Of a stretch of DNA of 64,000 nucleotides, positions 1 to 64,000 are shown piece after piece. Below the pieces are notes generated by a model. That model saw only the letters and a list, made by a program, of their open reading frames with translations. It did not search any database and had not been told where the DNA came from. The stretch is from Thomasclavelia cocleata. GTDB lineage: Bacteria; Bacillota_I; Bacilli_A; Erysipelotrichales; Coprobacillaceae. How positions within the stretch are numbered: the stretch's first letter is position 1; each line of letters begins with the position of its first letter. The DNA lies in the NCBI RefSeq assembly GCF_900102365.1, contig NZ_FOIN01000010.1, forward strand, positions 1-64,000, read 5' to 3'. The position numbers were made by a program, and so were the translations under genes.

Positions 1-271
1 AGATAACAGGATACTGATTTTGATGTTTCATCATTTCTTTGTTTTCAGTAATCTTTAAACCTTCAAATAGATAATCATTATCTTTTTCCTTATTTGAAAA
101 GAAATAATAAAGCATCGACATATTTAATGTCTTTCCAAATCTTCTAGGTCTTGTATAAAGCATAACAGCATTACTAAATACATCAGCTATTAATTGAGTT
201 TTATCCACATAATAATAATCATTATCTATAACAGTCTTAAAATCTTCTATTCCTGTACTGATTTGTTTCAT
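1..271 (-). CDS. AAA-ATPase-like / PD-(D/E)XK nuclease-family protein, 5' part only
   Basis: This is the N-terminal 90 codons of a gene whose 3' end lies beyond the left edge. The reading has a YVDKT motif (about residues 21-25) and RPRRFGKT (41-48), the Walker A-like signature of the Pfam AAA-ATPase_like domain, followed by a LNMSMLYYFF helix. Members usually end in a PD-(D/E)XK nuclease-like domain; their cellular role is poorly known and they are often multicopy in gut Firmicutes. I chose ATG 271 because AAAGGA lies 9 bases upstream; ATG 277 and 280 are in frame but too close to it. The family call is firm, the function unknown. Confidence 0.85.
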   Translation of the reverse strand, partial: MKQISTGIEDFKTVIDNDYYYVDKTQLIADVFSNAVMLYTRPRRFGKTLNMSMLYYFFSNKEKDNDYLFEGLKITENKEMMKHQNQYPVI

Positions 272-689
272 ACTCATCATTCCTTTCCATGTTCAATTAT
301 TATAACATGAACTACTATGAAAGTCATTGCCATCACATTTACAACAATTAATCTTCATATATATTATCTCTGAAACATTTCCTAACAGCTTTATGCTTTT
401 ATGTTCTCTCTTTAAATCTTCCGCTTTAAAATAAATATTTCTTACAATTTTTAATAGAGATTTCTCCGTATCTTCAACACATATACAAATTATAATACTA
501 TTATCTATCTTAATAATAACGATAATTGCAATAAGCAAAATGACTAAAAATAATACTTATACCAAAAATCAACTAATAATATTTGTTAATTTTAATATTA
601 TAAATACCAGAGTTAATACACTAATAAATTCCATTCTACTATGTCTATTGTCACTTGACATTTTCTCCTTAACCAAAGTGATATTGTGT
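272..689. other. Intergenic, no supported gene
   Basis: About 420 bases separate the AAA-ATPase-like gene from the flavodoxin stop. Open frames exist on both strands (293-538 minus from a TTG codon; 540-722 plus) but neither has a ribosome-binding site or a recognisable domain. I see no hairpin, repeat or RNA gene here. Confidence 0.5.
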
Positions 690-1229
690 TTAACTTTGAA
701 TTTCCCTAATGATATTTTCTAAACTATAATAATTCACAAAATCAACTTTTTGATTATAAGTATTTATCATTGCTTTAACCTCTGCTGTTTTCTTATGTTC
801 TGGTAAACTTTTTACTTTTTTATAAACTAAACCCATCATTATTTTGTGAACAAAATTTAATTTTGAATAATCAATTCCACCCCTTAAATGATAAATATAT
901 GCTCTTTCATATATTTTGCTTGAAAGTTGCCTTTTCATACTATTTTCTATATTATTTACATTTTCTATATCCATAGGATCTGCTAATCCAACTGTTGCAA
1001 TTATTATTTTCTTGCTCTTATAATTAGATATTTTTTTAAAAGTTTTAGCCATTCCTAAAACTCCTCCAGCATATAAAGCTCCTATATATATAATTGTTTC
1101 ATATTTATCAATATTTTTTATATTTTCATAACTATATGCTTTAATATTAGTCTTTTTTGATAACTCCTTTGCATATTGTTTTGTTGTTCCATATTGAGAG
1201 CCATATATTATTATTTTCATAAGTTTCAT
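690..1229 (-). CDS. Flavodoxin-domain protein
   Basis: The 179-residue product starts with a flavodoxin fold: strand MKIIIYGS followed by the phosphate-binding loop QYGTTKQYA (about 12-20). It then has the alternating strands ETIIYIGALYAGG and KKIIIATVGL expected of an FMN-binding protein of the Flavodoxin_5/HemG-like group. It probably carries electrons or acts as an oxidoreductase in the cytoplasm; the partner is unknown. It lies 19 bases downstream of the serine hydrolase gene on the same strand and is probably co-transcribed. ATG 1229 and ATG 1220 are both possible starts; the Shine-Dalgarno is weak (GAAAG). Confidence 0.8.
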   Translation of the reverse strand: MKLMKIIIYGSQYGTTKQYAKELSKKTNIKAYSYENIKNIDKYETIIYIGALYAGGVLGMAKTFKKISNYKSKKIIIATVGLADPMDIENVNNIENSMKRQLSSKIYERAYIYHLRGGIDYSKLNFVHKIMMGLVYKKVKSLPEHKKTAEVKAMINTYNQKVDFVNYYSLENIIREIQS

Positions 1230-1248
1230 CTTACTTTCAAAGTGTAAT

Positions 1249-2220
1249 TTATTTATCTAAATATTTCAGGATAAAATCTACTCTATCAAATATAGTAGGT
1301 TTAAAATATCCTGTAATTCCACAAACAAAGTTATTAGAGTTATTGATATAAATTATATTACCACTATTTCCAATTGCTGCATATATTCCTTTTTTAGAAT
1401 CTATTATCCACCATAATAATCCATAACTCATATTTCTAAATTGTTCATCAGCTGTATGGGTTACTTCCACCATTTCTTTTATCCATTTTTCAGATACAAT
1501 TTGTCTGCCATTGTATTTTCCATTATTCAAACATAACAATCCTATTTTTGCTAAATCGCTTGCAGACATACACAAACCATAACCAGCAGTTCCTACTCCT
1601 TGTGGATCTTCAAACCAAATATGTTCTTTTGGTGCTTTTGACATAGTAAATGCTTTATGTTCTTCTGCTGTTTCTGCTAAATAGTGTTTATGCTTTACTA
1701 TTCCTAATGGCTCAAATAAATATATATTCGCAAATTCTACTGGTGTCATATTACTTACTTTAGCAATAATCCCCGTCAACACATGAAGACACACAGTATT
1801 ATATTTAAATTCATTAGTTATTCCTTTTCTACCACCTATAAAATCTAATGAAGCAATTGTCCAATCATCACTTGAACACACTTTAACCCATGGATCATAT
1901 TTACACTTTAAAGGTGTTTTCATTGTCATTAAATGTTTTATTGTAACATTAAATATTGTTTTTTCTCCTCTTTTAACTTTATAATTTGGAAAATAATCTA
2001 ATATTTTATCATCAATACTTTTAATTAAATCTTTATCTATACATATTCCAACAAGTAATGAAACGATACTTTTAGTCACTGACATTATATGAACAGCATC
2101 ATTTTCTTTATAATTATTCCAAACATCAGAATATATATTTTTATTATCCTTATAACAAACTATTTGACAAATATTTGGTTGTTGTTCTATTACAATATTA
2201 TGAAATTCTTCCTTGTTCAT
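1249..2220 (-). CDS. Beta-lactamase-family serine hydrolase
   Basis: The 323-residue product belongs to the PF00144 beta-lactamase/esterase/D-Ala-D-Ala-peptidase-like group. SVTK at about 47-50 is the catalytic SxxK motif, and FKYNT near the middle fits the second (tyrosine) motif. GLCMSASDLAKIGLL is the conserved helix after the active site. No signal peptide is visible, so it is probably cytoplasmic and more likely an esterase-like hydrolase than a resistance enzyme. ATG 2220 was chosen over the upstream in-frame ATG because GTGAGGTG lies just before it. It is the first gene of a pair with the flavodoxin. Confidence 0.85.
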   Translation of the reverse strand: MNKEEFHNIVIEQQPNICQIVCYKDNKNIYSDVWNNYKENDAVHIMSVTKSIVSLLVGICIDKDLIKSIDDKILDYFPNYKVKRGEKTIFNVTIKHLMTMKTPLKCKYDPWVKVCSSDDWTIASLDFIGGRKGITNEFKYNTVCLHVLTGIIAKVSNMTPVEFANIYLFEPLGIVKHKHYLAETAEEHKAFTMSKAPKEHIWFEDPQGVGTAGYGLCMSASDLAKIGLLCLNNGKYNGRQIVSEKWIKEMVEVTHTADEQFRNMSYGLLWWIIDSKKGIYAAIGNSGNIIYINNSNNFVCGITGYFKPTIFDRVDFILKYLDK

Positions 2221-2586
2221 AAAATTACACCTCACTTTCAAATTACTATTTTTCTTTTAGCTCATAATGCTAATCTTGACAATGAATTAAGTGTTCTAAA
2301 TCAAATCCCATAAACTTTCAAATCGACTTAATCTTAATACATATTATATCATGATATATCCATGTCGTCATTTCCTTTCTGATTTTACAATCATGTAAAC
2401 ATAAACTGTTTCTTAATATCAATTTATGAAAGCTCCCCCTCTTTCCATAAATATCTAATAAAACAAGTTAGTAATTCTCCTTTATACAAAATCGACTTCA
2501 ATAATCCGTCAACACATTATATTATTTTTGCAAAGATATACAAATTATTCGATTAAATTGTTTTCAAATCCAAAAATACGCTAAAT
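2221..2586. other. Intergenic, no supported gene
   Basis: This 366-base AT-rich gap lies between the serine hydrolase start and the ABC exporter terminator. An open frame on the plus strand (2089-2313) overlaps the hydrolase antisense and has no support. I cannot assign a convincing promoter, although the hydrolase promoter must lie here. Confidence 0.4.
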
Positions 2587-2625
2587 AAAAAACAATGAAA
2601 ATATAAATACTCTTCATTGTTTTTA
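2587..2625 (-). terminator. Rho-independent terminator of the ABC exporter
   Basis: An inverted repeat with 13-base arms (2587-2599 and 2613-2625) carries ACAATGAA/TTCATTGT and is followed by a T run on the minus strand. It lies 8 bases after the exporter stop codon. Confidence 0.8.
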
Positions 2626-2632
2626 AATATTC

Positions 2633-4369
2633 TTAAGTTAAATTTTTACCTAAATTATAAAAACCTGCATATTGACCATTCTTTTTAAGTAATTCTTCAT
2701 GAGTTCCTTCTTCAACAATCCCCTCATTCGATAAAACACAGATTCTTTTAGCATTTTTTATTGTTGAAAGGCGATGAGCAATTACTAATGTTGTTCGATT
2801 CTTTGCTAATGACTCTAGTGATTCTTGAACAATATGTTCACTTTCATTATCTAATGCGCTAGTCGCTTCATCGAAAATCAAAATAGGAGGATTTTTCAAA
2901 AATACTCGTGCAATACTTAATCGTTGTTTTTGACCTCCAGATAGTTTAACTCCACGCTGTCCACAATCTGTATTATAACCTTCTGGCAACTCCATTATAA
3001 ACTCATGGGCATTAGCTTTTTTTGCCGCCTCAATAACTTCTTCATCACTAGCATCAAAACGTCCATAACGTATATTGTCTAAAATAGTACCTGCAAATAA
3101 ATATACATCTTGTTGAACAATTCCAATATTTTGGCGTAATGAATTTAATTTAATATCTTTAATATTTTGGTTATCAATTAATATTTCCCCCTCAGTTACC
3201 TCATAAAATCTTGGTAACAATGAACAAATCGTTGTTTTACCAGCACCAGATGAGCCAACTAAAGCAATATATTCACCAGGTTCAATATTCAAATTGATAT
3301 CTTTTAAAACATAATCACTTTTAGAATTATATTTAAAACCAACATTATGATATTTAATAGCACCTTCAACATTAACTAAATCATGAGCTTCTTTTTTATC
3401 TTTAATATCAGGTTCAATTTCAAGAACTTCCATAAATCGTTCAAAACCAGTAATTCCTTCTTGAAACTGTTCTGTAAAATTAATGAATTTTTTAACAGGA
3501 TCAATCAGATTATTAATATAAAGTAAAAATGCAACTAAATCAGCTGTATTAATGATATCTTTAGATATAAAAACTGAACCAAAAATAGCTGCAGCTACTG
3601 TAATCAAACTTGTAAAGGCTCCTAATCCTGAATGAAATTTCCCCATATAATAATAGCTGTTTCTTTTACTATTTACATATTTTGTATTTTCATCATGGAA
3701 TCTATCAACCTCATAATCTTCATTACCAAAACTTTTCACCACTCTAATTCCAGATAAGTTATCTTCAATTCGAGCATTTATATCTCCAACCCTTTGCCTA
3801 TTTCTCTTAAATGCTCTTTTCATTTTACGATTATAATAATAAATGAATGCACCCATGACTGGTATAAAAGCAAATACAATTAAAGTTAATTGAAGATTAA
3901 TAGTAGCTAGAATAATAAAAGCCCCAAAAAACTTTATAAGTGAAATAACAATATCCTCAGGTCCATGATGATACAATTCTGTCAAAGAAAACAAATCATT
4001 TGTAAGTCTTGACATCAGTTGTCCTGTCTTTTGTTCATCATAAAAACTAAAGGAAAGCTTTTGATAATGCTGGAAAAGTTCATTTCTAAGATCCCGTTCC
4101 ATATAAACACCCATGACATGCCCTTGATAAGCGACAAAATAATTGCATAAATACTCTATAATTACTAGAACAATCATGAATATTCCTAATTTATAAATAA
4201 TACTAATATCAAAATTTTTATCAATTAATACTGTTCCTGTAAGATATCGAATAATCATTGGAAAAACTAAAGTTATTGTAGCAGCTATTACTGCACAAAA
4301 TAAATCTGCAATAAATAACCTTAAATATGGCCGATAGTATGATAAAAATTTCTTTGCTCTACTACTCAT
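2633..4369 (-). CDS. ABC exporter, fused permease and ATPase
   Basis: The 578-residue half-transporter has six predicted membrane helices in residues 1-320 (ABC_membrane, type I exporter) and a nucleotide-binding domain after about 335. Walker A is GSSGAGKTT near 371, the signature LSGGQKQR near 472, Walker B ILIFDEATSALD, and the switch histidine is in VIAHRLST. It resembles MsbA/BmrA exporters of lipids or drugs. No second half-transporter is adjacent, so it probably acts as a homodimer. The start is supported by AAGGAG upstream. The substrate cannot be told from sequence. Confidence 0.92.
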   Translation of the reverse strand: MSSRAKKFLSYYRPYLRLFIADLFCAVIAATITLVFPMIIRYLTGTVLIDKNFDISIIYKLGIFMIVLVIIEYLCNYFVAYQGHVMGVYMERDLRNELFQHYQKLSFSFYDEQKTGQLMSRLTNDLFSLTELYHHGPEDIVISLIKFFGAFIILATINLQLTLIVFAFIPVMGAFIYYYNRKMKRAFKRNRQRVGDINARIEDNLSGIRVVKSFGNEDYEVDRFHDENTKYVNSKRNSYYYMGKFHSGLGAFTSLITVAAAIFGSVFISKDIINTADLVAFLLYINNLIDPVKKFINFTEQFQEGITGFERFMEVLEIEPDIKDKKEAHDLVNVEGAIKYHNVGFKYNSKSDYVLKDINLNIEPGEYIALVGSSGAGKTTICSLLPRFYEVTEGEILIDNQNIKDIKLNSLRQNIGIVQQDVYLFAGTILDNIRYGRFDASDEEVIEAAKKANAHEFIMELPEGYNTDCGQRGVKLSGGQKQRLSIARVFLKNPPILIFDEATSALDNESEHIVQESLESLAKNRTTLVIAHRLSTIKNAKRICVLSNEGIVEEGTHEELLKKNGQYAGFYNLGKNLT

Positions 4370-4437
4370 ATAATACTCCTTTCTCAGCTACAATATCATA
4401 TCATAAATTATTAAATAATTTAAGTAAAAAGTACTTT

Positions 4438-4499
4438 TGTTAAGATTGTGTTAATTTATTTTACAAATAATTTACAATTCCTTAACATTTCTATATTAT
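4438..4499 (+). promoter_or_regulatory. PhoP-box-like repeat array and promoter
   Basis: Three direct hexamers, TTTACA (4460-4465), TTTACA (4471-4476) and TTAACA (4482-4487), are spaced by exactly 5 bases. Two more, TGTTAA (4438-4443, 4449-4454), read as TTAACA on the other strand with the same spacing. This is the TT(A/T)ACA-N5 pattern of Bacillus PhoP boxes. TTTACA at 4471 with TATTAT at 4494-4499 also makes a -35/-10 pair 17 bases apart. The downstream gene is a phosphate cotransporter, which fits phosphate-starvation control. PhoP binding is inference. Confidence 0.65.
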
Positions 4500-4523
4500 T
4501 GGTATGTATAGGAGTGTGATCAT

Positions 4524-6194
4524 ATGACATTAGCGGACATAGACTGGCCAATGATACTCGCTGGTTTGGGATTATTCTTATTTGGAATTGAATATATGGG
4601 TGATGGTTTAAAAAACTATTCAGGTGATAAATTAAAAAATATCATTGATAAATATACTTCCAGCCCCTTTAAAGGGATTCTAATTGGAGCATTTGTAACT
4701 TGTTTGATTCAATCAAGTTCTGGAACAACTGCTCTAGCAATTGGATTGATTCGCTCTGGATTAATGACACTTGAACAGTCAATTGGTATAATTATGGGTG
4801 CCAATATTGGAACAGTTATTACATCCGTATTTGTAGGTCTGAAAATATCTCAATATGCAGTATATTTCATTATCCTTGGAGCAGTATTTTTAATGTTCTC
4901 TAAAAATAAAAAAGCAAAATATATGGGACAGATAATTTTTGGTTTTGGATGCTTGTTTTATGGTTTGGAATTAATGGGTGATAATTTAGCCAATATTTCT
5001 AAAGTACCAGAATTTACACAAGTTGCTAATTATCTATCACAAAATCCATGGCTTGGATTATTAGGTGGTACACTATTAACTACAGCAGTCCAATCATCAG
5101 CAGCTGTAATTGCAATTGCTCAACAAATGTATGGAGCTGGAGCAATCGGCTTATCTATTGCTTTACCATTTTTATTTGGTAGCAATATCGGAACTACTAT
5201 TACTGCAGTATTAGCTTCGTTTGGAGGAACAGTCCCTGCTAAACGGGCTGCTTTCTTCCATGTTTTATTCAATGTAGTGGGATCGTTATTATTTATGCTG
5301 GTCTTATCACCATTTACAATTGTAATTCAATGGTTAGCTAAAACAATGAATATTTTACCAGAATTACAATTATCTGTAGCGCATGGTATCTTTAATATTA
5401 TTACAACAGCATTTTTCTTCCCATTAATACCATTGATTGTTAAATTAATTAAAAAAATCTTACCTAGCAGTAAAAAAGAAATTAATATGGACTTAAGTGA
5501 GCTTGATCAAAATGTAGTTCTATTATTTCCAAGTCATGCATTAGCAGTAGCTAAAAATAAAATTATTGAAATGGGACATATCACAATTGAAGCAGTCGAA
5601 GGAATTCGAGCTTATTTTAACAATAAAAACAGTGTTGCTAAAGACAGTGTCTATGAACTAGAAAATGCAATAAATACCCTAGATACTAAAATAACAGATT
5701 ATCTTGTCTTAATTTCTCACGAAACACTAAATGACCATGATTCAAATGATTATTTAGCCAACATGAAAACAATTAAAGATCTAGAGCGAATTGGAGATTT
5801 ATGCATTAATATTGTAAAATATTATGAAGCTATTTATGACGAAAAAGAAGATTTTTCAGATGAAGCAAGAAAAGATTTAGAAACAATGATGAATATGGTA
5901 ATTGATATGTTGCATCATGCAGTTAAAGCTTTTGATGGCCATCTTATTGATGATATTAATTATGTTGATGAAAAAGAGGCTGACCTTGATTACTTTAATA
6001 AAAAAGCTAAACAACGTCATATTAAACGTGTTAGTCATAAAATTGAAAAATCTACTTTGGTTAATTCTACATACGTAGATATTCTAGCAAATCTAGAAAG
6101 AATGGGTGATCATTGCCAAAACATCGCTGAAGCTTATATTCTTGAAGAATCAGCTTATAATAATGAAGAACCAGAATCTGCTTTTTCTAAGTAA
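4524..6194 (+). CDS. Na/Pi cotransporter family protein with PhoU-like tail
   Basis: The 556-residue protein has the two inverted Na_Pi_cotrans repeats. The paired signatures are QSSSGTTA near residue 61 and QSSAAV near 188, each followed by G(A/S)NIGT. About eight membrane segments occupy residues 1-310. From about 335 to 545 it continues as a soluble alpha-helical PhoU-like domain (repeated LERIGD/LERMGD helices). It should import phosphate with sodium, with the tail sensing or regulating transport. ATG 4524 is preceded by AGGAG. The PhoP-box-like array upstream supports phosphate regulation. Confidence 0.92.
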   Translation: MTLADIDWPMILAGLGLFLFGIEYMGDGLKNYSGDKLKNIIDKYTSSPFKGILIGAFVTCLIQSSSGTTALAIGLIRSGLMTLEQSIGIIMGANIGTVITSVFVGLKISQYAVYFIILGAVFLMFSKNKKAKYMGQIIFGFGCLFYGLELMGDNLANISKVPEFTQVANYLSQNPWLGLLGGTLLTTAVQSSAAVIAIAQQMYGAGAIGLSIALPFLFGSNIGTTITAVLASFGGTVPAKRAAFFHVLFNVVGSLLFMLVLSPFTIVIQWLAKTMNILPELQLSVAHGIFNIITTAFFFPLIPLIVKLIKKILPSSKKEINMDLSELDQNVVLLFPSHALAVAKNKIIEMGHITIEAVEGIRAYFNNKNSVAKDSVYELENAINTLDTKITDYLVLISHETLNDHDSNDYLANMKTIKDLERIGDLCINIVKYYEAIYDEKEDFSDEARKDLETMMNMVIDMLHHAVKAFDGHLIDDINYVDEKEADLDYFNKKAKQRHIKRVSHKIEKSTLVNSTYVDILANLERMGDHCQNIAEAYILEESAYNNEEPESAFSK

Positions 6195-6222
6195 AACCAT
6201 GTTTTCATGGTTTTACTTTATT
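6191..6222 (+). terminator. Terminator of the Na/Pi cotransporter gene
   Basis: GTAAAACCATG (6191-6201) pairs perfectly with CATGGTTTTAC (6206-6216), then T-rich sequence follows. The hairpin begins within the stop codon. Confidence 0.85.
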
Positions 6223-6272
6223 ATTATCAGAAAAAATGATAATCTATACTATATAAGAAAAAGGAGTTAATT

Positions 6273-7325
6273 ATGAAATTTAAATTAACAAATTATGATA
6301 CCAGTGATTATAAACTACTAGAATATAAACTTAATAATTTATCCAAACTAGGTTACAACTGTAATAGCGCTGATATGTTCACTATTTTCAAATATGACAA
6401 TAAACGCTTTTATTATAAAACCGATATTTTTGTTCCTGATAAAAAAAGTAAATTAAGTAATCGTGAACAACGTGATAACTGGTTAATGAATTACATTGAT
6501 CATGGTTATGAATTTATTGGTAAATCAAAAAAGATCTATATTTTTAAAGCAGAAAAAAATATAAAAGTTAAAGAAACAGATAATTCTCTATTACTTAAAT
6601 ATTTTAAAACAAATAAAACATTAACTAATATTTTACTTGTTTTTACTGCCTTATTCTTATCTTTTATCTTAATACCTAATGTTTTTGTTAATAATAGTCC
6701 TAATGAATTTATCACTAATGGTTCAATATTGCTTCATTATGCACCACTAGTATTTTGTCTATCTTTAATTGTTAGATTCATTAATAATTATATGCAAACA
6801 GAAAAAATCAAAAATACTTTAACAAAACAAACACGTCCTAAAATCAACAATACCCAAGAATATTCTTTTATTTTATCTAACTGGTTATTTATTATATGTA
6901 TTTTAATTCTTATCAGTGGTTTTTGTTTAGATACTATAGAAAGAAAGACTGTTCCAATTAATGATAATATCCTATCATTAAATGATTTAGGATATACCAG
7001 CGATCGTAGTGAAACATATACTAAAAGTTCTAGTTTATTAATCAATGAATTTTATAGTTATTTTGAAAATAATGATGATGAAGCTCTAAAAATCAATTAT
7101 TATCGTTTTGACTCTAATAAAAAAGCTAATAAAAATTTAGATAATTATTTAAAAACTAATAATTATAAAAAGAAAAAGCAAATAGCTAATGGCTATTTAC
7201 TTTCAAATGATTCTAATTATGATAGTATTATTTTTGTAAAAAATGAGCAATTAATTATTGTTCAAACAACTTTAAATTTATTAAAAGATGATATCTATCA
7301 AAAAATACTTAATTTCAACTACTAA
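6273..7325 (+). CDS. DUF2812-type membrane protein
   Basis: The 350-residue product starts with a soluble domain rich in tyrosine and tryptophan (about 1-105, including NWLMNYIDHGYEFIG) resembling DUF2812. Three hydrophobic segments follow near residues 117-137, 150-168 and 198-218, then a lysine- and asparagine-rich outer domain of about 130 residues. DUF2812 genes usually sit beside a PadR regulator; none is present here. The start has AAAGGAG 7 bases upstream. The family call is moderate and the function unknown. Confidence 0.65.
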   Translation: MKFKLTNYDTSDYKLLEYKLNNLSKLGYNCNSADMFTIFKYDNKRFYYKTDIFVPDKKSKLSNREQRDNWLMNYIDHGYEFIGKSKKIYIFKAEKNIKVKETDNSLLLKYFKTNKTLTNILLVFTALFLSFILIPNVFVNNSPNEFITNGSILLHYAPLVFCLSLIVRFINNYMQTEKIKNTLTKQTRPKINNTQEYSFILSNWLFIICILILISGFCLDTIERKTVPINDNILSLNDLGYTSDRSETYTKSSSLLINEFYSYFENNDDEALKINYYRFDSNKKANKNLDNYLKTNNYKKKKQIANGYLLSNDSNYDSIIFVKNEQLIIVQTTLNLLKDDIYQKILNFNY

Positions 7326-7350
7326 CCTCTGTTAAAAAACAGAGGTTTAT
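7324..7350. terminator. Bidirectional terminator between DUF2812 gene and csoR
   Basis: AACCTCTGTT (7324-7333) pairs perfectly with AACAGAGGTT (7338-7347) around an AAAA loop. It ends two convergent transcripts and overlaps the csoR stop. Confidence 0.85.
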
Positions 7351-7598
7351 AATTTAGATAATAATTTAATAACTTCATCAATTTTTTGATCTGCATCATG
7401 TTCATTAACTGCATTTTTTACACAATTATTTAAATGATTAGACAAAACTTCATTATTAGCATTCTTTATTAATGATTGAATAGCTAACAATTGATTTGAA
7501 ATATCAATACAATATCGTCCATCTTCAATCATTTTGATAACAGCATCTATTTGCCCACGAGCAGTTTTTAAACGTAACAAAACTTTTTCATTAGACAT
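7347..7598 (-). CDS. csoR: CsoR-family copper-sensing repressor
   Basis: The 83-residue product is an all-helical DUF156 repressor. Counting from ATG 7598, Cys30, His55 and Cys59 reproduce the Cys-(25)-His-(4)-Cys spacing of the Cu(I) site of Mycobacterium CsoR, so copper rather than formaldehyde or sulfide is the likely signal. The gene overlaps the 3' end of copA by 8 bases, implying translational coupling and autoregulation through the copA promoter. A TTG two codons upstream (7604) is an alternative start. The palindrome in the copA promoter is the expected operator. Confidence 0.93.
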   Translation of the reverse strand: MSNEKVLLRLKTARGQIDAVIKMIEDGRYCIDISNQLLAIQSLIKNANNEVLSNHLNNCVKNAVNEHDADQKIDEVIKLLSKL

Positions 7599-10029
7599 TT
7601 TCAATTCCCACTACTTTATATCCAGCTTTTTCAATTACACCTTGTAAAACACTATCATCTAATTCTGTTTCTACAATTGCTTTTTTAGCTTCTAAATTAA
7701 CTGTAGCATTAGTATTAGCTAAACTATTTAAAGCTTCCTCTACATGTTTTTTGCACATTGCACACATCATTCCATCAATCATAATTTCTTTTTTCACTTT
7801 CTTATTCTCCTTTTTATAATATGGTTTAAATCTTTTTAATCTTAAAGCATTACTCACTACACAAACAGATGACAATGACATACATAATGAACCAATCATT
7901 GCATCTAATCGTAATCCAAATAAATTATAAAAAACACCTGCTGCAATTGGAATACCAATAATATTATAAATAAATGCCCAGAAAAGATTTTCTTTAATAT
8001 TTAAAATAGTCTTTTTTGACAATTCAATTGAAGAAACAATATCACGCATATCATCCTTCATTAAAATAACATCAGCAGCATCAATCGCAATATCATTTCC
8101 TTTACCAATTGCAACACCAACATCACTACGCACTAAGGCTGGTGCATCATTAATACCATCACCGACCATCATAACATTATTACCCTGTTCTTGTAATCTC
8201 TTAATTACACTTTCTTTATCCTGTGGCAAAACTTCTGCAATAACCTCATCCAACTCCAACTGTTGATTAATCGCTTTAGCAGCAGCTTTTAAATCACCAG
8301 TTAACATTACCGTTTTGATCTTCATCTCTTTTAAACGCTGTATTGCCTGTTTGCTCGTTAACTTAATATCATCAAAAATACTTACTAAACCTACTAACTT
8401 ATTTTGCTTTGCTAAAAACACTAATGTTTTTCCCTTAGCTACATAATCATTAATTTGATCTTGATAATCACTAAAATCTATTTTATTTTCTTTAATCATT
8501 CTAAGATTACCAACTAAATAATCTTGATCTAAAACATTTCCTTTAATCCCTAAACCACTTAATGATTCAAAATCAGTTATTTCAACTAACTCCACATCTA
8601 ATTCTTTTGCCTTTTGAATAAAAGCATCAGCTAAAACATGACTTGAGCCTTTTTCTAATGAAGCAATGATTCTAATTACTTCCTCATTACTCAAGCTATC
8701 ACTATAAACATCACTAACTCTAGCCTTACCTTGAGTAAGTGTTCCTGTCTTATCAAATACAACAACATCAATATTATTCTCATTTTCTAAAACACTAGCA
8801 CTTTTTATTAAAATTCCATTAGTTGCACCTACCCCTGTTGAAACCATAATTGCCACTGGCGTTGCTAATCCTAAAGCACATGGACAAGAAATAACTAATA
8901 CTGCAATAGCACTAGTAATAGCAAAATTAAGTCCATTTCCTACCAACATCCAATAACCAAATGTTAATAATGCAATAATTATTACAGTTGGCACAAAATA
9001 TTTAACAACCTTATCAATCGCTCTAGTCATTGGAGCTTTTGAACTTGAAGCTTCCTCAACTAACTCAATAATTTTAGCTAGTGTACTATCTTCAACTGTT
9101 TTTGTAACTTGATAAATAAAACTTCCTTGCAAATTATTAGTTCCACCAATAACTAAACTATCAACCCCTTTTTCAATAGGTAAGCTTTCACCAGTAATCA
9201 TCGACTCATCAACTGAACTAAACCCTTGAATTATTTTTCCATCAACTGGAATAGTTTCATTAGCTTTTACTAGTACTTTATCATTAATCATAAGCTGTGA
9301 AATCTTAACAATTTCCTCTTTACCATCATTAATTCGACAAGCTACATCAGGCGCCAATTCTAATAATTTACTTATTGCATCAGTTGTTTTTTTCTTTGAA
9401 CGAGCTTCAAGATACTTACCAAAACTAATCAATGTGATAATCATTCCTGCTGATTCAAAGTAAACATTATGAACAAGATGCATTTCCATCATCGTACCCG
9501 TTAAAGTTAAAACAACTGAATAAACGCTATATACTATTGCTGCTCCTGCCCCTAAAGCAATTAATGAATCCATTGTTGGATCAAAATGAATCAAATTCTT
9601 AAATCCATTAATAAAATATTCTTTTTTCAAAATCAAAATTGGAATCAAAAAAATAACCTGAAAGATAATATTTGTATAGCTATTGTCTTTGATAAATGAT
9701 GGTATTGGATAATTAAACATTGCTGACATTGACACATACATCAATAATCCTAAAGCAATAAAACAATAAATCAAACGTTTTTTCAATCCCACTAATTCAT
9801 CACTATCAATTAAACCTTCTTCAAATAAACTTGCTTGATAACCACCATCTTTAACTGCCTTAATAATTAATGTATCATTAGTTTGATGTTCATCAAATTC
9901 AACATTCATCGAATTCGTCAACAAATTAACCTCAACATTACTAACTCCTGGCAACTTACAAACACTGTTATATACATGGCTTTCACATGCAGAACAAGTC
10001 ATTCCTTTAACACTATATTTTTGTTTCAT
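7591..10029 (-). CDS. copA: Copper-exporting P1B-type ATPase
   Basis: The 812-residue pump has an N-terminal HMA metal-binding domain (GMTCSAC, Cys12 and Cys15), eight membrane helices, the intramembrane SCPCALG motif near 381-383 that defines Cu(I) ATPases, DKTGT phosphorylation site near 427 and GDGINDAP near 621. A second HMA domain with MCAMC near 754 sits at the extreme C terminus, and there is no separate copZ gene. It should expel Cu(I) from the cytoplasm. It is first in the copA-csoR unit. The start has GAGGAGG-like sequence upstream. Confidence 0.95.
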   Translation of the reverse strand: MKQKYSVKGMTCSACESHVYNSVCKLPGVSNVEVNLLTNSMNVEFDEHQTNDTLIIKAVKDGGYQASLFEEGLIDSDELVGLKKRLIYCFIALGLLMYVSMSAMFNYPIPSFIKDNSYTNIIFQVIFLIPILILKKEYFINGFKNLIHFDPTMDSLIALGAGAAIVYSVYSVVLTLTGTMMEMHLVHNVYFESAGMIITLISFGKYLEARSKKKTTDAISKLLELAPDVACRINDGKEEIVKISQLMINDKVLVKANETIPVDGKIIQGFSSVDESMITGESLPIEKGVDSLVIGGTNNLQGSFIYQVTKTVEDSTLAKIIELVEEASSSKAPMTRAIDKVVKYFVPTVIIIALLTFGYWMLVGNGLNFAITSAIAVLVISCPCALGLATPVAIMVSTGVGATNGILIKSASVLENENNIDVVVFDKTGTLTQGKARVSDVYSDSLSNEEVIRIIASLEKGSSHVLADAFIQKAKELDVELVEITDFESLSGLGIKGNVLDQDYLVGNLRMIKENKIDFSDYQDQINDYVAKGKTLVFLAKQNKLVGLVSIFDDIKLTSKQAIQRLKEMKIKTVMLTGDLKAAAKAINQQLELDEVIAEVLPQDKESVIKRLQEQGNNVMMVGDGINDAPALVRSDVGVAIGKGNDIAIDAADVILMKDDMRDIVSSIELSKKTILNIKENLFWAFIYNIIGIPIAAGVFYNLFGLRLDAMIGSLCMSLSSVCVVSNALRLKRFKPYYKKENKKVKKEIMIDGMMCAMCKKHVEEALNSLANTNATVNLEAKKAIVETELDDSVLQGVIEKAGYKVVGIENV

Positions 10030-10042
10030 ACTGCCTCCTCAC

Positions 10043-10096
10043 ACCCCTCCCACGGGGGTACGATTAAATTATATATCTTATCTTATCTAAAATCAA
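10043..10096 (-). promoter_or_regulatory. copA promoter with CsoR-type operator
   Basis: On the minus strand TTGATT (10091-10096) and TATAAT (10068-10073) are 17 bases apart. Just downstream, ACCCC (10043-10047) and GGGGT (10055-10059) form a GC-rich inverted repeat in otherwise AT-rich DNA, over the expected transcription start. Such G/C-run pseudopalindromes are typical CsoR operators. CsoR is encoded in the same unit. Confidence 0.82.
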
Positions 10097-10132
10097 TTAA
10101 TATGCAAAAAAAGTTACTATATAAAATAGCAA

Positions 10133-10669
10133 CTAATAAAACTTACATATTTCATCTATATTTTTACGTTTAGGTCTTTCAGGTTCAATATCGCTAATTC
10201 CTAAAGCAATTACTGATACAATTATCTCTGAAGCAGGAATGTTTAATAAAGTTCTTATTTTTTTCTCATCACGAATTCCCATTATCAAACTTCCAATTCC
10301 TAATTCAGTTGCTTTTAAAATCAAATTTTGATTATGAATTCCTAAATCATAACATCCCCAACCATTACCTAACTCGTTACTAGCAGTACCATCACGTTCA
10401 AATCCAGAACGATTTTTTATAAAAGTAGAAACAATTAAAACTGGTGCATCCTTACAATTTTCTTGATTAAATTCTGGTAAACATGTTTTTTTAAATTCTA
10501 TTAATAATTCCTTTGAAGTAATGATGTGATATCGAGCTGTCTGACTATTTTTCCATGACTCTGCTTCTACTGCAGCTTTAATAATCATTTTTACTTTTTC
10601 TATTTCTATAAGTTGATTTTTATATTTACGAATACTCCTTCGTGTATTTATTATAGTATCTAACTCCAT
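10133..10669 (-). CDS. Nitroreductase-family flavoprotein
   Basis: The 178-residue product fits PF00881. RRSIRKY at about 10-16 is the conserved FMN-phosphate-binding segment, and the central LGNGWGCYDLGIHNQNLILKAT helix and SVIALG strand match the family. These homodimeric FMN enzymes reduce nitro, quinone or flavin substrates with NAD(P)H; the substrate here is not predictable. It stands alone between the copper unit and htpG, with GGAGG before the ATG. Confidence 0.88.
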   Translation of the reverse strand: MELDTIINTRRSIRKYKNQLIEIEKVKMIIKAAVEAESWKNSQTARYHIITSKELLIEFKKTCLPEFNQENCKDAPVLIVSTFIKNRSGFERDGTASNELGNGWGCYDLGIHNQNLILKATELGIGSLIMGIRDEKKIRTLLNIPASEIIVSVIALGISDIEPERPKRKNIDEICKFY

Positions 10670-10702
10670 ATTTTTACCTCCAATAAAGTTATTATATCAT
10701 AA

Positions 10703-10725
10703 AATCGGGCTGATAGCCCGATTCT
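10703..10725 (-). terminator. htpG terminator
   Basis: AATCGGGCT (10703-10711) and AGCCCGATT (10715-10723) form a GC-rich hairpin with a 3-base loop, followed by T residues on the minus strand, at the htpG stop. Confidence 0.85.
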
Positions 10726-12614
10726 TATTTATTTAATTCAATCATTAAATCACAAATCTTATTTGAAAAATCAACTGGATTATCAATTGAGAAACCTTCA
10801 ATCAATAATGCTTGATCATATAGAATACTAGCATAATCTGATACTTTATCTTGATTATTTTCATAAACCTTTTTCATTGCATTAAAAATATCATGATTAG
10901 GATTAATTTCTAAAATTCTTCCTGCTTTAACACCTTGAGCATCAGGCATTTGATTTAAAACCTTTTCCATTTCAAAAGAGACACCATCACTAGATACTAA
11001 GCACACAGGATGAGATTTCAAACGTGAAGATACTTTAACATCAACAACTTTATCACCTAATGAATCTTTAATTGCAGTTAATAAATCTTTGTTTTCTTCA
11101 TTAGTTTTTTCTAATTCTTTTTTCTCTTCTTCACTTTCAATATCCAAATCACCTTGTGCTACTGATTTAAATGGCTTTTCTTTATAATCACGCATCATTT
11201 GGAAACAGAATTCATCTACATTATCAGTTAAATATAAAACATCATATCCTTTATCTTTAACTAATTCAACTTGTGGTAAAGTAGCAATCTTTTCTCTAGT
11301 TTCACCACTTGCAAAATAAATTTCTTTTTGTCCTTCAGGCATATTTTCAACATAATTAGCTAGTGTGATAAGCTTTTCTTCTTTACTAGAATAATATAAT
11401 AATAAATCTTGAAGTTTTTCTTTTAACATTCCATAACTATTATAAATTCCAAATTTTAATTGCAAACCAAAACTATTAAAGAATTCTTCATATTTTTCAC
11501 GATCTTTTTTTAGCATTGTTTCTAATTCTGATTGAATTTTCTTTTCAATCTTATCAGCAATAACCTTTAATTGACGATCATGTTGTAACATTTCTCTTGA
11601 AATATTTAATGATAAATCTTCAGAATCAACTAGTCCTTTAACAAATCTAAAATGTTCAGGTACTAATTCACTTGCTTTATCCATAATAAAGACACCACGT
11701 GAATATAATTGTAATCCTTTTTCATATTCATTTGAATAATAATTCATTGGTGGTTTAGATGGGATAAATAATAACGAATCATAAGATACATTACCTTCAA
11801 CACGAGTATGAATTACTTTTAAAGGCTCATTAAAATCATTAAATTTATCTTTATAAAAATCATTATATTCTTCTTCAGTAATATCTTTTTTATTTCTTTT
11901 CCATAAAGGAACCATTGAATTCAAAGTTTGATTTTCAACTACATCTTCATATTCATCACTATCTTCTTTTTTCTTAGAAACTGTCATATCCATTTTAATT
12001 GGATAATGAACATAATCAGAATACTTCTTTACCAAATCACGAATATGATATTGATTTAAATATTCATCATAATTCTCATCTTCAGTATTATCTTTTAAAT
12101 ATAATTTAATTGTTGTACCATGATTATTAACATTAGTTTCAAAAATCTCATAACCATCACTAACTTCAGATACCCAAGTATAACCTTGATCACTATCATA
12201 TTTTTTAGAAATAACTTCTACTTTTTTCGCTACCATAAATGCAGCATAGAACCCAACTCCAAATTGACCAATAATATCAATATCATCATGTTCATTTTCA
12301 TTTTTAAACTCAAATGATCCACTGTTAGCAATTGTACCTAAATGAGTTTCTAATTCATCTTTATCCATTCCAATTCCATGATCTTTGATCATTAAAACAC
12401 GATTATCTTTATCAACAGTAATTTCAATATTCAAATCAGCTCGATTAATAGATGAAATGTTTTCAGTAAGTGCTTTATAATATAATTTGTCACTTGCATC
12501 GCTTGCATTTGAAATCAATTCTCGTAAAAATATTTCTTTATGTGTATAAATAGAATTAATCATTAAATCTAATAATCTTTTTGATTCTGCTTTAAATTGT
12601 TTTTTTTCAGCCAT
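10725..12614 (-). CDS. htpG: Hsp90-family chaperone HtpG
   Basis: The 629-residue protein has the GHKL ATPase N-terminal domain (ELISNASDA near 33-41, DHGIGM, GQFGVGFYAAFMV), the middle domain with the catalytic arginine segment LNISREMLQ, and the C-terminal dimerisation domain. It is a cytoplasmic ATP-dependent chaperone. Length is normal for bacterial HtpG. The start ATG 12614 has GGAGATG upstream. Two CIRCE elements overlap its promoter, predicting HrcA repression; in Bacillus subtilis htpG is not an HrcA gene, so this wiring is notable. Confidence 0.96.
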   Translation of the reverse strand: MAEKKQFKAESKRLLDLMINSIYTHKEIFLRELISNASDASDKLYYKALTENISSINRADLNIEITVDKDNRVLMIKDHGIGMDKDELETHLGTIANSGSFEFKNENEHDDIDIIGQFGVGFYAAFMVAKKVEVISKKYDSDQGYTWVSEVSDGYEIFETNVNNHGTTIKLYLKDNTEDENYDEYLNQYHIRDLVKKYSDYVHYPIKMDMTVSKKKEDSDEYEDVVENQTLNSMVPLWKRNKKDITEEEYNDFYKDKFNDFNEPLKVIHTRVEGNVSYDSLLFIPSKPPMNYYSNEYEKGLQLYSRGVFIMDKASELVPEHFRFVKGLVDSEDLSLNISREMLQHDRQLKVIADKIEKKIQSELETMLKKDREKYEEFFNSFGLQLKFGIYNSYGMLKEKLQDLLLYYSSKEEKLITLANYVENMPEGQKEIYFASGETREKIATLPQVELVKDKGYDVLYLTDNVDEFCFQMMRDYKEKPFKSVAQGDLDIESEEEKKELEKTNEENKDLLTAIKDSLGDKVVDVKVSSRLKSHPVCLVSSDGVSFEMEKVLNQMPDAQGVKAGRILEINPNHDIFNAMKKVYENNQDKVSDYASILYDQALLIEGFSIDNPVDFSNKICDLMIELNK

Positions 12615-12635
12615 AGTTACATCTCCATTCTTATA

Positions 12636-12709
12636 TTAGCACTCATCTTTCTTATGTGCTAAAGATATTTTAATACAACCTCTTAGCACTGTCAATATAA
12701 AAGTGCTAA
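12636..12709 (-). promoter_or_regulatory. htpG promoter with two CIRCE elements
   Basis: Element 1 (12636-12662) is TTAGCACTC-N9-ATGTGCTAA. Element 2 (12683-12709) is TTAGCACTG-N9-AAGTGCTAA. The CIRCE consensus is TTAGCACTC-N9-GAGTGCTAA. On the minus strand TTGACA (12690-12695) and TAAAAT (12667-12672) are 17 bases apart, so element 2 covers the -35 and element 1 the start site. HrcA is the known CIRCE repressor; its gene is not in this window. Confidence 0.9.
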
Positions 12710-12943
12710 AACATTCAATATATCTCTCTATTTTAAAAGATAAAGACTTAATGATAAAATTTCACTTTTTAATATCTTAAAACCAATTTTATATAGATAA
12801 ATTTAATATACTAAAGTAAACATATTGGCTCAAACAATAACAAAAATAGTATAAAAATAATAAATTATAAATCTTTTTCCACATTATTAATACTTTCTAT
12901 GCAAATATTCCATCATTTAGTTAGTCACTAATTTTTTCGATAT
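12710..12943. other. Intergenic, nothing recognised
   Basis: This AT-rich stretch lies between the htpG promoter and the cold-shock gene terminator. No gene, repeat or hairpin stands out. Confidence 0.4.
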
Positions 12944-12978
12944 AAAAAAACAATGGCAGTAATATACTGCATCATTGC
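12944..12978 (-). terminator. Terminator of the cold-shock gene
   Basis: A hairpin formed by CAATGGCAGTA-type and TACTGCATCATTG-type arms (12951-12977) is followed by a run of T on the minus strand. It lies 26 bases after the cold-shock stop codon. Confidence 0.75.
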
Positions 12979-13003
12979 CTTCTTATTTTTAAATTATTAA
13001 CAA

Positions 13004-13204
13004 TTATAAAGTTACAACGTTACTAGCTTGTTCACCACGATCAGATTCAACGATATCAAAACTAACCTTAGCACCTTCTTCTAAAGATTTAAAACCATTT
13101 CCTTGAATAGCTGAAAAATGAACAAATAAATCTCCACCATTATCTTTTGTAATAAAACCAAAACCTTTTTCACTATTAAACCATTTTACTGTACCTGTAT
13201 TCAT
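13004..13204 (-). CDS. csp: Cold-shock protein
   Basis: The 66-residue product is a complete single cold-shock domain. RNP1 is KGFGFI (about 14-19) and RNP2 is DLFVHF (about 26-31), the aromatic RNA-binding surface. It acts as an RNA chaperone and transcription antiterminator. AGGAGG sits 8 bases before the ATG. A 115-base leader with a terminator-like hairpin precedes the gene, suggesting post-transcriptional or attenuation control. Confidence 0.96.
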
Positions 13205-13248
13205 TCAGACGTACCTCCTCTTAAAATTATAAAAAGCATTACTTATAT

Positions 13249-13354
13249 AAAAAACAGATGATAAGTTGCTTATAAATACAACTTTACCATCTGTAAGTTA
13301 AATATCCATTGCTCATTACATATGCATAGTAACAAAAAATATAACATATGTCAA
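13249..13354 (-). promoter_or_regulatory. csp promoter and leader with terminator-like hairpin
   Basis: On the minus strand TTGACA (13349-13354) and TACTAT (13326-13331) are 17 bases apart. The predicted leader then contains a long hairpin with outer arms ACAGATG (13255-13261 / 13289-13295) and inner arms AAAGTTG/CAACTT, directly followed by six T residues (13249-13254). This looks like an intrinsic terminator placed between promoter and gene. It may be an attenuator or temperature-sensitive switch. Confidence 0.65.
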
Positions 13355-13713
13355 GCACTTCAATCAAATTAATAGGGCAACCTCATAAAATAGATTAGTA
13401 TTGGAATAGTACTACATCAAATATAACCATATAAACTCAAGAGAAGATCGTTTGAATATGTAATTTTTTGCTAGATACTTCCATCATTATGATATGTACC
13501 AAACTAATCAATGGTAATAGACCAACTCTTGATCAATGAAAAGTTCACTGAAAGAGTTAATAACCTACCTACACAGTTTTCTTGATAAACCCTTTATCTT
13601 AATGAAAATAGTTCTTTTTGTATACCTTTAGTTAATTTATTAAAAACATAATAAGATTTTTCATTAATTATTACTCCTGCTATAATTTTAACTATTTTTA
13701 TGCCGACACCCTA
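13355..13713. other. Intergenic, no intact gene
   Basis: About 360 bases between the csp promoter and the Cof-type phosphatase stop. All frames are broken by stops. I could not match any decayed family with confidence. Confidence 0.4.
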
Positions 13714-14547
13714 TCAAATTAATCCTAAATTTATAAATTCATGATATACTCCATCTTCATCAACACTTTTACAAACACTAGATGCTATTTGTTTAAGTTG
13801 AGCACTGCCATTTTCCATAACTACACCATAATTAACAAAATCAATCATCTCATAATCATTCATACTATCACCAAAAGCAATAGTATTTTCTTTGTCAATA
13901 TTTAAATAATCAATTGCATATTGTATGCCAGTAGCCTTATTATTTGTTTTTGAAATCAACTCACCATTTATTGTAGTAACATCAAACATATCATGAATTA
14001 TTACATTAACATCTTGTTCCAACATTCTAACAGCTTGATTCAAAACCTCTTGATCTAAAGAAATAAAACAAATTTTATGAATCTTTTGATTAGTATAACA
14101 GCTCATATCTTTAATATTAAATTTATCATGCTGTTGCGCTCTTAAACGCTCTAACTCAAAATTACCTTTATCAAAATTGACTCCCCCAACAAACAGTTGA
14201 ACCATTTCATCACTCATAAAAGTCATATCTGTACATTCATAATTATAAAAAATATTATTTGTATTAAAAATATTTGTAATTTTATCCACTAATGATTTAT
14301 CAAAATAAGTACTATGTATCACTTTGTTATTGATTTCAACATAGCTACCTGCACTTGCAACTATTCCATCAAATTCTACTGATTCTAATTCTTTTTTTAT
14401 TCCAGCTTTATTTCGACCTGTACATATAAATACTTTATGCCCATTCAAACGAGCTTTTGTGATAGCTTCTTTTACTTTATCACTCATTTCCATATGACCA
14501 GCAACTAAAGTTCCATCAACATCTAAAAAAATTGCTTTTTTATTCAT
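13714..14547 (-). CDS. Cof-type HAD phosphatase
   Basis: The 277-residue product is a HAD hydrolase of the Cof (IIB) subfamily. Motif I is FLDVDGTLV with nucleophile Asp9 and acid Asp11; FICTGRN is the motif II region; GDSMNDYEMI near 222 is motif IV. Family members dephosphorylate sugar phosphates, FMN or pyridoxal phosphate in the cytoplasm; the substrate is unknown. I start at ATG 14547, which has GGAGG 4 bases upstream, rather than at an in-frame codon further upstream. Confidence 0.9.
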   Translation of the reverse strand: MNKKAIFLDVDGTLVAGHMEMSDKVKEAITKARLNGHKVFICTGRNKAGIKKELESVEFDGIVASAGSYVEINNKVIHSTYFDKSLVDKITNIFNTNNIFYNYECTDMTFMSDEMVQLFVGGVNFDKGNFELERLRAQQHDKFNIKDMSCYTNQKIHKICFISLDQEVLNQAVRMLEQDVNVIIHDMFDVTTINGELISKTNNKATGIQYAIDYLNIDKENTIAFGDSMNDYEMIDFVNYGVVMENGSAQLKQIASSVCKSVDEDGVYHEFINLGLI

Positions 14548-14954
14548 AATTCCTCCTAAAATAATAATCAATTTTATTATACAATTTTTCTGATTATTTA
14601 CAAATAAAATAGAGACTAAGAACTAAAATTTCTCGTTCCTTTTACAGCACTATATATACCAAAGTGTACTAATTAGACTAAGCAATATATCAATAGCTCT
14701 TTTTTCTCTATGAAACATAACACTTTTATTCCATATACTCACTATCTTTACATTAGTTACTTACTCATGCTATCGGACTTTAACCTATTGTACAGTCTCA
14801 TCAATTAAATATATATATAATAATTCTTGTTCCTTGATTCAAGACTTTACCACAAACTTTTCCAGTTGATACCATGTCTAGAACTAATAACTAACAGTAT
14901 AAAATCTTTCAATAAATTTTCACCACTTAGTATTAAACCAAGTATATCATATAT
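14548..14954. other. Intergenic, no supported gene
   Basis: About 400 bases between the Cof-type gene and the Feo operon terminator. A plus-strand open frame (14827-15078) runs antisense into the Feo partner gene and has no ribosome-binding site. Nothing else is recognisable. Confidence 0.4.
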
Positions 14955-14978
14955 AAAAAAGAAGTGCCTTAACACTTC
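14955..14978 (-). terminator. Feo operon terminator
   Basis: GAAGTG (14961-14966) and CACTTC (14973-14978) form a short hairpin followed by six T residues on the minus strand. The last gene's stop codon lies inside it. Confidence 0.75.
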
Positions 14979-15178
14979 CCAACATGATCTTGATGGTAAC
15001 TATCAACAAGGTTATTTTTACTATTACATAAACTGCCACAACTTCCACAATTACCGCCACAACCTGATTTACCTTTAGCCTTATCTTTTCTAATTGTACG
15101 TATTGCTAAAACAACAGTAACTATAATAATCAAACTAACTAGAATCGTAGATAAATTTTCCATTAACCATCCCATCAT
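14969..15178 (-). CDS. FeoB-associated Cys-rich membrane protein
   Basis: The 69-residue product has one membrane helix (about 8-26), a short basic stretch, and the cysteine cluster SGCGGNCGSCGSLC (about 38-51). This is the layout of the FeoB-associated Cys-rich proteins (PF12669), which accompany FeoB in Firmicutes and may handle iron at the membrane, although the role is unproven. It follows feoB by 11 bases and closes the operon. AAAGGA precedes the ATG. Confidence 0.88.
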   Translation of the reverse strand: MMGWLMENLSTILVSLIIIVTVVLAIRTIRKDKAKGKSGCGGNCGSCGSLCNSKNNLVDSYHQDHVGKC

Positions 15179-15189
15179 AAATATCCTTT

Positions 15190-17373
15190 CTATTTTGAAG
15201 TAACTACATTATCAAAACCAACATCATGTTTCTTACTTTCTTTATAGGGTCTAACTATTAAATATATAAATCCAATTATAACAATAATTGCAATTATGGT
15301 TGCAATCGTAAATGTTTTAGTAATAACTGCGTTTCCAATTTGATAAATACAAAAGGCTATTAAATAAGCAAATACAGTTTGATATATAATTGCAAACGCA
15401 GTCCATTTACCATTGTTCATCTCTCTTTTAATCGCTCCTATCGCTGCAAAACATGGTGCACATAATAAGTTAAAAATCAGGAATGAGAATGCTGCTATTT
15501 GAGTATAACTTAATGCTAAAGTCCCCCAGATCTCAACCCCATCTTCAGCCACCTCTGTAAAACCATAAAGAATTCCAAATGTACCAACAACATTTTCTTT
15601 TGCTACTAAACCAGTTATAGCTGCTACAGCTGCTTTCCAATCACCCCAACCAAGAGGTGTAAACAACCAAGCTATTGCATTTCCTACTGATGCTAAAATA
15701 CTTTGATCTAACTGTGTATCTTCAAGCATCATGAATTTGCCATCAACAAATCCAAAATATGAAGTAAACCAAACCAAAATTGTAGAAATCATAATAATTG
15801 TACCAGCTTTTTTAATAAACGACCATCCTCTTTCCCACATACTTCTTAAAACATTTAAAAGAGTAGGCATATGATAAGCAGGTAGTTCCATTACAAACGG
15901 CGCTGGTTCTCCAGCAAAAAGTTTAGTTTTCTTTAAAATAATTCCTGAAATAACAATTGCTCCTATTCCAATAAAATATGCAACTGGAGCTACCCAAGAA
16001 GCCCCATTAAATAAAGCACCTGCAATCAAAGCAATAATCGGAAGCTTAGCACCACAAGGAATAAAAGTAGTAGTCATAATAGTCATTTTACGATCACGAT
16101 CATTTTCAATCGTACGTGAAGCCATTATTCCTGGAACCCCACACCCAGTACCAATTAACATTGGAATAAATGATTTACCTGAAAGTCCAAATTTTCTAAA
16201 AATACGATCCATAATAAAAGCAACACGAGCCATATAACCGCAAGATTCAAGAATTGCTAAAAAGAAAAATAATACTAACATTTGTGGTACAAAACCAAGT
16301 ACAGCACCTACACCAGCCACAATTCCATCTAAAACCAATCCATTTAACCATTCAGCTGTCCCTAATGATATCAACAAACCCTCAATCAAACTTGGAATTG
16401 AGGGAATTGCAATACCAAATAAACTCCATCCATCTCCAAAAACTCCATCATTTGCCCAATCAGTTGCCCATGTTCCCACTGTACTAACTGAAATATAATA
16501 AACAGTATACATGATTATTGCAAATATTGGTAATGCTAACCAGCGATTAGTAATAATTCGATCAATTTTATCAGAAATTGATAACTGCTCCCTGCTATTT
16601 CTTTTATAACAATCATCAATAATTGAAGTAATAAATTGATATCTTTCATTCGTGATAATACTCTCGGCATCATCATCAAATTTCTCTTCAATTTTGGTAA
16701 CAATTGATTCAACATCAGGAATTTTACCAATCAATTCTGAAATTTTATCATCTCGTTCAAACAACTTAATTGCATAAAATCGTTTTTGTTCTTCTGTAAT
16801 GTTATTAGGAAGCATTCCTTTAATCTTATCTAATTCTTTTTCAATTATTTGATCAAACCTATGAACTGGTAGATTAATTCTTTTTGAATTAGCCATAGCT
16901 ACCGCTAATTCAACTGCACTTTGAATACCTGTACCTTTTAAAGCAGAAATTTCAACTATCTCACAACCTAATTCTATTGATAATTTTTTTATATTAATTT
17001 TATCACCATTTTTAGCAACAATATCCATCATATTAATTGCCATAATGACAGGGATTCCTAATTCTATGATCTGTGTCGTTAAATAAAGATTTCTTTCTAA
17101 ATTAGTGCCATCAACAATATTAATAATTGCATCTGGTCGTTTTTGAATCAAATAATTACGAGCAACAACTTCTTCTAAAGTGTAAGGTGACAAAGAATAA
17201 ATACCAGGTAAATCCATTATTTTAATATCCTTATGTCCTTTTAATTTACCTTCTTTTTTTTCAACTGTTACTCCTGGCCAGTTTCCAACAAACTGATTAG
17301 AACCAGTTAATGCATTAAATAATGTTGTCTTCCCACTATTGGGATTACCTGCTAAAGCGATTGTAATTGACAT
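15190..17373 (-). CDS. feoB: Ferrous iron transporter FeoB
   Basis: The 727-residue protein starts with a GTPase domain (G1 GNPNSGKTT at 9-17, G3 DLPG, G4 NMMD) and a helical regulatory domain to about 250. A membrane part with two Gate repeats follows. It contains cysteines in CGVPG and CGAK, which are conserved in the FeoB pore region. It imports Fe(II), important in anoxic habitats. It is third of four genes in feoA-feoA-feoB-Cys-rich protein, 14 bases after the second feoA. Confidence 0.96.
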   Translation of the reverse strand: MSITIALAGNPNSGKTTLFNALTGSNQFVGNWPGVTVEKKEGKLKGHKDIKIMDLPGIYSLSPYTLEEVVARNYLIQKRPDAIINIVDGTNLERNLYLTTQIIELGIPVIMAINMMDIVAKNGDKINIKKLSIELGCEIVEISALKGTGIQSAVELAVAMANSKRINLPVHRFDQIIEKELDKIKGMLPNNITEEQKRFYAIKLFERDDKISELIGKIPDVESIVTKIEEKFDDDAESIITNERYQFITSIIDDCYKRNSREQLSISDKIDRIITNRWLALPIFAIIMYTVYYISVSTVGTWATDWANDGVFGDGWSLFGIAIPSIPSLIEGLLISLGTAEWLNGLVLDGIVAGVGAVLGFVPQMLVLFFFLAILESCGYMARVAFIMDRIFRKFGLSGKSFIPMLIGTGCGVPGIMASRTIENDRDRKMTIMTTTFIPCGAKLPIIALIAGALFNGASWVAPVAYFIGIGAIVISGIILKKTKLFAGEPAPFVMELPAYHMPTLLNVLRSMWERGWSFIKKAGTIIMISTILVWFTSYFGFVDGKFMMLEDTQLDQSILASVGNAIAWLFTPLGWGDWKAAVAAITGLVAKENVVGTFGILYGFTEVAEDGVEIWGTLALSYTQIAAFSFLIFNLLCAPCFAAIGAIKREMNNGKWTAFAIIYQTVFAYLIAFCIYQIGNAVITKTFTIATIIAIIVIIGFIYLIVRPYKESKKHDVGFDNVVTSK

Positions 17374-17387
17374 CTCTCCATTCCCTC

Positions 17388-17609
17388 CTATAACACTTCT
17401 ATCATAGCAGCATCTGCTTTACGTAATGATAATTCATAACCACGTACTTTAACTTCAATTGGATCTCCTAATGGTGCAACTTTACGTACAAATACTTCTG
17501 TACCTTTAGTAATTCCCATATCCATAATTCTTCTTTTAACCGCTCCTGTCCCATGTAATTTTATCACTTTGGCACTAGTCGTTACTTTTACATCTTGTAA
17601 TGTTTTCAT
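17388..17609 (-). CDS. feoA: FeoA-domain protein (second copy)
   Basis: The 73-residue product is a single SH3-like FeoA domain with the signature VKRRIMDMGITKGTEVFVRKVAPLGDPIEVKVRGYELSLRK in its family form. FeoA proteins bind the cytoplasmic part of FeoB and tune its activity. It lies between the first feoA and feoB with 13-14 base gaps on each side. Two tandem FeoA copies are common in Firmicutes. Confidence 0.93.
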   Translation of the reverse strand: MKTLQDVKVTTSAKVIKLHGTGAVKRRIMDMGITKGTEVFVRKVAPLGDPIEVKVRGYELSLRKADAAMIEVL

Positions 17610-17622
17610 TCATCATTCTCCC

Positions 17623-17835
17623 TTAAATTGTAATTTTATTTGCCATTTCTTGGCTAATAGCTACTCTTGAATCCTTAATCTTAGTAATTAAATTACCCTG
17701 GTTCTTACTTACAATTGTCACTATTGCACCTGTAGTAAAACCAAGTGATTCTAAAAATAATTTTACCTCCTGCTTTCCACCAACTTTTTTAATCGTTTGC
17801 ATTTCACCAACACTTGCCATTGTTAAAGGCATCAT
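17623..17835 (-). CDS. feoA: FeoA-domain protein (first copy)
   Basis: The 70-residue product has the FeoA fold (VKLFLESLGFTTGAIVTIVSK, then DSRVAISQEMANKI). It is more divergent than the second copy and starts the Feo operon. I start at ATG 17835, preceded by GAGAGGTG; a GTG two codons upstream is less well placed. Its promoter carries a perfect-arm palindrome, probably for metal-dependent control. Confidence 0.92.
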   Translation of the reverse strand: MMPLTMASVGEMQTIKKVGGKQEVKLFLESLGFTTGAIVTIVSKNQGNLITKIKDSRVAISQEMANKITI

Positions 17836-17877
17836 AATCACCTCTCAGTATATTGTTAGTTTATTCGAACTATTCAA

Positions 17878-17944
17878 ATGTTATACCAGTATAACACAGT
17901 TGTCAATACTTTCGTGTTAAAAAGTTAGAACATTTTAACTTTTT
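17878..17944 (-). promoter_or_regulatory. Feo promoter with two inverted repeats
   Basis: On the minus strand TTGACA (17901-17906) and TAACAT (17878-17883) are 17 bases apart. GTTATAC (17880-17886) and GTATAAC (17889-17895), separated by 2 bases, lie in the spacer and -10 region. A second inverted repeat, AAAAAGTTA (17919-17927) / TAACTTTTT (17936-17944), lies upstream of the -35. An operator for a DtxR-type or Fur-type regulator is plausible but unproven. Confidence 0.6.
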
Positions 17945-18071
17945 CAATAAAATAAGTATAAAGCATAGTCTCAAGAAAATAATTACAAAAATTAAATAAA
18001 AAAGTAAATCCACTTACTTAAAAGTGAATTTACCTATATTTATTAATACCCCAAATAGACTTTAGAGCTTT

Positions 18072-18743
18072 TTATATTTCAACAATCTGACCTTCCATAA
18101 TTTTTAACTGCACATCACATTTTTTTGCTAAAGAAGGTGAATGAGTAACAATAATAACACACTTATTATTTTTATGAGCCAAGTCAATAAATGTTTTTAA
18201 TATATCTTGAGAATTTTTTTCATCTAAATTACCTGTAGGTTCATCTGCTAAAATCAAATCTACATCTTTAGCAATAGCTCTAGCAATTGCAACACGCTGC
18301 TGCTGTCCACCTGATAATTTTCTAATATCTCGAAAACATTGTTCTTTTGATAATCCTAAACCATTTAATATTTTTAAACAATAGTCTTTTTTATCATTAA
18401 CTTTAATATTAGCTATTTCTAGTGCATTAGCAACATTTTCATAAGCATTCATATAATAAATTAAATTATATGATTGAAAAACTATTGAAACATCATTGCG
18501 ACGATATTTATTAAGACCTATTTCAGCAGTATCTGTCCCCTTAAAATATACTTTACCTGCTTTGGGTTTATCCAGTCCCCCTGCTAGAACAATAGTGGTC
18601 GTTTTACCACTTCCACTTGCACCAACTATCGCATAAATTTTACCTTTTTCAAAACTATAATTTGCCTTATTAAGAATAGTTATATTATCTGAACCATCTG
18701 AATAATGGTATGAAACATCTTCAAATCCTAATACTGCTTCCAT
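18072..18743 (-). CDS. ABC transporter ATPase, MacB/LolD-like
   Basis: The 223-residue protein has Walker [10 protein letters not shown] (about 41-49), Q-loop FQSYNL, signature LSGGQQQR, Walker [13 protein letters not shown] and a switch histidine in VTHS. The [10 protein letters not shown] sequence marks the MacB/FtsE/LolD subfamily that pairs with FtsX-type permeases. The gene starts directly after the stop of the permease with GGAGG inside the permease 3' end. Such pairs export peptides or act as mechanotransmission machines; the substrate here is unknown. Confidence 0.9.
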
Positions 18744-18744
18744 C

Positions 18745-20196
18745 TTATCCCTCCTTCTTTACTAATATTTCTCTAGGTGATAATCTTAGTACATATGTTG
18801 ATGGTATAGCAATAGAAACTAAACAAATAACAATTGTAATTCCTGCCAATTGTCTAACTGTTGATGCTGTTAGTGAAACATCAAGTTCACTATTTTCAGG
18901 CTCATTAAAAGCATCATTAAACATTGGTATTCCAGAAACTTTGCCACCAAAATTATTTTCGAAAGCATCATCATTTCCACCTACTGGTATTTCCATCTGA
19001 AATTGATTATTATTAGTTCCTGATTCTAACATATTACCAATAATATTAGAAACCATTTTACCTGTTCCTAAAGAGATTACAAAAGCAACTGCTGCTATCA
19101 TCAGCATTTCAAATAACTGTTGTAAAATAATTTTAAATTTACTTTGACCTAGTGATAAAAACAATCCAATTTCATAATATCTGTTTCTAATTGTCAATAT
19201 CAAAACCAAACATAATACTGCACTTCCAGCGCCAATAACAACAATTAAAAACATCGTTGAAAAAGATTGTGTATTTTCTAAACTGTTAATATTTTGCTGA
19301 TACAAACGATCATTTGCATCTAAAGCATAAGTTTCAAAATCAATATTACTTTTCTCTTTAGCTAATTCTTGAAATGCCTCAAGATTCTCTGGATCATCTA
19401 AGTAATAAGTTGCTGAAGTTATATTAGATTTATTACCTAAAAAAGCTTGCCCTATTGATATATCTGTATAAATTGTATTAAATGGATTATTCTGCCCAGG
19501 TCCTCCCATCTGCTGGGAATCTGTCACCTCATATATACCAACAATTTTTAATTCCTGTTCCACTGTTTCATTATTTACAGTTGCAGTTAATATAAATGTA
19601 TCTCCTACACTAAGATCATTATCATCTGCTAATGTAGTTTCGATAACACAGTTATTAGTATCAGCATCTGTTGCTGACAATAATCTTCCTTCACTCAAAT
19701 TACTCTTCGCTTCACTAAAAGCCTCTAAATAAGCCATCGTTGTATTAGCACTAATTGAAAAATCCCCATCATTGCCACCAAATATTCCACTACCAAAATC
19801 TTCAGGTTTTCCAAATCCCATAGTTCCTTGAGAATCATCAGTTGCTGTAAGTTCAACCTTACTAATCGTATCGCTATTTGCTGACGTTGAAATACTATAA
19901 TTATAATTTTCTACATATTTCAGATCTTTTAATTGATTAGCCATCTCAATAGTTACATTAGTAGCTACTTCACTTATTGCCTGCCCCCTTTCCCTTTGTT
20001 TCATCATATTTTTCATATTAATTGTTAAAGTCACATCATTACCAAGCGATGATCGTATTTCATCCATTGATTTTTTTGATGCACTTTGAATTGATAAACC
20101 TGCAATTATTAAGTTTGCAATAACAGTCATTATTACAAATAATAATAATGTTTTACCAACATTTTTTTTAATACTTCGTAATGCATTTTTTAACAT
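18745..20196 (-). CDS. ABC transporter permease, FtsX/MacB-like
   Basis: The 483-residue protein has an N-terminal helix (about 15-37), a large extracytoplasmic domain to about 320 (MacB-type periplasmic core), and three C-terminal helices in the FtsX arrangement (TMFLIVVIGAGSAVL, LFEMLMIAAVAFVISL, ITIVICLVSIAIPS). Two low-complexity loops rich in Gly, Asn and Asp lie in the outer domain. I start at ATG 20196 because GGAGG lies 7 bases upstream. It is translated just ahead of its ATPase. Confidence 0.88.
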   Translation of the reverse strand: MLKNALRSIKKNVGKTLLLFVIMTVIANLIIAGLSIQSASKKSMDEIRSSLGNDVTLTINMKNMMKQRERGQAISEVATNVTIEMANQLKDLKYVENYNYSISTSANSDTISKVELTATDDSQGTMGFGKPEDFGSGIFGGNDGDFSISANTTMAYLEAFSEAKSNLSEGRLLSATDADTNNCVIETTLADDNDLSVGDTFILTATVNNETVEQELKIVGIYEVTDSQQMGGPGQNNPFNTIYTDISIGQAFLGNKSNITSATYYLDDPENLEAFQELAKEKSNIDFETYALDANDRLYQQNINSLENTQSFSTMFLIVVIGAGSAVLCLVLILTIRNRYYEIGLFLSLGQSKFKIILQQLFEMLMIAAVAFVISLGTGKMVSNIIGNMLESGTNNNQFQMEIPVGGNDDAFENNFGGKVSGIPMFNDAFNEPENSELDVSLTASTVRQLAGITIVICLVSIAIPSTYVLRLSPREILVKKEG

Positions 20197-20260
20197 CTTC
20201 CTACCTCCTCTAATAAAAATATAACAAACTAAATATATTGATAAAATCACTAAATTATGT

Positions 20261-20287
20261 AAAAAAAAGGAAACCTCTATGGTTCCC
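20261..20287 (-). terminator. Terminator of the 42-residue ORF
   Basis: GGGAACC (20281-20287, minus strand) pairs with GGTTTCC (20269-20275) with one G-U pair and a 5-base loop, followed by eight T residues. It begins at the stop codon of the small ORF and separates it from the ABC genes. Confidence 0.82.
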
Positions 20288-20415
20288 TATGCTTTCATTT
20301 TAGAGTTTTGTTCATTTCCTGATACAACAATGTTATCATCACCTAATTGATCTTTAGCATTTTGGTTATTTGCTTTTTGGTTATTTGATTGTTGCTCGCG
20401 TTTTGATTTACTCAT
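20287..20415 (-). CDS. Small hydrophilic protein, 42 residues
   Basis: An ATG with GAGGTG 5 bases upstream opens a 42-codon frame that ends exactly at a strong terminator. The product begins MSKSKREQQSNNQ and is rich in Asn, Gln, Lys and Ser, with no cysteine and no hydrophobic segment, so it is probably disordered. Composition recalls small acid-soluble spore proteins but I recognise no signature. It lies between pfkA's terminator and the ABC pair, as its own unit. Existence is well supported by the signals; function unknown. Confidence 0.65.
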   Translation of the reverse strand: MSKSKREQQSNNQKANNQNAKDQLGDDNIVVSGNEQNSKMKA

Positions 20416-20480
20416 AAATTCACCTCATTTATAGTATGGACCAAAAAATTAAAAAAATTCATATTTTTTTAAAAATTAAA

Positions 20481-20502
20481 AAAGGTGGCTAACCACCTTT
20501 TA
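20481..20502 (-). terminator. pfkA terminator
   Basis: AAAGGTGG (20481-20488) and CCACCTTT (20493-20500) form a hairpin with a 4-base loop followed by T-rich sequence on the minus strand, overlapping the pfkA stop codon. Confidence 0.85.
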
Positions 20503-21615
20503 TTCATCACCAAAACAAATTCCAATAGCTTTAGCAGCTTTTACTAATTCACCTTCTGGATCAACATGTTTCTGTTTTCCAAATTTTGCATCACCAATTA
20601 CTTCTTCTAAAGAAGTATATGACATTTCTTCACCTTTTAAAGTAACAACATTACCAAACTTACCTTCTTTAATAAGTTCTAATGCCTTAACTCCAAAACG
20701 AATTGATAAAATTCTATCATATGATTGAATGTCACCACCACGAATGATATGTCCAGGATTTACTGAACGTACCTCATGGTTTGGAATTGCTTTTTCCAAA
20801 TCATCAGCAACTTTTGCAGCAATACCACCTAAGCGAATTGGATCAGGACTATCTTCTACAATCTTTCCAATCACTTTTGTACCATCAGCATATTTAGCAC
20901 CTTCAGCTACAGCAATTACTGTATAAGGATAACCCTCTTCATCACGTTTAGCAACATGTTTTACAATATTATCAATTGTAAAAGGAATTTCTGGAATTAA
21001 AATACAAGAAGCATTTCCTGCCATCCCTGAATATAAAGCAATCCATCCTGCATCACGCCCCATTAACTCACAACAAATAACTCGATGATGAGATTTAGCT
21101 GTGGTATTCAAACGATCAATAAATTCTGTACCAACTGTAGAAGCACTAATAAATCCATATGTTAAATCTGTTGCTGGTAAATCATTGTCCATTGTTTTAG
21201 GAATTCCAATAACATTTACACCTTTTCTTGAAAAATCACGCGCACTTGTTAATGTTCCATCTCCACCCAAAACAACAAGTACATCAACACCTGCTTTTTT
21301 CAAGTTTTCTACACCAACATCAGAAACATCTTTTTTAACTTTTCCACCATGTCCATCATCAACAAGGTAATCAAATAAATTATCTTTATTAGAACTAAAT
21401 AATATAGTTCCACCTTCTTTATAAATACTTTCAACCTTATCAACTGTCAATTCTATGTAATCATTGTTATATAAACCACGATAACCATATACATAACCAA
21501 TTACTTCATATCCATATTCGTTAATCGCAGCCTTTGTTACCGCTCTAATAACTGCATTTAAACCTGGACAATCACCACCACCAGATAATAATGCGATTCT
21601 TTTTACGTCTGCCAT
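20500..21615 (-). CDS. pfkA: 6-phosphofructokinase
   Basis: The 371-residue enzyme phosphorylates fructose 6-phosphate in glycolysis. SGGGDCPG (11-18) is the phosphate-donor loop, GGDGT spans 117-121, and PKTMDND (139-145) holds catalytic Asp143. Gly120 aligns with E. coli Gly104, which favours ATP, while Lys140 aligns with Gly124, a position where lysine is typical of pyrophosphate enzymes. This mixture is found in the longer group III PFKs, some of which use ATP. AGGGA-type sequence precedes the ATG. A consensus cre site lies upstream. Confidence 0.94.
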   Translation of the reverse strand: MADVKRIALLSGGGDCPGLNAVIRAVTKAAINEYGYEVIGYVYGYRGLYNNDYIELTVDKVESIYKEGGTILFSSNKDNLFDYLVDDGHGGKVKKDVSDVGVENLKKAGVDVLVVLGGDGTLTSARDFSRKGVNVIGIPKTMDNDLPATDLTYGFISASTVGTEFIDRLNTTAKSHHRVICCELMGRDAGWIALYSGMAGNASCILIPEIPFTIDNIVKHVAKRDEEGYPYTVIAVAEGAKYADGTKVIGKIVEDSPDPIRLGGIAAKVADDLEKAIPNHEVRSVNPGHIIRGGDIQSYDRILSIRFGVKALELIKEGKFGNVVTLKGEEMSYTSLEEVIGDAKFGKQKHVDPEGELVKAAKAIGICFGDE

Positions 21616-21636
21616 AAATATCCCTCCATGATTTCT

Positions 21637-21685
21637 ATTATAAAATTTTTTTTACTAAAACACAACAAAAATGTTACCGTTTACA
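21637..21685 (-). promoter_or_regulatory. pfkA promoter with CcpA cre site
   Basis: On the minus strand TTGTGT (21660-21665) and TATAAT (21637-21642) are 17 bases apart. TGTAAACGGTAACA (21672-21685, minus strand) matches the cre consensus TGWAANCGNTNWCA at every position. It sits just upstream of the -35, the placement used for CcpA activation of carbon-overflow and glycolytic genes. CcpA itself is not encoded in the window. Confidence 0.8.
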
Positions 21686-22319
21686 CAAAAATATTAATTT
21701 TACATAAATTGAAATAGTAAAATCCTCCCTAAAGCGATAATATTCGAGCTACTCCCTTTTAAAAGTACTTTCTATAACTAATAAAAAAATAATAGAAAGA
21801 CATATATTCTATCATCACCAATTAAAAAAGAAAACTGCCAAAGTTAATCATAAATTGATTAAAAAATATTCCTAAAGTAAAATTAATGATCCCTTATAAA
21901 CAGTATCAACCAAATAATATCTCTTATCAATTCTTATACATAGAAAAAGCATATTATATAACTAAAGAGTATTTGCAACATAAACAATCAACATTAATTT
22001 TAGTTTATCTAAAAAAATAACTGCCTCTTTTGTTCCAACACTGAAGTAGTTATTCTACATTAATAAATCCAAGGCATAACCACTTATCAGCTACTCCTCT
22101 TTTCACTTATATTGAAATTTATAGATATCAATCAAAATGTCAAGCAATTAAAGAAAAAGCAGTACTAAATACTACTTTTCCATTACTTATTAAAATCAGA
22201 AATTAAATATAATAATATGCTATTCTTATAACCATTGTCATTATTGACACATTTATTATACTCATATATATCACGATTTGTCAAATTAATAGTATTAATT
22301 TAAGTTACATTCCTATAAC
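21686..22319. other. Intergenic, no intact gene
   Basis: This 630-base stretch upstream of the pfkA promoter has no credible ORF on either strand. A weak hairpin with AAAG-AGTA arms lies near 22156-22180. Short near-coding stretches occur on the minus strand, but I could not link them to a family. Confidence 0.4.
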
Positions 22320-22320
22320 A

Positions 22321-22350
22321 AAAAAGCTATAACAAGTCACTATAGCTTTT
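22321..22350 (-). terminator. Terminator downstream of small membrane protein
   Basis: AAAAGCTATA (22322-22331) and TATAGCTTTT (22341-22350) form a perfect hairpin followed by T residues on the minus strand. Confidence 0.8.
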
Positions 22351-22387
22351 GATATTATAACGAACCCAAATATTTTTTCTCGCACTT

Positions 22388-22594
22388 TTAAATTTTCTTT
22401 TTCTTTCTTTTTTGTATATATAGATAGATATAATATAAAATTACAACTGTACATGGAATACCAAAGATATCATTTAAAATTAATGCTGTTGTACTATTAA
22501 TAACAGCTTGTTCATAACAGTATTTAACTACCAACATGCCAATTATACAGATAACTAATAAGATTAATACCAATATATCTTTTCTATTTTTCAT
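22388..22594 (-). CDS. Small membrane protein, unrecognised
   Basis: The 68-residue product has two hydrophobic segments (about 8-26 and 37-60) and a lysine-rich end (QKRKKKKI), so it is probably a two-helix membrane protein with a positively charged cytoplasmic tail. It begins 2 bases after the stop of the preceding gene, suggesting coupled translation. I recognise no family. Confidence 0.55.
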   Translation of the reverse strand: MKNRKDILVLILLVICIIGMLVVKYCYEQAVINSTTALILNDIFGIPCTVVILYYIYLYIQKRKKKKI

Positions 22595-22596
22595 AA

Positions 22597-23091
22597 TTAT
22601 AATGGCACCACTCTATATTCCCAATATCCAGTATTACAAAGTCCTGAATATCTTGGCTCACAACCTGGAATATAACCTTGAATGAATCTTCCAGTTAACT
22701 CATAACGGGCTCTTGGTTTTGCTGATGTTCCTAATTTACTTAAAATAATTCTGCATACATCATGACCACTTACATAATCAATGTGTTCACATGTGGTAAG
22801 TGTTCCACCAATAATACCTATTCCAATTAAAATCCATCCTGGTATTACTCTAGTTGTAGGTAGCTGATTTAAGTCAGATTCAAAGACATTATAGTAATCT
22901 TTTAGGACTATTTTGCCGTTTGTCATATAAATTGCTTCTACACCATCTTCATATATAATTACAACATTTCCATCTTCATCAATATATTGTGATTTAATTT
23001 CAGATGATTGCATTCTACATGTTGAACAATCCAGTCTTGCAGCAACCCCAATATGATAGCAATAATCAATGAACATGCAGTGAATAAACAA
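22597..23091 (-). CDS. Exported protein, 5' end apparently frameshifted
   Basis: The open frame encodes 164 residues with ten cysteines or so and one central hydrophobic segment (PGWILIGIGIIGG, near 85-97). No family is recognised. The open frame has no good start: its first codons read through a region that, in another frame, encodes a signal-peptide-like run KVLVCLFTACSLIIAIILG. An ATG at 23119 with GAAAGGTGA upstream would be the natural start, but single-base shifts separate it from both. The gene may be a recent pseudogene or contain sequencing errors. Confidence 0.45.
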   Translation of the reverse strand: MFIHCMFIDYCYHIGVAARLDCSTCRMQSSEIKSQYIDEDGNVVIIYEDGVEAIYMTNGKIVLKDYYNVFESDLNQLPTTRVIPGWILIGIGIIGGTLTTCEHIDYVSGHDVCRIILSKLGTSAKPRARYELTGRFIQGYIPGCEPRYSGLCNTGYWEYRVVPL

Positions 23092-23119
23092 ACTAATACT
23101 TTTATATGTGTCTTAACAT

Positions 23120-23423
23120 AATTATCTCACCTTTCATTTATTGGGTTCTTTTTTATTATTATCTTATTGTTATCTCCTACTTATATTATATGATAAATTT
23201 TAATAATTAGCAGTCTATTTTGTTATTCATATTTATGTTATAATAATAAAGTGAGATATATTTTATAGGTTCTTACATTTATTTTTTAATAATAAAAGAC
23301 AGAAATAAAGTGACTATTAGTAATTATACAACTAGTAATCACTTTTTAAATACATTGGATTAATTTTAGCTTACACGAAATATAAGAAATTTTACAAAGA
23401 AATATAAATATTCATTGATATAA
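23120..23423. other. Intergenic with one terminator-like hairpin
   Basis: About 300 bases upstream of the frameshifted gene. Apart from the hairpin at 23308-23347 nothing is recognisable. Confidence 0.4.
23308..23347 (+). terminator. Orphan terminator-like hairpin
   Basis: AAGTGA (about 23308-23313) and TCACTT (about 23339-23344), with inner ATTAGT/ACTAGT arms, form a long imperfect hairpin followed by five T residues on the plus strand. No plus-strand gene precedes it nearby, so it may end an unannotated transcript. Confidence 0.45.
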
Positions 23424-23460
23424 AAAAAGCCCAAATACCTTGAAAAATAAAGATATTTGG
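23424..23460 (-). terminator. Terminator after maf
   Basis: CCAAATA (23431-23437) pairs with TATTTGG (23454-23460), followed by GC and seven T residues on the minus strand. It ends the pnp-maf transcript. Confidence 0.75.
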
Positions 23461-23506
23461 ACACATAATAACACTTAAAAATATAATAATAATTTTAGTT
23501 TTTAAT

Positions 23507-24061
23507 TTAATAAAAATTTAAATATCTTTCAATAATTTTAACTGGTAAGCCAATAACTGTTTCAATATCTCCTTCTACCTTCGCAACCAAACATTTTCCA
23601 ATTCCTTGAATAGCATAAGCACCTGCTTTACCTCGCCATTCATCAGTATCCAAATAATCATTTATTTCTTGTTCGGTTAACTTTTTAAATGTTACTTTTG
23701 TATCATCACAAAAAGTTGCAACTTTACCATTATCAATAATAGCAACTGCCGAATAAACAGTTTGTGTACGATTTGACAGCATATTTAACATATTAAAAGC
23801 CTCTTGGCGATTTTTTGGCTTACCTAGCATTTGTTTATTCAAACAAACCATTGTATCTGCCCCAATTACAATATCCTTAGGATATTTTGAAGAAATGGGT
23901 AAAGCCTTTTGATAAGCTAATTTTTCCAAACGTAAAGGAAGTGCTAGATTTTCATCTAACACCTCATCTATTGTTTGAAAATCAATTATAAAATCAATTT
24001 TATGTAATTCTAATAATTCTTTTCTTCTTGGAGAACTACTAGCAAGGATAATTTTTTTCAT
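23507..24061 (-). CDS. maf: Maf-like nucleoside triphosphate pyrophosphatase
   Basis: The 184-residue enzyme has the Maf signature ASSSPRRKELL (about 7-17), the metal-binding IGADTMV segment and KAGAYAIQG. It hydrolyses dTTP/UTP or modified nucleotides to monophosphates, a house-cleaning function also linked to septum control. Its ATG overlaps the pnp stop codon by one base (TAATG), so translation is coupled to pnp. Length and motifs are normal. Confidence 0.92.
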   Translation of the reverse strand: MKKIILASSSPRRKELLELHKIDFIIDFQTIDEVLDENLALPLRLEKLAYQKALPISSKYPKDIVIGADTMVCLNKQMLGKPKNRQEAFNMLNMLSNRTQTVYSAVAIIDNGKVATFCDDTKVTFKKLTEQEINDYLDTDEWRGKAGAYAIQGIGKCLVAKVEGDIETVIGLPVKIIERYLNFY

Positions 24062-26193
24062 TATTCTGCTTTTGGTTCTTCCTTTTTGACTGGTTTAGGA
24101 AATAATGCTTTTCTTGAAACATTTACTTTACCTTTATCATCAACTTTAGTAACTTTAACTTTTATAACATCACCAAGTTTTACTACTTCACCCATTTTCT
24201 TAGTTCTTTCATAAGCATAATCAGAAATATGTAAAAAACCATCAGTACCATCAAATAAATTTACAAAAGCATAATTATCTTCAACTCTGACAATCTTACC
24301 ATCATATACTTCACCAACTTTAGCCTTTTTAACGATTCTTTCAATTAAAGCTATCGCTTTATCAATTGCCTTTTGATCATAATGATAAATTATAACAGTA
24401 CCATCTTGTTCGATATCAATCTTAACTCCATCAGATTGTTCAATAATTTCATTAATTGATTTACCACCAGGTCCAATAACTGATTTAATTTGATCTGGAT
24501 CAATTTTCATCATTTGCACTTTTGGAGCATATGGAGATAATTCAGCTCTTGGTAAACTAATTGCTTCCATCATATTAGCCATAATCTGTTTACGAGCAAC
24601 CTTAGCTTGAGCTAATGCTTCTTGCAAAATTTCTTTAGTAATACCATCTATTTTGATATCCATTTGCAAAGCACATATACCTTTATCTGTTCCAGCAACT
24701 TTAAAATCCATATCCCCTAAATGATCTTCCATACCTTGAATATCAGTTAAAATCGTATACTCTTCACCTTTTTTAACTAACCCCATAGCAACCCCAGCTA
24801 CTGGTGCTTTAATTGGCACCCCAGCTGCCATTAAAGCCATTGTTGAAGCACAAATAGAAGCTTGAGATGAAGAACCATTTGATTCCAATACTTCAGAAAC
24901 AACCCTAATTGTATATGGAAATTCATCCTCACTTGGAATAACCTGTGCCAAAGCTCTTTCTCCTAAAGCACCATGTCCAATTTCACGGCGTCCAGGAGCC
25001 CCCATTCTACCTACTTCACCAACCGAATATGGAGGGAAATTATAATGGTGCATAAAACGTTTTTGATCTTCTAATCCTAAACCATCAATCTTTTGATGTT
25101 CACCAATAGCACCTAGTGTCGCAACTGATAAAACCTGTGTCTCTCCACGTGTGAATAAAGCTGATCCATGAACTCTTGGAAGTAGATCAACTTGTGAATC
25201 TAATGGTCTAATTTCATCAATTTTACGACCATCAGGTCTAACTTTCTCTTCAGTAATTAAACGACGTACTTCATCTTTTTCTAAATCATGTAAAATGATT
25301 CCTACCTGTTTCATTGTATCTGCTTTTACTTCTTCATTTTCATATTCTCTATTATCATATTCCTCAGTTACTTGAGCAATTAAATCATCAATTGCCCCAT
25401 ATCTTTCTAACTTACCTGGAATTGATACTGCTGCAACCATTTCAGCTTTAGCACGATTTGCAATTTCCTCAACTAAATTAGAATCTAATTCAAATAATGG
25501 AATTTCTAATTTTTCTTTTCCACAAGCTTCCACAATTTTTTCTTGAAAAGCAATTAACTCTTTGATTTTTTCATGTCCAAACAACAATGCTTCTAACATT
25601 ACTTCTTCACTAACTTCTTTTGAATCAGCTTCAACCATATTAATAGCATCTTTTGTTCCTGCTACTTCTAAATTAATTAAAGAATGTTCTAATTGTTCAG
25701 GTGTCCCATTTACAATAAATTCACCATCAACTAAACCAACATTTACTCCTGCAATTGGTCCATTAAAAGGAATATCAGAAACACATAAAGCTAATGATGC
25801 CCCTAACATTGCTGTCATTTCAGGTGTCGCATCCTGGTCAACTGACAAAACAGTATTAACACTTTGTACTTCATTTCTAAATCCATCTGCAAACAATGGT
25901 CTAATTGGACGATCAATCATTCTAGCTGTCAAAGTCCCATGTTCACTAGGCCGTCCTTCTCTTTTTAAAAATCCTCCTGGAATTTTCCCAACAGAATATA
26001 ATTTTTCTTCATATGTTACTGTTAATGGAAAAAAATCAACATTTTTTGGTTCTTTTCCTGCTACAACAGTAGATAAAATAACTGTATCATTATATCTTAC
26101 CAATACAGATCCATTAGCCTGTTTAGCTAATTCTCCAATTTCCACACTTAGATTTTTACCATAAAAATCCATACTAAACACTTGTTTACTCAT
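24061..26193 (-). CDS. pnp: Polyribonucleotide nucleotidyltransferase (PNPase)
   Basis: The 710-residue enzyme has two RNase PH domains (the second with [14 protein letters not shown] and the [17 protein letters not shown] region), a KH domain ([10 protein letters not shown], near 560-590) and a C-terminal S1 domain ([20 protein letters not shown]). It degrades RNA 3' to 5' with phosphate. The N-terminal [22 protein letters not shown] is typical for Firmicutes. It is transcribed divergently from the repeat/cold-shock-like gene and is followed by maf. Confidence 0.97.
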
Positions 26194-26316
26194 TCTCTCA
26201 CCTCATCTATTATCTTAGCCATTATAACATATAAATTTCTATTTCAAAACAATTTATTACTTAACTACTGCAAAACCATTAAAAAAAATGTTATAATACT
26301 AACCAGAGGTGATTTT

Positions 26317-27573
26317 ATGAATGAAAATGAATTAAAAAGCTTAGAGGTATACAATGCTAAATTTAGTGAAGATCCTACTTCTTTCAATGATTTTCAAGCT
26401 AACGACTACATTAAATTATTGAAAAAAAGCGAAAAAAGTGAAGAAGCAATTGAGGTTGGAAAGACATTTATGTCACAGTGTCCAAACCTAAAAGGGTATT
26501 TAAATCAATATGGTTATGCTCTTTACAACAAATTTATCAATGTTGATGATGAAAAAATAAAAGAAAATGAAACACTTTTCTTTAGTGTCCTTGAAGATAT
26601 CTTAGATGTCTGTAAACAAGAACGCTATTCACCAATGGAACCATCTGTAAATCGGGCAATTAAATATCTACAACGTGAAAAATCTAGCGATTATGAAAAA
26701 TTAATTGAAATGCTTAATCTATTAGATCCTAATTTATTAGATGATAAACCATTTACTAATTCTGAAGGAAAAGAATTTGAATCTAAAAAAGAACGTTACT
26801 ATAGACTAAAGGTAAAAGCTTTATATGATGCTAAAAAACATCAAGAATGTGTACAAACAGCAAACAATGCCTTATCTTTACCATTAAAATGGCATTTTAA
26901 TACTTTGCAATGGATCAATTATCAAAGAGCTTGTTCATTAGTTGAATTAGAGCAATTTGAAGAAGCAAAAAAAGTTTTCTTATCTTTACATAATCGTATC
27001 CGTAACATTAATTTCTACAAAGTTCTTTATAAAACAAATGCTAACATTGGTAACATTAAAGAAGCTAATGCTTATTTACTATATGAATTCTTTGAAAATG
27101 GTTACAATTTTAATCATTTAGGAATTTATTTACGTTTAAAAGAAGCAACAATAAGAACTAATGATTCTGACTTGATAGAAATCGTTGATGCCTTTATTAC
27201 TAAACTTTGTCAAGAAAACAATCAAGAATATACTCCAGAAAAAGATTATGGTGATAAATATCTTGATCATGATTCAAGTGAGTTATATGATATTATGTAT
27301 GACAAAGTTATGAATAACCTTGGTAAATATGTTGAAAGAATTGAAGGAACTGTTGTTCATTACAACAATCAAAAAGCACTAGGAACTATTTCTAAATATG
27401 ATGAAGATGGTATTTTCTTTAGACAAGCTGATTATGTTTATGATGAAGAAGTTCAACGTCATGATAAAGTTGAATATACACCAATTGAAACATTTGACAA
27501 CAAAAAAGGAATTGTTACAAACAAAGCTATTTTAATTATTACAACTGAAGAATACTTGGATTTTGGGTACTAA
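26317..27573 (+). CDS. Helical-repeat protein with C-terminal cold-shock-like domain
   Basis: The 418-residue product is mostly helical with TPR-like pairs from about 20 to 330. The last 75 residues (from about 345) read GTVVHYNNQKALGTI..GIFFRQADYV..HDKVEYTPIETFDNKKGIVTNKAI, the strand order of a cold-shock/S1 OB fold: GxV, G.I, F, GD/HDxVEY and KG.xTN. The aromatic RNP motifs are altered. A role in RNA binding is likely but unproven. I start at ATG 26317, with AGAGGTG 5 bases upstream and TATAAT at 26292-26297. It diverges from pnp. Confidence 0.7.
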   Translation: MNENELKSLEVYNAKFSEDPTSFNDFQANDYIKLLKKSEKSEEAIEVGKTFMSQCPNLKGYLNQYGYALYNKFINVDDEKIKENETLFFSVLEDILDVCKQERYSPMEPSVNRAIKYLQREKSSDYEKLIEMLNLLDPNLLDDKPFTNSEGKEFESKKERYYRLKVKALYDAKKHQECVQTANNALSLPLKWHFNTLQWINYQRACSLVELEQFEEAKKVFLSLHNRIRNINFYKVLYKTNANIGNIKEANAYLLYEFFENGYNFNHLGIYLRLKEATIRTNDSDLIEIVDAFITKLCQENNQEYTPEKDYGDKYLDHDSSELYDIMYDKVMNNLGKYVERIEGTVVHYNNQKALGTISKYDEDGIFFRQADYVYDEEVQRHDKVEYTPIETFDNKKGIVTNKAILIITTEEYLDFGY

Positions 27574-27604
27574 AAAACTATACCAATATAAACAAGTTAA
27601 GCCT

Positions 27605-27656
27605 AAAAAAGGGCAATGTACTCAGCTAAACCTAGCTGATAAGCATTGTCCTTTTT
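27605..27656 (+). terminator. Terminator with nested hairpin
   Basis: AAAAAGGGCAATG (about 27606-27618) pairs with CATTGTCCTTTTT (27644-27656), and CAGCT/AGCTG forms an inner stem. It ends the repeat-protein gene. Confidence 0.85.
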
Positions 27657-27843
27657 AATGCAAATTAGATTATTGAAACAAAGATATTTTCTATTTTATA
27701 ATATGTGCTGTGATAATTATAATTTAATCTACACTTTCATCTATAAAAACAACCAAATCATATTCTTTTTCATTCCAAGAATTATTATAATCTCTATAAT
27801 GCAAATGATCACTATCTTTTACTTAGGATTTTCTATTTCTTTT

Positions 27844-28158
27844 TTACTCCATTATTTTATCTAAATCAAATTTTTTACAATTTAATGTTGCCTGACTTAA
27901 TTCTATAACTTTCTTAAATTCCTCATTCTTTTCACTAGTAGGATTTTCTAATCTCCAATCTTCTTTATGTGAACAATCAACATTATAAATTTATTTAACC
28001 AATCTTACAGCATCTTAATTAATTTGTGACTTTGTTTCATTTCCCGCTAAACAACATTCAAATACATCAGAAAATAATGACTTCCCTAGTGCTTTTGCAA
28101 TTTAACTTCTACAAGAATAATGAACACATACAAATGCAACTTTTAATTTCTTAATCAT
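27844..28158 (-). pseudogene. Decayed arsenate reductase (LMW-phosphatase type)
   Basis: On the minus strand from ATG 28158 one frame reads MIKKLKVAFVCVHYSCRS, a stop, IAKALGKSLFSDVFECCLAG, NETKSQIN, a stop, DAVRLVK, a stop, IYNVD, then KEDWRLENP and a final stop. CVHYSCR is the CX5R phosphate loop of thioredoxin-linked ArsC, and DW.LENP matches its C-terminal part. About 25-30 codons of the middle are missing. Two of the three internal TAA codons fall where the family usually has Gln. The start overlaps the DUF5714 stop, so the two once formed an operon. Confidence 0.75.
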
Positions 28159-28714
28159 TACTTTCATCCTTATAAAACGGACATCTCATACCTATACATT
28201 GCTTATTTTTATTTGAAAATATACATTTGACTTCTTGTTTAGTTAATTTAATTCCATATTGCTCATTAACAAAATCAATAGCAGTTAATATAGATAGGAA
28301 TGCATTTCTCTTACAACATCTTGGGCCACCTACATCAGCAAGTTTTCCTAGTGCTTTTGACACATAACTCAAGTTATCTTTGTAATATTGATTATTACTT
28401 AAAGGTCCAGTTTCATGAACAATTGCTAATGCTGCTCCAACAGAAGCAGAAGAACCACACATTCCCCATTGACCACAAGTAGCCCCTGGCATTTTTTGAC
28501 CTCTAACTATCATTTCATCTAATGCTTTATCTAAATCAAATTCAACACCTGCATTATGCATAGTTGTTAAAAAGCAGGAACCATCTAAAACATGATGTTC
28601 AGGTCCATGAATATTAATATAATCTTTTTTCATTATGCTTAAAATCAATTCAATTGGATTTCTTGTATTTGAATTCAAACATTCATTTTTTATTAACTTA
28701 TATTTTTCATCCAT
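28151..28714 (-). CDS. DUF5714 domain protein
   Basis: The 187-residue product has many cysteines and histidines: GPEHHVLDGSCF (about 37-48), CGQWGMCGSSASVGAAL, GGPRCCKRNAF and a C-terminal CIFSNKNKQCIGMRCPFY cluster. This matches DUF5714 proteins of anaerobes, probably metal or Fe-S binding, with no established reaction. The arsC remnant overlaps its stop, and DUF5714 with LMW-type ArsC suggests a thiol or metalloid role. GAGGAG precedes the ATG. Confidence 0.75.
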   Translation of the reverse strand: MDEKYKLIKNECLNSNTRNPIELILSIMKKDYINIHGPEHHVLDGSCFLTTMHNAGVEFDLDKALDEMIVRGQKMPGATCGQWGMCGSSASVGAALAIVHETGPLSNNQYYKDNLSYVSKALGKLADVGGPRCCKRNAFLSILTAIDFVNEQYGIKLTKQEVKCIFSNKNKQCIGMRCPFYKDESND

Positions 28715-28743
28715 ATATTTCTCCTCATAAAATTAGAATTTTC

Positions 28744-28758
28744 CAGTTTGACAAACTG
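28744..28758. promoter_or_regulatory. Palindrome upstream of the DUF5714 gene
   Basis: CAGTTTG and CAAACTG (7-base perfect arms, 1-base centre) lie 30 bases before the DUF5714 start and just after the preceding gene. The following T tract is poor, so this could be an operator as well as a weak terminator. Confidence 0.45.
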
Positions 28759-28762
28759 AAAT

Positions 28763-29212
28763 TTACCAAGTATATTGGCGAATTATTTTTATTGCTTTTT
28801 GTCTATCTTTATAAACTAATTTCTGCATACTATCATCATAAATTTGGTCAAAATGTCCTAATGCATCAAGAATAACATTTATAAGTTCTGGTTTATATTT
28901 AGCAATAACAATTACATCTTGAATACATTGTCTTGCCGTAATTGGTTTTTCATCTTCGATATGGCTTAGCCATTGTTCAATAATAGAATTAATCTTATTT
29001 TCATTATCCCACTTCGCATGATAGGCAATTAATCGCAATCCTCTTGTACGAATAAATGAATTTGTTTTATTATTCATCATATCAACAAATTTATCAAAAA
29101 AAATATATAAATCATTGCTGTGCTCACAAACTAACAACAATTCTTTCAATGCGTTATATGCTTGTTTATTATCTGAACAAGTCAACATTTCAATCTGTGC
29201 TTCATAACTCAT
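28763..29212 (-). CDS. HEAT-like helical repeat protein, unrecognised
   Basis: The 149-residue product is predicted all-helical with HEAT-like pairs (IRTRGLRLIAYHAKWD, ARQCIQDVIVIAKYKPELINVILDAL). Similar small proteins occur beside regulators in clostridia, but I know no function. Its ribosome-binding region is unusual: a run of six G residues lies 7 bases before the ATG. It follows the GyrI-like gene by 54 bases on the same strand. Confidence 0.6.
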   Translation of the reverse strand: MSYEAQIEMLTCSDNKQAYNALKELLLVCEHSNDLYIFFDKFVDMMNNKTNSFIRTRGLRLIAYHAKWDNENKINSIIEQWLSHIEDEKPITARQCIQDVIVIAKYKPELINVILDALGHFDQIYDDSMQKLVYKDRQKAIKIIRQYTW

Positions 29213-29266
29213 TTAACGTAACCCCCCTTTCCATAAAAATGCTGATACAAAGGCATAACCTTAATT

Positions 29267-29734
29267 TTATGACTTTCTTTCAATGGCAAAAAATATATCA
29301 ATCGTTGGATGCTTTCCAATACTTTTCTCTGTGTGATATTCATATTCCATATTTAATGCTTTAAATTCACTTTCAGGAAGCCATTTTGTATAAAAGTATC
29401 GTTTTGCTTTCCCTACAGAAACGCCCCATAAAAATCTTAATTTTGGTTTTACTGTTATCTTAGCGTATTCGCCAGCAGAGAGGATTAAGCTTTCTAATTC
29501 ATTTTTATCTATCGTACTACCTATAAACATTTCAAAATCCTTACTTTGTTCATCATAATTTCTAGCAAGTACAAAATAAGGAAATACTTTACCTTCAGGT
29601 AAGGAAACCATGGAATGATATTTTTTTGAGAGAATTTTTATATCATTAGAAATTGTTTTATCATTAGACTTTCCCCATAATCCAAATATTTGTAGTTCAT
29701 CCAAATGTAATACATTTATATCCAAATTTCTCAT
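29267..29734 (-). CDS. GyrI-like / AraC effector-binding domain protein
   Basis: The 155-residue product resembles the GyrI-like small-molecule-binding fold: the strand LDELQIFGLWGKS, a middle YFVLARNYDE segment, and the end strand EYEYH..PTIDIFFAIERK, which closely match AraC-type effector-binding domains. No DNA-binding domain is attached. It may bind a ligand or toxic compound. I start at ATG 29734; the in-frame ATG at 29749 overlaps the GGAGG that serves ATG 29734. Confidence 0.7.
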   Translation of the reverse strand: MRNLDINVLHLDELQIFGLWGKSNDKTISNDIKILSKKYHSMVSLPEGKVFPYFVLARNYDEQSKDFEMFIGSTIDKNELESLILSAGEYAKITVKPKLRFLWGVSVGKAKRYFYTKWLPESEFKALNMEYEYHTEKSIGKHPTIDIFFAIERKS

Positions 29735-29858
29735 AGAAATAACCTCCATAAATTCTGATTTATCAATTTCTTTATAAATAATTATACTATTAATAGATAA
29801 TTCAATAATTTTTTATCAAAATTATCATATAACATCTTAGTAAATATAACTCTATTAT

Positions 29859-29886
29859 AAAACACTTCTATTTCGAAGTGTTTTTT
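29859..29886 (-). terminator. Terminator of the DtxR-type regulator gene
   Basis: AAAACACTTC (29859-29868) and GAAGTGTTTT (29875-29884) form a perfect hairpin flanked by T or A runs on both sides, so it can work in both directions. Confidence 0.75.
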
Positions 29887-29938
29887 AATATTCTTAATTA
29901 TAAATACTTCCATCCAAAATAAACATTCACTCTAATTA

Positions 29939-30328
29939 TTAATCCAGTTTGTTTTTTTGATAATTTTCCATAAATACCTGCATAGCTTTGATACTTTCAT
30001 CAGAAATAACATGTTCAATCAAACAAGCATCAGTATCAGCAATTTTTTCATCAATATTTAATACATCAATAAATAGCTGCTTAATTGTTTGATGTTTACT
30101 ACAAATAAACTCTGCAGTTTTTCTACCTTTATCTGTCAATTTAATATCAGCATATTTTTCATAATCTACATAACCATTTTTAGCCAAAACTACAACAGCA
30201 TTATTTACACTTGGCTTTGAAACTCCAAGCTGTTTAGCAATATCGCTAACACGTGCTTTTTTTCCATCTAGAGATAACTCATAAATTAACTCTAAATAAT
30301 TTTGCATCGCAATCGTCATTTCTTCCAC
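29939..30328 (-). CDS. DtxR/MntR-family metal-dependent regulator
   Basis: The 129-residue product has an N-terminal winged helix (RVSDIAKQLGVSKPSVNNAVVVL) and a dimerisation domain with metal ligands His in CSKHQTI and Cys-x2-Glu-His in DACLIEHVISDE. The Cys matches DtxR Cys102 rather than MntR Glu99, which hints at iron sensing; the N-terminal ligand position appears to be Asn. There is no C-terminal SH3 domain. GTG 30328 is the chosen start with GGGGTGAT upstream. It diverges from a ZIP transporter, its likely target. Confidence 0.88.
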   Translation of the reverse strand: MEEMTIAMQNYLELIYELSLDGKKARVSDIAKQLGVSKPSVNNAVVVLAKNGYVDYEKYADIKLTDKGRKTAEFICSKHQTIKQLFIDVLNIDEKIADTDACLIEHVISDESIKAMQVFMENYQKNKLD

Positions 30329-30348
30329 TATCAATCACCCCATTTATT

Positions 30349-30367
30349 TAATAATATCATATTATTA
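30349..30367. promoter_or_regulatory. Palindrome in the regulator/ZIP divergent promoter
   Basis: TAATAATAT and ATATTATTA (perfect 9-base arms, single central C) lie 20 bases upstream of the regulator start and 70 bases from the ZIP gene. Position suggests an autoregulatory operator, although AT-only sequence makes chance occurrence more likely. Confidence 0.4.
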
Positions 30368-30434
30368 TGAAAGGCTCAATACAAATGCCTAGAAGCAATA
30401 ATGATAATTGCATATTAATAAATGAGGTGAAATG

Positions 30435-31229
30435 ATGGAATACTTATTATCATTAAGTCCATTTATAATTGTATTAGTCGTTGCTACATTTAACTGGCTA
30501 ATGACTTTTTTAGGGGCTTCATTAGTGTTATTTGTTAAAAATGCAAGTAAAAAATTAGTTTGTATTGCTCTTGGCAGTTCAGCAGGAATTATGGTTGCAG
30601 CTTCATTCTTTTCGCTTATTCTACCTGCAAAAGAACAGCTTGAAAACACAGGTAAATTAGATTTATTAATTGTACCAATAGGTTTTATTTGTGGTGTAGG
30701 ATTGTTAATGTTAATTGATAAATTACTTCCTCATGAACATATGATGACACATGTTCAAGAAGGAATTAATCCTAGTCATTATTCAAAAAACAAGTTACTA
30801 ATGTTAGCAATGACATTGCATAACATCCCTGAGGGATTAGCTGTAGGGGTAGCGTTTGCAGGATGCCAAAGTGGTAACTATCTACCTGCCTTGATTTTAG
30901 CAATCGGAATTGGAATTCAAAATTTCCCTGAGGGAACAGCGATTTCACTGCCAATGCATCAATGTGGTAAAAGTCGTTTTAAAGCAATAATGTATGGTCA
31001 GTTTTCGGCAATCGTTGAAATTCCTGCAGCTTTATTAGGTTTTATTTTTGCTACACTAGTAAATGGAATATTACCATTTGCATTATGTTTTGCAGCAGGC
31101 GCTATGATGTTTGTGTGCATTGAAGAATTAATTCCTGAAGCTAATGCTACAGAGGGCATCGATATTGGAACAATTAGTTTTATGATTGGTTTTGTAATCA
31201 TGATGTCATTGGATATTTTACTTTCATAA
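30435..31229 (+). CDS. ZIP-family metal transporter
   Basis: The roughly 264-residue protein has eight membrane segments and the ZIP signatures HNIPEGLAVGVAFAG (helix 4) and QNFPEGTAISLPM (helix 5), whose His/Asn/Glu residues form the binuclear metal site. A His-rich loop (LLPHEHMMTHVQEG) precedes helix 4. It imports Zn, Fe or Mn. ATG 30435 has GAGGTG 5 bases upstream; ATG 30432 is too close. Divergent pairing with the DtxR-type gene suggests Fe or Mn. Confidence 0.92.
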   Translation: MEYLLSLSPFIIVLVVATFNWLMTFLGASLVLFVKNASKKLVCIALGSSAGIMVAASFFSLILPAKEQLENTGKLDLLIVPIGFICGVGLLMLIDKLLPHEHMMTHVQEGINPSHYSKNKLLMLAMTLHNIPEGLAVGVAFAGCQSGNYLPALILAIGIGIQNFPEGTAISLPMHQCGKSRFKAIMYGQFSAIVEIPAALLGFIFATLVNGILPFALCFAAGAMMFVCIEELIPEANATEGIDIGTISFMIGFVIMMSLDILLS

Positions 31230-31250
31230 TATGTTTATTATTTTCACTTA

Positions 31251-31279
31251 TTGACAAATTAATAATGATAAAGTATCAT
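31251..31279 (+). promoter_or_regulatory. Promoter of the T-box/ABC importer operon
   Basis: TTGACA (31251-31256) and TATCAT (31274-31279) are separated by 17 bases. The predicted start near 31286 would begin the T-box leader just before its first helix. Confidence 0.65.
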
Positions 31280-31285
31280 AAGAGT

Positions 31286-31539
31286 AACAATCTATTAAAC
31301 AAAGACAATGAAGTGAAGTAGTAAATATATCTTAGATATCAGAGACATTGTGGCTGGTGTGAACAATGCGTTAAGAAATATTGAATTCATCATGGAGTCG
31401 GATACTGATATGTAGGTAGTCATCGGTTGCTAGCCGTTATCATAGTAAAGTTTTACACTTATTGAGATTATTAATGCGAATTAATAATGAATTTGGGGTG
31501 GTATCACGACTCTGTCGTCCTCTTTTGAGGACTTTTTTT
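31286..31539 (+). ncRNA. T-box leader, predicted tRNA-Phe (UUC specifier)
   Basis: AGTA (31317-31320) faces GAA (31383-31385) in the specifier loop, with TTC (31386-31388) next and then ATC-AT-GGAGTC, the standard layout GAA-specifier-AUC-xx-GGAGU. Between them lie CAGAGA and CATTG-TGGCTGGTGTGAA-CAATG, the distal stem I loops. GGTGGTATCACG (31497-31508) is a variant T-box sequence whose UGGU would pair with ACCA. The terminator is GTCCTC-TTTT-GAGGAC plus seven T (31517-31539). It should raise expression when Phe-tRNA is uncharged. Confidence 0.88.
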
Positions 31540-31570
31540 GTTTAATAATTGAAAAATGGAGGGACTAATT

Positions 31571-32563
31571 ATGAAAAGAATGTTAAAAGGTTTATTAGCT
31601 TTAGCTATGTGTGCTAGTATTACTGGATGTGGTACTGGTGGAGAAAATAATGGCGAAGCAAAAGATTTATCAGATGTTAAAGTTGGGGTAATTCAATTAA
31701 TGCAGCATGATGCACTAGATGCTTCATACAAAGGGTTTAAAGATGAATTAATCAAAGCTGGGGTTAAAAAAGAAAATATTGATTATCAAGTTGCTGGTGA
31801 TACATCAAATTGTACTACTGTGGCTGATAAATTAGTAAATGCTGGTAATGATTTAATTTATGCTATTGCAACACCTGCACTTCAAGCAGCTGCTGCAGCT
31901 ACTACTGAAATTCCAATTATAGGATGTGCAATAACTGATTATGAAAGTACAAAATTAGTAAAAAGTAATGATAAACCTGGAGGAAATATTACTGGTGCAA
32001 GTGATCTAACACCAGTAAAAGATCAATTTGACTTAATGGAAAAAATGTTACCTGATGCTAAAAAAGTTGCTATTATGTATTGTGGTAGTGAAGATAATTC
32101 AATTTTCCAAGGAAATTTAGCAGTAGAGGCAGCAAAAGAAAAAGGATTGGAATATAAGGTATACAAAGTTTCTGATTCAAATGAAATTCAAGCAGTAACT
32201 AGTCAAATAGTAAACGATAAAAATGATGTTTTATATATTCCTACAGACAACTTACTTGCAACATATATAAGTAGCGTTGAAGCCATTACTACATCTGCAA
32301 AAATTCCTTGTATTGTTGGAGAAGAAGGAATGGTAAAATCTGGAGGATTTGCAACTTATGGGATTAACTACGAAAATTTAGGTCGTGAAGCTGGTAAACA
32401 AGCGCTTGCTATTTTAAAAGGTGAAAAAACTGCAGCTAATACTCCAGTTGTAAAATTAGATGCTAAAAATTGTACTTTAGCAATTAATTTAAGAGTAGCT
32501 GAAAAATGTGGTATCACAATTAACAAAGAAGATTATCCTGATGCTTCTTTTATTGAAGAATAG
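31571..32563 (+). CDS. ABC importer substrate-binding lipoprotein (TrpX-like)
   Basis: The 330-residue protein starts with a lipoprotein signal peptide, cleavage at ITG|C (Cys20). It continues as an ABC_sub_bind domain (PF04392): VGVIQLMQHDALDASYKGF, then NLLATYISSVEA and GINYENLGREAGKQA. This is the TrpX-type receptor of LivH-like importers predicted for aromatic amino acids. The T-box upstream points to phenylalanine or related aromatics. I start at ATG 31571, with GGAGGG upstream. It is the first gene of a three-gene importer operon. Confidence 0.9.
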   Translation: MKRMLKGLLALAMCASITGCGTGGENNGEAKDLSDVKVGVIQLMQHDALDASYKGFKDELIKAGVKKENIDYQVAGDTSNCTTVADKLVNAGNDLIYAIATPALQAAAAATTEIPIIGCAITDYESTKLVKSNDKPGGNITGASDLTPVKDQFDLMEKMLPDAKKVAIMYCGSEDNSIFQGNLAVEAAKEKGLEYKVYKVSDSNEIQAVTSQIVNDKNDVLYIPTDNLLATYISSVEAITTSAKIPCIVGEEGMVKSGGFATYGINYENLGREAGKQALAILKGEKTAANTPVVKLDAKNCTLAINLRVAEKCGITINKEDYPDASFIEE

Positions 32564-32574
32564 GAGTTTATAAA

Positions 32575-33504
32575 ATGGGGTTATTTTATACTTATCTAGG
32601 AGCTGTTGATCTAGGTTTAATATGGGGATTTTTAGCATTAGGTGTCTATATTACCTTTCGTTTATTAGACATTGCAGATTTAACTGTTGATGGTAGTTTT
32701 GCAACTGGTGGTGCTGTTTGTGCAGTCTGTGTCTTAAATAATATCCACCCCCTACTTGCAATCCTAGTTGCTATTCTAGCAGGATTTTTAGCTGGAGCCA
32801 TTACTGGTATTTTACACACAAAATGTAAGATACCTGCAATTCTTGCTGGTATCTTAACACAAATCGGTCTTTATTCAATTAATTTAAGAATCATGAGTGG
32901 ACGTGCTAATTTACCTCTAATTGCAGCAAACACACTATTTTCTGATTTATCTACAGCTTTAAATATCAACAAATATTATATTACATTAATCGTTGCTTTA
33001 ATCTTTGTAATTATCTTTATTGCTTTACTTTATTGGTTTTTTGGAACTGAAACAGGATCTTCAATTAGAGCTACTGGAAACAATGAGCAAATGGCTAGAT
33101 CTTTAGGAATCAATACTAATACAATGAAATTAATAGGATTAATGATTAGTAATGGATTGGTTGGTTTATCTGGCGGATTATATGCTTTATATGGTCAAGC
33201 AACTGATGTTAGAGTAGGAACAGGAGCTATTGTTATTGCTCTAGCTTCAATTGTTATTGGGGAAGTTGTTATTTCTGGTAAGAAAAGTGGTTTTGCTTTA
33301 AGACTAGCATCAATTGTTATTGGTTCAATTATATATCGTATTATTGTTGCACTTGTATTACAAATGGGATTAAATACTGATGATTTAAAATTATTGACTG
33401 CTATTTTAGTAGGTATTGCTTTAACAATTCCAATCATGCTTTCAAAACGAAAACAAGTTGCCACATATAAAAAATTAACAAAGGAGATTGATGAAAATGC
33501 TTAA
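32575..33504 (+). CDS. ABC importer permease (TrpY/LivH-like)
   Basis: The 309-residue protein has about eight to nine membrane helices and the BPD_transp_2 conserved stretches LTVDGSFATGGA, ATGNNEQMARSLGIN (the coupling loop to the ATPase) and GLSGGLYALYGQ. A single permease gene suggests a homodimeric pore. It begins 11 bases after the receptor gene with AGGAG upstream and overlaps the ATPase gene by 14 bases. Confidence 0.92.
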   Translation: MGLFYTYLGAVDLGLIWGFLALGVYITFRLLDIADLTVDGSFATGGAVCAVCVLNNIHPLLAILVAILAGFLAGAITGILHTKCKIPAILAGILTQIGLYSINLRIMSGRANLPLIAANTLFSDLSTALNINKYYITLIVALIFVIIFIALLYWFFGTETGSSIRATGNNEQMARSLGINTNTMKLIGLMISNGLVGLSGGLYALYGQATDVRVGTGAIVIALASIVIGEVVISGKKSGFALRLASIVIGSIIYRIIVALVLQMGLNTDDLKLLTAILVGIALTIPIMLSKRKQVATYKKLTKEIDENA

Positions 33505-34291
33505 ATTACAAAAAGTAAGTAAAACATTTAATCTTGGAACTGTTAATGAAAAGAAAGTTCTTCATGAAATTAATTTAGAATTAGAAGACGGTGACTTTGT
33601 TACAATTATTGGTGGAAATGGAGCTGGAAAATCCACTTTATTAAATATGATTTCTGGGCTATATCCTCTAGATTGTGGAATTATTACTCTTGATGGTGAA
33701 AACATTTCTTTACAACCTGAACATCAAAGAGCTAAAAAAATTGGTCGTTTGTTCCAAGACCCTATGTTGGGAACTGCTGGAGATATGCAAATATTAGAAA
33801 ATCTAGCACTTGCAAATCGTAGAGGTAAACGTCGTGGACTATCTTGGGGTGTTACCAAAGAAGAAAAAGAACAATACCGTGAACTTGTCAAGTCATTAAA
33901 CCTTGGTTTAGAAGATCGTTTAACAACCAAAATGGGCTTATTATCAGGTGGTCAAAGGCAAGCAATTACATTATTGATGGCAACATTACAAAAACCTAAA
34001 TTACTATTATTAGATGAACATACTGCTGCCCTAGACCCTGCCACTTCTGCTAAAGTTTTAAAATTAACTAATGAAATTGTAACAAAACAACATTTAACCG
34101 CTATGATGGTTACTCATAATATGCGTGATGCTATTGATGTTGGTAATCGTTTAATCATGATGTATAATGGACATATTATCTATGATGTAAAGGGTGAAGA
34201 AAAAAAGAAGCTAACTGTTGAAGATTTACTTCGTAAATTTGAAGAAGCTAGTGGTGAAGAATTTGCTAACGACAGAATGTTACTTGGATAG
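33491..34291 (+). CDS. ABC importer ATPase (TrpZ-like)
   Basis: The 266-residue protein has Walker A GGNGAGKST, Q-loop FQDPMLGTAGDMQILENL (typical of this branch), signature LSGGQRQA, Walker B LLLLDEHTAALDP and switch histidine in VTHNM. DEHTAALDP rather than DEPT is characteristic of the TrpZ-like group. ATG 33491 is preceded by AAGGAG. It completes the receptor-permease-ATPase set controlled by the Phe T-box. Confidence 0.93.
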   Translation: MKMLKLQKVSKTFNLGTVNEKKVLHEINLELEDGDFVTIIGGNGAGKSTLLNMISGLYPLDCGIITLDGENISLQPEHQRAKKIGRLFQDPMLGTAGDMQILENLALANRRGKRRGLSWGVTKEEKEQYRELVKSLNLGLEDRLTTKMGLLSGGQRQAITLLMATLQKPKLLLLDEHTAALDPATSAKVLKLTNEIVTKQHLTAMMVTHNMRDAIDVGNRLIMMYNGHIIYDVKGEEKKKLTVEDLLRKFEEASGEEFANDRMLLG

Positions 34292-34317
34292 AACTGTTTA
34301 TACAGTTCTATTTTTTT
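34290..34317 (+). terminator. Terminator of the ABC importer operon
   Basis: AGAACTG (34290-34296) and CAGTTCT (34303-34309) form a hairpin followed by seven T residues. It overlaps the end of the convergent DUF421 gene. Confidence 0.82.
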
Positions 34318-34940
34318 ATTACAAGTAACTTATCTTTTTCTAAAATACAATAAAAAACATCTTCAATATGATCAATATGTTGTTTCTTTAATTCTTTCTT
34401 CAACCAATTAAGATCACGATTCAGCAATTTCAAGTTATTTTCATCAACAATTCCATCACAAATCAATGCATCTGGAAGTTCAACTACACATTCATCCTTT
34501 GAAATAATAGACAATGAACCATTTGTTTCCAACAAAGCAAATTCTACTTTTGAAATACTATCAATATCATTAACTCTTAAATGATGTGATAAATCATCAA
34601 CTGTATAACGCTGCTTCTTCATTTTCTCTTGATCTAATTTTCCTTTAAAAATAATATATGTTGGTCTTCCTTCAAAAATATCACGTAATCTTTTTGATTT
34701 CATTGTTATCATTGAAACCAGGCGATCCACTACAATTAAAGTTATTGTTGCAATAACACCATGAAAAAAAGTAAAATCCTTATTACCAACTGTATCTGTC
34801 ATAATTTCAGCAATAATTAAAAATACAACAAAATCAAATACATTTAACTGACTAAATTCTTTTTTACCAAAAATTCTTAATAAAACACTTAAATAAATAT
34901 ATATACAAAGACTTATAAAAAACACTTCGAAGACATTCAT
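34308..34940 (-). CDS. DUF421 (YetF-like) membrane protein
   Basis: The 210-residue protein has three N-terminal membrane helices (about 1-75) and the YetF cytoplasmic domain: RLRDIFEGRPTYIIFKGKLDQEKMKKQRYTVDDL, followed by EFALLETNGSLSIISK. YetF proteins are linked to spore and membrane physiology in Bacillus but have no defined reaction. It reads convergently with the ABC importer and divergently from a small membrane protein. Confidence 0.88.
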   Translation of the reverse strand: MNVFEVFFISLCIYIYLSVLLRIFGKKEFSQLNVFDFVVFLIIAEIMTDTVGNKDFTFFHGVIATITLIVVDRLVSMITMKSKRLRDIFEGRPTYIIFKGKLDQEKMKKQRYTVDDLSHHLRVNDIDSISKVEFALLETNGSLSIISKDECVVELPDALICDGIVDENNLKLLNRDLNWLKKELKKQHIDHIEDVFYCILEKDKLLVIKK

Positions 34941-34989
34941 ATTTCACCAATCCTTAAATATAATATTAGTAAGATAACAAGGAGGAAAT

Positions 34990-35346
34990 ATGAAATCATA
35001 TTTAAAAATATACTTAAAATTCGCATTATTTATCCTAATTACCTTTACTATTACTAGTCTTATCTTAGCCTCTATTATTAGTTTTATTCATTTATCAAAC
35101 ATTATTTATCATACTATAATAAATCTTATTGCTGGTATTATAATGATTATCTGGGGATTTATGATTGTTAAAACATTTTCTAAAAATGCAATTTTGCATA
35201 GTTTATTATGTGGATTGATTTTTGCACTTATTGCTTTAATGATCAATATTAATGATATTAATCTCATTAATATCATTTCTCGACCATTTATTTTGATAAT
35301 GACTGTAATTATTCTATCTATGTATAAAAAGAAATTAGAAGTTTAA
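34990..35346 (+). CDS. Small four-helix membrane protein (TIGR04086-like)
   Basis: The 118-residue product is almost all hydrophobic, with four predicted helices near 8-30, 40-62, 68-86 and 94-112. Layout and the LLCGLIFALIALMININD segment resemble the TIGR04086/YrzE-type membrane proteins; this match is tentative. AAGGAGG lies 6 bases before the ATG. Function unknown. Confidence 0.6.
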   Translation: MKSYLKIYLKFALFILITFTITSLILASIISFIHLSNIIYHTIINLIAGIIMIIWGFMIVKTFSKNAILHSLLCGLIFALIALMININDINLINIISRPFILIMTVIILSMYKKKLEV

Positions 35347-35401
35347 ATTTTTAAAAATTTATCTATTCAAATCAAAAAAAGTTCATAACTATAATATTCA
35401 A

Positions 35402-37316
35402 ATAGGGTAGAGAAATAAATTAGTTTATTGCCCCTCCCATTGACCCGTACGTACGGGTCTCGTATACGGCTCTACATTTATATCGAAATTACAAACTCTT
35501 AAGATAGTAGTTAAGAGGATTGACTAAACCAGGTCTATCCCTTTTTTCTTTGCTTAGTACTTTTGGTGATAGTATAAAATTCACGACATCTAGTCCACTT
35601 CTTCTATACCACCCTAATCTTGTGTTTGCGCATTTATAGATTTCTTCGTCACTAAATTTACATTTGTATATGATATTCAATTTCATTAGATTTCTGTAAA
35701 TTGTCATTGGTTTCTTCCACTGTTTGATAATGATACATCTTATCTTGTGGCGTAACCATTGTCCAAATTCATCTATGAAGTTCTTCATACTTCCTATCTT
35801 AAAATAGTTTATCCACCCTCTCACTATTTGATTGACTTTTATAAATGTTATTGCGAGTGGTCTTGTTACTGCTTGTTTTCTTTTAAGATATTCTTGTATC
35901 TTTGAATATAAGCGTTTCTTTCTATCTTGAGTAGGTTGGCATCTCCATTCTTGACTATTCTTATAAAATGTAAATCCTAAGAATTGTCCTTTCATTGGTC
36001 GAACTACTTTTGTCTTTGTTGCACTAACTTTCAAGAATAGTTTTCTTTCTAACCACGATGTCACTGACTTCATTACTCGATTAGCACTCATTTCACTTTT
36101 TACAAAAATGATACAATCATCTGCATATCTCACAAATCTTAGATTTCTTGTTTCCAACTCTTTATCAAATTTGTCTAGGTAGATATTAGATAAAATCACA
36201 CTGATAGGTCCTCCTTGCGGTGTTCCTATTGTTGTGCTTTTAATAAGTCCATTATCTAATACTCCTGCTCTTAGATATGCTCGTATTAAATGTAATGTTG
36301 TTGCGTCATTTACTTTCTCTCTTAAGATTGAAATTAATTTATCGTGATTTACTGTATCAAAGAACTTTTCAATGTCTAAATCAACTATCCATTCATAACC
36401 CTCGTTCAAGTATTGTAGTACTTCTTCCATTGCCATATGCGCACTTCTTCTTGGTCGAAAACCAAAACTATGTTCACTGAATATTGGCTCATAGATTTCA
36501 CTTAATACTTGAAACATCGCTTGTTGGATAACTCGGTCTACTACTGTTGGTATTCCTAATGGTCTTTGTTTCCCATTTGCTTTTGGAATATATACTCTTT
36601 TAACGGGCATTGGTCGATATTGTTTGTTCATTATCTTAGAGATGAGTTCTTCTTGATATTGTTCAAACCAATATTCAATTTCTTGTACCTTCATTTTATC
36701 TATTCCTGGTGCTCCTTTATTTTGTTTGACCTTTTTGATTGCCATTTCTAAATTCTCTTTACTTAAAATCTTTTCCATTAATTTCATTTGCTGCTCCTCA
36801 TCTATTTGTAAATTTATTTGGAAACCTCCCAATTACCTTTACCATCTATGATTACGTTTCATAGTTCTAGGCTATCCTCATATTCGGATTATCCAAACAT
36901 TGCTTATAGTGATTTGCACTCTATAAACGTTTCAGTCCTTCTGTATTTCTACCTACTATGACTTCATCTGACTTCTTATGGTAAACCTTTTTCGACCGAG
37001 GGTACTATCACTGATTTTAAAGTTTACTAGACTTCCTCGTCCATAAGACCTCCCGGGGTAAGACATGAACCCTATTTCTTTCACAACGTCTTGATTTACT
37101 GTCTTGGTTTTACGTTTACCTTTTGAACTTCGGTTTGTATTGCAACCTTATCCACCATTTAGCCTCATCAAGTTTCTGTTCGTACGCTCAAAAGAATCGC
37201 TACACCACTTCCTTCACCCATGACATCACTATCAACGGCTTGTGGTTCACTACACTTGGCGGTAAATACCTGTGGTTGGTTTATCTCCAACTGAATTCGT
37301 GTCATGCCCGGCACAC
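35402..37316 (-). mobile_element. Group IIC intron
   Basis: The minus strand begins at 37316 with GTGTGCCGGGCATGACACG, close to the GUGUGCCCGGCAUGG 5' end of the Oceanobacillus iheyensis group IIC intron. CTTACCCCGGGAGGTCTTATGG near 37050 matches its mid-intron element. Domain V (GAGCCGTATACGAGACCC..) is at about 35441-35473 and domain VI ends at CTCTACCCTAT near 35402. The IEP lies within domain IV. The 5' exon is a terminator hairpin (37317-37363), the usual IIC target. The 3' end could be off by a base or two. Confidence 0.88.
35489..36787 (-). CDS. Group II intron reverse transcriptase/maturase
   Basis: The 432-residue protein has the RT fingers and palm (KGAPGIDKM, RPLGIPTVVDRVIQQA, HSFGFRPRRSAH, VDLDIEKFFDTVNHD), the active-site RYADD, and the maturase X domain (IVRGWINYFKIGSM). 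It has no endonuclease domain, as expected for IIC introns. It needs RT and maturase activity to splice and move the intron. The frame is intact, so the element may be active. ATG 36787 has GAGGAG upstream; a TTG 15 codons earlier is less likely. Confidence 0.95.
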   Translation of the reverse strand: MKLMEKILSKENLEMAIKKVKQNKGAPGIDKMKVQEIEYWFEQYQEELISKIMNKQYRPMPVKRVYIPKANGKQRPLGIPTVVDRVIQQAMFQVLSEIYEPIFSEHSFGFRPRRSAHMAMEEVLQYLNEGYEWIVDLDIEKFFDTVNHDKLISILREKVNDATTLHLIRAYLRAGVLDNGLIKSTTIGTPQGGPISVILSNIYLDKFDKELETRNLRFVRYADDCIIFVKSEMSANRVMKSVTSWLERKLFLKVSATKTKVVRPMKGQFLGFTFYKNSQEWRCQPTQDRKKRLYSKIQEYLKRKQAVTRPLAITFIKVNQIVRGWINYFKIGSMKNFIDEFGQWLRHKIRCIIIKQWKKPMTIYRNLMKLNIIYKCKFSDEEIYKCANTRLGWYRRSGLDVVNFILSPKVLSKEKRDRPGLVNPLNYYLKSL

Positions 37317-37363
37317 AACAAAAGAAACTAGACGTTTTAAACTTAATATCTAGTTTCTTTTTT
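37317..37363 (-). terminator. Terminator used as intron insertion site
   Basis: AAAGAAACTAGA and TCTAGTTTCTTT (12-base perfect arms, 37321-37332 and 37349-37360) form a hairpin on the minus strand. It is followed by TTTTGTT and then the intron 5' end at 37316. It would end the isochorismatase operon. Confidence 0.85.
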
Positions 37364-37437
37364 ATCAAAATACTTTTCCATATAAAATTTATAGATTAAA
37401 TCCTTAGTTAGTAATGCCAAAAATTATAAACTAAAAT

Positions 37438-37965
37438 TTATCTATTCATCAATTCAAGAGTTTTTTCAAACGATATACATTCTGCGTATCTTCCATTCCA
37501 CATAAACTCATTATAATATCTATAAGATTTTTCTGCTGTCATATACGCATTATCAAATGTACTGTTTGTATTAGCTGGAACAATCATTTTAAGTCCATGC
37601 TCAAAACCACATTTCACTGTTGCATCTATACAGTAATCTGTTTGTAGCCCTACAATAATAATTGTATCTTCGTTTTTTTCATGTAGGTAATCCAACAACC
37701 CTGTATCTTCTCTAAAAGCACTGTTTACATTTTTGTCAAAAACACGCTCATTTGGCATTGGCTGAAATTCTTCGTATATTTCATAGCCTAATGTGCCTTT
37801 AGTTAATTTCTGTCCGACACCATCATCATGTCTAACATAAATAACTTCTATATCATTATTGCGTGCCTCTTTGATTAGTGTTTTAATACGATATACAAAA
37901 GTCTGAAATTGATACAAGTCATCATTCATAATTAAATTTTGAGTATCAACAACTAACAATATCAT
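37438..37965 (-). CDS. Isochorismatase-family cysteine hydrolase
   Basis: The 175-residue enzyme has catalytic Asp in LLVVDTQN (about residue 7), a lysine in the PNERVFDKNVNSAF segment (here with the usual hydrophobic context), and nucleophile Cys in VGLQTDYCIDATV. It hydrolyses amide or vinyl-ether substrates such as nicotinamide or related compounds; the exact one is unknown. I start at ATG 37965 (GGGAGG upstream). It follows the BtrH-like gene by 27 bases and is probably in the same operon. Confidence 0.88.
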   Translation of the reverse strand: MILLVVDTQNLIMNDDLYQFQTFVYRIKTLIKEARNNDIEVIYVRHDDGVGQKLTKGTLGYEIYEEFQPMPNERVFDKNVNSAFREDTGLLDYLHEKNEDTIIIVGLQTDYCIDATVKCGFEHGLKMIVPANTNSTFDNAYMTAEKSYRYYNEFMWNGRYAECISFEKTLELMNR

Positions 37966-37992
37966 TCTATTACCTCCCAAATTCCAATTTAT

Positions 37993-39063
37993 CTATATCT
38001 CATCTAATCCTTTACTAACTAACTGATAAGCACTGCATTCTATTTCAGCAATATCTAAAATTACATCACTTGCTAATTTCATATCTTTTTTTGTATCTAA
38101 AATATAATCAATAAATATATTACATAATTTCTCAAATTGTTTTCCACTCTCTTTAAACAATTCCCCAGATTTAACCAAATTATTGTTTTTATATTCTTTA
38201 CCAAGTTCAATTAAAACTTTGCTCATTTTATCTCTTGAACACATAAATACAACTTCATCTTTTTTACTAATCCCATTCAGTCTATTTGGTGTTGTAGGAA
38301 CACTACCACAAAACTCAACAATATTTCTTAATATCTTATCAGTTTCTTGCTTTCCTAGTTCTTCTTCCCAATTAAGTATTTCTTTAGATAATTTTTTTAA
38401 TCCATTGATTCCCAAAAATTTTGTTGGTGGATTTAAAAACATATTGGATTTAAGTTTCATTGCTGACTTAAAAATATCTTTTTTACTATTTGGTCTATCC
38501 ATTCTAATAGTACATATTGTATTTGGTTTACACAACCCTTTGTATTCTGCATTCATACCTAAAAGCAAGTTTTCATAAGAGAGTTTTATAATTTCTTTTC
38601 TTCCACAATCATATAAAAATATATTCTTTTCTTCATCATCATATCCAATCATTAAAACATAATGAAACGGGATGTGTTCTTTATGGTAAAGCTTTGTATA
38701 ATATTCTAAATAATACATATCTAAAGCACCAATTACAACTGGAAAACCATTATCTATTTCTTTCTTTGCTTTGGTTAATGCTAATTCTGGACTTTTACAT
38801 TCTATATGATGATAGTTAAACCCCACTATTGGAGCAAGAAATTCATACATTTTCTTAGTTCTTCCATCTCCAAAAGATACCATTCTTTTTATATCTGCCT
38901 TATTAGTTTTTATATATGCAAAACTGCAAAATCCACTCATAGCAAAAAAGAATTGATCTGGAATTTTTTCACCAGTTTTATTCATATAAATATCTTCAAT
39001 ACCATTCCACATACATTCATAATCATCTAAATGATGTGAAAGATTCTCTATTATTTTTCTCAT
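37993..39063 (-). CDS. BtrH N-terminal / DUF4872-like protein
   Basis: The 356-residue product starts with HHLDDYECMWNGIEDIY and FFAMSGFCSFAY, followed by HYVLMIGYDDEEKNIFLYDCG, matching the butirosin-biosynthesis BtrH N-terminal domain, a papain-like/C39-like fold. The second half, to DILDIAEIECSAY, resembles DUF4872. In butirosin synthesis BtrH transfers an acyl chain; here no antibiotic cluster is present, so the substrate is unknown. The helical tail may dimerise. Operon with isochorismatase. Confidence 0.78.
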   Translation of the reverse strand: MRKIIENLSHHLDDYECMWNGIEDIYMNKTGEKIPDQFFFAMSGFCSFAYIKTNKADIKRMVSFGDGRTKKMYEFLAPIVGFNYHHIECKSPELALTKAKKEIDNGFPVVIGALDMYYLEYYTKLYHKEHIPFHYVLMIGYDDEEKNIFLYDCGRKEIIKLSYENLLLGMNAEYKGLCKPNTICTIRMDRPNSKKDIFKSAMKLKSNMFLNPPTKFLGINGLKKLSKEILNWEEELGKQETDKILRNIVEFCGSVPTTPNRLNGISKKDEVVFMCSRDKMSKVLIELGKEYKNNNLVKSGELFKESGKQFEKLCNIFIDYILDTKKDMKLASDVILDIAEIECSAYQLVSKGLDEI

Positions 39064-39092
39064 AAGTTACCATCCTTTCAAATAGTAATTTT

Positions 39093-39388
39093 CTATCTAT
39101 CAATCATAAACTGTATTTCATTCTTTAATTCTTCACTAAATTCATCTAAATCATCAAATTTAATAACACCTATTCTGTACCATCATTGATTTTCTCATAT
39201 CAATAACTACACCTATACTTTTTTATCTTTAAATATTCTTCTTTCTAAATCCCAAAAATTTTGTGAAGCTTTATTATTCCTTTGCAAAAGTTCAATATAT
39301 TCATTATTTAACTTTTGCATATAGTTTTCTTGCCAAATAATTATTTTTTTCTTAAAATTTTCAAATCTTTTTCATTTACATCATACAT
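39093..39388 (-). pseudogene. Frameshifted small conserved protein gene
   Basis: From ATG 39388 (GGAG upstream) the minus strand encodes MYDVNEKDLKILRKK, shifts frame at an A run, continues IIIWQENYMQKLNNEYIELL, QRNNKASQNFWDLERRIFKDKK, shifts again to IGVVIDMRKSMMVQ, and, after a small deletion, ends IKFDDLDEFSEELKNEIQF before TAG. The order matches a roughly 100-residue Firmicutes family that automated annotation often calls multidrug transporter although it has no membrane segment. At least three lesions are visible. Confidence 0.55.
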
Positions 39389-39515
39389 AATACACTTTCT
39401 CCTATGATATATCTTTTCTATGTAATTCTTGAATATTTTTTGATTACCTATGCTATAAATTTTTAAATACCCAAATAACCTTTAAATCATCTTAACCTTC
39501 TTAAACTATAACAAA

Positions 39516-39759
39516 TCAATAAGTTATTATCCCTTTTCCCTTACTATAAAATGCAGTTACATAATATGTATTTTTACCAAAACATTTTCTAGTTTCTAAT
39601 CCCCTCATCTGCATCCTTTGGTTTAAAAATAACATAATCATAGGTTTGATTAAAATCAAAACATATATATAAAGTTGTTACACTACTAGCCAATCGCCAA
39701 TAATCAATACCGCTACTTATATTAAAACCTATAGTAGAAACTGTTACAGAAAATGACAT
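39516..39759 (-). pseudogene. Possible decayed small protein gene
   Basis: ATG 39759 opens 56 codons (MSFSVTVSTIGFNISSG..FKPKDADEGIRN). After the stop at 39589, a shifted frame continues TRKCFGKNTYYVTAFYSKGKGIITY and stops. Joined, they look like one protein of about 80 residues with one frameshift. No family is recognised. Confidence 0.35.
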
Positions 39760-39802
39760 TTAACCTTGCATTCACTTCAAACATTCACACCATATTCATA
39801 TC

Positions 39803-39832
39803 AAAAAAGAACTAGTTACAATAACTAATTCT
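39803..39832 (-). terminator. greA terminator
   Basis: GAACTAGTTA (39809-39818) and TAACTAATTC (39822-39831) form a hairpin with one mismatch and a CAA loop, followed by six T residues on the minus strand. Confidence 0.8.
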
Positions 39833-39834
39833 TT

Positions 39835-40320
39835 TTAATTTTTAAATTCAATATTAATAATTCTTACATCATAAGGATCAGCGACCCCTACTGTAACAAT
39901 TTCATTTACACCATGACCTAATACAGCTTTAGCAAGTGGTGATTCATTTGAAATCTTACCATTTAAAGGATCAGTTTCAGTAAACCCTACAATTTGATAA
40001 CTTTCAGGTTCAGCATCCTTTTCAGATAAATCCAAAATAGTTACTGTAGTCCCAGGTTTAACTACTTTTAAATCCATTTGATCTTCAGAAATGATTTCTG
40101 CATTTTGAAGCATATAATCAATTTCTTTAATTCTTGATTCTAAGTGAGCTTGTTTTTCTCTTGCTGCATCATAGTCAGCATTTTCTGATAAGTCACCTTG
40201 AGAACGTGCTAATTGTAATTCTTCAATAACTTTTGGTCTTTCGACATTAATCAAGTTATCTCTTTCTTGCTCTAATTTTTCTAACCCACTTTGAGTTAAC
40301 AATACTTTTTCTTGTTCCAT
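39835..40320 (-). CDS. greA: Transcription elongation factor GreA
   Basis: The 161-residue protein has the N-terminal coiled coil with the tip sequence GDLSENADYDAARE (about 43-56), whose acidic residues enter the RNA polymerase channel to stimulate cleavage of backtracked RNA. The C-terminal FKBP-like domain contains NGKISNESPLAKAVLGHGVNE. It is the last gene of the mltG-to-greA block, in the same order as in Bacillus subtilis. GAGGTG precedes the ATG. Confidence 0.96.
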   Translation of the reverse strand: MEQEKVLLTQSGLEKLEQERDNLINVERPKVIEELQLARSQGDLSENADYDAAREKQAHLESRIKEIDYMLQNAEIISEDQMDLKVVKPGTTVTILDLSEKDAEPESYQIVGFTETDPLNGKISNESPLAKAVLGHGVNEIVTVGVADPYDVRIINIEFKN

Positions 40321-40373
40321 TATCTCACCTCGTAATCACTAATATAGCATATATCTAGCTAAATAGCTAGTCC

Positions 40374-40997
40374 TTATTCTTCAACGATTGAACAAATTTT
40401 AGTTATCAATAAATCAATTGCAACAGTATTACTGCCACCTTCTGGAATGATGATATGAGCATATTTTTTAGATGTCTCTATAAACTGCTCATGCATTGGT
40501 CTTACAGTTGTTAGATACTGATTACAAATAGAATCTAAACTTCGTCCTCTTTCTTTCATATCTCGTTGTAATCGCCGAATAAAACGAATATCTGCATCAG
40601 TATCGACATAAACCAAAATATCACAACGCTGTCTTATTTGAGACTCATTCAATACAAATAATCCCTCTAAAATAAAAACATCACGAGGATAAATAGTCTC
40701 AATTTCTTCTGCACGATTATGAAGTTCAAAATTATAAATAGGTTTTTGAATCGCTTGACCCGCTTTTAAGCAATCTAAATGCTTTACTAATAGTTCCATA
40801 TCAAAAGCAAAAGGATGATCATAATTAGTTAAAACTCTCTTTTCCATTGTTAAATGTGACTGATCTTTATAATAATCATCCAATTTAATAATTTTAATCG
40901 TATGTTTCCCTTTAAAATATTCATAGATTTTATAAGCAACAGCTGTTTTACCAGAAGCACTCCCTCCAGCAATTCCAATAATAACAGGTTTATCCAT
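40374..40997 (-). CDS. udk: Uridine kinase
   Basis: The 207-residue kinase has the P-loop GGSASGKT (about 10-17), the base-binding segment DDYYKDQSHL, NYDHPFAFD and the arginine-rich lid RFIRRLQRDMKERGRS. It phosphorylates uridine and cytidine in pyrimidine salvage. It overlaps the stop of the U32 gene by one base and precedes greA. Confidence 0.95.
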   Translation of the reverse strand: MDKPVIIGIAGGSASGKTAVAYKIYEYFKGKHTIKIIKLDDYYKDQSHLTMEKRVLTNYDHPFAFDMELLVKHLDCLKAGQAIQKPIYNFELHNRAEEIETIYPRDVFILEGLFVLNESQIRQRCDILVYVDTDADIRFIRRLQRDMKERGRSLDSICNQYLTTVRPMHEQFIETSKKYAHIIIPEGGSNTVAIDLLITKICSIVEE

Positions 40998-42238
40998 TAA
41001 ATTACTTTCCTTCCCATATCATCTTCCTCTAATTCAATATCTACAGGAATTTTCAATATTTCCATTGGATGATTAGCAACAGCAACTTCTTCATTTTCTT
41101 CATTAATTATTTTAGTTACAGGAATAATGATATTTTCATGTTGCGGACTAAAAAATTCAATTTTATCACCAACTCTAAAATAATTACGTTGCTCAATAAT
41201 TGCTAATTTATTAATCTTATCATAACTAATTACTCGAGCACAAAACTCTTGAGTTGGATGTTCATCACGCTGATTAAATAATTGTTTAGAATTATCTGCT
41301 TGATTATCATAAAAACCAGTACACAAAGCACGATTTGCTGCTTTTAAAAGTTCTAGATAATATTTTTCACTAAACACAAAATTATCAGGATCACTGCAGT
41401 AATCATCTATCAACTTTCGATAAGTAGAGACTACTGTAGCAATATAATGTAATGATTTCATTCGTCCTTCTATTTTAAAAGAATCTACCCCTAGCTCAAT
41501 TAATTCAGGTAAATGATTAATTAATGACATATCTTTACTTGACATACTAAAAGGAATTTTCCCTTCATTTAACTTTTGATTACTATCAAAAATATCATAA
41601 TACCAGCGACAAGACTGTGAACAGCCGCCACGATTTGCGTCACGATGAGAAAAATAGTTTGATAACATACAACGTCCTGAATAGTGAATACACATAGCCC
41701 CATGAATAAAATATTCAATATCAATATCTGTCTTATCTAAAATAATTTTTAAGTCATCATAACAAACCTCACGACCTAAAACAACCCGATCCATTCCTAA
41801 ATCCTGATAAAACTTAATTGCCTTAGTATTTAAAGTAGAAAGTTGCGTTGAAACATGGACCTCTAAATTTAAATCCAAATCCTTAGCTATTTTCATAATA
41901 TAAGGATCAGCTACAATAATAGCCTTAACCCCAGCCCTATCTAGAGCTTTTAAATACTCTTCTATTCCATGCAAATTATCTTGATGTAAAATAATATTAC
42001 ATGTTACATGGATCGTTGCATTATATTGTTTTGCAAAATCAACAGCCTCTTTAATATCTTCAAGAGTAAAGTTTGAAGCTCCTGATCTAAGAGAAAATTC
42101 TTTTCCTCCAACGAACACTGCATCAGCACCATATCTAATTGCTACTTTAAGTTTTTCAAGATTTCCAGCTGGTGCTAATAATTCTGGTTTTTTTATAATT
42201 ACTCTTTTACCATCAATAATCTTACTTATGTTTCTCAT
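40997..42238 (-). CDS. U32-family protein, TrhP2/YrrO-like
   Basis: The 413-residue protein has the U32 start KPELLAPAGNLEKLKVAIRYGADAVFVGG, the signature EYFIHGAMCIHYSGRCMLSNYF with conserved cysteines, and GGCSQSCRWYYD, giving the four cysteines of an Fe-S cluster. Bacillus YrrO with YrrN makes 5-hydroxyuridine at tRNA position 34 from prephenate. It overlaps its partner by 17 bases, and the methylating partner TrmR is just upstream. Confidence 0.9.
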   Translation of the reverse strand: MRNISKIIDGKRVIIKKPELLAPAGNLEKLKVAIRYGADAVFVGGKEFSLRSGASNFTLEDIKEAVDFAKQYNATIHVTCNIILHQDNLHGIEEYLKALDRAGVKAIIVADPYIMKIAKDLDLNLEVHVSTQLSTLNTKAIKFYQDLGMDRVVLGREVCYDDLKIILDKTDIDIEYFIHGAMCIHYSGRCMLSNYFSHRDANRGGCSQSCRWYYDIFDSNQKLNEGKIPFSMSSKDMSLINHLPELIELGVDSFKIEGRMKSLHYIATVVSTYRKLIDDYCSDPDNFVFSEKYYLELLKAANRALCTGFYDNQADNSKQLFNQRDEHPTQEFCARVISYDKINKLAIIEQRNYFRVGDKIEFFSPQHENIIIPVTKIINEENEEVAVANHPMEILKIPVDIELEEDDMGRKVI

Positions 42239-43157
42239 TTTCTTCTCGCTTTCTTACATCATCAATCTTATATACAGTAGCATCAAACATAAAACTATGA
42301 TGATAATCTACTTCTGGTTCTATCTGATGAAGTTGCGGTAATAATTCTTTTCGTTCTTTACCATATGTTCCATTATTAATACTCTTTAATCCATCCTGAT
42401 ATAGATTTACTATTTCTACTAATTTTAAATCATCAATAAATAAAGACTCAATATATAAATAATCAAAATTAGTAAAACTACTTAAAATATCTAATCCACA
42501 AATCTGTTTTTGACTTAATATATGACATCCAAACTGATCTTCATATATATGACATCCATAATCTACTCCATTAGCCTGGATAATGATATTATCATTTATC
42601 AAAGCTGACTTTTCTAAACCTGTTTCCATAAAATAATTTGATAACAATTTCCTCTTTGAATATGCCATATATTCAACACCATGAATTTGTGTCACAGTCT
42701 TTATAGCTGTATTTTGAGCAATCATAATTTTTTCATCTAAAGGTATCTCACGTGCTAAAAAAGCACATTTAATTCCTAATGCAGCTAAATAATTTAATGT
42801 AGCTTGATTAGTATTTAATGTATCAGGACTGTAAATCAATTCAAAATCATAATTATTATCTTTACATATTTCTAAAATACCAAAATCCTGGAATAATATC
42901 CCATCTACTTTTAATTCATTTAATTTTTCTAAATGATTGAGCAGTTCATCTAAATTATGCTCTTCAATTAAAGCATTAACTAATACCCATAGCTTTTTAT
43001 TTTCCAATTTATTTTTCAAATCACTTAATTCTTCATAATCAAGTGATAATGCTTGTCGACAAGAAAAATATTTTGTTCCAACAACAAAATATTTAATCCC
43101 AATATCAATAAAATCATTAACATATTTTACACTATTTAAATGTACTACTAGTTCCAT
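42222..43157 (-). CDS. U32-family protein, TrhP1/YrrN-like
   Basis: The 311-residue protein is a shorter, divergent U32 paralogue (ELVVHLNSVKYVNDFIDIGIKYFVVGTKYFSCRQALSLD, TQIHGVEYMAYSKRKLLSNYF). It lacks the full cysteine set of its partner, as known for YrrN. Together with the downstream U32 gene it is predicted to hydroxylate wobble uridine. I start at ATG 43157, overlapping the trmR stop (TAATG), with GGGTGA upstream; the upstream in-frame codon is less well placed. Confidence 0.88.
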   Translation of the reverse strand: MELVVHLNSVKYVNDFIDIGIKYFVVGTKYFSCRQALSLDYEELSDLKNKLENKKLWVLVNALIEEHNLDELLNHLEKLNELKVDGILFQDFGILEICKDNNYDFELIYSPDTLNTNQATLNYLAALGIKCAFLAREIPLDEKIMIAQNTAIKTVTQIHGVEYMAYSKRKLLSNYFMETGLEKSALINDNIIIQANGVDYGCHIYEDQFGCHILSQKQICGLDILSSFTNFDYLYIESLFIDDLKLVEIVNLYQDGLKSINNGTYGKERKELLPQLHQIEPEVDYHHSFMFDATVYKIDDVRKREENEKHK

Positions 43158-43753
43158 TATGTCACCCTTTTTCTTATCACACATATTCCATCACCAACAG
43201 AATGATATGTAACTTCATACTGTTCATTATCAAAAATCCAATCTTTAAAACGTTTAATCTTTTTTACCAGTTGTTTAGTATTACGATTTTTAATATTATC
43301 AATATCAAATATCATTCCATGAAAATCAAGATTATCTACAATACAAATACCATTACTAGAAATTAATGGCATATATTTTTCAAAAAATTTTTGATACTGA
43401 GCTTTAGCAGCATCAATAAAAAGACAATCAAAGTTATTTAAAACAAGATTATTAATCTCAAACTGTAAAGCATCATCATGATGAATAATTATTTGATCTT
43501 TTAAATTATTATCTGATATATTCTCTAAAGCTTCTAAATACCTTTCGTCATTTAATTCAATTGTTTCTACTTTAAAATCAGCAATATTACTCACTAGCAT
43601 CATTGCTGAATAACCAATTGCACTGCCAATCTCTAAACAGCAATGATAATTATTCTCTTTAAAAACATTGATCATAAATTCTAATCCCTCACGTTGCATG
43701 ATTGGAATATTACGATTAATTGCACTTAATTCTAACTCTTTAAAATACTTCAT
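43157..43753 (-). CDS. trmR: tRNA 5-hydroxyuridine methyltransferase TrmR-like
   Basis: The 198-residue protein is an O-methyltransferase_3 enzyme: AdoMet motif CLEIGSAIGYSAMML (about 40-54), VETIELNDERY, FDCLFIDAAKAQYQKFF and GICIVDNLDFHG with metal-binding Asp residues. Bacillus TrmR (YrrM) methylates 5-hydroxyuridine to 5-methoxyuridine at position 34. Being directly ahead of both U32 genes strongly supports this job rather than catechol methylation. It begins 1 base after the mltG stop. Confidence 0.9.
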   Translation of the reverse strand: MKYFKELELSAINRNIPIMQREGLEFMINVFKENNYHCCLEIGSAIGYSAMMLVSNIADFKVETIELNDERYLEALENISDNNLKDQIIIHHDDALQFEINNLVLNNFDCLFIDAAKAQYQKFFEKYMPLISSNGICIVDNLDFHGMIFDIDNIKNRNTKQLVKKIKRFKDWIFDNEQYEVTYHSVGDGICVIRKRVT

Positions 43754-43754
43754 T

Positions 43755-44849
43755 TTAATACCACTTATTTTCCTTTACTACTTTTTGATGTTCATTATAC
43801 GTTTTTGAATAAATAACTGTTCCATCTTTTAAAGCAAAAAAGAATAGATCATCAGTTGGTTGATAATTTAAACATGACTCCATAATTTCATTAGAAACCA
43901 TACTTATAGGTCCAATAGGAAGTCCCTCATATTTATATGTATTATATTTAGAATCTACTTCTAAATGATTATATGTAACTGCTACAGTTTTAATTTGATT
44001 AGCATAATTAACAGTTACATCACTTTGTAAACGCATTGGTTTTTCTAAACGATGCATAAAAACACCAGCAATTTTAGACTGATCTTCTTTTTGTCCAGAT
44101 GCTTCACATTGCACAACTGAAGCCAACGATAAAAATTGGTGAACAGTTATATTATTACCATTTATCTTAAATTCCTCAATTTTACTTTTAATTGCAGTTA
44201 AGTTTTTATCCATTTGATCTAACATCAATTTAGTAACATCTTCAATAGTTGTTTTTTTAGATGTTATCACATAAGTTTCTGGTCCAAGATACCCTTCTAA
44301 AGGAAACATAATTTCACTACCTAAAATACTTTGATCTAAAAACCAATATTGATCAACCAAGCTTTGTAAATATTCTTTATTAGTCCACTTCTCCAATACA
44401 ACCTGTGTTTTTGCTGCCAATATCTGTTCCTCATTCAATCCATTAGTATCAACTTCAATGTTTAATGCCTTTGCTACTTGTTTAGCACACTCTGGAACTG
44501 TATTGCCATCAAGAATAGTGATTTTAGCAGTAGATATATATTTTTTATCACCCTCAAGAATTTTAAAAATTGTCTTAAGATCCATATTTTTATCTAATAC
44601 ATAAACATTTGCTATAAATCTATGCTGATTCAATTTTGCATAAATACTAGCCACCATCTTATTTTTAATTAATCCAGCTTCATCTAATTGATCTATTACA
44701 GCATTCGTTGATCCTGAAATTTCAACTACTACTTGTTCACTTTTTAAAGATACTGCTTTTTGACCATTAAAATAAAGAAATACCAAACTAAAAACAATAA
44801 TCAAAACAGCAGCAGTTATACCAATAATAATTTTCTGCTTTTTTTTCAT
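43755..44849 (-). CDS. mltG: Endolytic murein transglycosylase MltG
   Basis: The 364-residue protein has one N-terminal membrane helix (about 5-27), a LysM-like segment and the YceG domain with LASVVQCEASGQKED (catalytic Glu in QCEA), FMHRLEKPMRLQSDVTVNYA and YKYEGLPIGPISMVSNE. It cuts nascent peptidoglycan strands outside the membrane. It begins a new transcription unit that runs through trmR, the U32 pair, udk and greA. AACGGAGG lies before the ATG. Confidence 0.94.
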   Translation of the reverse strand: MKKKQKIIIGITAAVLIIVFSLVFLYFNGQKAVSLKSEQVVVEISGSTNAVIDQLDEAGLIKNKMVASIYAKLNQHRFIANVYVLDKNMDLKTIFKILEGDKKYISTAKITILDGNTVPECAKQVAKALNIEVDTNGLNEEQILAAKTQVVLEKWTNKEYLQSLVDQYWFLDQSILGSEIMFPLEGYLGPETYVITSKKTTIEDVTKLMLDQMDKNLTAIKSKIEEFKINGNNITVHQFLSLASVVQCEASGQKEDQSKIAGVFMHRLEKPMRLQSDVTVNYANQIKTVAVTYNHLEVDSKYNTYKYEGLPIGPISMVSNEIMESCLNYQPTDDLFFFALKDGTVIYSKTYNEHQKVVKENKWY

Positions 44850-44868
44850 AATATCCTCCGTTTTTTAC

Positions 44869-44897
44869 ATTATAAGATATTTTTCATCCTTATTCAA
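44869..44897 (-). promoter_or_regulatory. mltG promoter
   Basis: On the minus strand TTGAAT (44892-44897) and TATAAT (44869-44874) are 17 bases apart, about 20 bases before the mltG start. Confidence 0.75.
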
Positions 44898-45010
44898 CTT
44901 ATCTGTAAATATAACAAAAATTGACAATTATATTATTAGTATAACCAATTTTTAGTCATCCAAAAAAAAGATACAACTATCTCTAATAAATTATATTAAA
45001 TTCTTTTATC

Positions 45011-45038
45011 AAAAAAAAGCTAAAATAATTTAGCTTTT
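45011..45038 (-). terminator. Terminator of the alaS-to-DUF1292 unit
   Basis: AAAAGCTAAA (45015-45024) and TTTAGCTTTT (45029-45038) form a perfect hairpin followed by a T run on the minus strand, just after the DUF1292 stop. Confidence 0.85.
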
Positions 45039-45041
45039 CTA

Positions 45042-45410
45042 TTAATTATCATTTTTATTTTTACAACATTCATGATTATCATGACCATGTCCCCCACAAC
45101 ATTCATGATCATCCTCTTCATGACAACACTCACCATCACCATGATGTCTACAACATCCATGTTCTTCTTCATCTTCTGCCATAAAACTTTGGAAAACTTC
45201 TTCTACCATTTCCCATTCCTCAGGTGTTTCAATAGGATATAATCCTCCTTCATCATCAAAAATCGATGCATAAACACTAGGTTCTTCAACTGTTGAATCA
45301 TAGTATAAAACATATTGTTTATTTAATTCATCATTATTAAAAGTAAACAATACTTCAAATTCTTTTTCATTTCCTTGATCATCAATTACCTGAATTTTAT
45401 TTGCTTCCAT
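45042..45410 (-). CDS. DUF1292 protein with His/Cys-rich metal-binding tail
   Basis: Residues 1-80 are a standard DUF1292/YrzB domain (IQVIDDQGNEKEFEVLFTF through EEWEMVEEVFQSFM). Residues 85-122 form an added tail with eight His and eight Cys, the latter as four CC pairs, mixed with acidic residues. DUF1292 proteins normally end near residue 90. The tail should bind Zn, Cu or Ni, as a store, sensor or chaperone; the core function is unknown. It follows ruvX by 12 bases, the conserved order in Firmicutes. Confidence 0.88.
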   Translation of the reverse strand: MEANKIQVIDDQGNEKEFEVLFTFNNDELNKQYVLYYDSTVEEPSVYASIFDDEGGLYPIETPEEWEMVEEVFQSFMAEDEEEHGCCRHHGDGECCHEEDDHECCGGHGHDNHECCKNKNDN

Positions 45411-45422
45411 TAAATTTCCTTT

Positions 45423-45842
45423 CTATTGAGCATCCAAATAGCCTTGTAATATTGCTACTGCTGCCATCTTATCAATCACTTGTTTACGTTTTTTTCGAGA
45501 AACATCAGCAAAAATCAAGCGATCCTGCGCTACTTTTGTAGTTAAACGTTCATCTATTAAAATAACATCTAACCCTGTTACTCTTTTTTCTAACATTTCT
45601 TTAAACATGATCGAGACTTCTGCTCTTTCTCCTAAATCACCATTCATATGTTTTGGTAATCCTAAAACAACAGTTTTAATCTGATTTTCATTAATTATCT
45701 TTTCAATGTAATCAGCTGCCTTTTCATAAGCATTTTCACTAAAACGATATGTCTCAACACCATGAGCCAACATCCCCAAAGCATCACTCATAGCAATTCC
45801 ACATGTTCTTGAGCCTAAGTCTAATCCTAATATTCTCTCCAT
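45423..45842 (-). CDS. ruvX: RuvX/YqgF-family putative Holliday junction resolvase
   Basis: The 139-residue protein has the RNase H-like fold with LGLDLGSRTCGIAMSD (catalytic Asp near 6), VVLGLPKHMNGDLGERA and LIDERLTTKVAQDRL. In bacteria it acts in pre-16S rRNA 5' processing and possibly in junction resolution. It lies 1 base after ireB and 12 before the DUF1292 gene. Confidence 0.93.
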   Translation of the reverse strand: MERILGLDLGSRTCGIAMSDALGMLAHGVETYRFSENAYEKAADYIEKIINENQIKTVVLGLPKHMNGDLGERAEVSIMFKEMLEKRVTGLDVILIDERLTTKVAQDRLIFADVSRKKRKQVIDKMAAVAILQGYLDAQ

Positions 45843-45843
45843 C

Positions 45844-46095
45844 TTATTTCTCCAAATACGATTTGACTAATTCCTCAATAATTTCATCACGTTCGATTTG
45901 TTGAATTATATTTCTAGCATTTTTATGACTAGAAATATACGCAGGGTCATTAGAGATTAAATAACCTGCAATCTGATGTACTGCATTATATCCTCTTTCA
46001 TTTAAAGCATCTATTACTGTTTGAAGATTACTACGAATCATCTCCCGACGCATATCTTCGGAACTAAATACTTTTGTTTTTGTTAAATCATGCAT
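45844..46095 (-). CDS. ireB: IreB-family regulatory phosphoprotein
   Basis: The 83-residue protein (UPF0297) has the start TKVFSSEDMRREMIRSNLQTVIDALNERGYN, which contains the threonine region phosphorylated by the PASTA kinase IreK in enterococci, then LISNDPAYISSHKNARNIIQQIERDEI. It tunes cell-envelope stress and cephalosporin tolerance there. It sits in the standard alaS-ireB-ruvX order. Confidence 0.93.
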   Translation of the reverse strand: MHDLTKTKVFSSEDMRREMIRSNLQTVIDALNERGYNAVHQIAGYLISNDPAYISSHKNARNIIQQIERDEIIEELVKSYLEK

Positions 46096-46155
46096 ATTAT
46101 TCGACCTCCTTCAAGGCATCGCCTATAGAATTATTTTACACCAAATAGTAGTAAA

Positions 46156-48765
46156 TTAAAAGAAGTTTTTAAGTTGATCATGAATACTTGTAATTTTTTC
46201 ATTCATTGGACAACCACCTTGAGCAAAATCAGGTTTTCCACCGCCACGACCATCAACTACTGCATTAATCTTTTTAACAATATCCCCAGCTTTAAAACCA
46301 TTTGCAATATAATCTTTAGTTACACCAACAAAATATGAACATTTGTCCTCAAAACAAGATACTAAGATTACTACTCCAGAATTGATTTTATCTCTAAAAT
46401 CAAATGCTAACTGTTTAGCTTTGGCACTTTCTAAACTTTCTTCAACATATAAAACTTTAACACCATTGATATTTTCAACATCATTAATTTTACTTGCTGC
46501 ATTTAAAGCATTTAATTTAGCATTTAAAGTTTCAACTTCTTTTTTGACAGATGATAATTCATCATTTAATGCACTAATTTTATTAACTACTTCTTTACGA
46601 TTTTTCAATTTCAAAAGATTACTAATTGTATCTACTGTTTCTTTTTCTTGAACTAAAGCTTCATATGCACTTTTACCTGTAATTGCTTCAATTCTACGAA
46701 CTCCACTCCCTACACTTTCCTCAGCTTCTATTTTAAATAATCCAATATTAGCACTATTAGTTACATGGCATCCACCACATAATTCCTTTGAAAACTCTCC
46801 TACTGAAACAACTCTTACTGTATCTCCATATTTTTCATCAAATAAAGCCATTGCTCCACTAGCTAACGCTTCATCTTTAGTCATATTTTTAATTTCAACG
46901 TCAATTCCATTAAAAATAACACTATTAACCTTTTGTTCAACTGCCCTTATTTGCTCATTAGAGATCTTTTCAAAATGTGTAAAATCAAATCTTAAACGAT
47001 TATCATCAACATATGAACCAGCCTGATTAATATGATTTCCAACAACTTCCTTTAAAGCTGCTTGTAATAAATGGGTAGCTGTATGATTAGCAATAATTTT
47101 ATTACGTTTTTCATTATCAATCTCTAATGTTAAAACATCTCCAATACTAATTGTTCCGTTTTCAACTTCAACAAAGTGTAAATGTTGCTGATTTGGAGCT
47201 TTTAACACATTTACAACATTTGCTTTACAATTTTCATTATGAATCACACCAGTATCAGCACATTGTCCTCCCATTTCAGCATAAAAAGTTGTTACATCAA
47301 AAATAACTTCTCCATAATCATCTAAAATATCAGTTTTAACACCATCTTTAAATAACCCAATAACGATTCCATTAATTTTAGCTGAATCATATTCAAAAGA
47401 TGATGGTAGATCAAATGACATTAAATCCGGTTTTTGACTAGCCATTGATTCATTATCAGATCGTGCTCCACGACTTCTTTCTTGTTGAACCTTTAACTCC
47501 TCTTTAAAACCTTCTTCATCTACTTTCAAATTTGACTCTTCAGCTATTTCTAATGTTAATTCAAATGGAAAACCATAAGTATCATATAATTTAAATGCAT
47601 CTTTACCACTAATAACCCCATCTGTATTTTTAGAAATTAAACTAGTTAATAATTTTTCACCATTTGATAATGTCTTATGAAAAGCTTCCTCTTCTTTTTT
47701 TACCAAATCACTAATATAATTAACTTTTTCTGGTAAATAACTATAAAACTCTTTCATAATATCACTAACTACAGTAACTAAATTATACATAAATGCATTT
47801 TTAATTCCAATTTGTTTACCATAACGAACAGCTCTTCTTAAAATTCTTCTTAACACATAACCACGACCAGCATTATCAAATAATGCTCCATCTGCTAAAG
47901 CGAAAGTAACTGTACGAATATGGTCAGCAATTACTCGATAAGCCATTTTATTTTCATGATAGCTAACATTAGCAAACTTTTCAGTTTCATGAATGATTGG
48001 TAAAAAGAAATCAGTATCAAAATTAGTTTCTCCCTCTTGAATAATACTTGTAATTCTTTCTAATCCCATTCCAGTATCAATATTTTTTTGAGGTAATTCT
48101 TCATAATCTTCACGAGCAACACCTTCTTGAGAATTATATTGAGAAAATACAAGATTCCAAATTTCAATATAACGATCATTCTCTAACTCTTCATAAAATA
48201 ATTTTATTCCTAATCCTTCTGGATCATACTTCTCGCCACGATCATAGAAAATCTCAGAATCAGGTCCACATGGTCCTTCACCAATTTCCCAAAAGTTTCC
48301 TGGTGTTTTTAACATATGTGTAGGATCAACACCTTTTACATCAACCCAATAGTTATAAGCCTCATCATCATGATCATGAACTGTAATATATAGTTTATCT
48401 TTTTCAAAAGCAAACCATTTTTCATCAGTTAATAGTTCCCAAGCAAAATCAATTGCTTCTTTTTTAAAATAATCCCCAATTGAAAAGTTCCCTAACATTT
48501 CAAAAAAAGTATGATGACGTGCTGTTTTACCAACGTTTTCAATATCATTAGTACGAATTGATTTTTGTGCATTAGTAATACGAGGATTATCTGGTTTTAT
48601 AGTTCCATCAAAATATTTTTTTAATGCAGCTACTCCTGCATTGATCCAAAGTAAAGTTGGATCATCATTTGGAATTAATGAATGACTTGGCTCAACTTTA
48701 TGACCTTTACTTTCAAAAAAATCCAAAAACATCTTTCTTACTTGATTTCCAGTTAATTGCTTCAT
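46156..48765 (-). CDS. alaS: Alanyl-tRNA synthetase
   Basis: The 869-residue class II synthetase begins GNQVRKMFLDFFESKGH and has the catalytic core (ARHHTFFEMLGNFSIGDYF, GRGYVLRRILRRAVR), the editing domain with zinc-binding HTATHLLQAAL and CGGCHV, and the C-terminal oligomerisation region ending in GRGGGKPDFAQGG. It charges tRNA-Ala. A T-box with a GCU specifier precedes it. Length is normal. Confidence 0.97.
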   Translation of the reverse strand: MKQLTGNQVRKMFLDFFESKGHKVEPSHSLIPNDDPTLLWINAGVAALKKYFDGTIKPDNPRITNAQKSIRTNDIENVGKTARHHTFFEMLGNFSIGDYFKKEAIDFAWELLTDEKWFAFEKDKLYITVHDHDDEAYNYWVDVKGVDPTHMLKTPGNFWEIGEGPCGPDSEIFYDRGEKYDPEGLGIKLFYEELENDRYIEIWNLVFSQYNSQEGVAREDYEELPQKNIDTGMGLERITSIIQEGETNFDTDFFLPIIHETEKFANVSYHENKMAYRVIADHIRTVTFALADGALFDNAGRGYVLRRILRRAVRYGKQIGIKNAFMYNLVTVVSDIMKEFYSYLPEKVNYISDLVKKEEEAFHKTLSNGEKLLTSLISKNTDGVISGKDAFKLYDTYGFPFELTLEIAEESNLKVDEEGFKEELKVQQERSRGARSDNESMASQKPDLMSFDLPSSFEYDSAKINGIVIGLFKDGVKTDILDDYGEVIFDVTTFYAEMGGQCADTGVIHNENCKANVVNVLKAPNQQHLHFVEVENGTISIGDVLTLEIDNEKRNKIIANHTATHLLQAALKEVVGNHINQAGSYVDDNRLRFDFTHFEKISNEQIRAVEQKVNSVIFNGIDVEIKNMTKDEALASGAMALFDEKYGDTVRVVSVGEFSKELCGGCHVTNSANIGLFKIEAEESVGSGVRRIEAITGKSAYEALVQEKETVDTISNLLKLKNRKEVVNKISALNDELSSVKKEVETLNAKLNALNAASKINDVENINGVKVLYVEESLESAKAKQLAFDFRDKINSGVVILVSCFEDKCSYFVGVTKDYIANGFKAGDIVKKINAVVDGRGGGKPDFAQGGCPMNEKITSIHDQLKNFF

Positions 48766-48786
48766 TTTCTTCTCCTTTGTTCAATA

Positions 48787-48997
48787 TAAAAAGTCGTCCT
48801 ATTGCTAGGAACGACTTAAATCGCGGTACCATCCTAGTTCATGAATAATTCATGCCCTCATTTAGCTAGTAACGCAGCTTACACGGTAATATTTAATTAC
48901 TCTCCAAAGCAGCTTTCCTATAAACATGATTAGTATTTTCACCAGCCATACTATCTCTAAAAAACATCTTTATAGTACTCTTCTTTTTCAACGATTT
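48787..48997 (-). ncRNA. T-box leader of alaS (Ala, GCU specifier)
   Basis: On the minus strand GAGTAC, then AGAGATAGTATGGCTGGTG with paired ATACT, then AAAGCTGCTTTGGAGAG give stem I with specifier GCT, placed 8 bases before GGAG as in the other T-box here. GGATGGTACCGCG (48822-48834) is the canonical T-box sequence. AGTCGTCCTA and TAGGAACGACT form the terminator, followed by T residues (48789-48817). Uncharged tRNA-Ala should permit read-through into alaS. Confidence 0.92.
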
Positions 48998-49002
48998 ACC
49001 AA

Positions 49003-49031
49003 ATTATAAACTATTGAAAACTATTTTTCAA
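49003..49031 (-). promoter_or_regulatory. alaS T-box promoter
   Basis: On the minus strand TTGAAA (49026-49031) and TATAAT (49003-49008) are 17 bases apart, just after the stop of the 37-residue ORF. Confidence 0.78.
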
Positions 49032-49040
49032 GCCTCATCT

Positions 49041-49154
49041 CTACATCTTTGCTTTTAAATTATCCATCATATCTTCAACACATTCACATTCACTAAATAA
49101 TATCATTAGTGAAGCAACGGTTAATCCAATCAATAATTTATTTCTTGCTAACAT
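49041..49154 (-). CDS. 37-residue membrane peptide downstream of recD2
   Basis: ATG 49154 with GAGGTGAG 5 bases upstream opens a 37-codon frame, MLARNKLLIGLTVASLMILF then SECECVEDMMDNLKAKM. It has one hydrophobic helix after a basic start, then an acidic Cys-containing tail, so it is either membrane-anchored or secreted. It begins 25 bases after recD2 and ends 10 bases before the alaS -35. No family is recognised. Signals support real translation. Confidence 0.6.
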   Translation of the reverse strand: MLARNKLLIGLTVASLMILFSECECVEDMMDNLKAKM

Positions 49155-49179
49155 AATCTCACCTCAGTATAGTTTGTCA

Positions 49180-51375
49180 TTATTCCATAAAATCATACAC
49201 ATTTAATTCTTCATCAGATTCAAATCTCGTTTTTAAAGTTGTTTTACGTCGACTATCCTGATAATTATTAAGTCCTTGCATAAATGCATTATAATTTCCC
49301 AAAATAAAGAGAGACTGTTTCGCTCTTGTAATTGCTGTATATAATAAATTTCGTCTTAACATTATATAATAATCAGTTAATACTGCCATGATTACAATTT
49401 TAAATTCATTCCCTTGAGATTTGTGAATTGACATACAGTAAGCATGAGTAATGGTATTAAAATTTTGTGATGTATATTCAACCAAATTACCATCAAAATC
49501 AACAATCAAAGTATCTTGGAGATACTCAAAATTATCTTTTTTACAAATTTCCACTAAAATACCAATATCACCATTAAAGACATCATCATCAGGACGATTT
49601 TTTAATTGTAAAATTTTATCTCCAACACGATACTCAATTCGACCAATTTTATAACTTTCAATAAACTCATCTTTAGGATTAAATATATCTTGTAAAGCAT
49701 CATTTAAAGCATCAATTCCTGCTATTCCTTGATACATTGGAACTAACACTTGAATGTCATTAGCATCATAACCTTCATCTAACGCTTTTTTTACTATTGT
49801 TTTAACATTTTTAATGACATCATAGTTTATACACGAAAAAAAGTTTATATCCCGAAATTGATTAAAAATTTCCATATCCTCTATTTCATTACTAATAATA
49901 TGATGAGCTAATTGAATAATCCCTGAGTCTTTAGCCTGTCTAAATATTTCATCCAACTCAATAGTTTTCACTCCAGCTTCCATTAGATCCTGTAAAACAT
50001 TGCCAGGAGCAACTGAAGGTAACTGATGGTAATCACCAATAAATAAGATTTTATTAATTTTCCTTCCAGCTTCAAACAATTTACTTAAAAGAAGGCAATC
50101 AACCATCGAAAACTCATCTATAATTAAAACATCAATATCTAATGGATTATTCTTATTCATCGCAAAAGTATTACTATGCAAATCCCACTTTAATAACCGA
50201 TGAATGGTACAGGCACTAATTCCTGTTAATTCTGTTAAACGTTTAGCAGCTCTACCTGTAGGAGCAACTAAACCAATACGATCTTCTGGATATAAAGTTG
50301 AGTAAATTTTTAATAAAGCTTGAACAATTGTTGTTTTCCCAGTACCTGGTCCACCAGTTAAAATCATCACTGATGATTTTAAGAAATAATTTAGTGCTTC
50401 TTTTTGTTTCAAAGCATAAGTTATTCCTTGTTTTTTTTCATAATTTTTTAATAAACGATTCACTTCATTTTCATCAAATAATTCTTCAGGACGATTTATC
50501 CTAGCTTTTAAATATTTTGCAATATTTCTTTCAGCCTCATACATTTCATGATAATAATAACGTTCATCTTCTTTAATAACTAATTCTTCATCAATCAATT
50601 CTTCTAAATAATCATAAAATACTGATTCATCAATATTATAAATAATTTTACTGAACATATTTACTATCTCATCTATTAAACAATATGTACTACCAGTATT
50701 AAAACCATACTGTTTAATGCAATAAACAATTGCTGCTTTAATACGATTGGGATTATCCAATGATCCACCTATTTTTAAAGCTAGATCATCTGCTGTTTTA
50801 AAACCAATACCATCAATATCTTCTATTAATTGATAAGGATTATTTTGTAAAACATCTAAAGTCTTTTCTTGATAAAAACCTTGTATTAATCCTAAATTCT
50901 TTAAACTGATTCCATGCCCCATGAAAAACTGCATCACTTCTTGATCATAATCACTATTTGTTAAAGTATCATATATTGTATCACGACGTTTTTCAGTCAT
51001 CCCAATTACAAAATCTAAACTATGTTTATCAGCTTTTATCTTTGATAAACAGTCTTCTCCTAAACTATCAACAATCTGTTGTGCTAACTTTTTACCAATT
51101 CCTTTAAACAATGGACTAGATAAGTATTTTACAATTTCATCACTTTCCTTAGCTAAAACAATTCGATATTCATTTAATTTAAATTGTTTACCATATTTAG
51201 GATGAATTTCATAATCACCAATAAATAAATATTTATCATAATCATTAAAATTATTCATATATCCATTCATTGTAATTAATTTATCTTCTTGTTCAACTTC
51301 AATTAAAGCCACAATATAATTAGAAGACTCACTATAAAAGCGAATCTTCTTAATATAACCAGTATATTCAATCAT
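49180..51375 (-). CDS. recD2: RecD2-type ATP-dependent DNA helicase
   Basis: The 731-residue helicase has the RecD2 N-terminal region (TGYIKKIRFYSESSNYIVALIE, helix-hairpin-helix segments near 90-210), then Walker A GGPGTGKTT near 345, APTGRAAKRL, Walker B VLIIDEFSM, GDYHQLPSVAPG and motif VI CMSIHKSQGNEF. It is a 5'-3' helicase for repair and replication-fork maintenance, acting without RecBC. It overlaps the mnmA stop codon by one base. Confidence 0.95.
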   Translation of the reverse strand: MIEYTGYIKKIRFYSESSNYIVALIEVEQEDKLITMNGYMNNFNDYDKYLFIGDYEIHPKYGKQFKLNEYRIVLAKESDEIVKYLSSPLFKGIGKKLAQQIVDSLGEDCLSKIKADKHSLDFVIGMTEKRRDTIYDTLTNSDYDQEVMQFFMGHGISLKNLGLIQGFYQEKTLDVLQNNPYQLIEDIDGIGFKTADDLALKIGGSLDNPNRIKAAIVYCIKQYGFNTGSTYCLIDEIVNMFSKIIYNIDESVFYDYLEELIDEELVIKEDERYYYHEMYEAERNIAKYLKARINRPEELFDENEVNRLLKNYEKKQGITYALKQKEALNYFLKSSVMILTGGPGTGKTTIVQALLKIYSTLYPEDRIGLVAPTGRAAKRLTELTGISACTIHRLLKWDLHSNTFAMNKNNPLDIDVLIIDEFSMVDCLLLSKLFEAGRKINKILFIGDYHQLPSVAPGNVLQDLMEAGVKTIELDEIFRQAKDSGIIQLAHHIISNEIEDMEIFNQFRDINFFSCINYDVIKNVKTIVKKALDEGYDANDIQVLVPMYQGIAGIDALNDALQDIFNPKDEFIESYKIGRIEYRVGDKILQLKNRPDDDVFNGDIGILVEICKKDNFEYLQDTLIVDFDGNLVEYTSQNFNTITHAYCMSIHKSQGNEFKIVIMAVLTDYYIMLRRNLLYTAITRAKQSLFILGNYNAFMQGLNNYQDSRRKTTLKTRFESDEELNVYDFME

Positions 51376-52508
51376 TATAAATATTCAATCGGTTTACCAT
51401 CCTTGTAAACAGTCTCGATTGTTCCTCCTCCTAAACAAATATCTCCATCATAAAAAACAGCAGCCTGACCTGGAGTTACAGCTTTTACAGGTTTATCAAA
51501 AGTCAAATATACTGTATTTTCATCAATAAATTCTAATTGAATCGGATTATCTATCTGGCGATATCTAAATTTTGCATTACATTTAATTTTTTTAGCTGGC
51601 TTATTTGAAGCTATCCAGTTTACATCACTTATTAAAGCACCTGTTGAATACAACCAATCTTTTTGGTCTCCTTGACAAATATACAAAACATTTTTATCAT
51701 AATCTTTTCCTACAACAAACCAGGCAGCTCCTGGTCCACCGATCCCTAAGCCTTTGCGTTGTCCAATTGTATAATACATGATTCCTGAATGTTCACCGAT
51801 AACATCACCTGTTTCAATATCAACCATTTTCCCAGGCTGAGCTGGAATATAGTTTTGCAAAAATTCTTTAAAATCACGTTCACCAATAAAACAGATTCCT
51901 GTACTATCTTTTTTATTAGCAACAGGTAAATTTAATTCATGGGCAAGACGTCTTACTTCCTTTTTATCAATTTCACCTAATGGAAATAATGAATTTTGTA
52001 ATTGTTTTTGATTTAATTGGCACAAAAAATATGTTTGATCCTTATTATAATCTAAACCTTTAAGCATAATTGAATCATCATTAGAATGATGTACAACTCT
52101 TGCATAATGACCTGTAGCAATATAATCAGCATTTAATGTTTTTGCATAATCTAAAAAAGCCTTAAATTTAATATGTTTATTACAAAGAATATCTGGATTT
52201 GGTGTTCTTCCTTTACGATATTCATCTAAAAAATAAGTAAAAACCTGATCCCAGTATTCTTTAATAAAATCTATTCTCTTTATTTCAATCCCCAAACACT
52301 TAGCTACTGCTTTAGCATCATTAAAATCCTGTTCTTGAGGACAAATATCATTATCATTAGTAGGATTACCTAAAATATCATTATTAAGCTGACTATCCCA
52401 ATTCCGCATAAAAACACCAATTACTTCATAGCCCTGTTCTTTTAATAAATAAGCAGCAACTGCTGAATCAACACCACCGCTTAATCCTAATACTACTCTT
52501 TTTGACAT
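51375..52508 (-). CDS. mnmA: tRNA 2-thiouridylase MnmA
   Basis: The 377-residue enzyme has the PP-loop GLSGGVDSAV (about 8-17), the first catalytic Cys in TPNPDILCNKHIKF and the second in STGICFIGERDFKEFL. It adds sulfur to wobble uridine of Lys, Glu and Gln tRNAs. I start at ATG 52508, preceded by GTGAGGTGA, not at the longer in-frame codon. It is directly ahead of recD2 in a conserved Firmicutes order. Confidence 0.95.
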   Translation of the reverse strand: MSKRVVLGLSGGVDSAVAAYLLKEQGYEVIGVFMRNWDSQLNNDILGNPTNDNDICPQEQDFNDAKAVAKCLGIEIKRIDFIKEYWDQVFTYFLDEYRKGRTPNPDILCNKHIKFKAFLDYAKTLNADYIATGHYARVVHHSNDDSIMLKGLDYNKDQTYFLCQLNQKQLQNSLFPLGEIDKKEVRRLAHELNLPVANKKDSTGICFIGERDFKEFLQNYIPAQPGKMVDIETGDVIGEHSGIMYYTIGQRKGLGIGGPGAAWFVVGKDYDKNVLYICQGDQKDWLYSTGALISDVNWIASNKPAKKIKCNAKFRYRQIDNPIQLEFIDENTVYLTFDKPVKAVTPGQAAVFYDGDICLGGGTIETVYKDGKPIEYL

Positions 52509-52551
52509 TCTCGTCACCTCACTTGCATATAATAACATTTCTATAATAAAA

Positions 52552-52577
52552 AAGAAAGAAAATTAATTTTCCTTCTT
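52552..52577 (-). terminator. ROK kinase gene terminator
   Basis: AAGAAAGAAAATT (52552-52564) and AATTTTCCTTCTT (52565-52577) form a hairpin followed by six T residues on the minus strand, overlapping the stop codon. Confidence 0.7.
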
Positions 52578-53496
52578 ATCCAAGTTTTGACATTGGTAAC
52601 ATCGCAGCTCCAATAGCTCCACAATCTTCAAGTTTAGTTGCCAATAAGGGAATATGACCTCTCATTCCTAAATGAATCTTTGAATTAAATTGTTCAACTA
52701 GTTTATCATAGAAATATTCCTGTGATTTCATTACACCACCACCAATTACAAAACAATGAGGATCCACTGTATGAGCAATATTAGCAAATAAAGCAGCTAA
52801 TTGTGATACACACTCATCAACAATACTCTGTGCCTTTAAATTTCCCTCACTAGCCAACTTAAAAACATCACCTGCATGATTTACTTTATCTTCACCTAAT
52901 AATTCTTTACCTTTTCGAGTAATTGCTGTACCACTAGCTTCTCCCTCCGCTGCACCAGGATTTAATGATCCAAATTTATATCCATTATTTTTAACAATAA
53001 TATTTCCTATCTCACCAGCATGTCCACGTCCACCTGAGATTAATTTACCATCAGCAATAAAAGCACCACCAATTCCTGTAGAAATAGTCACATAATAACA
53101 AGTAGGATAATCTTTTCCTGCTCCTAATATTGCTTCAGCTAATCCAGCTACATTAGCGTCATTATCAATAAATACAGGTAAACCAAAACGCTCAGATAAT
53201 TTATCACAAATCGGATAATCTTCAAAGTCTGGCAAATTAGTAGCCATAATCATTGTTCCTTTTACTGTATCCACTGGTCCTGGTACACCAATTCCAATCC
53301 CACTAACACCTTTTAATCCATCACAAACAATTGTATCTAGAGCTTCAATTTGCTTGATGATTTTTGTACACACATAATCAGGTCCATTTTCTCTTTCAGT
53401 ATTATCCTTTACCTCAGCGTACACTGTTCCATTTTCTCCTACCAGCAAAGTACGAACATTAGTACCACCTAAATCAATTCCAATATAATATTTCAT
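52576..53496 (-). CDS. glk: ROK-family glucokinase
   Basis: The 306-residue protein has the ATP-binding start YIGIDLGGTNVRTLLV, GIGVPGPVD, catalytic Asp in FIDNDANVAGLAE, STGIGGAFI, and GHAGEIGNI. The ROK zinc motif is degenerate: after GHAGEIGN the usual CxCGxxGCxE is replaced by a stretch with no cysteines (NNGYKFGSLNPGAAEGEASG). It phosphorylates glucose or a related hexose for glycolysis. GGAGG precedes the ATG. Confidence 0.9.
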   Translation of the reverse strand: MKYYIGIDLGGTNVRTLLVGENGTVYAEVKDNTERENGPDYVCTKIIKQIEALDTIVCDGLKGVSGIGIGVPGPVDTVKGTMIMATNLPDFEDYPICDKLSERFGLPVFIDNDANVAGLAEAILGAGKDYPTCYYVTISTGIGGAFIADGKLISGGRGHAGEIGNIIVKNNGYKFGSLNPGAAEGEASGTAITRKGKELLGEDKVNHAGDVFKLASEGNLKAQSIVDECVSQLAALFANIAHTVDPHCFVIGGGVMKSQEYFYDKLVEQFNSKIHLGMRGHIPLLATKLEDCGAIGAAMLPMSKLG

Positions 53497-53555
53497 TTTA
53501 TTCCTCCTGCATATATAAATAATTATACAATAAAGATAACTCTAATAAAAGATAT

Positions 53556-54524
53556 CTAGAATAAAGTTTTTTCTATTTTTCTAAACAGCTCAGGTTCCAA
53601 ACAAATAATTTCTTTATCTTGTAAATAGTCCAATACCCCAAATGTTTTAACAAATTTTATTTTATACGCATGTAAAAGCTGATTATTTAATCCAAATTTT
53701 CTTTTCATACACTTATTCAACTCAAAATCCCCGTATTTACGATCTCCTATAATTGGATGAGTAATACTTGCAAGATGGATTCTAATTTGATGCATTCGTC
53801 CTGTTACTAAAGTTACCTCTACTAAACTATAATCATCATTAAATTTTATTGGCTTAACGATTGTCTCCATCGTTAATGCACCAGGATAATCTTTATCAAC
53901 TAATTTTACTTGTGCCTGATCTTCAAGTTTTACTATATAACCTTTAAGATTACGTTTTTGATTTAATTTCCCTTTACAAATAGTCAAATATGTTTTTTCT
54001 ATACAATGCCTTTGTTTAATCATTTCATTCAATATTTGTAATGCTGCTAATGTTTTACCAAAAATTACAATACCACTAGTATTCCGATCTAACCGATGTA
54101 CTGGTCCAGGCATAAAAGTATTTTCACGTCCTAAGTCCAGCTCATTTTTTTCAGCTAGATAACTTAAAACTTGATTAGTTAAAGTATTAATACTCTCATT
54201 AGCATCTTCATGTACCAATAATCCAACTGGTTTATATACAATTAGAACATTTTTGTCCTCATAAAGAACTTTAAAAGTTCTAGTTACTTGATATATATTC
54301 TTTGCAGCTGTGAATTCCTGAAATTTATCTTCATACAAAAACATTTCAACTAGATCATTATTCTTTAATATATATTTTTCATCTACTTTTTTCCCATTAA
54401 CTTTAACATCTTTTTTTCGAAACATTTTATAAATAAAATTAGCTGGAGCATTGACTAATAATTTTTTTAAATATTTATCAATTCTCTGGTTAGCATCATT
54501 TTCTGTTATTCTAAGTTCCTTCAT
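53556..54524 (-). CDS. RluA-family pseudouridine synthase with S4 domain
   Basis: The 322-residue protein has an N-terminal S4 RNA-binding domain (RIDKYLKKLLVNAPANFIYKMFRKKDVKVNGKKV) and the RluA catalytic domain with GPVHRLDRNTSGIVIF, where the Asp is the nucleophile, then GRMHQIRIHLASI. It isomerises uridines in rRNA; the closest relatives are RluC/RluD-like enzymes. It lies upstream of the ROK gene by 59 bases. Confidence 0.93.
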   Translation of the reverse strand: MKELRITENDANQRIDKYLKKLLVNAPANFIYKMFRKKDVKVNGKKVDEKYILKNNDLVEMFLYEDKFQEFTAAKNIYQVTRTFKVLYEDKNVLIVYKPVGLLVHEDANESINTLTNQVLSYLAEKNELDLGRENTFMPGPVHRLDRNTSGIVIFGKTLAALQILNEMIKQRHCIEKTYLTICKGKLNQKRNLKGYIVKLEDQAQVKLVDKDYPGALTMETIVKPIKFNDDYSLVEVTLVTGRMHQIRIHLASITHPIIGDRKYGDFELNKCMKRKFGLNNQLLHAYKIKFVKTFGVLDYLQDKEIICLEPELFRKIEKTLF

Positions 54525-54588
54525 CTATATCACCATTAATCATTATAACAAATTTTATAATAAATACCTACTTATTTTAATGAAACCC

Positions 54589-54617
54589 TTTACATTTACT
54601 AATTCAAATGTTATAAT
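54589..54617 (+). promoter_or_regulatory. Promoter for a short transcript upstream of Nudix gene
   Basis: TTTACA (54589-54594) and TATAAT (54612-54617) are separated by exactly 17 bases on the plus strand. Confidence 0.7.
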
Positions 54618-54623
54618 GACATT

Positions 54624-54714
54624 GTCAAGTGAAGATAATTCGCTTTACATACCCCCTATTATCACCCTTACGTGAAATAATATAAAAAAGTATGCACCCC
54701 CGCATACTTTTTTT
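54624..54714 (+). ncRNA. Candidate small RNA (about 90 nt) with C-rich loops
   Basis: A strong promoter and a strong terminator (AGTATGC 54689-54695, GCATACT 54702-54708, seven T) bracket about 90 bases with no ORF. GATAAT and ATTATC (about 54632-54664) form a first hairpin whose loop carries TACCCCCT; the terminator loop itself is ACCCCC. C-rich loops are how several Gram-positive small RNAs bind ribosome-binding sites. Alternatively it is an attenuated leader of the Nudix gene 25 bases downstream. Confidence 0.5.
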
Positions 54715-54739
54715 GTTATAATTTATTTGAGGTGAAACT

Positions 54740-55273
54740 ATGGAAAAGAAAATAGACAGCCATTTAATATATGATGGCAAAATTATTAAAGTATATAAAG
54801 ATACAGTAAAATGCGAAAATGGTAATGAGGCATTTAGAGAAGTAGTAAGACACCATGGCGGTGTAGGAGTTCTAGCAATAATTGATAATAAAATTTTATT
54901 AGTCAAACAGTACCGTTACCCTAATGCAACTGATACTTTAGAAATCCCAGCTGGTAAACTAGAATTAGGTGAAGATACTAAGCTTTGTGCTTTGCGAGAA
55001 CTAGAAGAAGAAACTGGATATAGTGCTAAAAGTATTACTCAAATAGCCAAATTTTTACCAACTCCTGGTTATAGTGATGAATGGTTATATGTATATGAAG
55101 CTAACGACGTCTTCAAAGTAGAAAATCCTCTAAATTGTGACGAAGATGAAGAAATTGAAGTTGTTGCAATAGACATAGATAAAGCATATCAAAAAGTTGT
55201 AAATGGTGAAATTTTTGATTCTAAAACAATGATTGCAATTATGCATGCTTATATTAATAAAAGAAAGATTTAA
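54740..55273 (+). CDS. Nudix hydrolase, ADP-ribose pyrophosphatase type
   Basis: The 177-residue protein has the Nudix box GKLELGEDTKLCALRELEEETG (about 69-90) with all catalytic glutamates, preceded by VKQYRYPNATDTLEIPAG and followed by PTPGYSDEWLYVYEA, which is characteristic of ADP-ribose pyrophosphatases. It hydrolyses ADP-ribose to AMP and ribose 5-phosphate. TGAGGTG precedes the ATG and TATAAT lies at 54717-54722, overlapping the end of the candidate small RNA. Confidence 0.92.
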   Translation: MEKKIDSHLIYDGKIIKVYKDTVKCENGNEAFREVVRHHGGVGVLAIIDNKILLVKQYRYPNATDTLEIPAGKLELGEDTKLCALRELEEETGYSAKSITQIAKFLPTPGYSDEWLYVYEANDVFKVENPLNCDEDEEIEVVAIDIDKAYQKVVNGEIFDSKTMIAIMHAYINKRKI

Positions 55274-55445
55274 AAGTTTATTAAAAAGTAAGTTATAAAA
55301 AAAAATCCAATATAAAAATCAGGTTTTGTTTTTTTAATTACTTTTTTAAACAATCACTTTTACATATAATTTATTATTTTATCCGACATTCTTTCAAACA
55401 TATTTAAACCTTATAATCAAATAACATATATCAACATGTTTCTTC

Positions 55446-55868
55446 CTAACAAACAATCATTTTTAAACAAGATTTTATTTCTTCTAACTTTTCAATTGCT
55501 TGATCAACTTGGCTTTGAGCAGTTTTGATTTTTGATTGAACCATCCAATCTGCAACTATCCCATCAAAAAAATAATCAGCAAATATTAAAAAATCACTAA
55601 TTTCTAAATCTACATCAAGAACTTCATTAACATCAAGAAGTTCTTTTTTTAAACTTATAATTGAATCTTTAGCCATCATTATAGCATTTCGTGCATCATC
55701 CATTTTTCCATGTTTAACCATTGTGGCAAAAAAGCCACCTCCTAATATATCAAAAACACCCCAATTACTCGCACTATGTAAATATTTCTGTGCTTCTATT
55801 AAATAACCTAGAGTATAATCAACAGCCTCAATAGCCTCATTAACTTCTTTTTTCTGATTATATCCCAT
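55446..55868 (-). CDS. Conserved helical protein, unrecognised function
   Basis: The 140-residue product is helical with a central glycine-rich stretch SNWGVFDILGGGFFATMVKHGKMDDAR and a C-terminal coiled-coil segment. I have the impression of similar WG..D.LGGG..xxMxKHxKxDxA proteins in other Firmicutes, without a known function. It has no signal peptide or clear membrane helix. GGAGG lies before the ATG. It stands alone. Confidence 0.65.
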   Translation of the reverse strand: MGYNQKKEVNEAIEAVDYTLGYLIEAQKYLHSASNWGVFDILGGGFFATMVKHGKMDDARNAIMMAKDSIISLKKELLDVNEVLDVDLEISDFLIFADYFFDGIVADWMVQSKIKTAQSQVDQAIEKLEEIKSCLKMIVC

Positions 55869-55921
55869 AAAAAATCCTCCACAATTAATTTAATATTCAT
55901 TAAAAATCATCTAAAATATAT

Positions 55922-56485
55922 TTACATCGGTTTTAAGTTCTTTTCCAAACGATCAATGATCCATGACAATCGTTTAATACGTCCAGTCTCAGTTTTAGCA
56001 TCTAAATAAGCTCTAGTATATGTCTTTTTAACAGATAAAGACATATGTTGAAAATTTTTATAAGCACATCTATTTTCTTTTAATAATTCAATTAATTCTT
56101 CTATTTGTTTATCTGTAATAGCAGAAGGTTTACTAGCATTATCCCACTGTCCATTTTCCTTTGCCTCTTTAATTTTAGCATAACCAAAATCAGTCATTAA
56201 GCCACGTTTTTCTAAACTTATTGCAAGAGATTTATTTTTTTTAGACCACTTACTATTTTTTCTGCGTATAGAAAAATATTTCATATATGATTTATCATCA
56301 ATACGTTTCATCACTCCATCAATCCAGCCAAAGCAAAGTGCCTCCTCAAGTGCTTCATCTGCTTTTAATGTTCCTATTTCTTTTGTTTTTCTAAAGACTA
56401 ACCAAATCCCCTTACTTGTTGTACAATTTTTAGACAACCAGTTTCTAAACTCATCACGTGTCTTAAAATATAGTGGTTCAATCAT
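55922..56485 (-). CDS. YdeI/OmpD-associated family protein
   Basis: The 187-residue protein matches the YdeI-type family: SKNCTTSKGIWLVFRKT, ALCFGWIDGVMKRID, KYFSIRRKNSKWSKKN and the C-terminal RIKRLSWIIDRLEKN. The family is widespread, sometimes linked to bacteriocin or stress protection, but its biochemistry is unknown. GGAGG precedes the ATG 56485. It reads in the same direction as the neighbouring helical protein gene. Confidence 0.85.
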   Translation of the reverse strand: MIEPLYFKTRDEFRNWLSKNCTTSKGIWLVFRKTKEIGTLKADEALEEALCFGWIDGVMKRIDDKSYMKYFSIRRKNSKWSKKNKSLAISLEKRGLMTDFGYAKIKEAKENGQWDNASKPSAITDKQIEELIELLKENRCAYKNFQHMSLSVKKTYTRAYLDAKTETGRIKRLSWIIDRLEKNLKPM

Positions 56486-56785
56486 CTTATACCTCCATAT
56501 AATAATTTTTAATTCCTCAGTAACTATTCCAAAATAAAATAACTAGAAAAAATCTATTTTAACTTTAGGAACATATAAATATACAAAAATTATAAGATTT
56601 TAAATTTAATATATCAAATCCCTTTTTAAACACTTATAAAAAATAAACACCTCTTTGTATAGTTACTGATTTAAATGGATAAAATCCTAAATTCAATCAA
56701 CAAAAATACATCCATATTTCCAATTCTTTTAACTTTCTAACACATTACCAGACTACTAACAAGAAATATCATATATTTAAATAAA
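56486..56785. other. Intergenic, nothing recognised
   Basis: About 300 AT-rich bases between the YdeI-like gene and the tRNA terminator, with no ORF, repeat or structured element that I can see. Confidence 0.4.
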
Positions 56786-56809
56786 AAAACAACTCTTTCT
56801 AAGAGTTGT
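56783..56809 (-). terminator. Terminator of the tRNA-Ser/tRNA-Asp unit
   Basis: ACAACTCTT (56789-56797) and AAGAGTTGT (56801-56809) form a hairpin followed by seven T residues on the minus strand. Confidence 0.85.
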
Positions 56810-56820
56810 TATCTACTTAT

Positions 56821-56897
56821 TGGCGGTCTGGACGGGACTCGAACCCGCGACCTCCGCCGTGACAGGGCGGCATTCTAACCAACTGAACTACCAGACC
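56821..56897 (-). tRNA. tRNA-Asp (GUC)
   Basis: The minus strand gives a full cloverleaf: acceptor GGTCTGG paired with CCAGACC, D-loop AGTTCAGTTGGTTAGA, anticodon loop CTGTCAC (anticodon GUC), T-loop GTTCGAGTC and an encoded CCA end. It is the second gene of the Ser-Asp pair. Confidence 0.96.
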
Positions 56898-56904
56898 AAT
56901 TAAA

Positions 56905-56996
56905 TGGCGGAGACAGAGGGATTTGAACCCTCGCGCCAGTTTCCCGACCTACACCCTTAGCAGGGGCGCCTCTTCAGCCTCTTGAGTATGTCTCCG
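56905..56996 (-). tRNA. tRNA-Ser (GCU)
   Basis: The minus strand gives a class II tRNA with acceptor CGGAGAC paired with GTCTCCG, anticodon loop CTGCTAA (anticodon GCU), a long variable arm with GTAGGTCGGGAAAC-type sequence, T-loop GTTCAAATC and an encoded CCA. It is 7 bases upstream of tRNA-Asp. Confidence 0.95.
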
Positions 56997-57170
56997 TTTC
57001 CTCAACTGCTTAAATATAATATCATGTTTATATACATATTGCAATACATTTTTTTATTTTTTCATCAAAGACATTATCTTTAATTACATATATTTCTAAA
57101 TTATACAGTATATATCATAACTTTTTGTTTTACGATTTTAAAAATTTTTTTTAATTAACAATATTTATAA

Positions 57171-57626
57171 CTATTTTTTTTGATTTATTAATCTATTACT
57201 TATTTCTAGCCCCGTTGTTAATATTGCAGGGACATTATATCCTGCTTCTACAAAATTTTCTACAATACTTCTAAGTTCATTTATAGTTAAAGATGCTAAA
57301 ACAAACCAACCTAATAATTTAGTTACACCTAAATCAATTCCTAAAGTCTTACCAATTTCTACAAATGTAATCGAAGCTAAAAAAGCAATTAAAATCATTA
57401 TCCAATAACCTAACTTTTTTAATATTCCCTTAAAACCAGTAACAGAATTTACTTTTTTAGTCATTATAGCTTTCATCCATCCAGTTATAAGATCAATAAC
57501 ATTAAATAATAAAAACAACGCAAATAAAATCCAGTGTTCACCAAAAATAAAGTTCAAAAATACAACTATCCCTCCTACAACTGCATTGTATAAATCAATA
57601 TATTTAAAATCACTTAACGTATTCAT
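57171..57626 (-). CDS. Phage holin family protein (Phage_holin_4 type)
   Basis: The 151-residue protein has three to four hydrophobic segments and the conserved FLLFNVIDLITGWMKAIMTKKVNS and GVTKLLGWFVLASLTINELRSIVENF regions of the toxin-secretion/phage-lysis holin family (PF05105, TcdE-related). No endolysin is adjacent. With a dead integrase close by and tRNA genes on both sides, it is probably a prophage remnant, though it could have been kept for protein release. GGAG precedes the ATG. Confidence 0.88.
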   Translation of the reverse strand: MNTLSDFKYIDLYNAVVGGIVVFLNFIFGEHWILFALFLLFNVIDLITGWMKAIMTKKVNSVTGFKGILKKLGYWIMILIAFLASITFVEIGKTLGIDLGVTKLLGWFVLASLTINELRSIVENFVEAGYNVPAILTTGLEISNRLINQKK

Positions 57627-57911
57627 TAGTATTTCTCCTCTTATAATATATTCTTCATCTATATAGGTTTATTTTAATATTAAATTTTTTTAATTATGAT
57701 AAAGTTACTGGTGACTCTATTATTAAAAATTATCTTAATTCTCCTTAAAGTGTCCATATAGTATTTTCTTTAATATTATTGTATTCAACCATTTCTTAAT
57801 TGGTATAGACACATTGATTATAGATTAATTAAAAAATTTTATAATTATTTATTTTTTTATAACCACCTATACCTAATATTTAACGCATCAAAGCTATAAA
57901 TAGCTTGTTAA
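57627..57911. other. Intergenic, probable prophage scar
   Basis: About 285 bases between the holin start and the integrase remnant. No ORF or family match is visible; it probably contains further decayed phage DNA. Confidence 0.35.
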
Positions 57912-58202
57912 AAAATTACAGATAAAATAAAAGTTCTAAAGTTAATCATAGAATTTAATAAACTAGGCTTACACCATATATATTTAGACATACATATACT
58001 GCTTTGTTATATTATAATGGAGCTTGATTAAAAAACGCTCAATATTATACATGAGCATTTGGATAGTAAAATGTTTAATGAAGTATACATACATTTAGAC
58101 AAACATAAATTAAGAGAAAATAATGTTATTGAAAATTTCGTTGAAGAAAAAATAAAGTCAACAACTAAAAGCATTGAATTAAAACTACTTAGCGATGAGT
58201 AG
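57912..58202 (+). pseudogene. Tyrosine recombinase (integrase) C-terminal remnant
   Basis: One plus-strand frame, with a single stop at 58029, reads EFNKLGLHHIYLDIHILLCYI, then KTLNIIHEHLDSKMFNEVYIHLDKH and on to TAG 58200-58202. The order corresponds to the phage-integrase box LHHIxxHxLRHTHAS.L, then TTLNIYTHLDxKMxxEV. The HxLRHT arginine and the catalytic tyrosine are lost, and the N-terminal part is gone. It points toward tRNA-Lys, the sort of site used by such integrases. Confidence 0.6.
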
Positions 58203-58210
58203 TTTTAATT

Positions 58211-58232
58211 TTGACCACTTTTTGACCACTTT
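58211..58232 (+). repeat. Tandem 11-base repeat after the integrase remnant
   Basis: TTGACCACTTT occurs twice head to tail right after the remnant's stop codon and about 120 bases from the tRNA-Lys 3' end. It could be a recombinase arm site or part of an attachment region. Confidence 0.55.
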
Positions 58233-58298
58233 TAATATATCCAAACTATACTAAACACAACTAAATATACCTAAGAATTATAATTTATATACACAAAC

Positions 58299-58338
58299 AA
58301 AAAAGGCCTAAACCCTAGTAAAACCTAGTGTTTAAGCC
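58299..58338 (-). terminator. tRNA-Lys terminator
   Basis: GGCCTAAACCCTAG (58305-58318) and CTAGTGTTTAAGCC (58325-58338) form a long hairpin with two mismatches, followed by six T residues on the minus strand. Confidence 0.82.
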
Positions 58339-58349
58339 ATATTTTCTAA

Positions 58350-58425
58350 TGGTCTCCCCTCACGGTCTCGAACCGTGGACCCTCTGATTAAGAGTCAGAT
58401 GCTCTACCAACTGAGCTAAGGAGAG
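58350..58425 (-). tRNA. tRNA-Lys (CUU)
   Basis: The minus strand gives acceptor CTCTCCT paired with AGGGGAG (one G-U), D-arm TAGCTCAGTTGGTAGAGCA, anticodon loop CTCTTAA (anticodon CUU), T-loop GTTCGAGAC and an encoded CCA. The integrase remnant lies on its 3' side. Confidence 0.95.
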
Positions 58426-58531
58426 ATGACGTATATTATAATACACCAATTATTAAATAAAAGCAAGGAAATTTTAATGAAAAAGTGTAAAACTTATGAT
58501 ATAATTAAAAGACAAGTGAGGTGATTTAGTT

Positions 58532-60082
58532 ATGTTTTATAAACAAACTGTTGATAATATAAAAGTAGTTATCCTATCATTAGATGGAGGAATATTAGAT
58601 TTAAATCGTCTAAGATTTAATTATTTAAAAAAAATATGTAAAATACATAACTATGATATTACAAAAGAAGAATTTGAAAAATCACTTGGTAATATGCAAA
58701 CTATGTATAATAATTTTCCGATTATCAAAGATATTACTCCAGATGACTTAAATGAGCTGATTGAACGTGATTTGTATGAATATGCTAAATTAAAACCAAA
58801 CTCATTAATAAAAGAAGGAACTGAAGAAATATTACAGTTTTTTAAGCAAAAAAATATTAAAGTTGCTGTGATTTCCAGCCATAAAATAAAACGTGCTATT
58901 CAATACTTACAATTAACCAGATTATATAACCACATCGATTTTATCATTGGTGGGGATAGTAATAATCCTGCTTTACCTGATCCTTACTTATTAACAACTG
59001 TCTTAGAACAATTAAATGTTACAGCAGAAAATACTTTAGTAGTAGCAAATTATCCTAGTTTACTTCACGCTGCTAATCGTAAATTAATGAATGTAATATA
59101 CTTAACTGATTTATGTCCTTCAAACAACTCAATTACTTCCAGGGTGTTTAGAGTAGCTAAAAATAATCTTGAAGTTATTAATATTTTTCTTTTCGCTCGA
59201 TATGATTCAATGGAAATGTATTCACCATTACTTGGTATGTCTAGTGACATGTCTGTTGAAACCCTAGAACAAACATATTATAAATTACTTGAAGAATATA
59301 AGAATGACTCACAGTTAATTGATTTAGTTCGTGATACCTATCATTATTTTTTAGGTGAAATATTAAATAAAAAATCTGTTACCATAAATCCTTTATTATT
59401 TGAAGACGAAGATACTGATAACTATAAAAAAAATCTTGACTCATTAAAAGAAGATGAAACAAGTTCTAATAAACAAGAAGATTTAATAAAGCATTTTGAA
59501 TTTACTGACGAATCAGATGATGATCAATCTGAATCAGTTATAAAATCATCTCCTACTAATAAACAGGTCATTGGTGGAGATCCAAAACGAATTAATGAAC
59601 TTATGGATATAATTAATGGAACTTCAGTATCAAAAAAATATAACGAAGATGATAATAATCTTCCCCTATCAGAAACAATAATTAAAGATGAGAAAATAAC
59701 TTTTACTACTAAATTAATTAATTTTCTTTATACTTTAGCTATAGTTAGTATTGTTACTTTTTCTGGAATGATTGTCTATGTTGCTTTTGAAGATTTTATT
59801 TGTGGTCCAGGAATTATTGCTAGCATTACAAAAAATATAATTGATTTTTATATTAATACTATTTTATCAATTTATATATTTATTATTAATGGACTCCATA
59901 ATTTACTTAGTTTTATTCCAAGTTATAATAGTTTAATCTCAGGAAATAATTTTTTATCACCTCTTGCAATTAAACTAATCTTATTTATTATTTTTAATTT
60001 AGTTATTGTATATATAATTAAATTTGGGTCCATCTTATTAAAAGAAGGGATGGTAGATAATGACTATTCTACAGAAAATTAA
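58532..60082 (+). CDS. Membrane-anchored HAD-like pseudoenzyme
   Basis: Residues 1-210 follow the beta-phosphoglucomutase-type HAD plan: VVILSLDGGILDL, a helical cap, EILQFFKQKNIKVAVISS, LPDPYLLTTVLEQL, TLVVANYPSLLHAANR. All catalytic motifs are damaged: the nucleophile Asp is Ser16, the motif III lysine is Leu, and the motif IV acids are lost. Then come a helical region, an acidic low-complexity linker (about 295-385) and three hydrophobic segments (about 400-425, 435-460, 485-510). It overlaps the PAP2 gene by 23 bases. Function unknown; a binding or scaffold role is likely. Confidence 0.75.
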   Translation: MFYKQTVDNIKVVILSLDGGILDLNRLRFNYLKKICKIHNYDITKEEFEKSLGNMQTMYNNFPIIKDITPDDLNELIERDLYEYAKLKPNSLIKEGTEEILQFFKQKNIKVAVISSHKIKRAIQYLQLTRLYNHIDFIIGGDSNNPALPDPYLLTTVLEQLNVTAENTLVVANYPSLLHAANRKLMNVIYLTDLCPSNNSITSRVFRVAKNNLEVINIFLFARYDSMEMYSPLLGMSSDMSVETLEQTYYKLLEEYKNDSQLIDLVRDTYHYFLGEILNKKSVTINPLLFEDEDTDNYKKNLDSLKEDETSSNKQEDLIKHFEFTDESDDDQSESVIKSSPTNKQVIGGDPKRINELMDIINGTSVSKKYNEDDNNLPLSETIIKDEKITFTTKLINFLYTLAIVSIVTFSGMIVYVAFEDFICGPGIIASITKNIIDFYINTILSIYIFIINGLHNLLSFIPSYNSLISGNNFLSPLAIKLILFIIFNLVIVYIIKFGSILLKEGMVDNDYSTEN

Positions 60083-60578
60083 AGAAATAGATGTAAAAAC
60101 ATCTCATTTTTTCCCAAAATTTTATCATCATAAATTATTAAGCAATATAATGAAATTTATTGCTGGAATTGGTGATTTTGGAATGATTTGGCTACTACTA
60201 ATTCTTCTTTTAAGTCTAAGCAGTAAAACGCAGTTATTATCACAAAAAATGTTAGCAGCATTACTTTTAGCTACTGTTATTGGTCAAGTTACTATCAAAT
60301 CAATTATAAAAAGGAAAAGACCTTGTCACACATACAGTGATGTAGAAATGCTTGTTGCTATTCCTAGTGACTATTCTTTTCCATCTGGACATACTACATC
60401 TAGTTTTGCCTGTGCTACTACAGTATGTTTTTTCTTTCCTAAGACAGGTATAGTATTTATCCTATTTGCCCTTTTAATGGCTTTTTCTAGATTGTATCTG
60501 TTTGTTCATTATTTAAGCGATGTGACTTTTGGAATTATTTTAGGTATTAGTGTTGGTATTATTGTAATGATGTTCTAA
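60060..60578 (+). CDS. PAP2-family membrane phosphatase
   Basis: The 172-residue protein has the three PAP2 signature motifs KRKRPCHTY, PSGHTTSSFA and SRLYLFVHYLSDV, with catalytic histidines, among five to six membrane helices. It probably dephosphorylates lipid phosphates such as phosphatidylglycerol phosphate or undecaprenyl pyrophosphate at the outer face. Its start lies inside the pseudo-HAD gene, so the two are translated together. Confidence 0.92.
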   Translation: MTILQKIKEIDVKTSHFFPKFYHHKLLSNIMKFIAGIGDFGMIWLLLILLLSLSSKTQLLSQKMLAALLLATVIGQVTIKSIIKRKRPCHTYSDVEMLVAIPSDYSFPSGHTTSSFACATTVCFFFPKTGIVFILFALLMAFSRLYLFVHYLSDVTFGIILGISVGIIVMMF

Positions 60579-60580
60579 TA

Positions 60581-60611
60581 AAAACAGCATACTTTTAAAG
60601 TATGCTGTTAA
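60581..60611. terminator. Convergent terminator after PAP2 and CPBP genes
   Basis: AACAGCATACTTT (60583-60595) and AAAGTATGCTGTT (60597-60609) form a near-perfect hairpin that overlaps the CPBP stop codon and serves both directions. Confidence 0.8.
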
Positions 60612-61360
60612 AACATTATATATATCAATATCACTGCAATTAAATTTTTCACCCCATGTAAAAAGATTGGAGCAATAATGTTCTGTCTTTTTTCGTATGC
60701 ATAAGAAAAAGCTAATCCAGCAGTCATATAAGGAATCAATTTTATCCACTCACTCATATCACCAGCTAAAATATAACTATAAACATGTAATAGTCCAAAC
60801 AAAAATGCTGAAATTAAATGGGCCCAAAACACACTTTTTTGTCGAAGCGTATTAAATATTAGTCCTCTAAAAAATAATTCTTCAACAATCGGTGCTAAAA
60901 TTACCGCCTGAAATGTCATTAATAACATATTTGACGATACTAATGTAACAACTAATGTCTGATTAGTTGCTTCACTAGTATTAGCTGGTAAAAGTAAATT
61001 AACAATAAATTCTCCTATATAACTAAATAAATAGGCTGAGCCAATACCAATAGTTAAAACCCAAATAACATTTTCCAATAATTCCTGTTTAAATATTTTC
61101 CAATTTTTTTTAATAAAATCTCTAAATATAATTAACAAAAAAACTGCTGTCGATAATGTAATCAGCACATTAAAATACGTATTAATAGTCTCTGATGTTA
61201 AATTATCATTAACATACATTATATATAGTTTAATTAAAAAATTAAAAATACTTGGTGCAAAATACAAATACCAAGGAAAAAGAAGTATTGTCCCAATTGC
61301 TTTTTGACGATTATTTAATTTTACTTTTGTTATTAAACTCAATTTAACACTCCTATACAT
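60608..61360 (-). CDS. CPBP-family intramembrane metalloprotease
   Basis: The 250-residue protein has about seven membrane helices and the Abi/CPBP motifs EELFFRGLIFNTLR (catalytic Glu pair), HLISAFLFGLLH and a C-terminal FLHGVKN. These proteases resemble Rce1 and cut or modify membrane proteins, sometimes in bacteriocin immunity. Its ATG 61360 overlaps the DUF975 stop; a TTG at 61342 with GGAGTG upstream may be the real start. Confidence 0.9.
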   Translation of the reverse strand: MYRSVKLSLITKVKLNNRQKAIGTILLFPWYLYFAPSIFNFLIKLYIMYVNDNLTSETINTYFNVLITLSTAVFLLIIFRDFIKKNWKIFKQELLENVIWVLTIGIGSAYLFSYIGEFIVNLLLPANTSEATNQTLVVTLVSSNMLLMTFQAVILAPIVEELFFRGLIFNTLRQKSVFWAHLISAFLFGLLHVYSYILAGDMSEWIKLIPYMTAGLAFSYAYEKRQNIIAPIFLHGVKNLIAVILIYIMF

Positions 61361-62198
61361 TATTATTTTCTAAATTTATTTCTTCAAACAATACAGCAAC
61401 ACTAGTTTGCAGTTCAGCAGAAAATAAATAAACTGATAAAGCTGACATCAGTATCTCAATAACCAAAGGAATTGGTAAAAATGCCTGAACAACTGCAGTT
61501 ATTACAATAGTTAAAATATACCAGCCTAAATAAGAAAGATATAACACAAACAATGTTCCTTTATATCCCTTCATTAAATGCGCAGAATAACTCATTGCCT
61601 TAACTCCATAAATTTTATTCTTTTCTAACACATATGGTGTTAACGCAAAAATTAAAGTATACATAACTCCAACAACAACCATAACAGTAAGCCCTAATAC
61701 AACAATTCCACTTATAGAAGCAGCTGCCTGTATAAAAGCAGGATCTTGTAAATAAGCAGTAACATCGTTTGTATAAATACCAGCTTGTGAAAATAACATC
61801 CCTAAATTATTAAACACACTTTCATCAATCACTAACTTTGCAATTAAAAATAGTACTAAACAAATAAGTAGCATAATTACCATTAAAAATGCTGTTTGAA
61901 GAAAATAAGTAAAAAATAATTCTTTAAATCTCTTTAATCCAGCAAGTCCTTCATGTTCAACAGAAATTTCATCTCCTTGTTCATTCACTGCTTTTAAAGC
62001 TGTTACAATATTCCCATGAGAAAATGGTAACATTATTATTGATACCAGCAATGACAAAAATGGTATCATTACCCCTAATGTTTCACTAATATAATTTATT
62101 ATAGTTGTCACTACACTGATAAATATAAAAACAACAATTATATTACTCCGATTTACCAAAACACTTTTTGCTTTAGTTTTAATATCACGAATATTCAT
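61353..62198 (-). CDS. DUF975 membrane protein
   Basis: The 281-residue protein has five to six membrane helices and DUF975 hallmarks: a long extracellular loop after helix 3, then GVKAMSYSAHLMKGYKGTLFVLYLSYLGWYILT. Members are common in Firmicutes and unstudied. GGAGG lies upstream of the start. It is co-transcribed with the CPBP protease, with overlapping stop and start, which suggests a joint membrane function. Confidence 0.85.
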   Translation of the reverse strand: MNIRDIKTKAKSVLVNRSNIIVVFIFISVVTTIINYISETLGVMIPFLSLLVSIIMLPFSHGNIVTALKAVNEQGDEISVEHEGLAGLKRFKELFFTYFLQTAFLMVIMLLICLVLFLIAKLVIDESVFNNLGMLFSQAGIYTNDVTAYLQDPAFIQAAASISGIVVLGLTVMVVVGVMYTLIFALTPYVLEKNKIYGVKAMSYSAHLMKGYKGTLFVLYLSYLGWYILTIVITAVVQAFLPIPLVIEILMSALSVYLFSAELQTSVAVLFEEINLENNNV

Positions 62199-62251
62199 CT
62201 ATATTTACCTCCATGAGTATATTATATCAAAAAAGCAATCTAAAAGTAAAA

Positions 62252-62587
62252 CTATTTAATATCCAAACTAGTTTTAATCGCTTGATTAATCAACTGCATC
62301 ATTTTATCATCAATCAATCCAACTTTTTCTCTTATTCTCTGTTTATCTATAGTTCTTATCTGTTCTAATAAAATAACACTTTTTTTCTCCAAATAATTAC
62401 TTTCAATTGTCACATGAGTCGGTAAAGGATTTTTGGTTAATCTAGATGAAATAGGTGCCACAATAATAGTTGTTGAATAACGATTTCCTTTATTATTTTG
62501 TAATACTACAACTGGTCGATATCCCCCTTGTTCACTGCCTACTACTGGTGATAAATCAGCATAATAGATTTCCCCTCTATGTATCAT
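62252..62587 (-). CDS. mazF: MazF/PemK-family endoribonuclease
   Basis: The 111-residue protein is close to Bacillus MazF: RGEIYYADLSPVVGSEQGGYRPVVVLQN, LPTHVTIE and VILLEQIRTIDKQRI. Arg24 aligns with catalytic Arg25; Ser47 replaces catalytic Thr48. MazF cuts single-stranded mRNA at short sites. No antitoxin gene is upstream: a divergent promoter region and a HAD gene lie there. ATG 62587 is chosen over GTG 62593 because AAAGGAG is 8 bases away. Confidence 0.92.
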   Translation of the reverse strand: MIHRGEIYYADLSPVVGSEQGGYRPVVVLQNNKGNRYSTTIIVAPISSRLTKNPLPTHVTIESNYLEKKSVILLEQIRTIDKQRIREKVGLIDDKMMQLINQAIKTSLDIK

Positions 62588-62694
62588 ATTCACAACTCCT
62601 TTATTGCAATATATGAAACAAATGAAATTTTATTACACAAAATGATTTAACTATATAAAAAATTTATGTTAATATGTTGGCTAAGGAGGTAACT

Positions 62695-63345
62695 ATGATT
62701 AAAGCTATTATTTTTGATATGGATGGTTTAATGATTGATACTGAAAAGCTTGCATTTGAAGGATTTCAGTATGTTTTGGCTAAAAATGGATTAACAATGT
62801 CTTTAAACTTTTATAAAAAACTACTAGGTAAACCTATGGCTGGAATTGCTGAATTAATTTATAAAGAGTATGGTGAAAATTTTGATATTAAAAATACAAT
62901 TAAAGAGGTTCATGATTATATGGATGAAATCTTTGAAAATAAAGGTGTTCCTTTAAAAAAGGGATTATTTGATTTATTAAAGTATCTAAAAGAACATGAT
63001 TATAAAACAATTGTAGCAACTAGTTCACAACGTTATCGTGTTGATTATATTTTTAAATTAGCTGGATTAAATCTATATTTTGATGATTCGATTTGTGGTG
63101 ATGAAGTCATTAGAGGTAAACCTGATCCAGAAATATTTTTAAAAGCATGTCAAAAGCTTGATGTTAAACCATCTGAAACTCTAGTTCTTGAAGATTCTGA
63201 AGCTGGTATTAATGCTGCCTTTAATGCTGCAATTAAAGTTATTTGCATTCCTGATCTTAAATATCCAGAACCTGAATTTGCTAAAATGACATATAAAATT
63301 ATGAATAATCTATTAGAAGTGCGTGATTTCTTGAACCAAGGTTAA
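62695..63345 (+). CDS. HAD phosphatase, beta-phosphoglucomutase-like
   Basis: The 216-residue protein has intact HAD motifs: IIFDMDGLMIDTE (Asp nucleophile near 8, acid near 10), VATSS (motif II), RGKPDPEIFL (motif III Lys) and VLEDSEAGINAA (motif IV). The alpha-helical cap places it in the phosphoglucomutase/phosphatase group; the substrate is unknown. AAGGAGG precedes ATG 62695, so the longer frame from TTG is rejected. It diverges from mazF. Confidence 0.92.
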   Translation: MIKAIIFDMDGLMIDTEKLAFEGFQYVLAKNGLTMSLNFYKKLLGKPMAGIAELIYKEYGENFDIKNTIKEVHDYMDEIFENKGVPLKKGLFDLLKYLKEHDYKTIVATSSQRYRVDYIFKLAGLNLYFDDSICGDEVIRGKPDPEIFLKACQKLDVKPSETLVLEDSEAGINAAFNAAIKVICIPDLKYPEPEFAKMTYKIMNNLLEVRDFLNQG

Positions 63346-63358
63346 CTTGGTTTTTTTA
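63334..63358 (+). terminator. Terminator of the HAD gene
   Basis: AACCAAG (63334-63340) and CTTGGTT (63346-63352) form a hairpin followed by T residues, spanning the stop codon. Confidence 0.8.
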
Positions 63359-63430
63359 CAAGATATTTGGTGATATATACTACTATAAATTAAGAAAAAC
63401 TATCTATTACATTTAAGATATTTTCTAAAC

Positions 63431-63454
63431 AAAAAAGATGGAAAATTTCCATCT
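63431..63454 (-). terminator. Terminator downstream of rnc
   Basis: AGATGGAAA and TTTCCATCT (63436-63454) form a tight hairpin followed by six T residues on the minus strand. The 140 bases between it and the rnc stop hold no gene I can see. Confidence 0.75.
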
Positions 63455-63595
63455 ATAAATATAATTATATTTCCTAAGTGTGGTATTAATAAATACTGCA
63501 CTTTTTATCTTCAATAATTATAAAACCAAAAGATAGCAGGAGCTTTTATGCTTAAATTATTATCTTCTTGAATTAATACATTGCTTTAAAATTTA

Positions 63596-64000
63596 TCATT
63601 TTGCAAGTTTATTCAAAGCATCTTTAGCCGCTTTTTGCTCCGCTCTTTTTTTACTAGAACCAATTCCAACACCTAAAATCATATCATCCATTTTTACAGC
63701 CATTTCAAAAACTGGATTATTCGATGGACCCGTTGCAGATATTAAATCATAGGTAACAGTTTTTCTTTGATCAGCTTGAATTAATTCTTGAAGCCGTGTT
63801 TTAAAGTCAGTAATTTCATCATAATTTACATCTTCAACATGCTTATAAATCGTTATCTCAAGTATTTTTTCAACATATTCAGGTCCACAATCATAACAAA
63901 CAGCTCCTATTAAAGCCTCAAAAATATCAGCTAATACACTATCTCGATCACGTCCACCATTATTTATTTCACCAGCACCTAAAAAAATCAATGTTCCTAA
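63596..64000 (-). CDS. rnc: Ribonuclease III, C-terminal part
   Basis: The frame runs off the right edge. The visible 134 codons include LGTLIFLGAGEINNGGRDRDSVLADIFEALIGAVCYDCG, the end of the RNase III catalytic domain (with the conserved ADxxEAxxGA segment), and a complete double-stranded RNA-binding domain ending GIGSSKKRAEQKAAKDALNKLAK. It cuts double-stranded RNA in rRNA and mRNA processing. The start lies outside the window. Confidence 0.95.
   Translation of the reverse strand, partial: LGTLIFLGAGEINNGGRDRDSVLADIFEALIGAVCYDCGPEYVEKILEITIYKHVEDVNYDEITDFKTRLQELIQADQRKTVTYDLISATGPSNNPVFEMAVKMDDMILGVGIGSSKKRAEQKAAKDALNKLAK

Follow-up and report, generated by a model that had tools for sequence, protein, structure and literature searches.

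RoxS/RsaE (RF01820) is a short sRNA of Firmicutes whose C-rich single-stranded motifs bind the Shine-Dalgarno sequences (SDs) of metabolic mRNAs (PMC8216469, PMC9266662), and FsrA (RF02273), a C-rich sRNA of B. subtilis, acts on central metabolism through its C-rich regions (PMC8216469). The streptococcal csRNAs (RF02379) are about 90 nt long, with an unpaired anti-SD stretch between a 5' stem-loop and a stem-loop serving as terminator (PMC3091779), while RsaI of Staphylococcus aureus is repressed by CcpA and blocks the SDs of sugar-related mRNAs (PMC9266662). For the Coprobacillaceae, a family of common gut bacteria, neither Rfam nor the literature searched yielded an sRNA of this kind. The main text of two comparative surveys of non-coding RNAs (PMC6429828, PMC8632094) does not refer to these genera, and the surveys themselves note that sRNAs are missed by their method.

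The stretch analysed here (the window, 64,000 nt) is part of a 2.96-Mb Thomasclavelia genome and contains a free-standing gene for an RNA of about 90 nt with its own promoter and a strong terminator (54624-54714, + strand). It represents a new RNA family, similar in kind to sRNAs already described, that is conserved in the Coprobacillaceae. The gene probably encodes an independent, trans-acting sRNA whose C5 seeds would mask G-rich SDs and repress several mRNAs, with its promoter controlled by a LacI/CcpA-type protein.

A free-standing RNA gene and its fold

The gene sits between a divergent RluD-like gene and a Nudix gene (Table 1). Its promoter, TTTACA-17-TGTTATAAT, has 11 of 12 consensus bases and an extended TG and is the top-scoring promoter of the region, in agreement with the original prediction of a TTTACA-17-TATAAT promoter at this site. 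As promoter-like sites around the sRNA are no more frequent than in shuffled sequences (18 versus 17.9), the case for the sRNA rests on conservation and not on the promoter match. The same count could be taken to favour a functionless chance pairing of promoter and terminator between two genes, but family-wide conservation, compensatory changes and the conserved promoter contradict this explanation and make it exceedingly improbable. The body was anticipated to be short and non-coding, and indeed no plausible reading frame was found within it, nor are the indels among relatives multiples of three. The 94-nt predicted transcript folds with -24.0 kcal/mol, compared to -6.4 kcal/mol for shuffled sequences (z -7.8).

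Table 1 Features of the sRNA locus, in positions of the window.
Feature	Position	Strand	Evidence and remarks
RluD-like RNA pseudouridine synthase gene, divergent	53556..54524	-	Pfam PseudoU_synth_2 (120.7 bits) and S4
cre-like dyad TGAAACCCTTTACA overlapping the -35; putative regulator-binding site	54581..54594	+	seen in nearly all relatives
-35 hexamer TTTACA	54589..54594	+	kept in relatives
Extended -10, TGTTATAAT	54609..54617	+	position constant in relatives; TATAAT at 54612-54617
Predicted sRNA transcript, ~90 nt	54624..54714	+	covariance model 87.2 bits, E 6.5e-16 in own genome; start placed from the -10
Hairpin 1 (AAGUGA ... UCGCUU)	54627..54645	+	compensatory changes in 3/6 pairs; 98.9% of cells paired
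Single-stranded ACCCCC linker, first C-rich seed (CCCCC 54652-54656)	54651..54656	+	mean unpaired probability 1.00; conserved
Hairpin 2 (UAUUAU-CAC, loop CCUUAC, GUG-aa-AUAAUA)	54657..54682	+	almost invariant; ~97% of cells paired
Intrinsic terminator, loop ACCCCC (54696-54701), second C-rich seed	54684..54714	+	compensatory changes in 7/10 pairs
Extended -10 (TGTTATAAT) of separate Nudix transcription unit	54714..54722	+	still present after IS insertion in G006
Nudix hydrolase gene, outside the sRNA	54740..55273	+	Pfam NUDIX 66 bits

The conserved fold of the RNA has three hairpins. In an alignment of 31 orthologues, which was fitted to the covariance model and hence leans towards structure, 98.4% of cells are paired and 12 pairs (36 cells) show compensatory changes, a result that none of 500 shuffles equalled, whereas controls with a slid structure reached at most two such pairs. 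An independent alignment (A2) confirmed this with seven compensatory pairs, and RNAalifold recovered hairpin 1 and the terminator unaided. Hairpin 2 shows little covariation because it hardly varies, so its support comes mainly from pairing and from one relative (L028) in which a different stem has been rebuilt. The predicted terminator with ACCCCC as its loop was found; its stem varies across relatives and the loop remains C-rich.

A second CCCCC had been proposed to lie in the loop of a GATAAT/ATTATC hairpin. The letters are present, but this hairpin is absent from the minimum-energy fold, and its full 6-bp version is possible in just 9 of the 31 orthologues even when G-U pairs are allowed. 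In the conserved fold the UAUUAUCAC stretch pairs downstream, so that the CCCCC stays unpaired in the linker (mean unpaired probability 0.60-1.00 in relatives). Both C5 seeds are kept in relatives and predicted to be open, the first as a linker and not, as expected, as a hairpin loop.

Conservation in the Coprobacillaceae and independence from the Nudix gene

An initial search with a query of 201 bases turned up orthologues in most Coprobacillaceae genomes, and a covariance model made from 16 sequences matched 34 of the 43 genomes searched from this family, in 15 of 20 genera. Among named genomes, a pattern scan was positive in Thomasclavelia, Massilimicrobiota, Faecalibacillus, Candidatus Stoquefichus, Longibaculum and Beduini. 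Aligned orthologues have in common CATACCCCCTATTATCACCC(T/A)(T/A)ACGTG, the two C-rich seeds and the terminator. Sequence, structure and promoter conserved throughout the family strongly support a separate, non-coding, C-rich regulatory RNA, as originally proposed. The seed is the best-kept part of the sRNA, since two deviant loci (L063, L064) retain CCCCCTATTATC after losing the 3' arm of hairpin 2, and a third (L025) retains only CCCCCTAT. One genome (G034) carries a second, weak copy (35 bits, no C5 seed) that looks like a decayed duplicate.

No convincing homologue was found outside the family among 346 genomes of the class, where the stricter filters applied can miss weak relatives. Two weak extra-family matches were rejected, one (L065) as lying at the end of a reading frame and the other (L062) as a different C-rich RNA; a phage origin was likewise dismissed, the core being without a match in viral contigs. 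The L062 element (positions 1501-1608, + strand, genome G076) adjoins a prfA-like gene, has no Rfam match and folds into three hairpins with the C-rich loops UUCCCCCA, UCCCCCC and, in its terminator, CUCCCCC (z -12.8). It is a candidate for a further C-rich sRNA, in another bacterial family of the class.

In most relatives the Nudix gene lies directly downstream, with 26 nt between the end of the terminator and the start codon in the window. This arrangement would fit a cis-acting leader or attenuator, in which transcription of RNA and Nudix gene starts at one promoter and passes the terminator under certain conditions. Such a leader is very unlikely, for several reasons. In most relatives a separate extended -10 for the Nudix gene follows the terminator, the orthologues show no conserved anti-terminator pairing, and the terminator is strong in every one of them. 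Furthermore, the Nudix gene has been displaced without loss of the RNA in G008, where the sRNA is intact and an IS110-like gene lies upstream, in G014 and in others. The opposite case is found in G006, in which an IS element (L070:1260-3110; 528-aa transposase, ends GGGGCTGTAACG/CGTTACAGCC) located between the first seed and the Nudix gene has split the sRNA gene, cutting it off from a Nudix promoter that remains. Judged by its sequence, G006 is a natural knockout of the sRNA. That all of the RNA would run on into the Nudix gene, an outcome named at the outset as one that would speak against a discrete sRNA, is also unlikely in light of this retained -10.

Promoter control and candidate targets of the sRNA

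The promoter box is an imperfect TGTAA-N4-TTACA dyad over the -35, and in an alignment of 35 relatives TG(A/T)AA(C/G/A)CC-TTTACA is nearly universal, with partial versions in the diverged loci L025, L063 and L064. Compared to the cre consensus TGWAANCGNTNWCA, the geometry of the dyad is right and the centre is CC instead of CG in nearly all relatives. The nearest similar box in the genome itself, TGAAACCCATTACA, lies upstream of the gapA -35 and is kept in most of those Thomasclavelia genomes whose gapA promoter is readable, but is absent in most other genera. A CcpA-like protein is encoded beside tyrS (tyrosyl-tRNA synthetase) and scores 257 bits, under the curated ccpA cut-off. As a class, cre-like sites are not enriched in this genome (15 versus 19). 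A CG-centred cre-like site, TGTAAACGGTAACA (window 21672-21685, - strand), precedes a phosphofructokinase-like gene (pfkA) by about 70 nt, and another CG-centred one lies near adhE.

The dyad is probably bound by a LacI/CcpA-type protein. From its conservation, its resemblance to the gapA box and the presence of a CcpA-like protein we infer, reasonably in our view, that the sRNA promoter is under sugar-linked control. The position of the box over the -35 suggests repression, as opposed to activation at gapA, where the box lies upstream of the -35; in the simplest case, a LacI/CcpA-type protein at the dyad would repress the sRNA when sugar is plentiful.

Once transcribed from its own promoter, the RNA of about 90 nt would act in trans. 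The conserved three-hairpin scaffold is predicted to hold the linker ACCCCCUAUUAUC and the ACCCCC loop of the terminator open, so that the two C5 seeds could pair with G-rich SDs, keep ribosomes off and repress several mRNAs; on the best targets, hairpin 2 may open to allow longer pairing. Alternatively, the RNA could act mainly on another RNA or on a protein, as a sponge or decoy, and not on ribosome-binding sites. The near-invariant hairpin 2 and its CCUUAC loop are conserved beyond the need of two C5 seeds, and some C-rich sRNAs are known to be bound by other RNAs, as RoxS is by RosA (PMC8216469). Nevertheless, with two separate C5 seeds facing SD-like sequence, mRNA targets are the simpler explanation, and an unsystematic look for a G-rich partner RNA found none. 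We thus regard a sponge or decoy as unlikely.

GGGGG occurs 2-13 nt before ATG 283 times, compared to 123 for the reversed pattern; at about twice the control, G5 SDs exist to be bound. Within the window, GGGGG upstream of ATG is not commoner than in shuffled sequences. The longer AGGGGGT before ATG was rejected as a genome-wide signature since it does not exceed the reversed pattern in the genome itself (28 versus 31), and a search for the near-full complement GGTGATAATAGGGGGTATG with three mismatches allowed matched only the sRNA gene. Prediction of targets from the CCCCC seeds, as suggested originally, gave no enrichment of this longer motif but did yield a conserved site in Thomasclavelia. 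The AGGGGGT site with the best duplex is, in G000 as well as in G005, that of one EIIB-like gene, which encodes a membrane protein of 114-116 aa with a degenerate PTS EIIB domain (26 bits versus a Pfam cut-off of 27). Its SD, TAATAGGGGGTAT, is a perfect 13-nt complement of the sRNA in G000 and G005 (duplex energies -21.0 and -23.3 kcal/mol) and a 15-nt one in G002. The core ATAGGGGGT (AUAGGGGGU core) is found in 9/9 Thomasclavelia genomes (energies -18.3 to -26.1). The site was not found in other genera, though the sRNA seed occurs there, and it is still present in G006, where the sRNA is broken. Because the leader is conserved over its full length in Thomasclavelia, shared descent could explain the site, and the EIIB-like gene is therefore the best candidate target and not a proven one. 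In most genera of the family (loci L215-L244), a palindrome similar to ATAGTATACTAT overlaps the -10 region of the EIIB-like gene and is a probable operator of some regulator.

A G run before a HEAT-like gene in the window had been put forward as a pairing site. The run is real, but it lies on the minus strand, as AAAGGGGGG followed by TTACGTTAAATG before an ORF starting at 29212, and the gene is a weak target: cofolding gave a net -8.0 kcal/mol (duplex -13.9), compared to -16.9 (duplex -21.0) for the EIIB-like gene. Genes for an aminotransferase, IlvC, RelA/SpoT and a peptidase-ABC transporter have G5 SDs in two genera and are regarded as leads only; that of the aminotransferase occurs in many genomes, yet is lost in several that bear the sRNA. 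Further leads are sites in single genomes, such as the one at a D-lactate dehydrogenase-like gene of G005, where the complement is 13 nt long. Names of candidate targets were read from translations except where Pfam is cited.

Perhaps a single CcpA-like protein raises gapA through the upstream box and shuts off the sRNA through the box over the -35, such that at low sugar the sRNA would repress the PTS-related membrane protein together with biosynthetic or fermentation mRNAs bearing G5 SDs, throughout the family. In this full form the scheme is doubtful.

Comparison with described C-rich sRNAs

Rfam gave no match above threshold for the sRNA in the window, in a 200-base stretch searched at low stringency or in the orthologues. 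Elsewhere, the window contains two group II intron matches (14715-14884 and 37065-37235, - strand), one strong (96.8 bits) and one just over threshold (33.7 bits), and two T-box leaders (31299-31525, + strand; 48804-49000, - strand).

By analogy with RsaE, trans-acting masking of SDs is the best candidate mechanism for the sRNA, as had been proposed, but membership in that family does not hold: RsaE/RoxS (RF01820) scored 15.0 bits (E 2.8) against a gathering threshold of 79 and was not among the matches listed for the Massilimicrobiota orthologue (L019). The trait of unpaired C-rich seeds is shared, with linker and terminator loop both predicted open. Unlike the sRNA described here with its cre-like promoter box, RoxS/RsaE is known from Bacilli and Staphylococci and is controlled by ResD/SrrAB and Rex. 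FsrA (RF02273) scored 14.5 bits against a gathering threshold of 80 and differs in being Fur-regulated. The best full-length sub-threshold sRNA match on the + strand was to the csRNAs (RF02379; 19.4 bits, E 2, threshold 57). Their order of stem-loop, unpaired anti-SD stretch and terminator stem-loop is found here as well, with hairpin 2 in addition; csRNAs, however, depend on CiaR, occur in several copies and carry another conserved nonamer, whereas the Coprobacillaceae sRNA has one copy. In regulation RsaI would be closest if the cre-like box is bound by CcpA, a comparison that concerns the presumed regulation and the mode of action only and not homology.

On the best reading, the sRNA would work like RoxS/RsaE, FsrA and the csRNAs while belonging to none of them by sequence-structure score. 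Present in one copy, under a promoter with an operator-like box, and naturally knocked out in G006, the sRNA makes post-transcriptional control directly accessible to study in Thomasclavelia and related bacteria. It could also show whether SD masking by C-rich RNAs evolved more than once in the Firmicutes. Should the proposed control prove true, a major gut lineage would have evolved, independently, a sugar-gated sRNA comparable to RsaI and RoxS.

Follow-up and report, generated by a model that had tools for sequence, protein, structure and literature searches.

The stretch of DNA analysed here, hereafter the window, comprises 64,000 nucleotides and corresponds to positions 1-64000 of contig C77 in a genome of 2.96 Mb, from a lineage that we take to be Gram-positive. 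It contains two overlapping genes on the plus strand, together with candidate transcription signals and three neighbouring genes on the minus strand:

58477-58505, plus strand: promoter-like site, a consensus match (ATGAAA, 17 nt, TATAAT, with TG ahead of the -10)
58532-60082, plus strand: ORF for a pseudo-HAD / J-like / membrane protein of 516 aa
60060-60578, plus strand: PAP2-family phosphatase of 172 aa (Pfam PAP2, E 1.3e-21), catalytic residues intact
60583-60609, no strand assigned: terminator-like stem-loop 3' of the PAP2 gene (consensus match; symmetric stem, scored on the minus strand)
60608-61360, minus strand: CPBP/Rce1-like membrane protease, a neighbour in 23 of 37 loci
61353-62198, minus strand: DUF975 membrane protein, a neighbour in 21 of 37 loci
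62252-62593, minus strand: PemK/MazF-like protein, a neighbour in 23 of 37 loci

An earlier reading made from the letters of this region (the sequence-only reading) had the PAP2 gene beginning inside the preceding one, and both ORFs were found as it described them, with an overlap of 23 nt. Promoter-like sites number 26 in the region against a shuffle mean of 24.3, and hence the one at 58477-58505 is weak when taken alone; its position just 5' of the gene fits. Together with the stem-loop at 60583-60609, this pair of consensus matches fits a two-gene transcript. The neighbourhood of the locus appeared conserved across orthologues, not only in the three minus-strand genes listed above but also in NUDIX and RluD genes, each of which recurs near the locus in 20 of 37 cases. 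Gene clusters that we designate c1 were also observed near the locus in 15 of the 37 genomes (loci L057, L059-L063, L065, L068, L069, L071, L075-L077, L082 and L086). We take the genes of these clusters to resemble CDP-glycerol glycerophosphotransferases, which gives the neighbourhood a cell-wall flavour. A gene encoding a phage-holin-family protein (57171-57626 of the window; Phage_holin_4_1, E 1.3e-30) stands alone between tRNA genes.

Orthologues of the 516-aa protein are present in 37 of the 43 genomes of the family, with named matches in Thomasclavelia, Faecalibacillus, Stoquefichus, Sharpea and Kandleria, all of one GTDB family that is presumably Coprobacillaceae, while the specific profile of its J-like module (see below) had no match in the 251 genomes of the order that lie beyond this family. 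The six family genomes without an orthologue comprise three that are less than 90% complete (G016, G023 and G028) and three that are 93-100% complete (G010, G022 and G029). Ka/Ks values of the HAD part fell between 0.06 and 0.15 in all 14 pairs compared, which indicates constraint, and those of the J-like part between 0.02 and 0.21 in 13 of the 14, Ks being saturated in the remaining pair; the linker and membrane parts were less constrained in most pairs. As judged from these substitution rates, strong purifying selection acts on the HAD part. The protein has been repurposed and is not in decay. Alignment A1 covers 35 of the 37 orthologues and leaves out G004, where the gene lies in two frames, and G014, the most divergent; A5 has 22 of 24 named loci (L121, a split gene, and L143, an ordinary HAD, being left out); and A6 omits L131. 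Two other settings for the protein were considered and rejected, namely anti-phage defence, for which PADLOC gave no match, and a phage origin, since only a general HAD PHROG was matched.

The amino-terminal part of the protein carries the following features:

58556-59146, plus strand: pseudo-HAD domain, residues 9-205, class IA with a C1 cap (HAD_2 match, AlphaFold2 model, Z up to 25.3)
58577-58579, plus strand: position of the nucleophile Asp, here Ser16 (motif alignment, 37 orthologues)
58973-58975, plus strand: position of the motif III Lys, here Leu148 (Lys in none of 37 orthologues and in 20 of 20 paralogues)
59045-59053, plus strand: position of the motif IV acids (Glu-Asp-Ser in paralogues), here Ala-Asn-Tyr 172-174 (orthologue/paralogue alignment)

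Pfam HAD_2 matches the 516-aa protein with an E of 2.2e-15 and was found in all 35 orthologues scanned, so that annotation pipelines are likely to label the protein a hydrolase, which they should not. In the AlphaFold2 model, built with 23 sequences, the mean pLDDT is 74 and the HAD part lies mostly above 90; the Rossmann-like core and the C1 cap that mark the HAD superfamily are both present. Residues 4-222 of this model align with C1-cap class IA HAD phosphatases at Z 20-25, the best match being the MtlD phosphatase domain 7ocs (Z 25.3, rmsd 2.6, 218 residues). Hence, the protein shares with class IA enzymes such as the MtlD phosphatase domain, beta-phosphoglucomutase and HDHD1 both the fold over residues 4-222 and the Pfam family, but differs from them in having none of the catalytic motifs except the Asp+2 and motif II, in a set of new cap residues and in the J-like and membrane domains fused to it.

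In HAD enzymes, the nucleophile, the motif III Lys and the motif IV acids hold phosphate and metal. At the nucleophile position the 37 orthologues have Pro in 15, Ser in 10, Glu in 6, Thr in 5 and Asp in a single one, G019, which matches the named record Eggerthia catenaformis, and the acidic metal ligands of motif IV, like the motif III Lys, are present in none. The Asp+2 of motif I (Asp18) and the Ser/Thr of motif II are kept in 37 of 37, a fact that leaves room for some ligand or residual chemistry. Each of the 20 non-orthologous HADs examined from the genus has the full set, from the nucleophile and the Asp+2 to motifs II, III and IV. About ten positions that have newly become almost invariant, most of them in the cap and chiefly within residues 25-78, distinguish the orthologues further: N25, R28, N30, F48, M58, Y59, E78, A122, N187 and N217 each occur in 17 or 18 of 18 sequences, and the same ten positions differ in most or all of the 20 paralogues. 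In a tree of the HAD part, for which 18 orthologues were drawn from the 35 in A1 and 20 paralogues from search matches, the orthologues form one group with support of 100/100. At 62674-63345 of the window, 2.6 kb downstream, lies a paralogous HAD gene of the beta-phosphoglucomutase/MtlD-phosphatase type, which is intact, retains every catalytic residue and makes a useful control.

Alignment and model therefore agree with what had been read from the letters, namely a HAD fold whose order is kept, with Ser16 at the nucleophile position, Leu in place of the motif III Lys and a motif IV that has lost its acids. The further claim that the protein is a pseudoenzyme has likewise been borne out by the motif counts and by the Ka/Ks of the HAD part, and the check for homologues with intact catalytic residues found, among the 37 orthologues, none with the Lys of motif III or the acids of motif IV. 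Single damaged copies do exist: the gene of G004 (L058, contig C164) is in two frames, of 389 aa plus a C-terminal piece, by frameshift or assembly error, and G032 shows a seven-residue deletion in the J-like part. That the whole protein is a local decay product or a sequencing artefact of an ordinary HAD phosphatase is nevertheless a reading to which we give practically no credence, as the substitutions are family-wide, Ka/Ks is low and the gene is retained in 37 of 43 genomes.

What the emptied pocket might still bind is a different matter. The sequence-only reading had suggested a phosphorylated lipid or sugar, which our data do not support, since the nucleophile, the Lys and the metal-binding acids are all gone and, with them, the residues that usually bind phosphate and metal. 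A related explanation would make the protein a sensor, whose HAD pocket accommodates a phosphorylated metabolite or nucleotide, does not turn it over and signals through the membrane domain; the high confidence with which the fold is kept and the universal presence of Asp18 and the motif II Ser/Thr speak in its favour. However, the three sets of catalytic residues have been lost together, the new invariant residues are mostly in the cap instead of replacing those of the pocket, and pocket residue 16 itself varies among Ser, Pro, Thr, Glu and Asp, so that we consider such a sensor improbable.

Between the HAD part and the linker lies a conserved module which the earlier reading had not mentioned:

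59147-59383, plus strand: putative degenerate J (J-like) domain, residues 206-284 (profile evidence; weak fold evidence)
59300-59308, plus strand: position equivalent to the HPD, here Lys257-Asn258-Asp259, with Asp259 invariant and Pro absent (Tyr256-x-x-Asp259 aligned to YHPD)

No clear Pfam family match was obtained for residues 206-284. Pfam DnaJ matched directly in 2 of 33 members (best E 0.025), and the commonest weak match of this region was CPP1-like, in 4 of 33 members (best E 0.028). The case for a J-type origin comes mainly from profile comparisons. When profile A2 of the module, which leaves out G032 and G026 besides G004 and G014, was compared with PDB chain sequences, J-domain proteins made up 23 of the 26 rows, with a best E of 0.008. 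Comparison by hhalign with 10 J domains from the same genomes gave 86.9%, the score lying above 50 of 50 column shuffles, and with 40 such domains 83.0%, above 200 of 200. Of 17 windows slid over the whole protein, the two over the module reached 82-83% against the J profile, and the other 15 no more than 3%. The best J-profile match fell inside the module in 30 of 35 orthologues, mostly at profile positions 4-36, and outside it in the other five, many of the in-module matches being weak; the match is centred on helix II and the HPD position. Searched over the 294 genomes of the order, the module profile reached three places outside the orthologues, with E up to 0.001; the DnaJ model identifies two of them, in G029 and G031 (E 1.6e-4 and 6.1e-4), as genuine J proteins, and the third is in G027 (E 6.1e-4). 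The module is predicted to form three helices, and when its fold is compared alone J domains head both lists, with no Foldseek E below 1 and all Z below 8.

The HPD position reads x-(N/D/G)-D, with Asp259 invariant in 35 of 35 orthologues, and among the 23 sequences inspected the HPD tripeptide occurs in none, Pro being missing at its position in all. The module thus resembles J domains in profile and lacks the tripeptide that characterises J-domain co-chaperones. From these sequence comparisons we consider it probable, with good confidence, that residues 206-284 are a degenerate J domain from which the His-Pro of the HPD has been lost. A membrane co-chaperone whose J-like domain still brings DnaK to the membrane would account for a profile match centred on helix II and the HPD position and for the invariance of Asp259. 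Such a function appears very improbable, given the complete absence of HPD and its Pro among the sequences inspected and the precedent of CJD1, likewise without HPD, which could not substitute for DnaJ in E. coli and for which the reported yeast two-hybrid tests gave no sign of Hsp70 binding (PMC3196505).

A second J protein, of about 200-250 aa and with HPD intact, was also encountered (L174, at C54:120300-122300 of G000, with relatives L175-L184 and L187). Its C-terminus is cysteine-rich in many of the genomes, and in several of them it stands beside an ORF of about 585 aa with a weak FtsA-profile match, which may be an Hsp70-like gene.

The remainder of the 516-aa protein comprises a linker and a membrane domain:

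59384-59701, plus strand: acidic linker of low model confidence, taken as disordered, residues 285-390 (pLDDT mostly below 50; composition)
59579-59617, plus strand: conserved short helical motif in the linker, residues 350-362 (model helix 351-361; Leu357 invariant in 35 of 35)
59702-60064, plus strand: membrane domain with three hydrophobic helices, 391-418, 428-458 and 477-511 (AlphaFold2 model)

Composition and model helices both agree with the acidic linker and three hydrophobic segments that had been read from the sequence. Residues 281-390 contain 27 Asp/Glu against 14 Lys/Arg, and the linker is the fastest evolving part in most pairs; the motif near residues 350-362, absent from the earlier description, is conserved. 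The middle helix, 428-458, is more amphipathic. Charge counts around the membrane helices gave no clear inside/outside signal, and the HAD part is expected to be in the cytosol. A search for relatives of the membrane domain with profile A3 (G026 left out) against PDB and Pfam returned only scattered weak matches, which we took as chance.

The coupling to a PAP2 phosphatase that had been proposed from the sequence stands in part. A close PAP2 orthologue lies directly behind the pseudo-HAD gene in 19 of 37 loci, and its start overlaps that gene by 11-32 nt in all 18 loci where this could be measured, the nineteenth being a split gene outside the overlap count. Close PAP2 orthologues (E below 1e-80) were found in none of the six family genomes lacking the pseudo-HAD, and G010 is without both genes while four congeners have both. 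PAP2 enzymes have an outward-facing active site, whereas the HAD part is expected on the cytosolic side; the superfamily is characterised by the motifs KxxxxxxRP, PSGH and SRxxxxxHxxxD. The partner gene carries these motifs: K80, R87-P88, S109, H111, S143-R144, H150 and D154 are kept in 19 of 19 PAP2 proteins, with the Gly of PSGH replaced by Ser in 4 of the 19. The adjacency, the conserved overlap, the absence from the six genomes and the invariant residues indicate a genuine and old association of the two genes, yet not a general one, since 18 of 37 genomes keep the pseudo-HAD without this PAP2.

These same observations bear on the possibility that the protein is a dedicated regulator or assembly factor of PAP2, in which the dead HAD would sense or recruit a cytosolic partner and so control the membrane phosphatase. 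Adjacency, overlap, co-absence and the intact catalytic residues of the PAP2 enzyme are what such a role would lead one to expect. The 18 genomes with the pseudo-HAD alone imply, however, that PAP2 cannot be its general purpose, and 41 of 43 family genomes have BacA, which represents a different family of undecaprenyl-pyrophosphate phosphatases; on balance we regard a dedicated regulator as unlikely, if still credible. The presence of BacA also led us to reject the idea that PAP2 serves as the sole undecaprenyl-pyrophosphatase.

Since both domains are conserved although catalysis and HPD have been lost, the simplest role to assign to them is protein binding, and the combination of lost catalytic residues and a worn-down J-type domain suggests that the protein probably holds other proteins at the membrane instead of performing catalysis. 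We therefore lean, with some reserve, towards a membrane-tethered, non-catalytic scaffold or adaptor, a role that we infer from the absence of catalysis. In such a scaffold, an enzyme module and a co-chaperone module would both have been turned into protein-binding surfaces. A flexible acidic linker bearing one short helical motif would suspend the two domains in the cytosol, and the conserved three-helix domain would hold them at the membrane. In roughly half of the lineages the overlapping gene would supply a PAP2 lipid-phosphate phosphatase, probably from the same message, and this enzyme would be the best candidate for a membrane partner where present; elsewhere the protein would work without it. 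More tentatively, it is conceivable, though we would not call it probable, that this pseudo-HAD and pseudo-J protein is a lineage-specific membrane organiser, which holds a cell-envelope or divisome complex on its cytosolic side by protein contacts alone and has PAP2 as an optional client.

Several membrane proteins with degenerate J domains offer parallels to the proposed scaffold, in their way of working and not as members of one group. ZipN has been described as tethering FtsZ and organising the divisome (PMC6391411), and ZipN/Ftn2 of cyanobacteria and ARC6 of chloroplasts, as reported, likewise have a cytosolic J-like domain, are membrane-anchored and work by protein binding. They have no HAD domain and another architecture. 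CJD1 possesses an HPD-less J-like domain and three transmembrane segments and binds ARC6 through the J-like domain, with no Hsp70 binding in the tests reported (PMC3196505). CJD1/CPP1-like proteins would thus share with the window protein, as far as they have been described, an HPD-less J-like domain combined with three membrane segments. Unlike it, they lack a HAD domain; the CPP1-like match is far from significance, and the long acidic linker is a feature of the bacterial protein. Pam16, which regulates its partner J protein Pam18 (PMC3806816), provides a further described case of a degenerate J domain in a membrane-bound complex, but Pam16/Tim16 belongs to the mitochondrial import motor and is without HAD, and Tim14-Tim16 (2guz) reached only Z 5.4 in the fold list. 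A role as FtsZ tether filling a vacancy in the divisome was also considered and found no support: of the 43 family genomes, all 43 have FtsA, 42 have EzrA and 42 have SepF, so that no such role is visibly vacant.

In the literature on HAD pseudoenzymes and pseudophosphatases and on DnaJ-HAD transmembrane fusions, we found no published account of this protein. Should the J-like reading be true, it would be, after ZipN/ARC6, CJD1 and Pam16, another membrane protein to make its protein contacts through a worn-down J domain, this time in a lineage taken to be Gram-positive. Many pseudoenzymes called from single sequences turn out to be decayed copies. Here the catalytic loss is fixed across a bacterial family, and selection holds the fold, the new cap residues and the J-like module, which makes this protein a clear example of an enzyme converted to another use, in bacteria that are common in the human gut.
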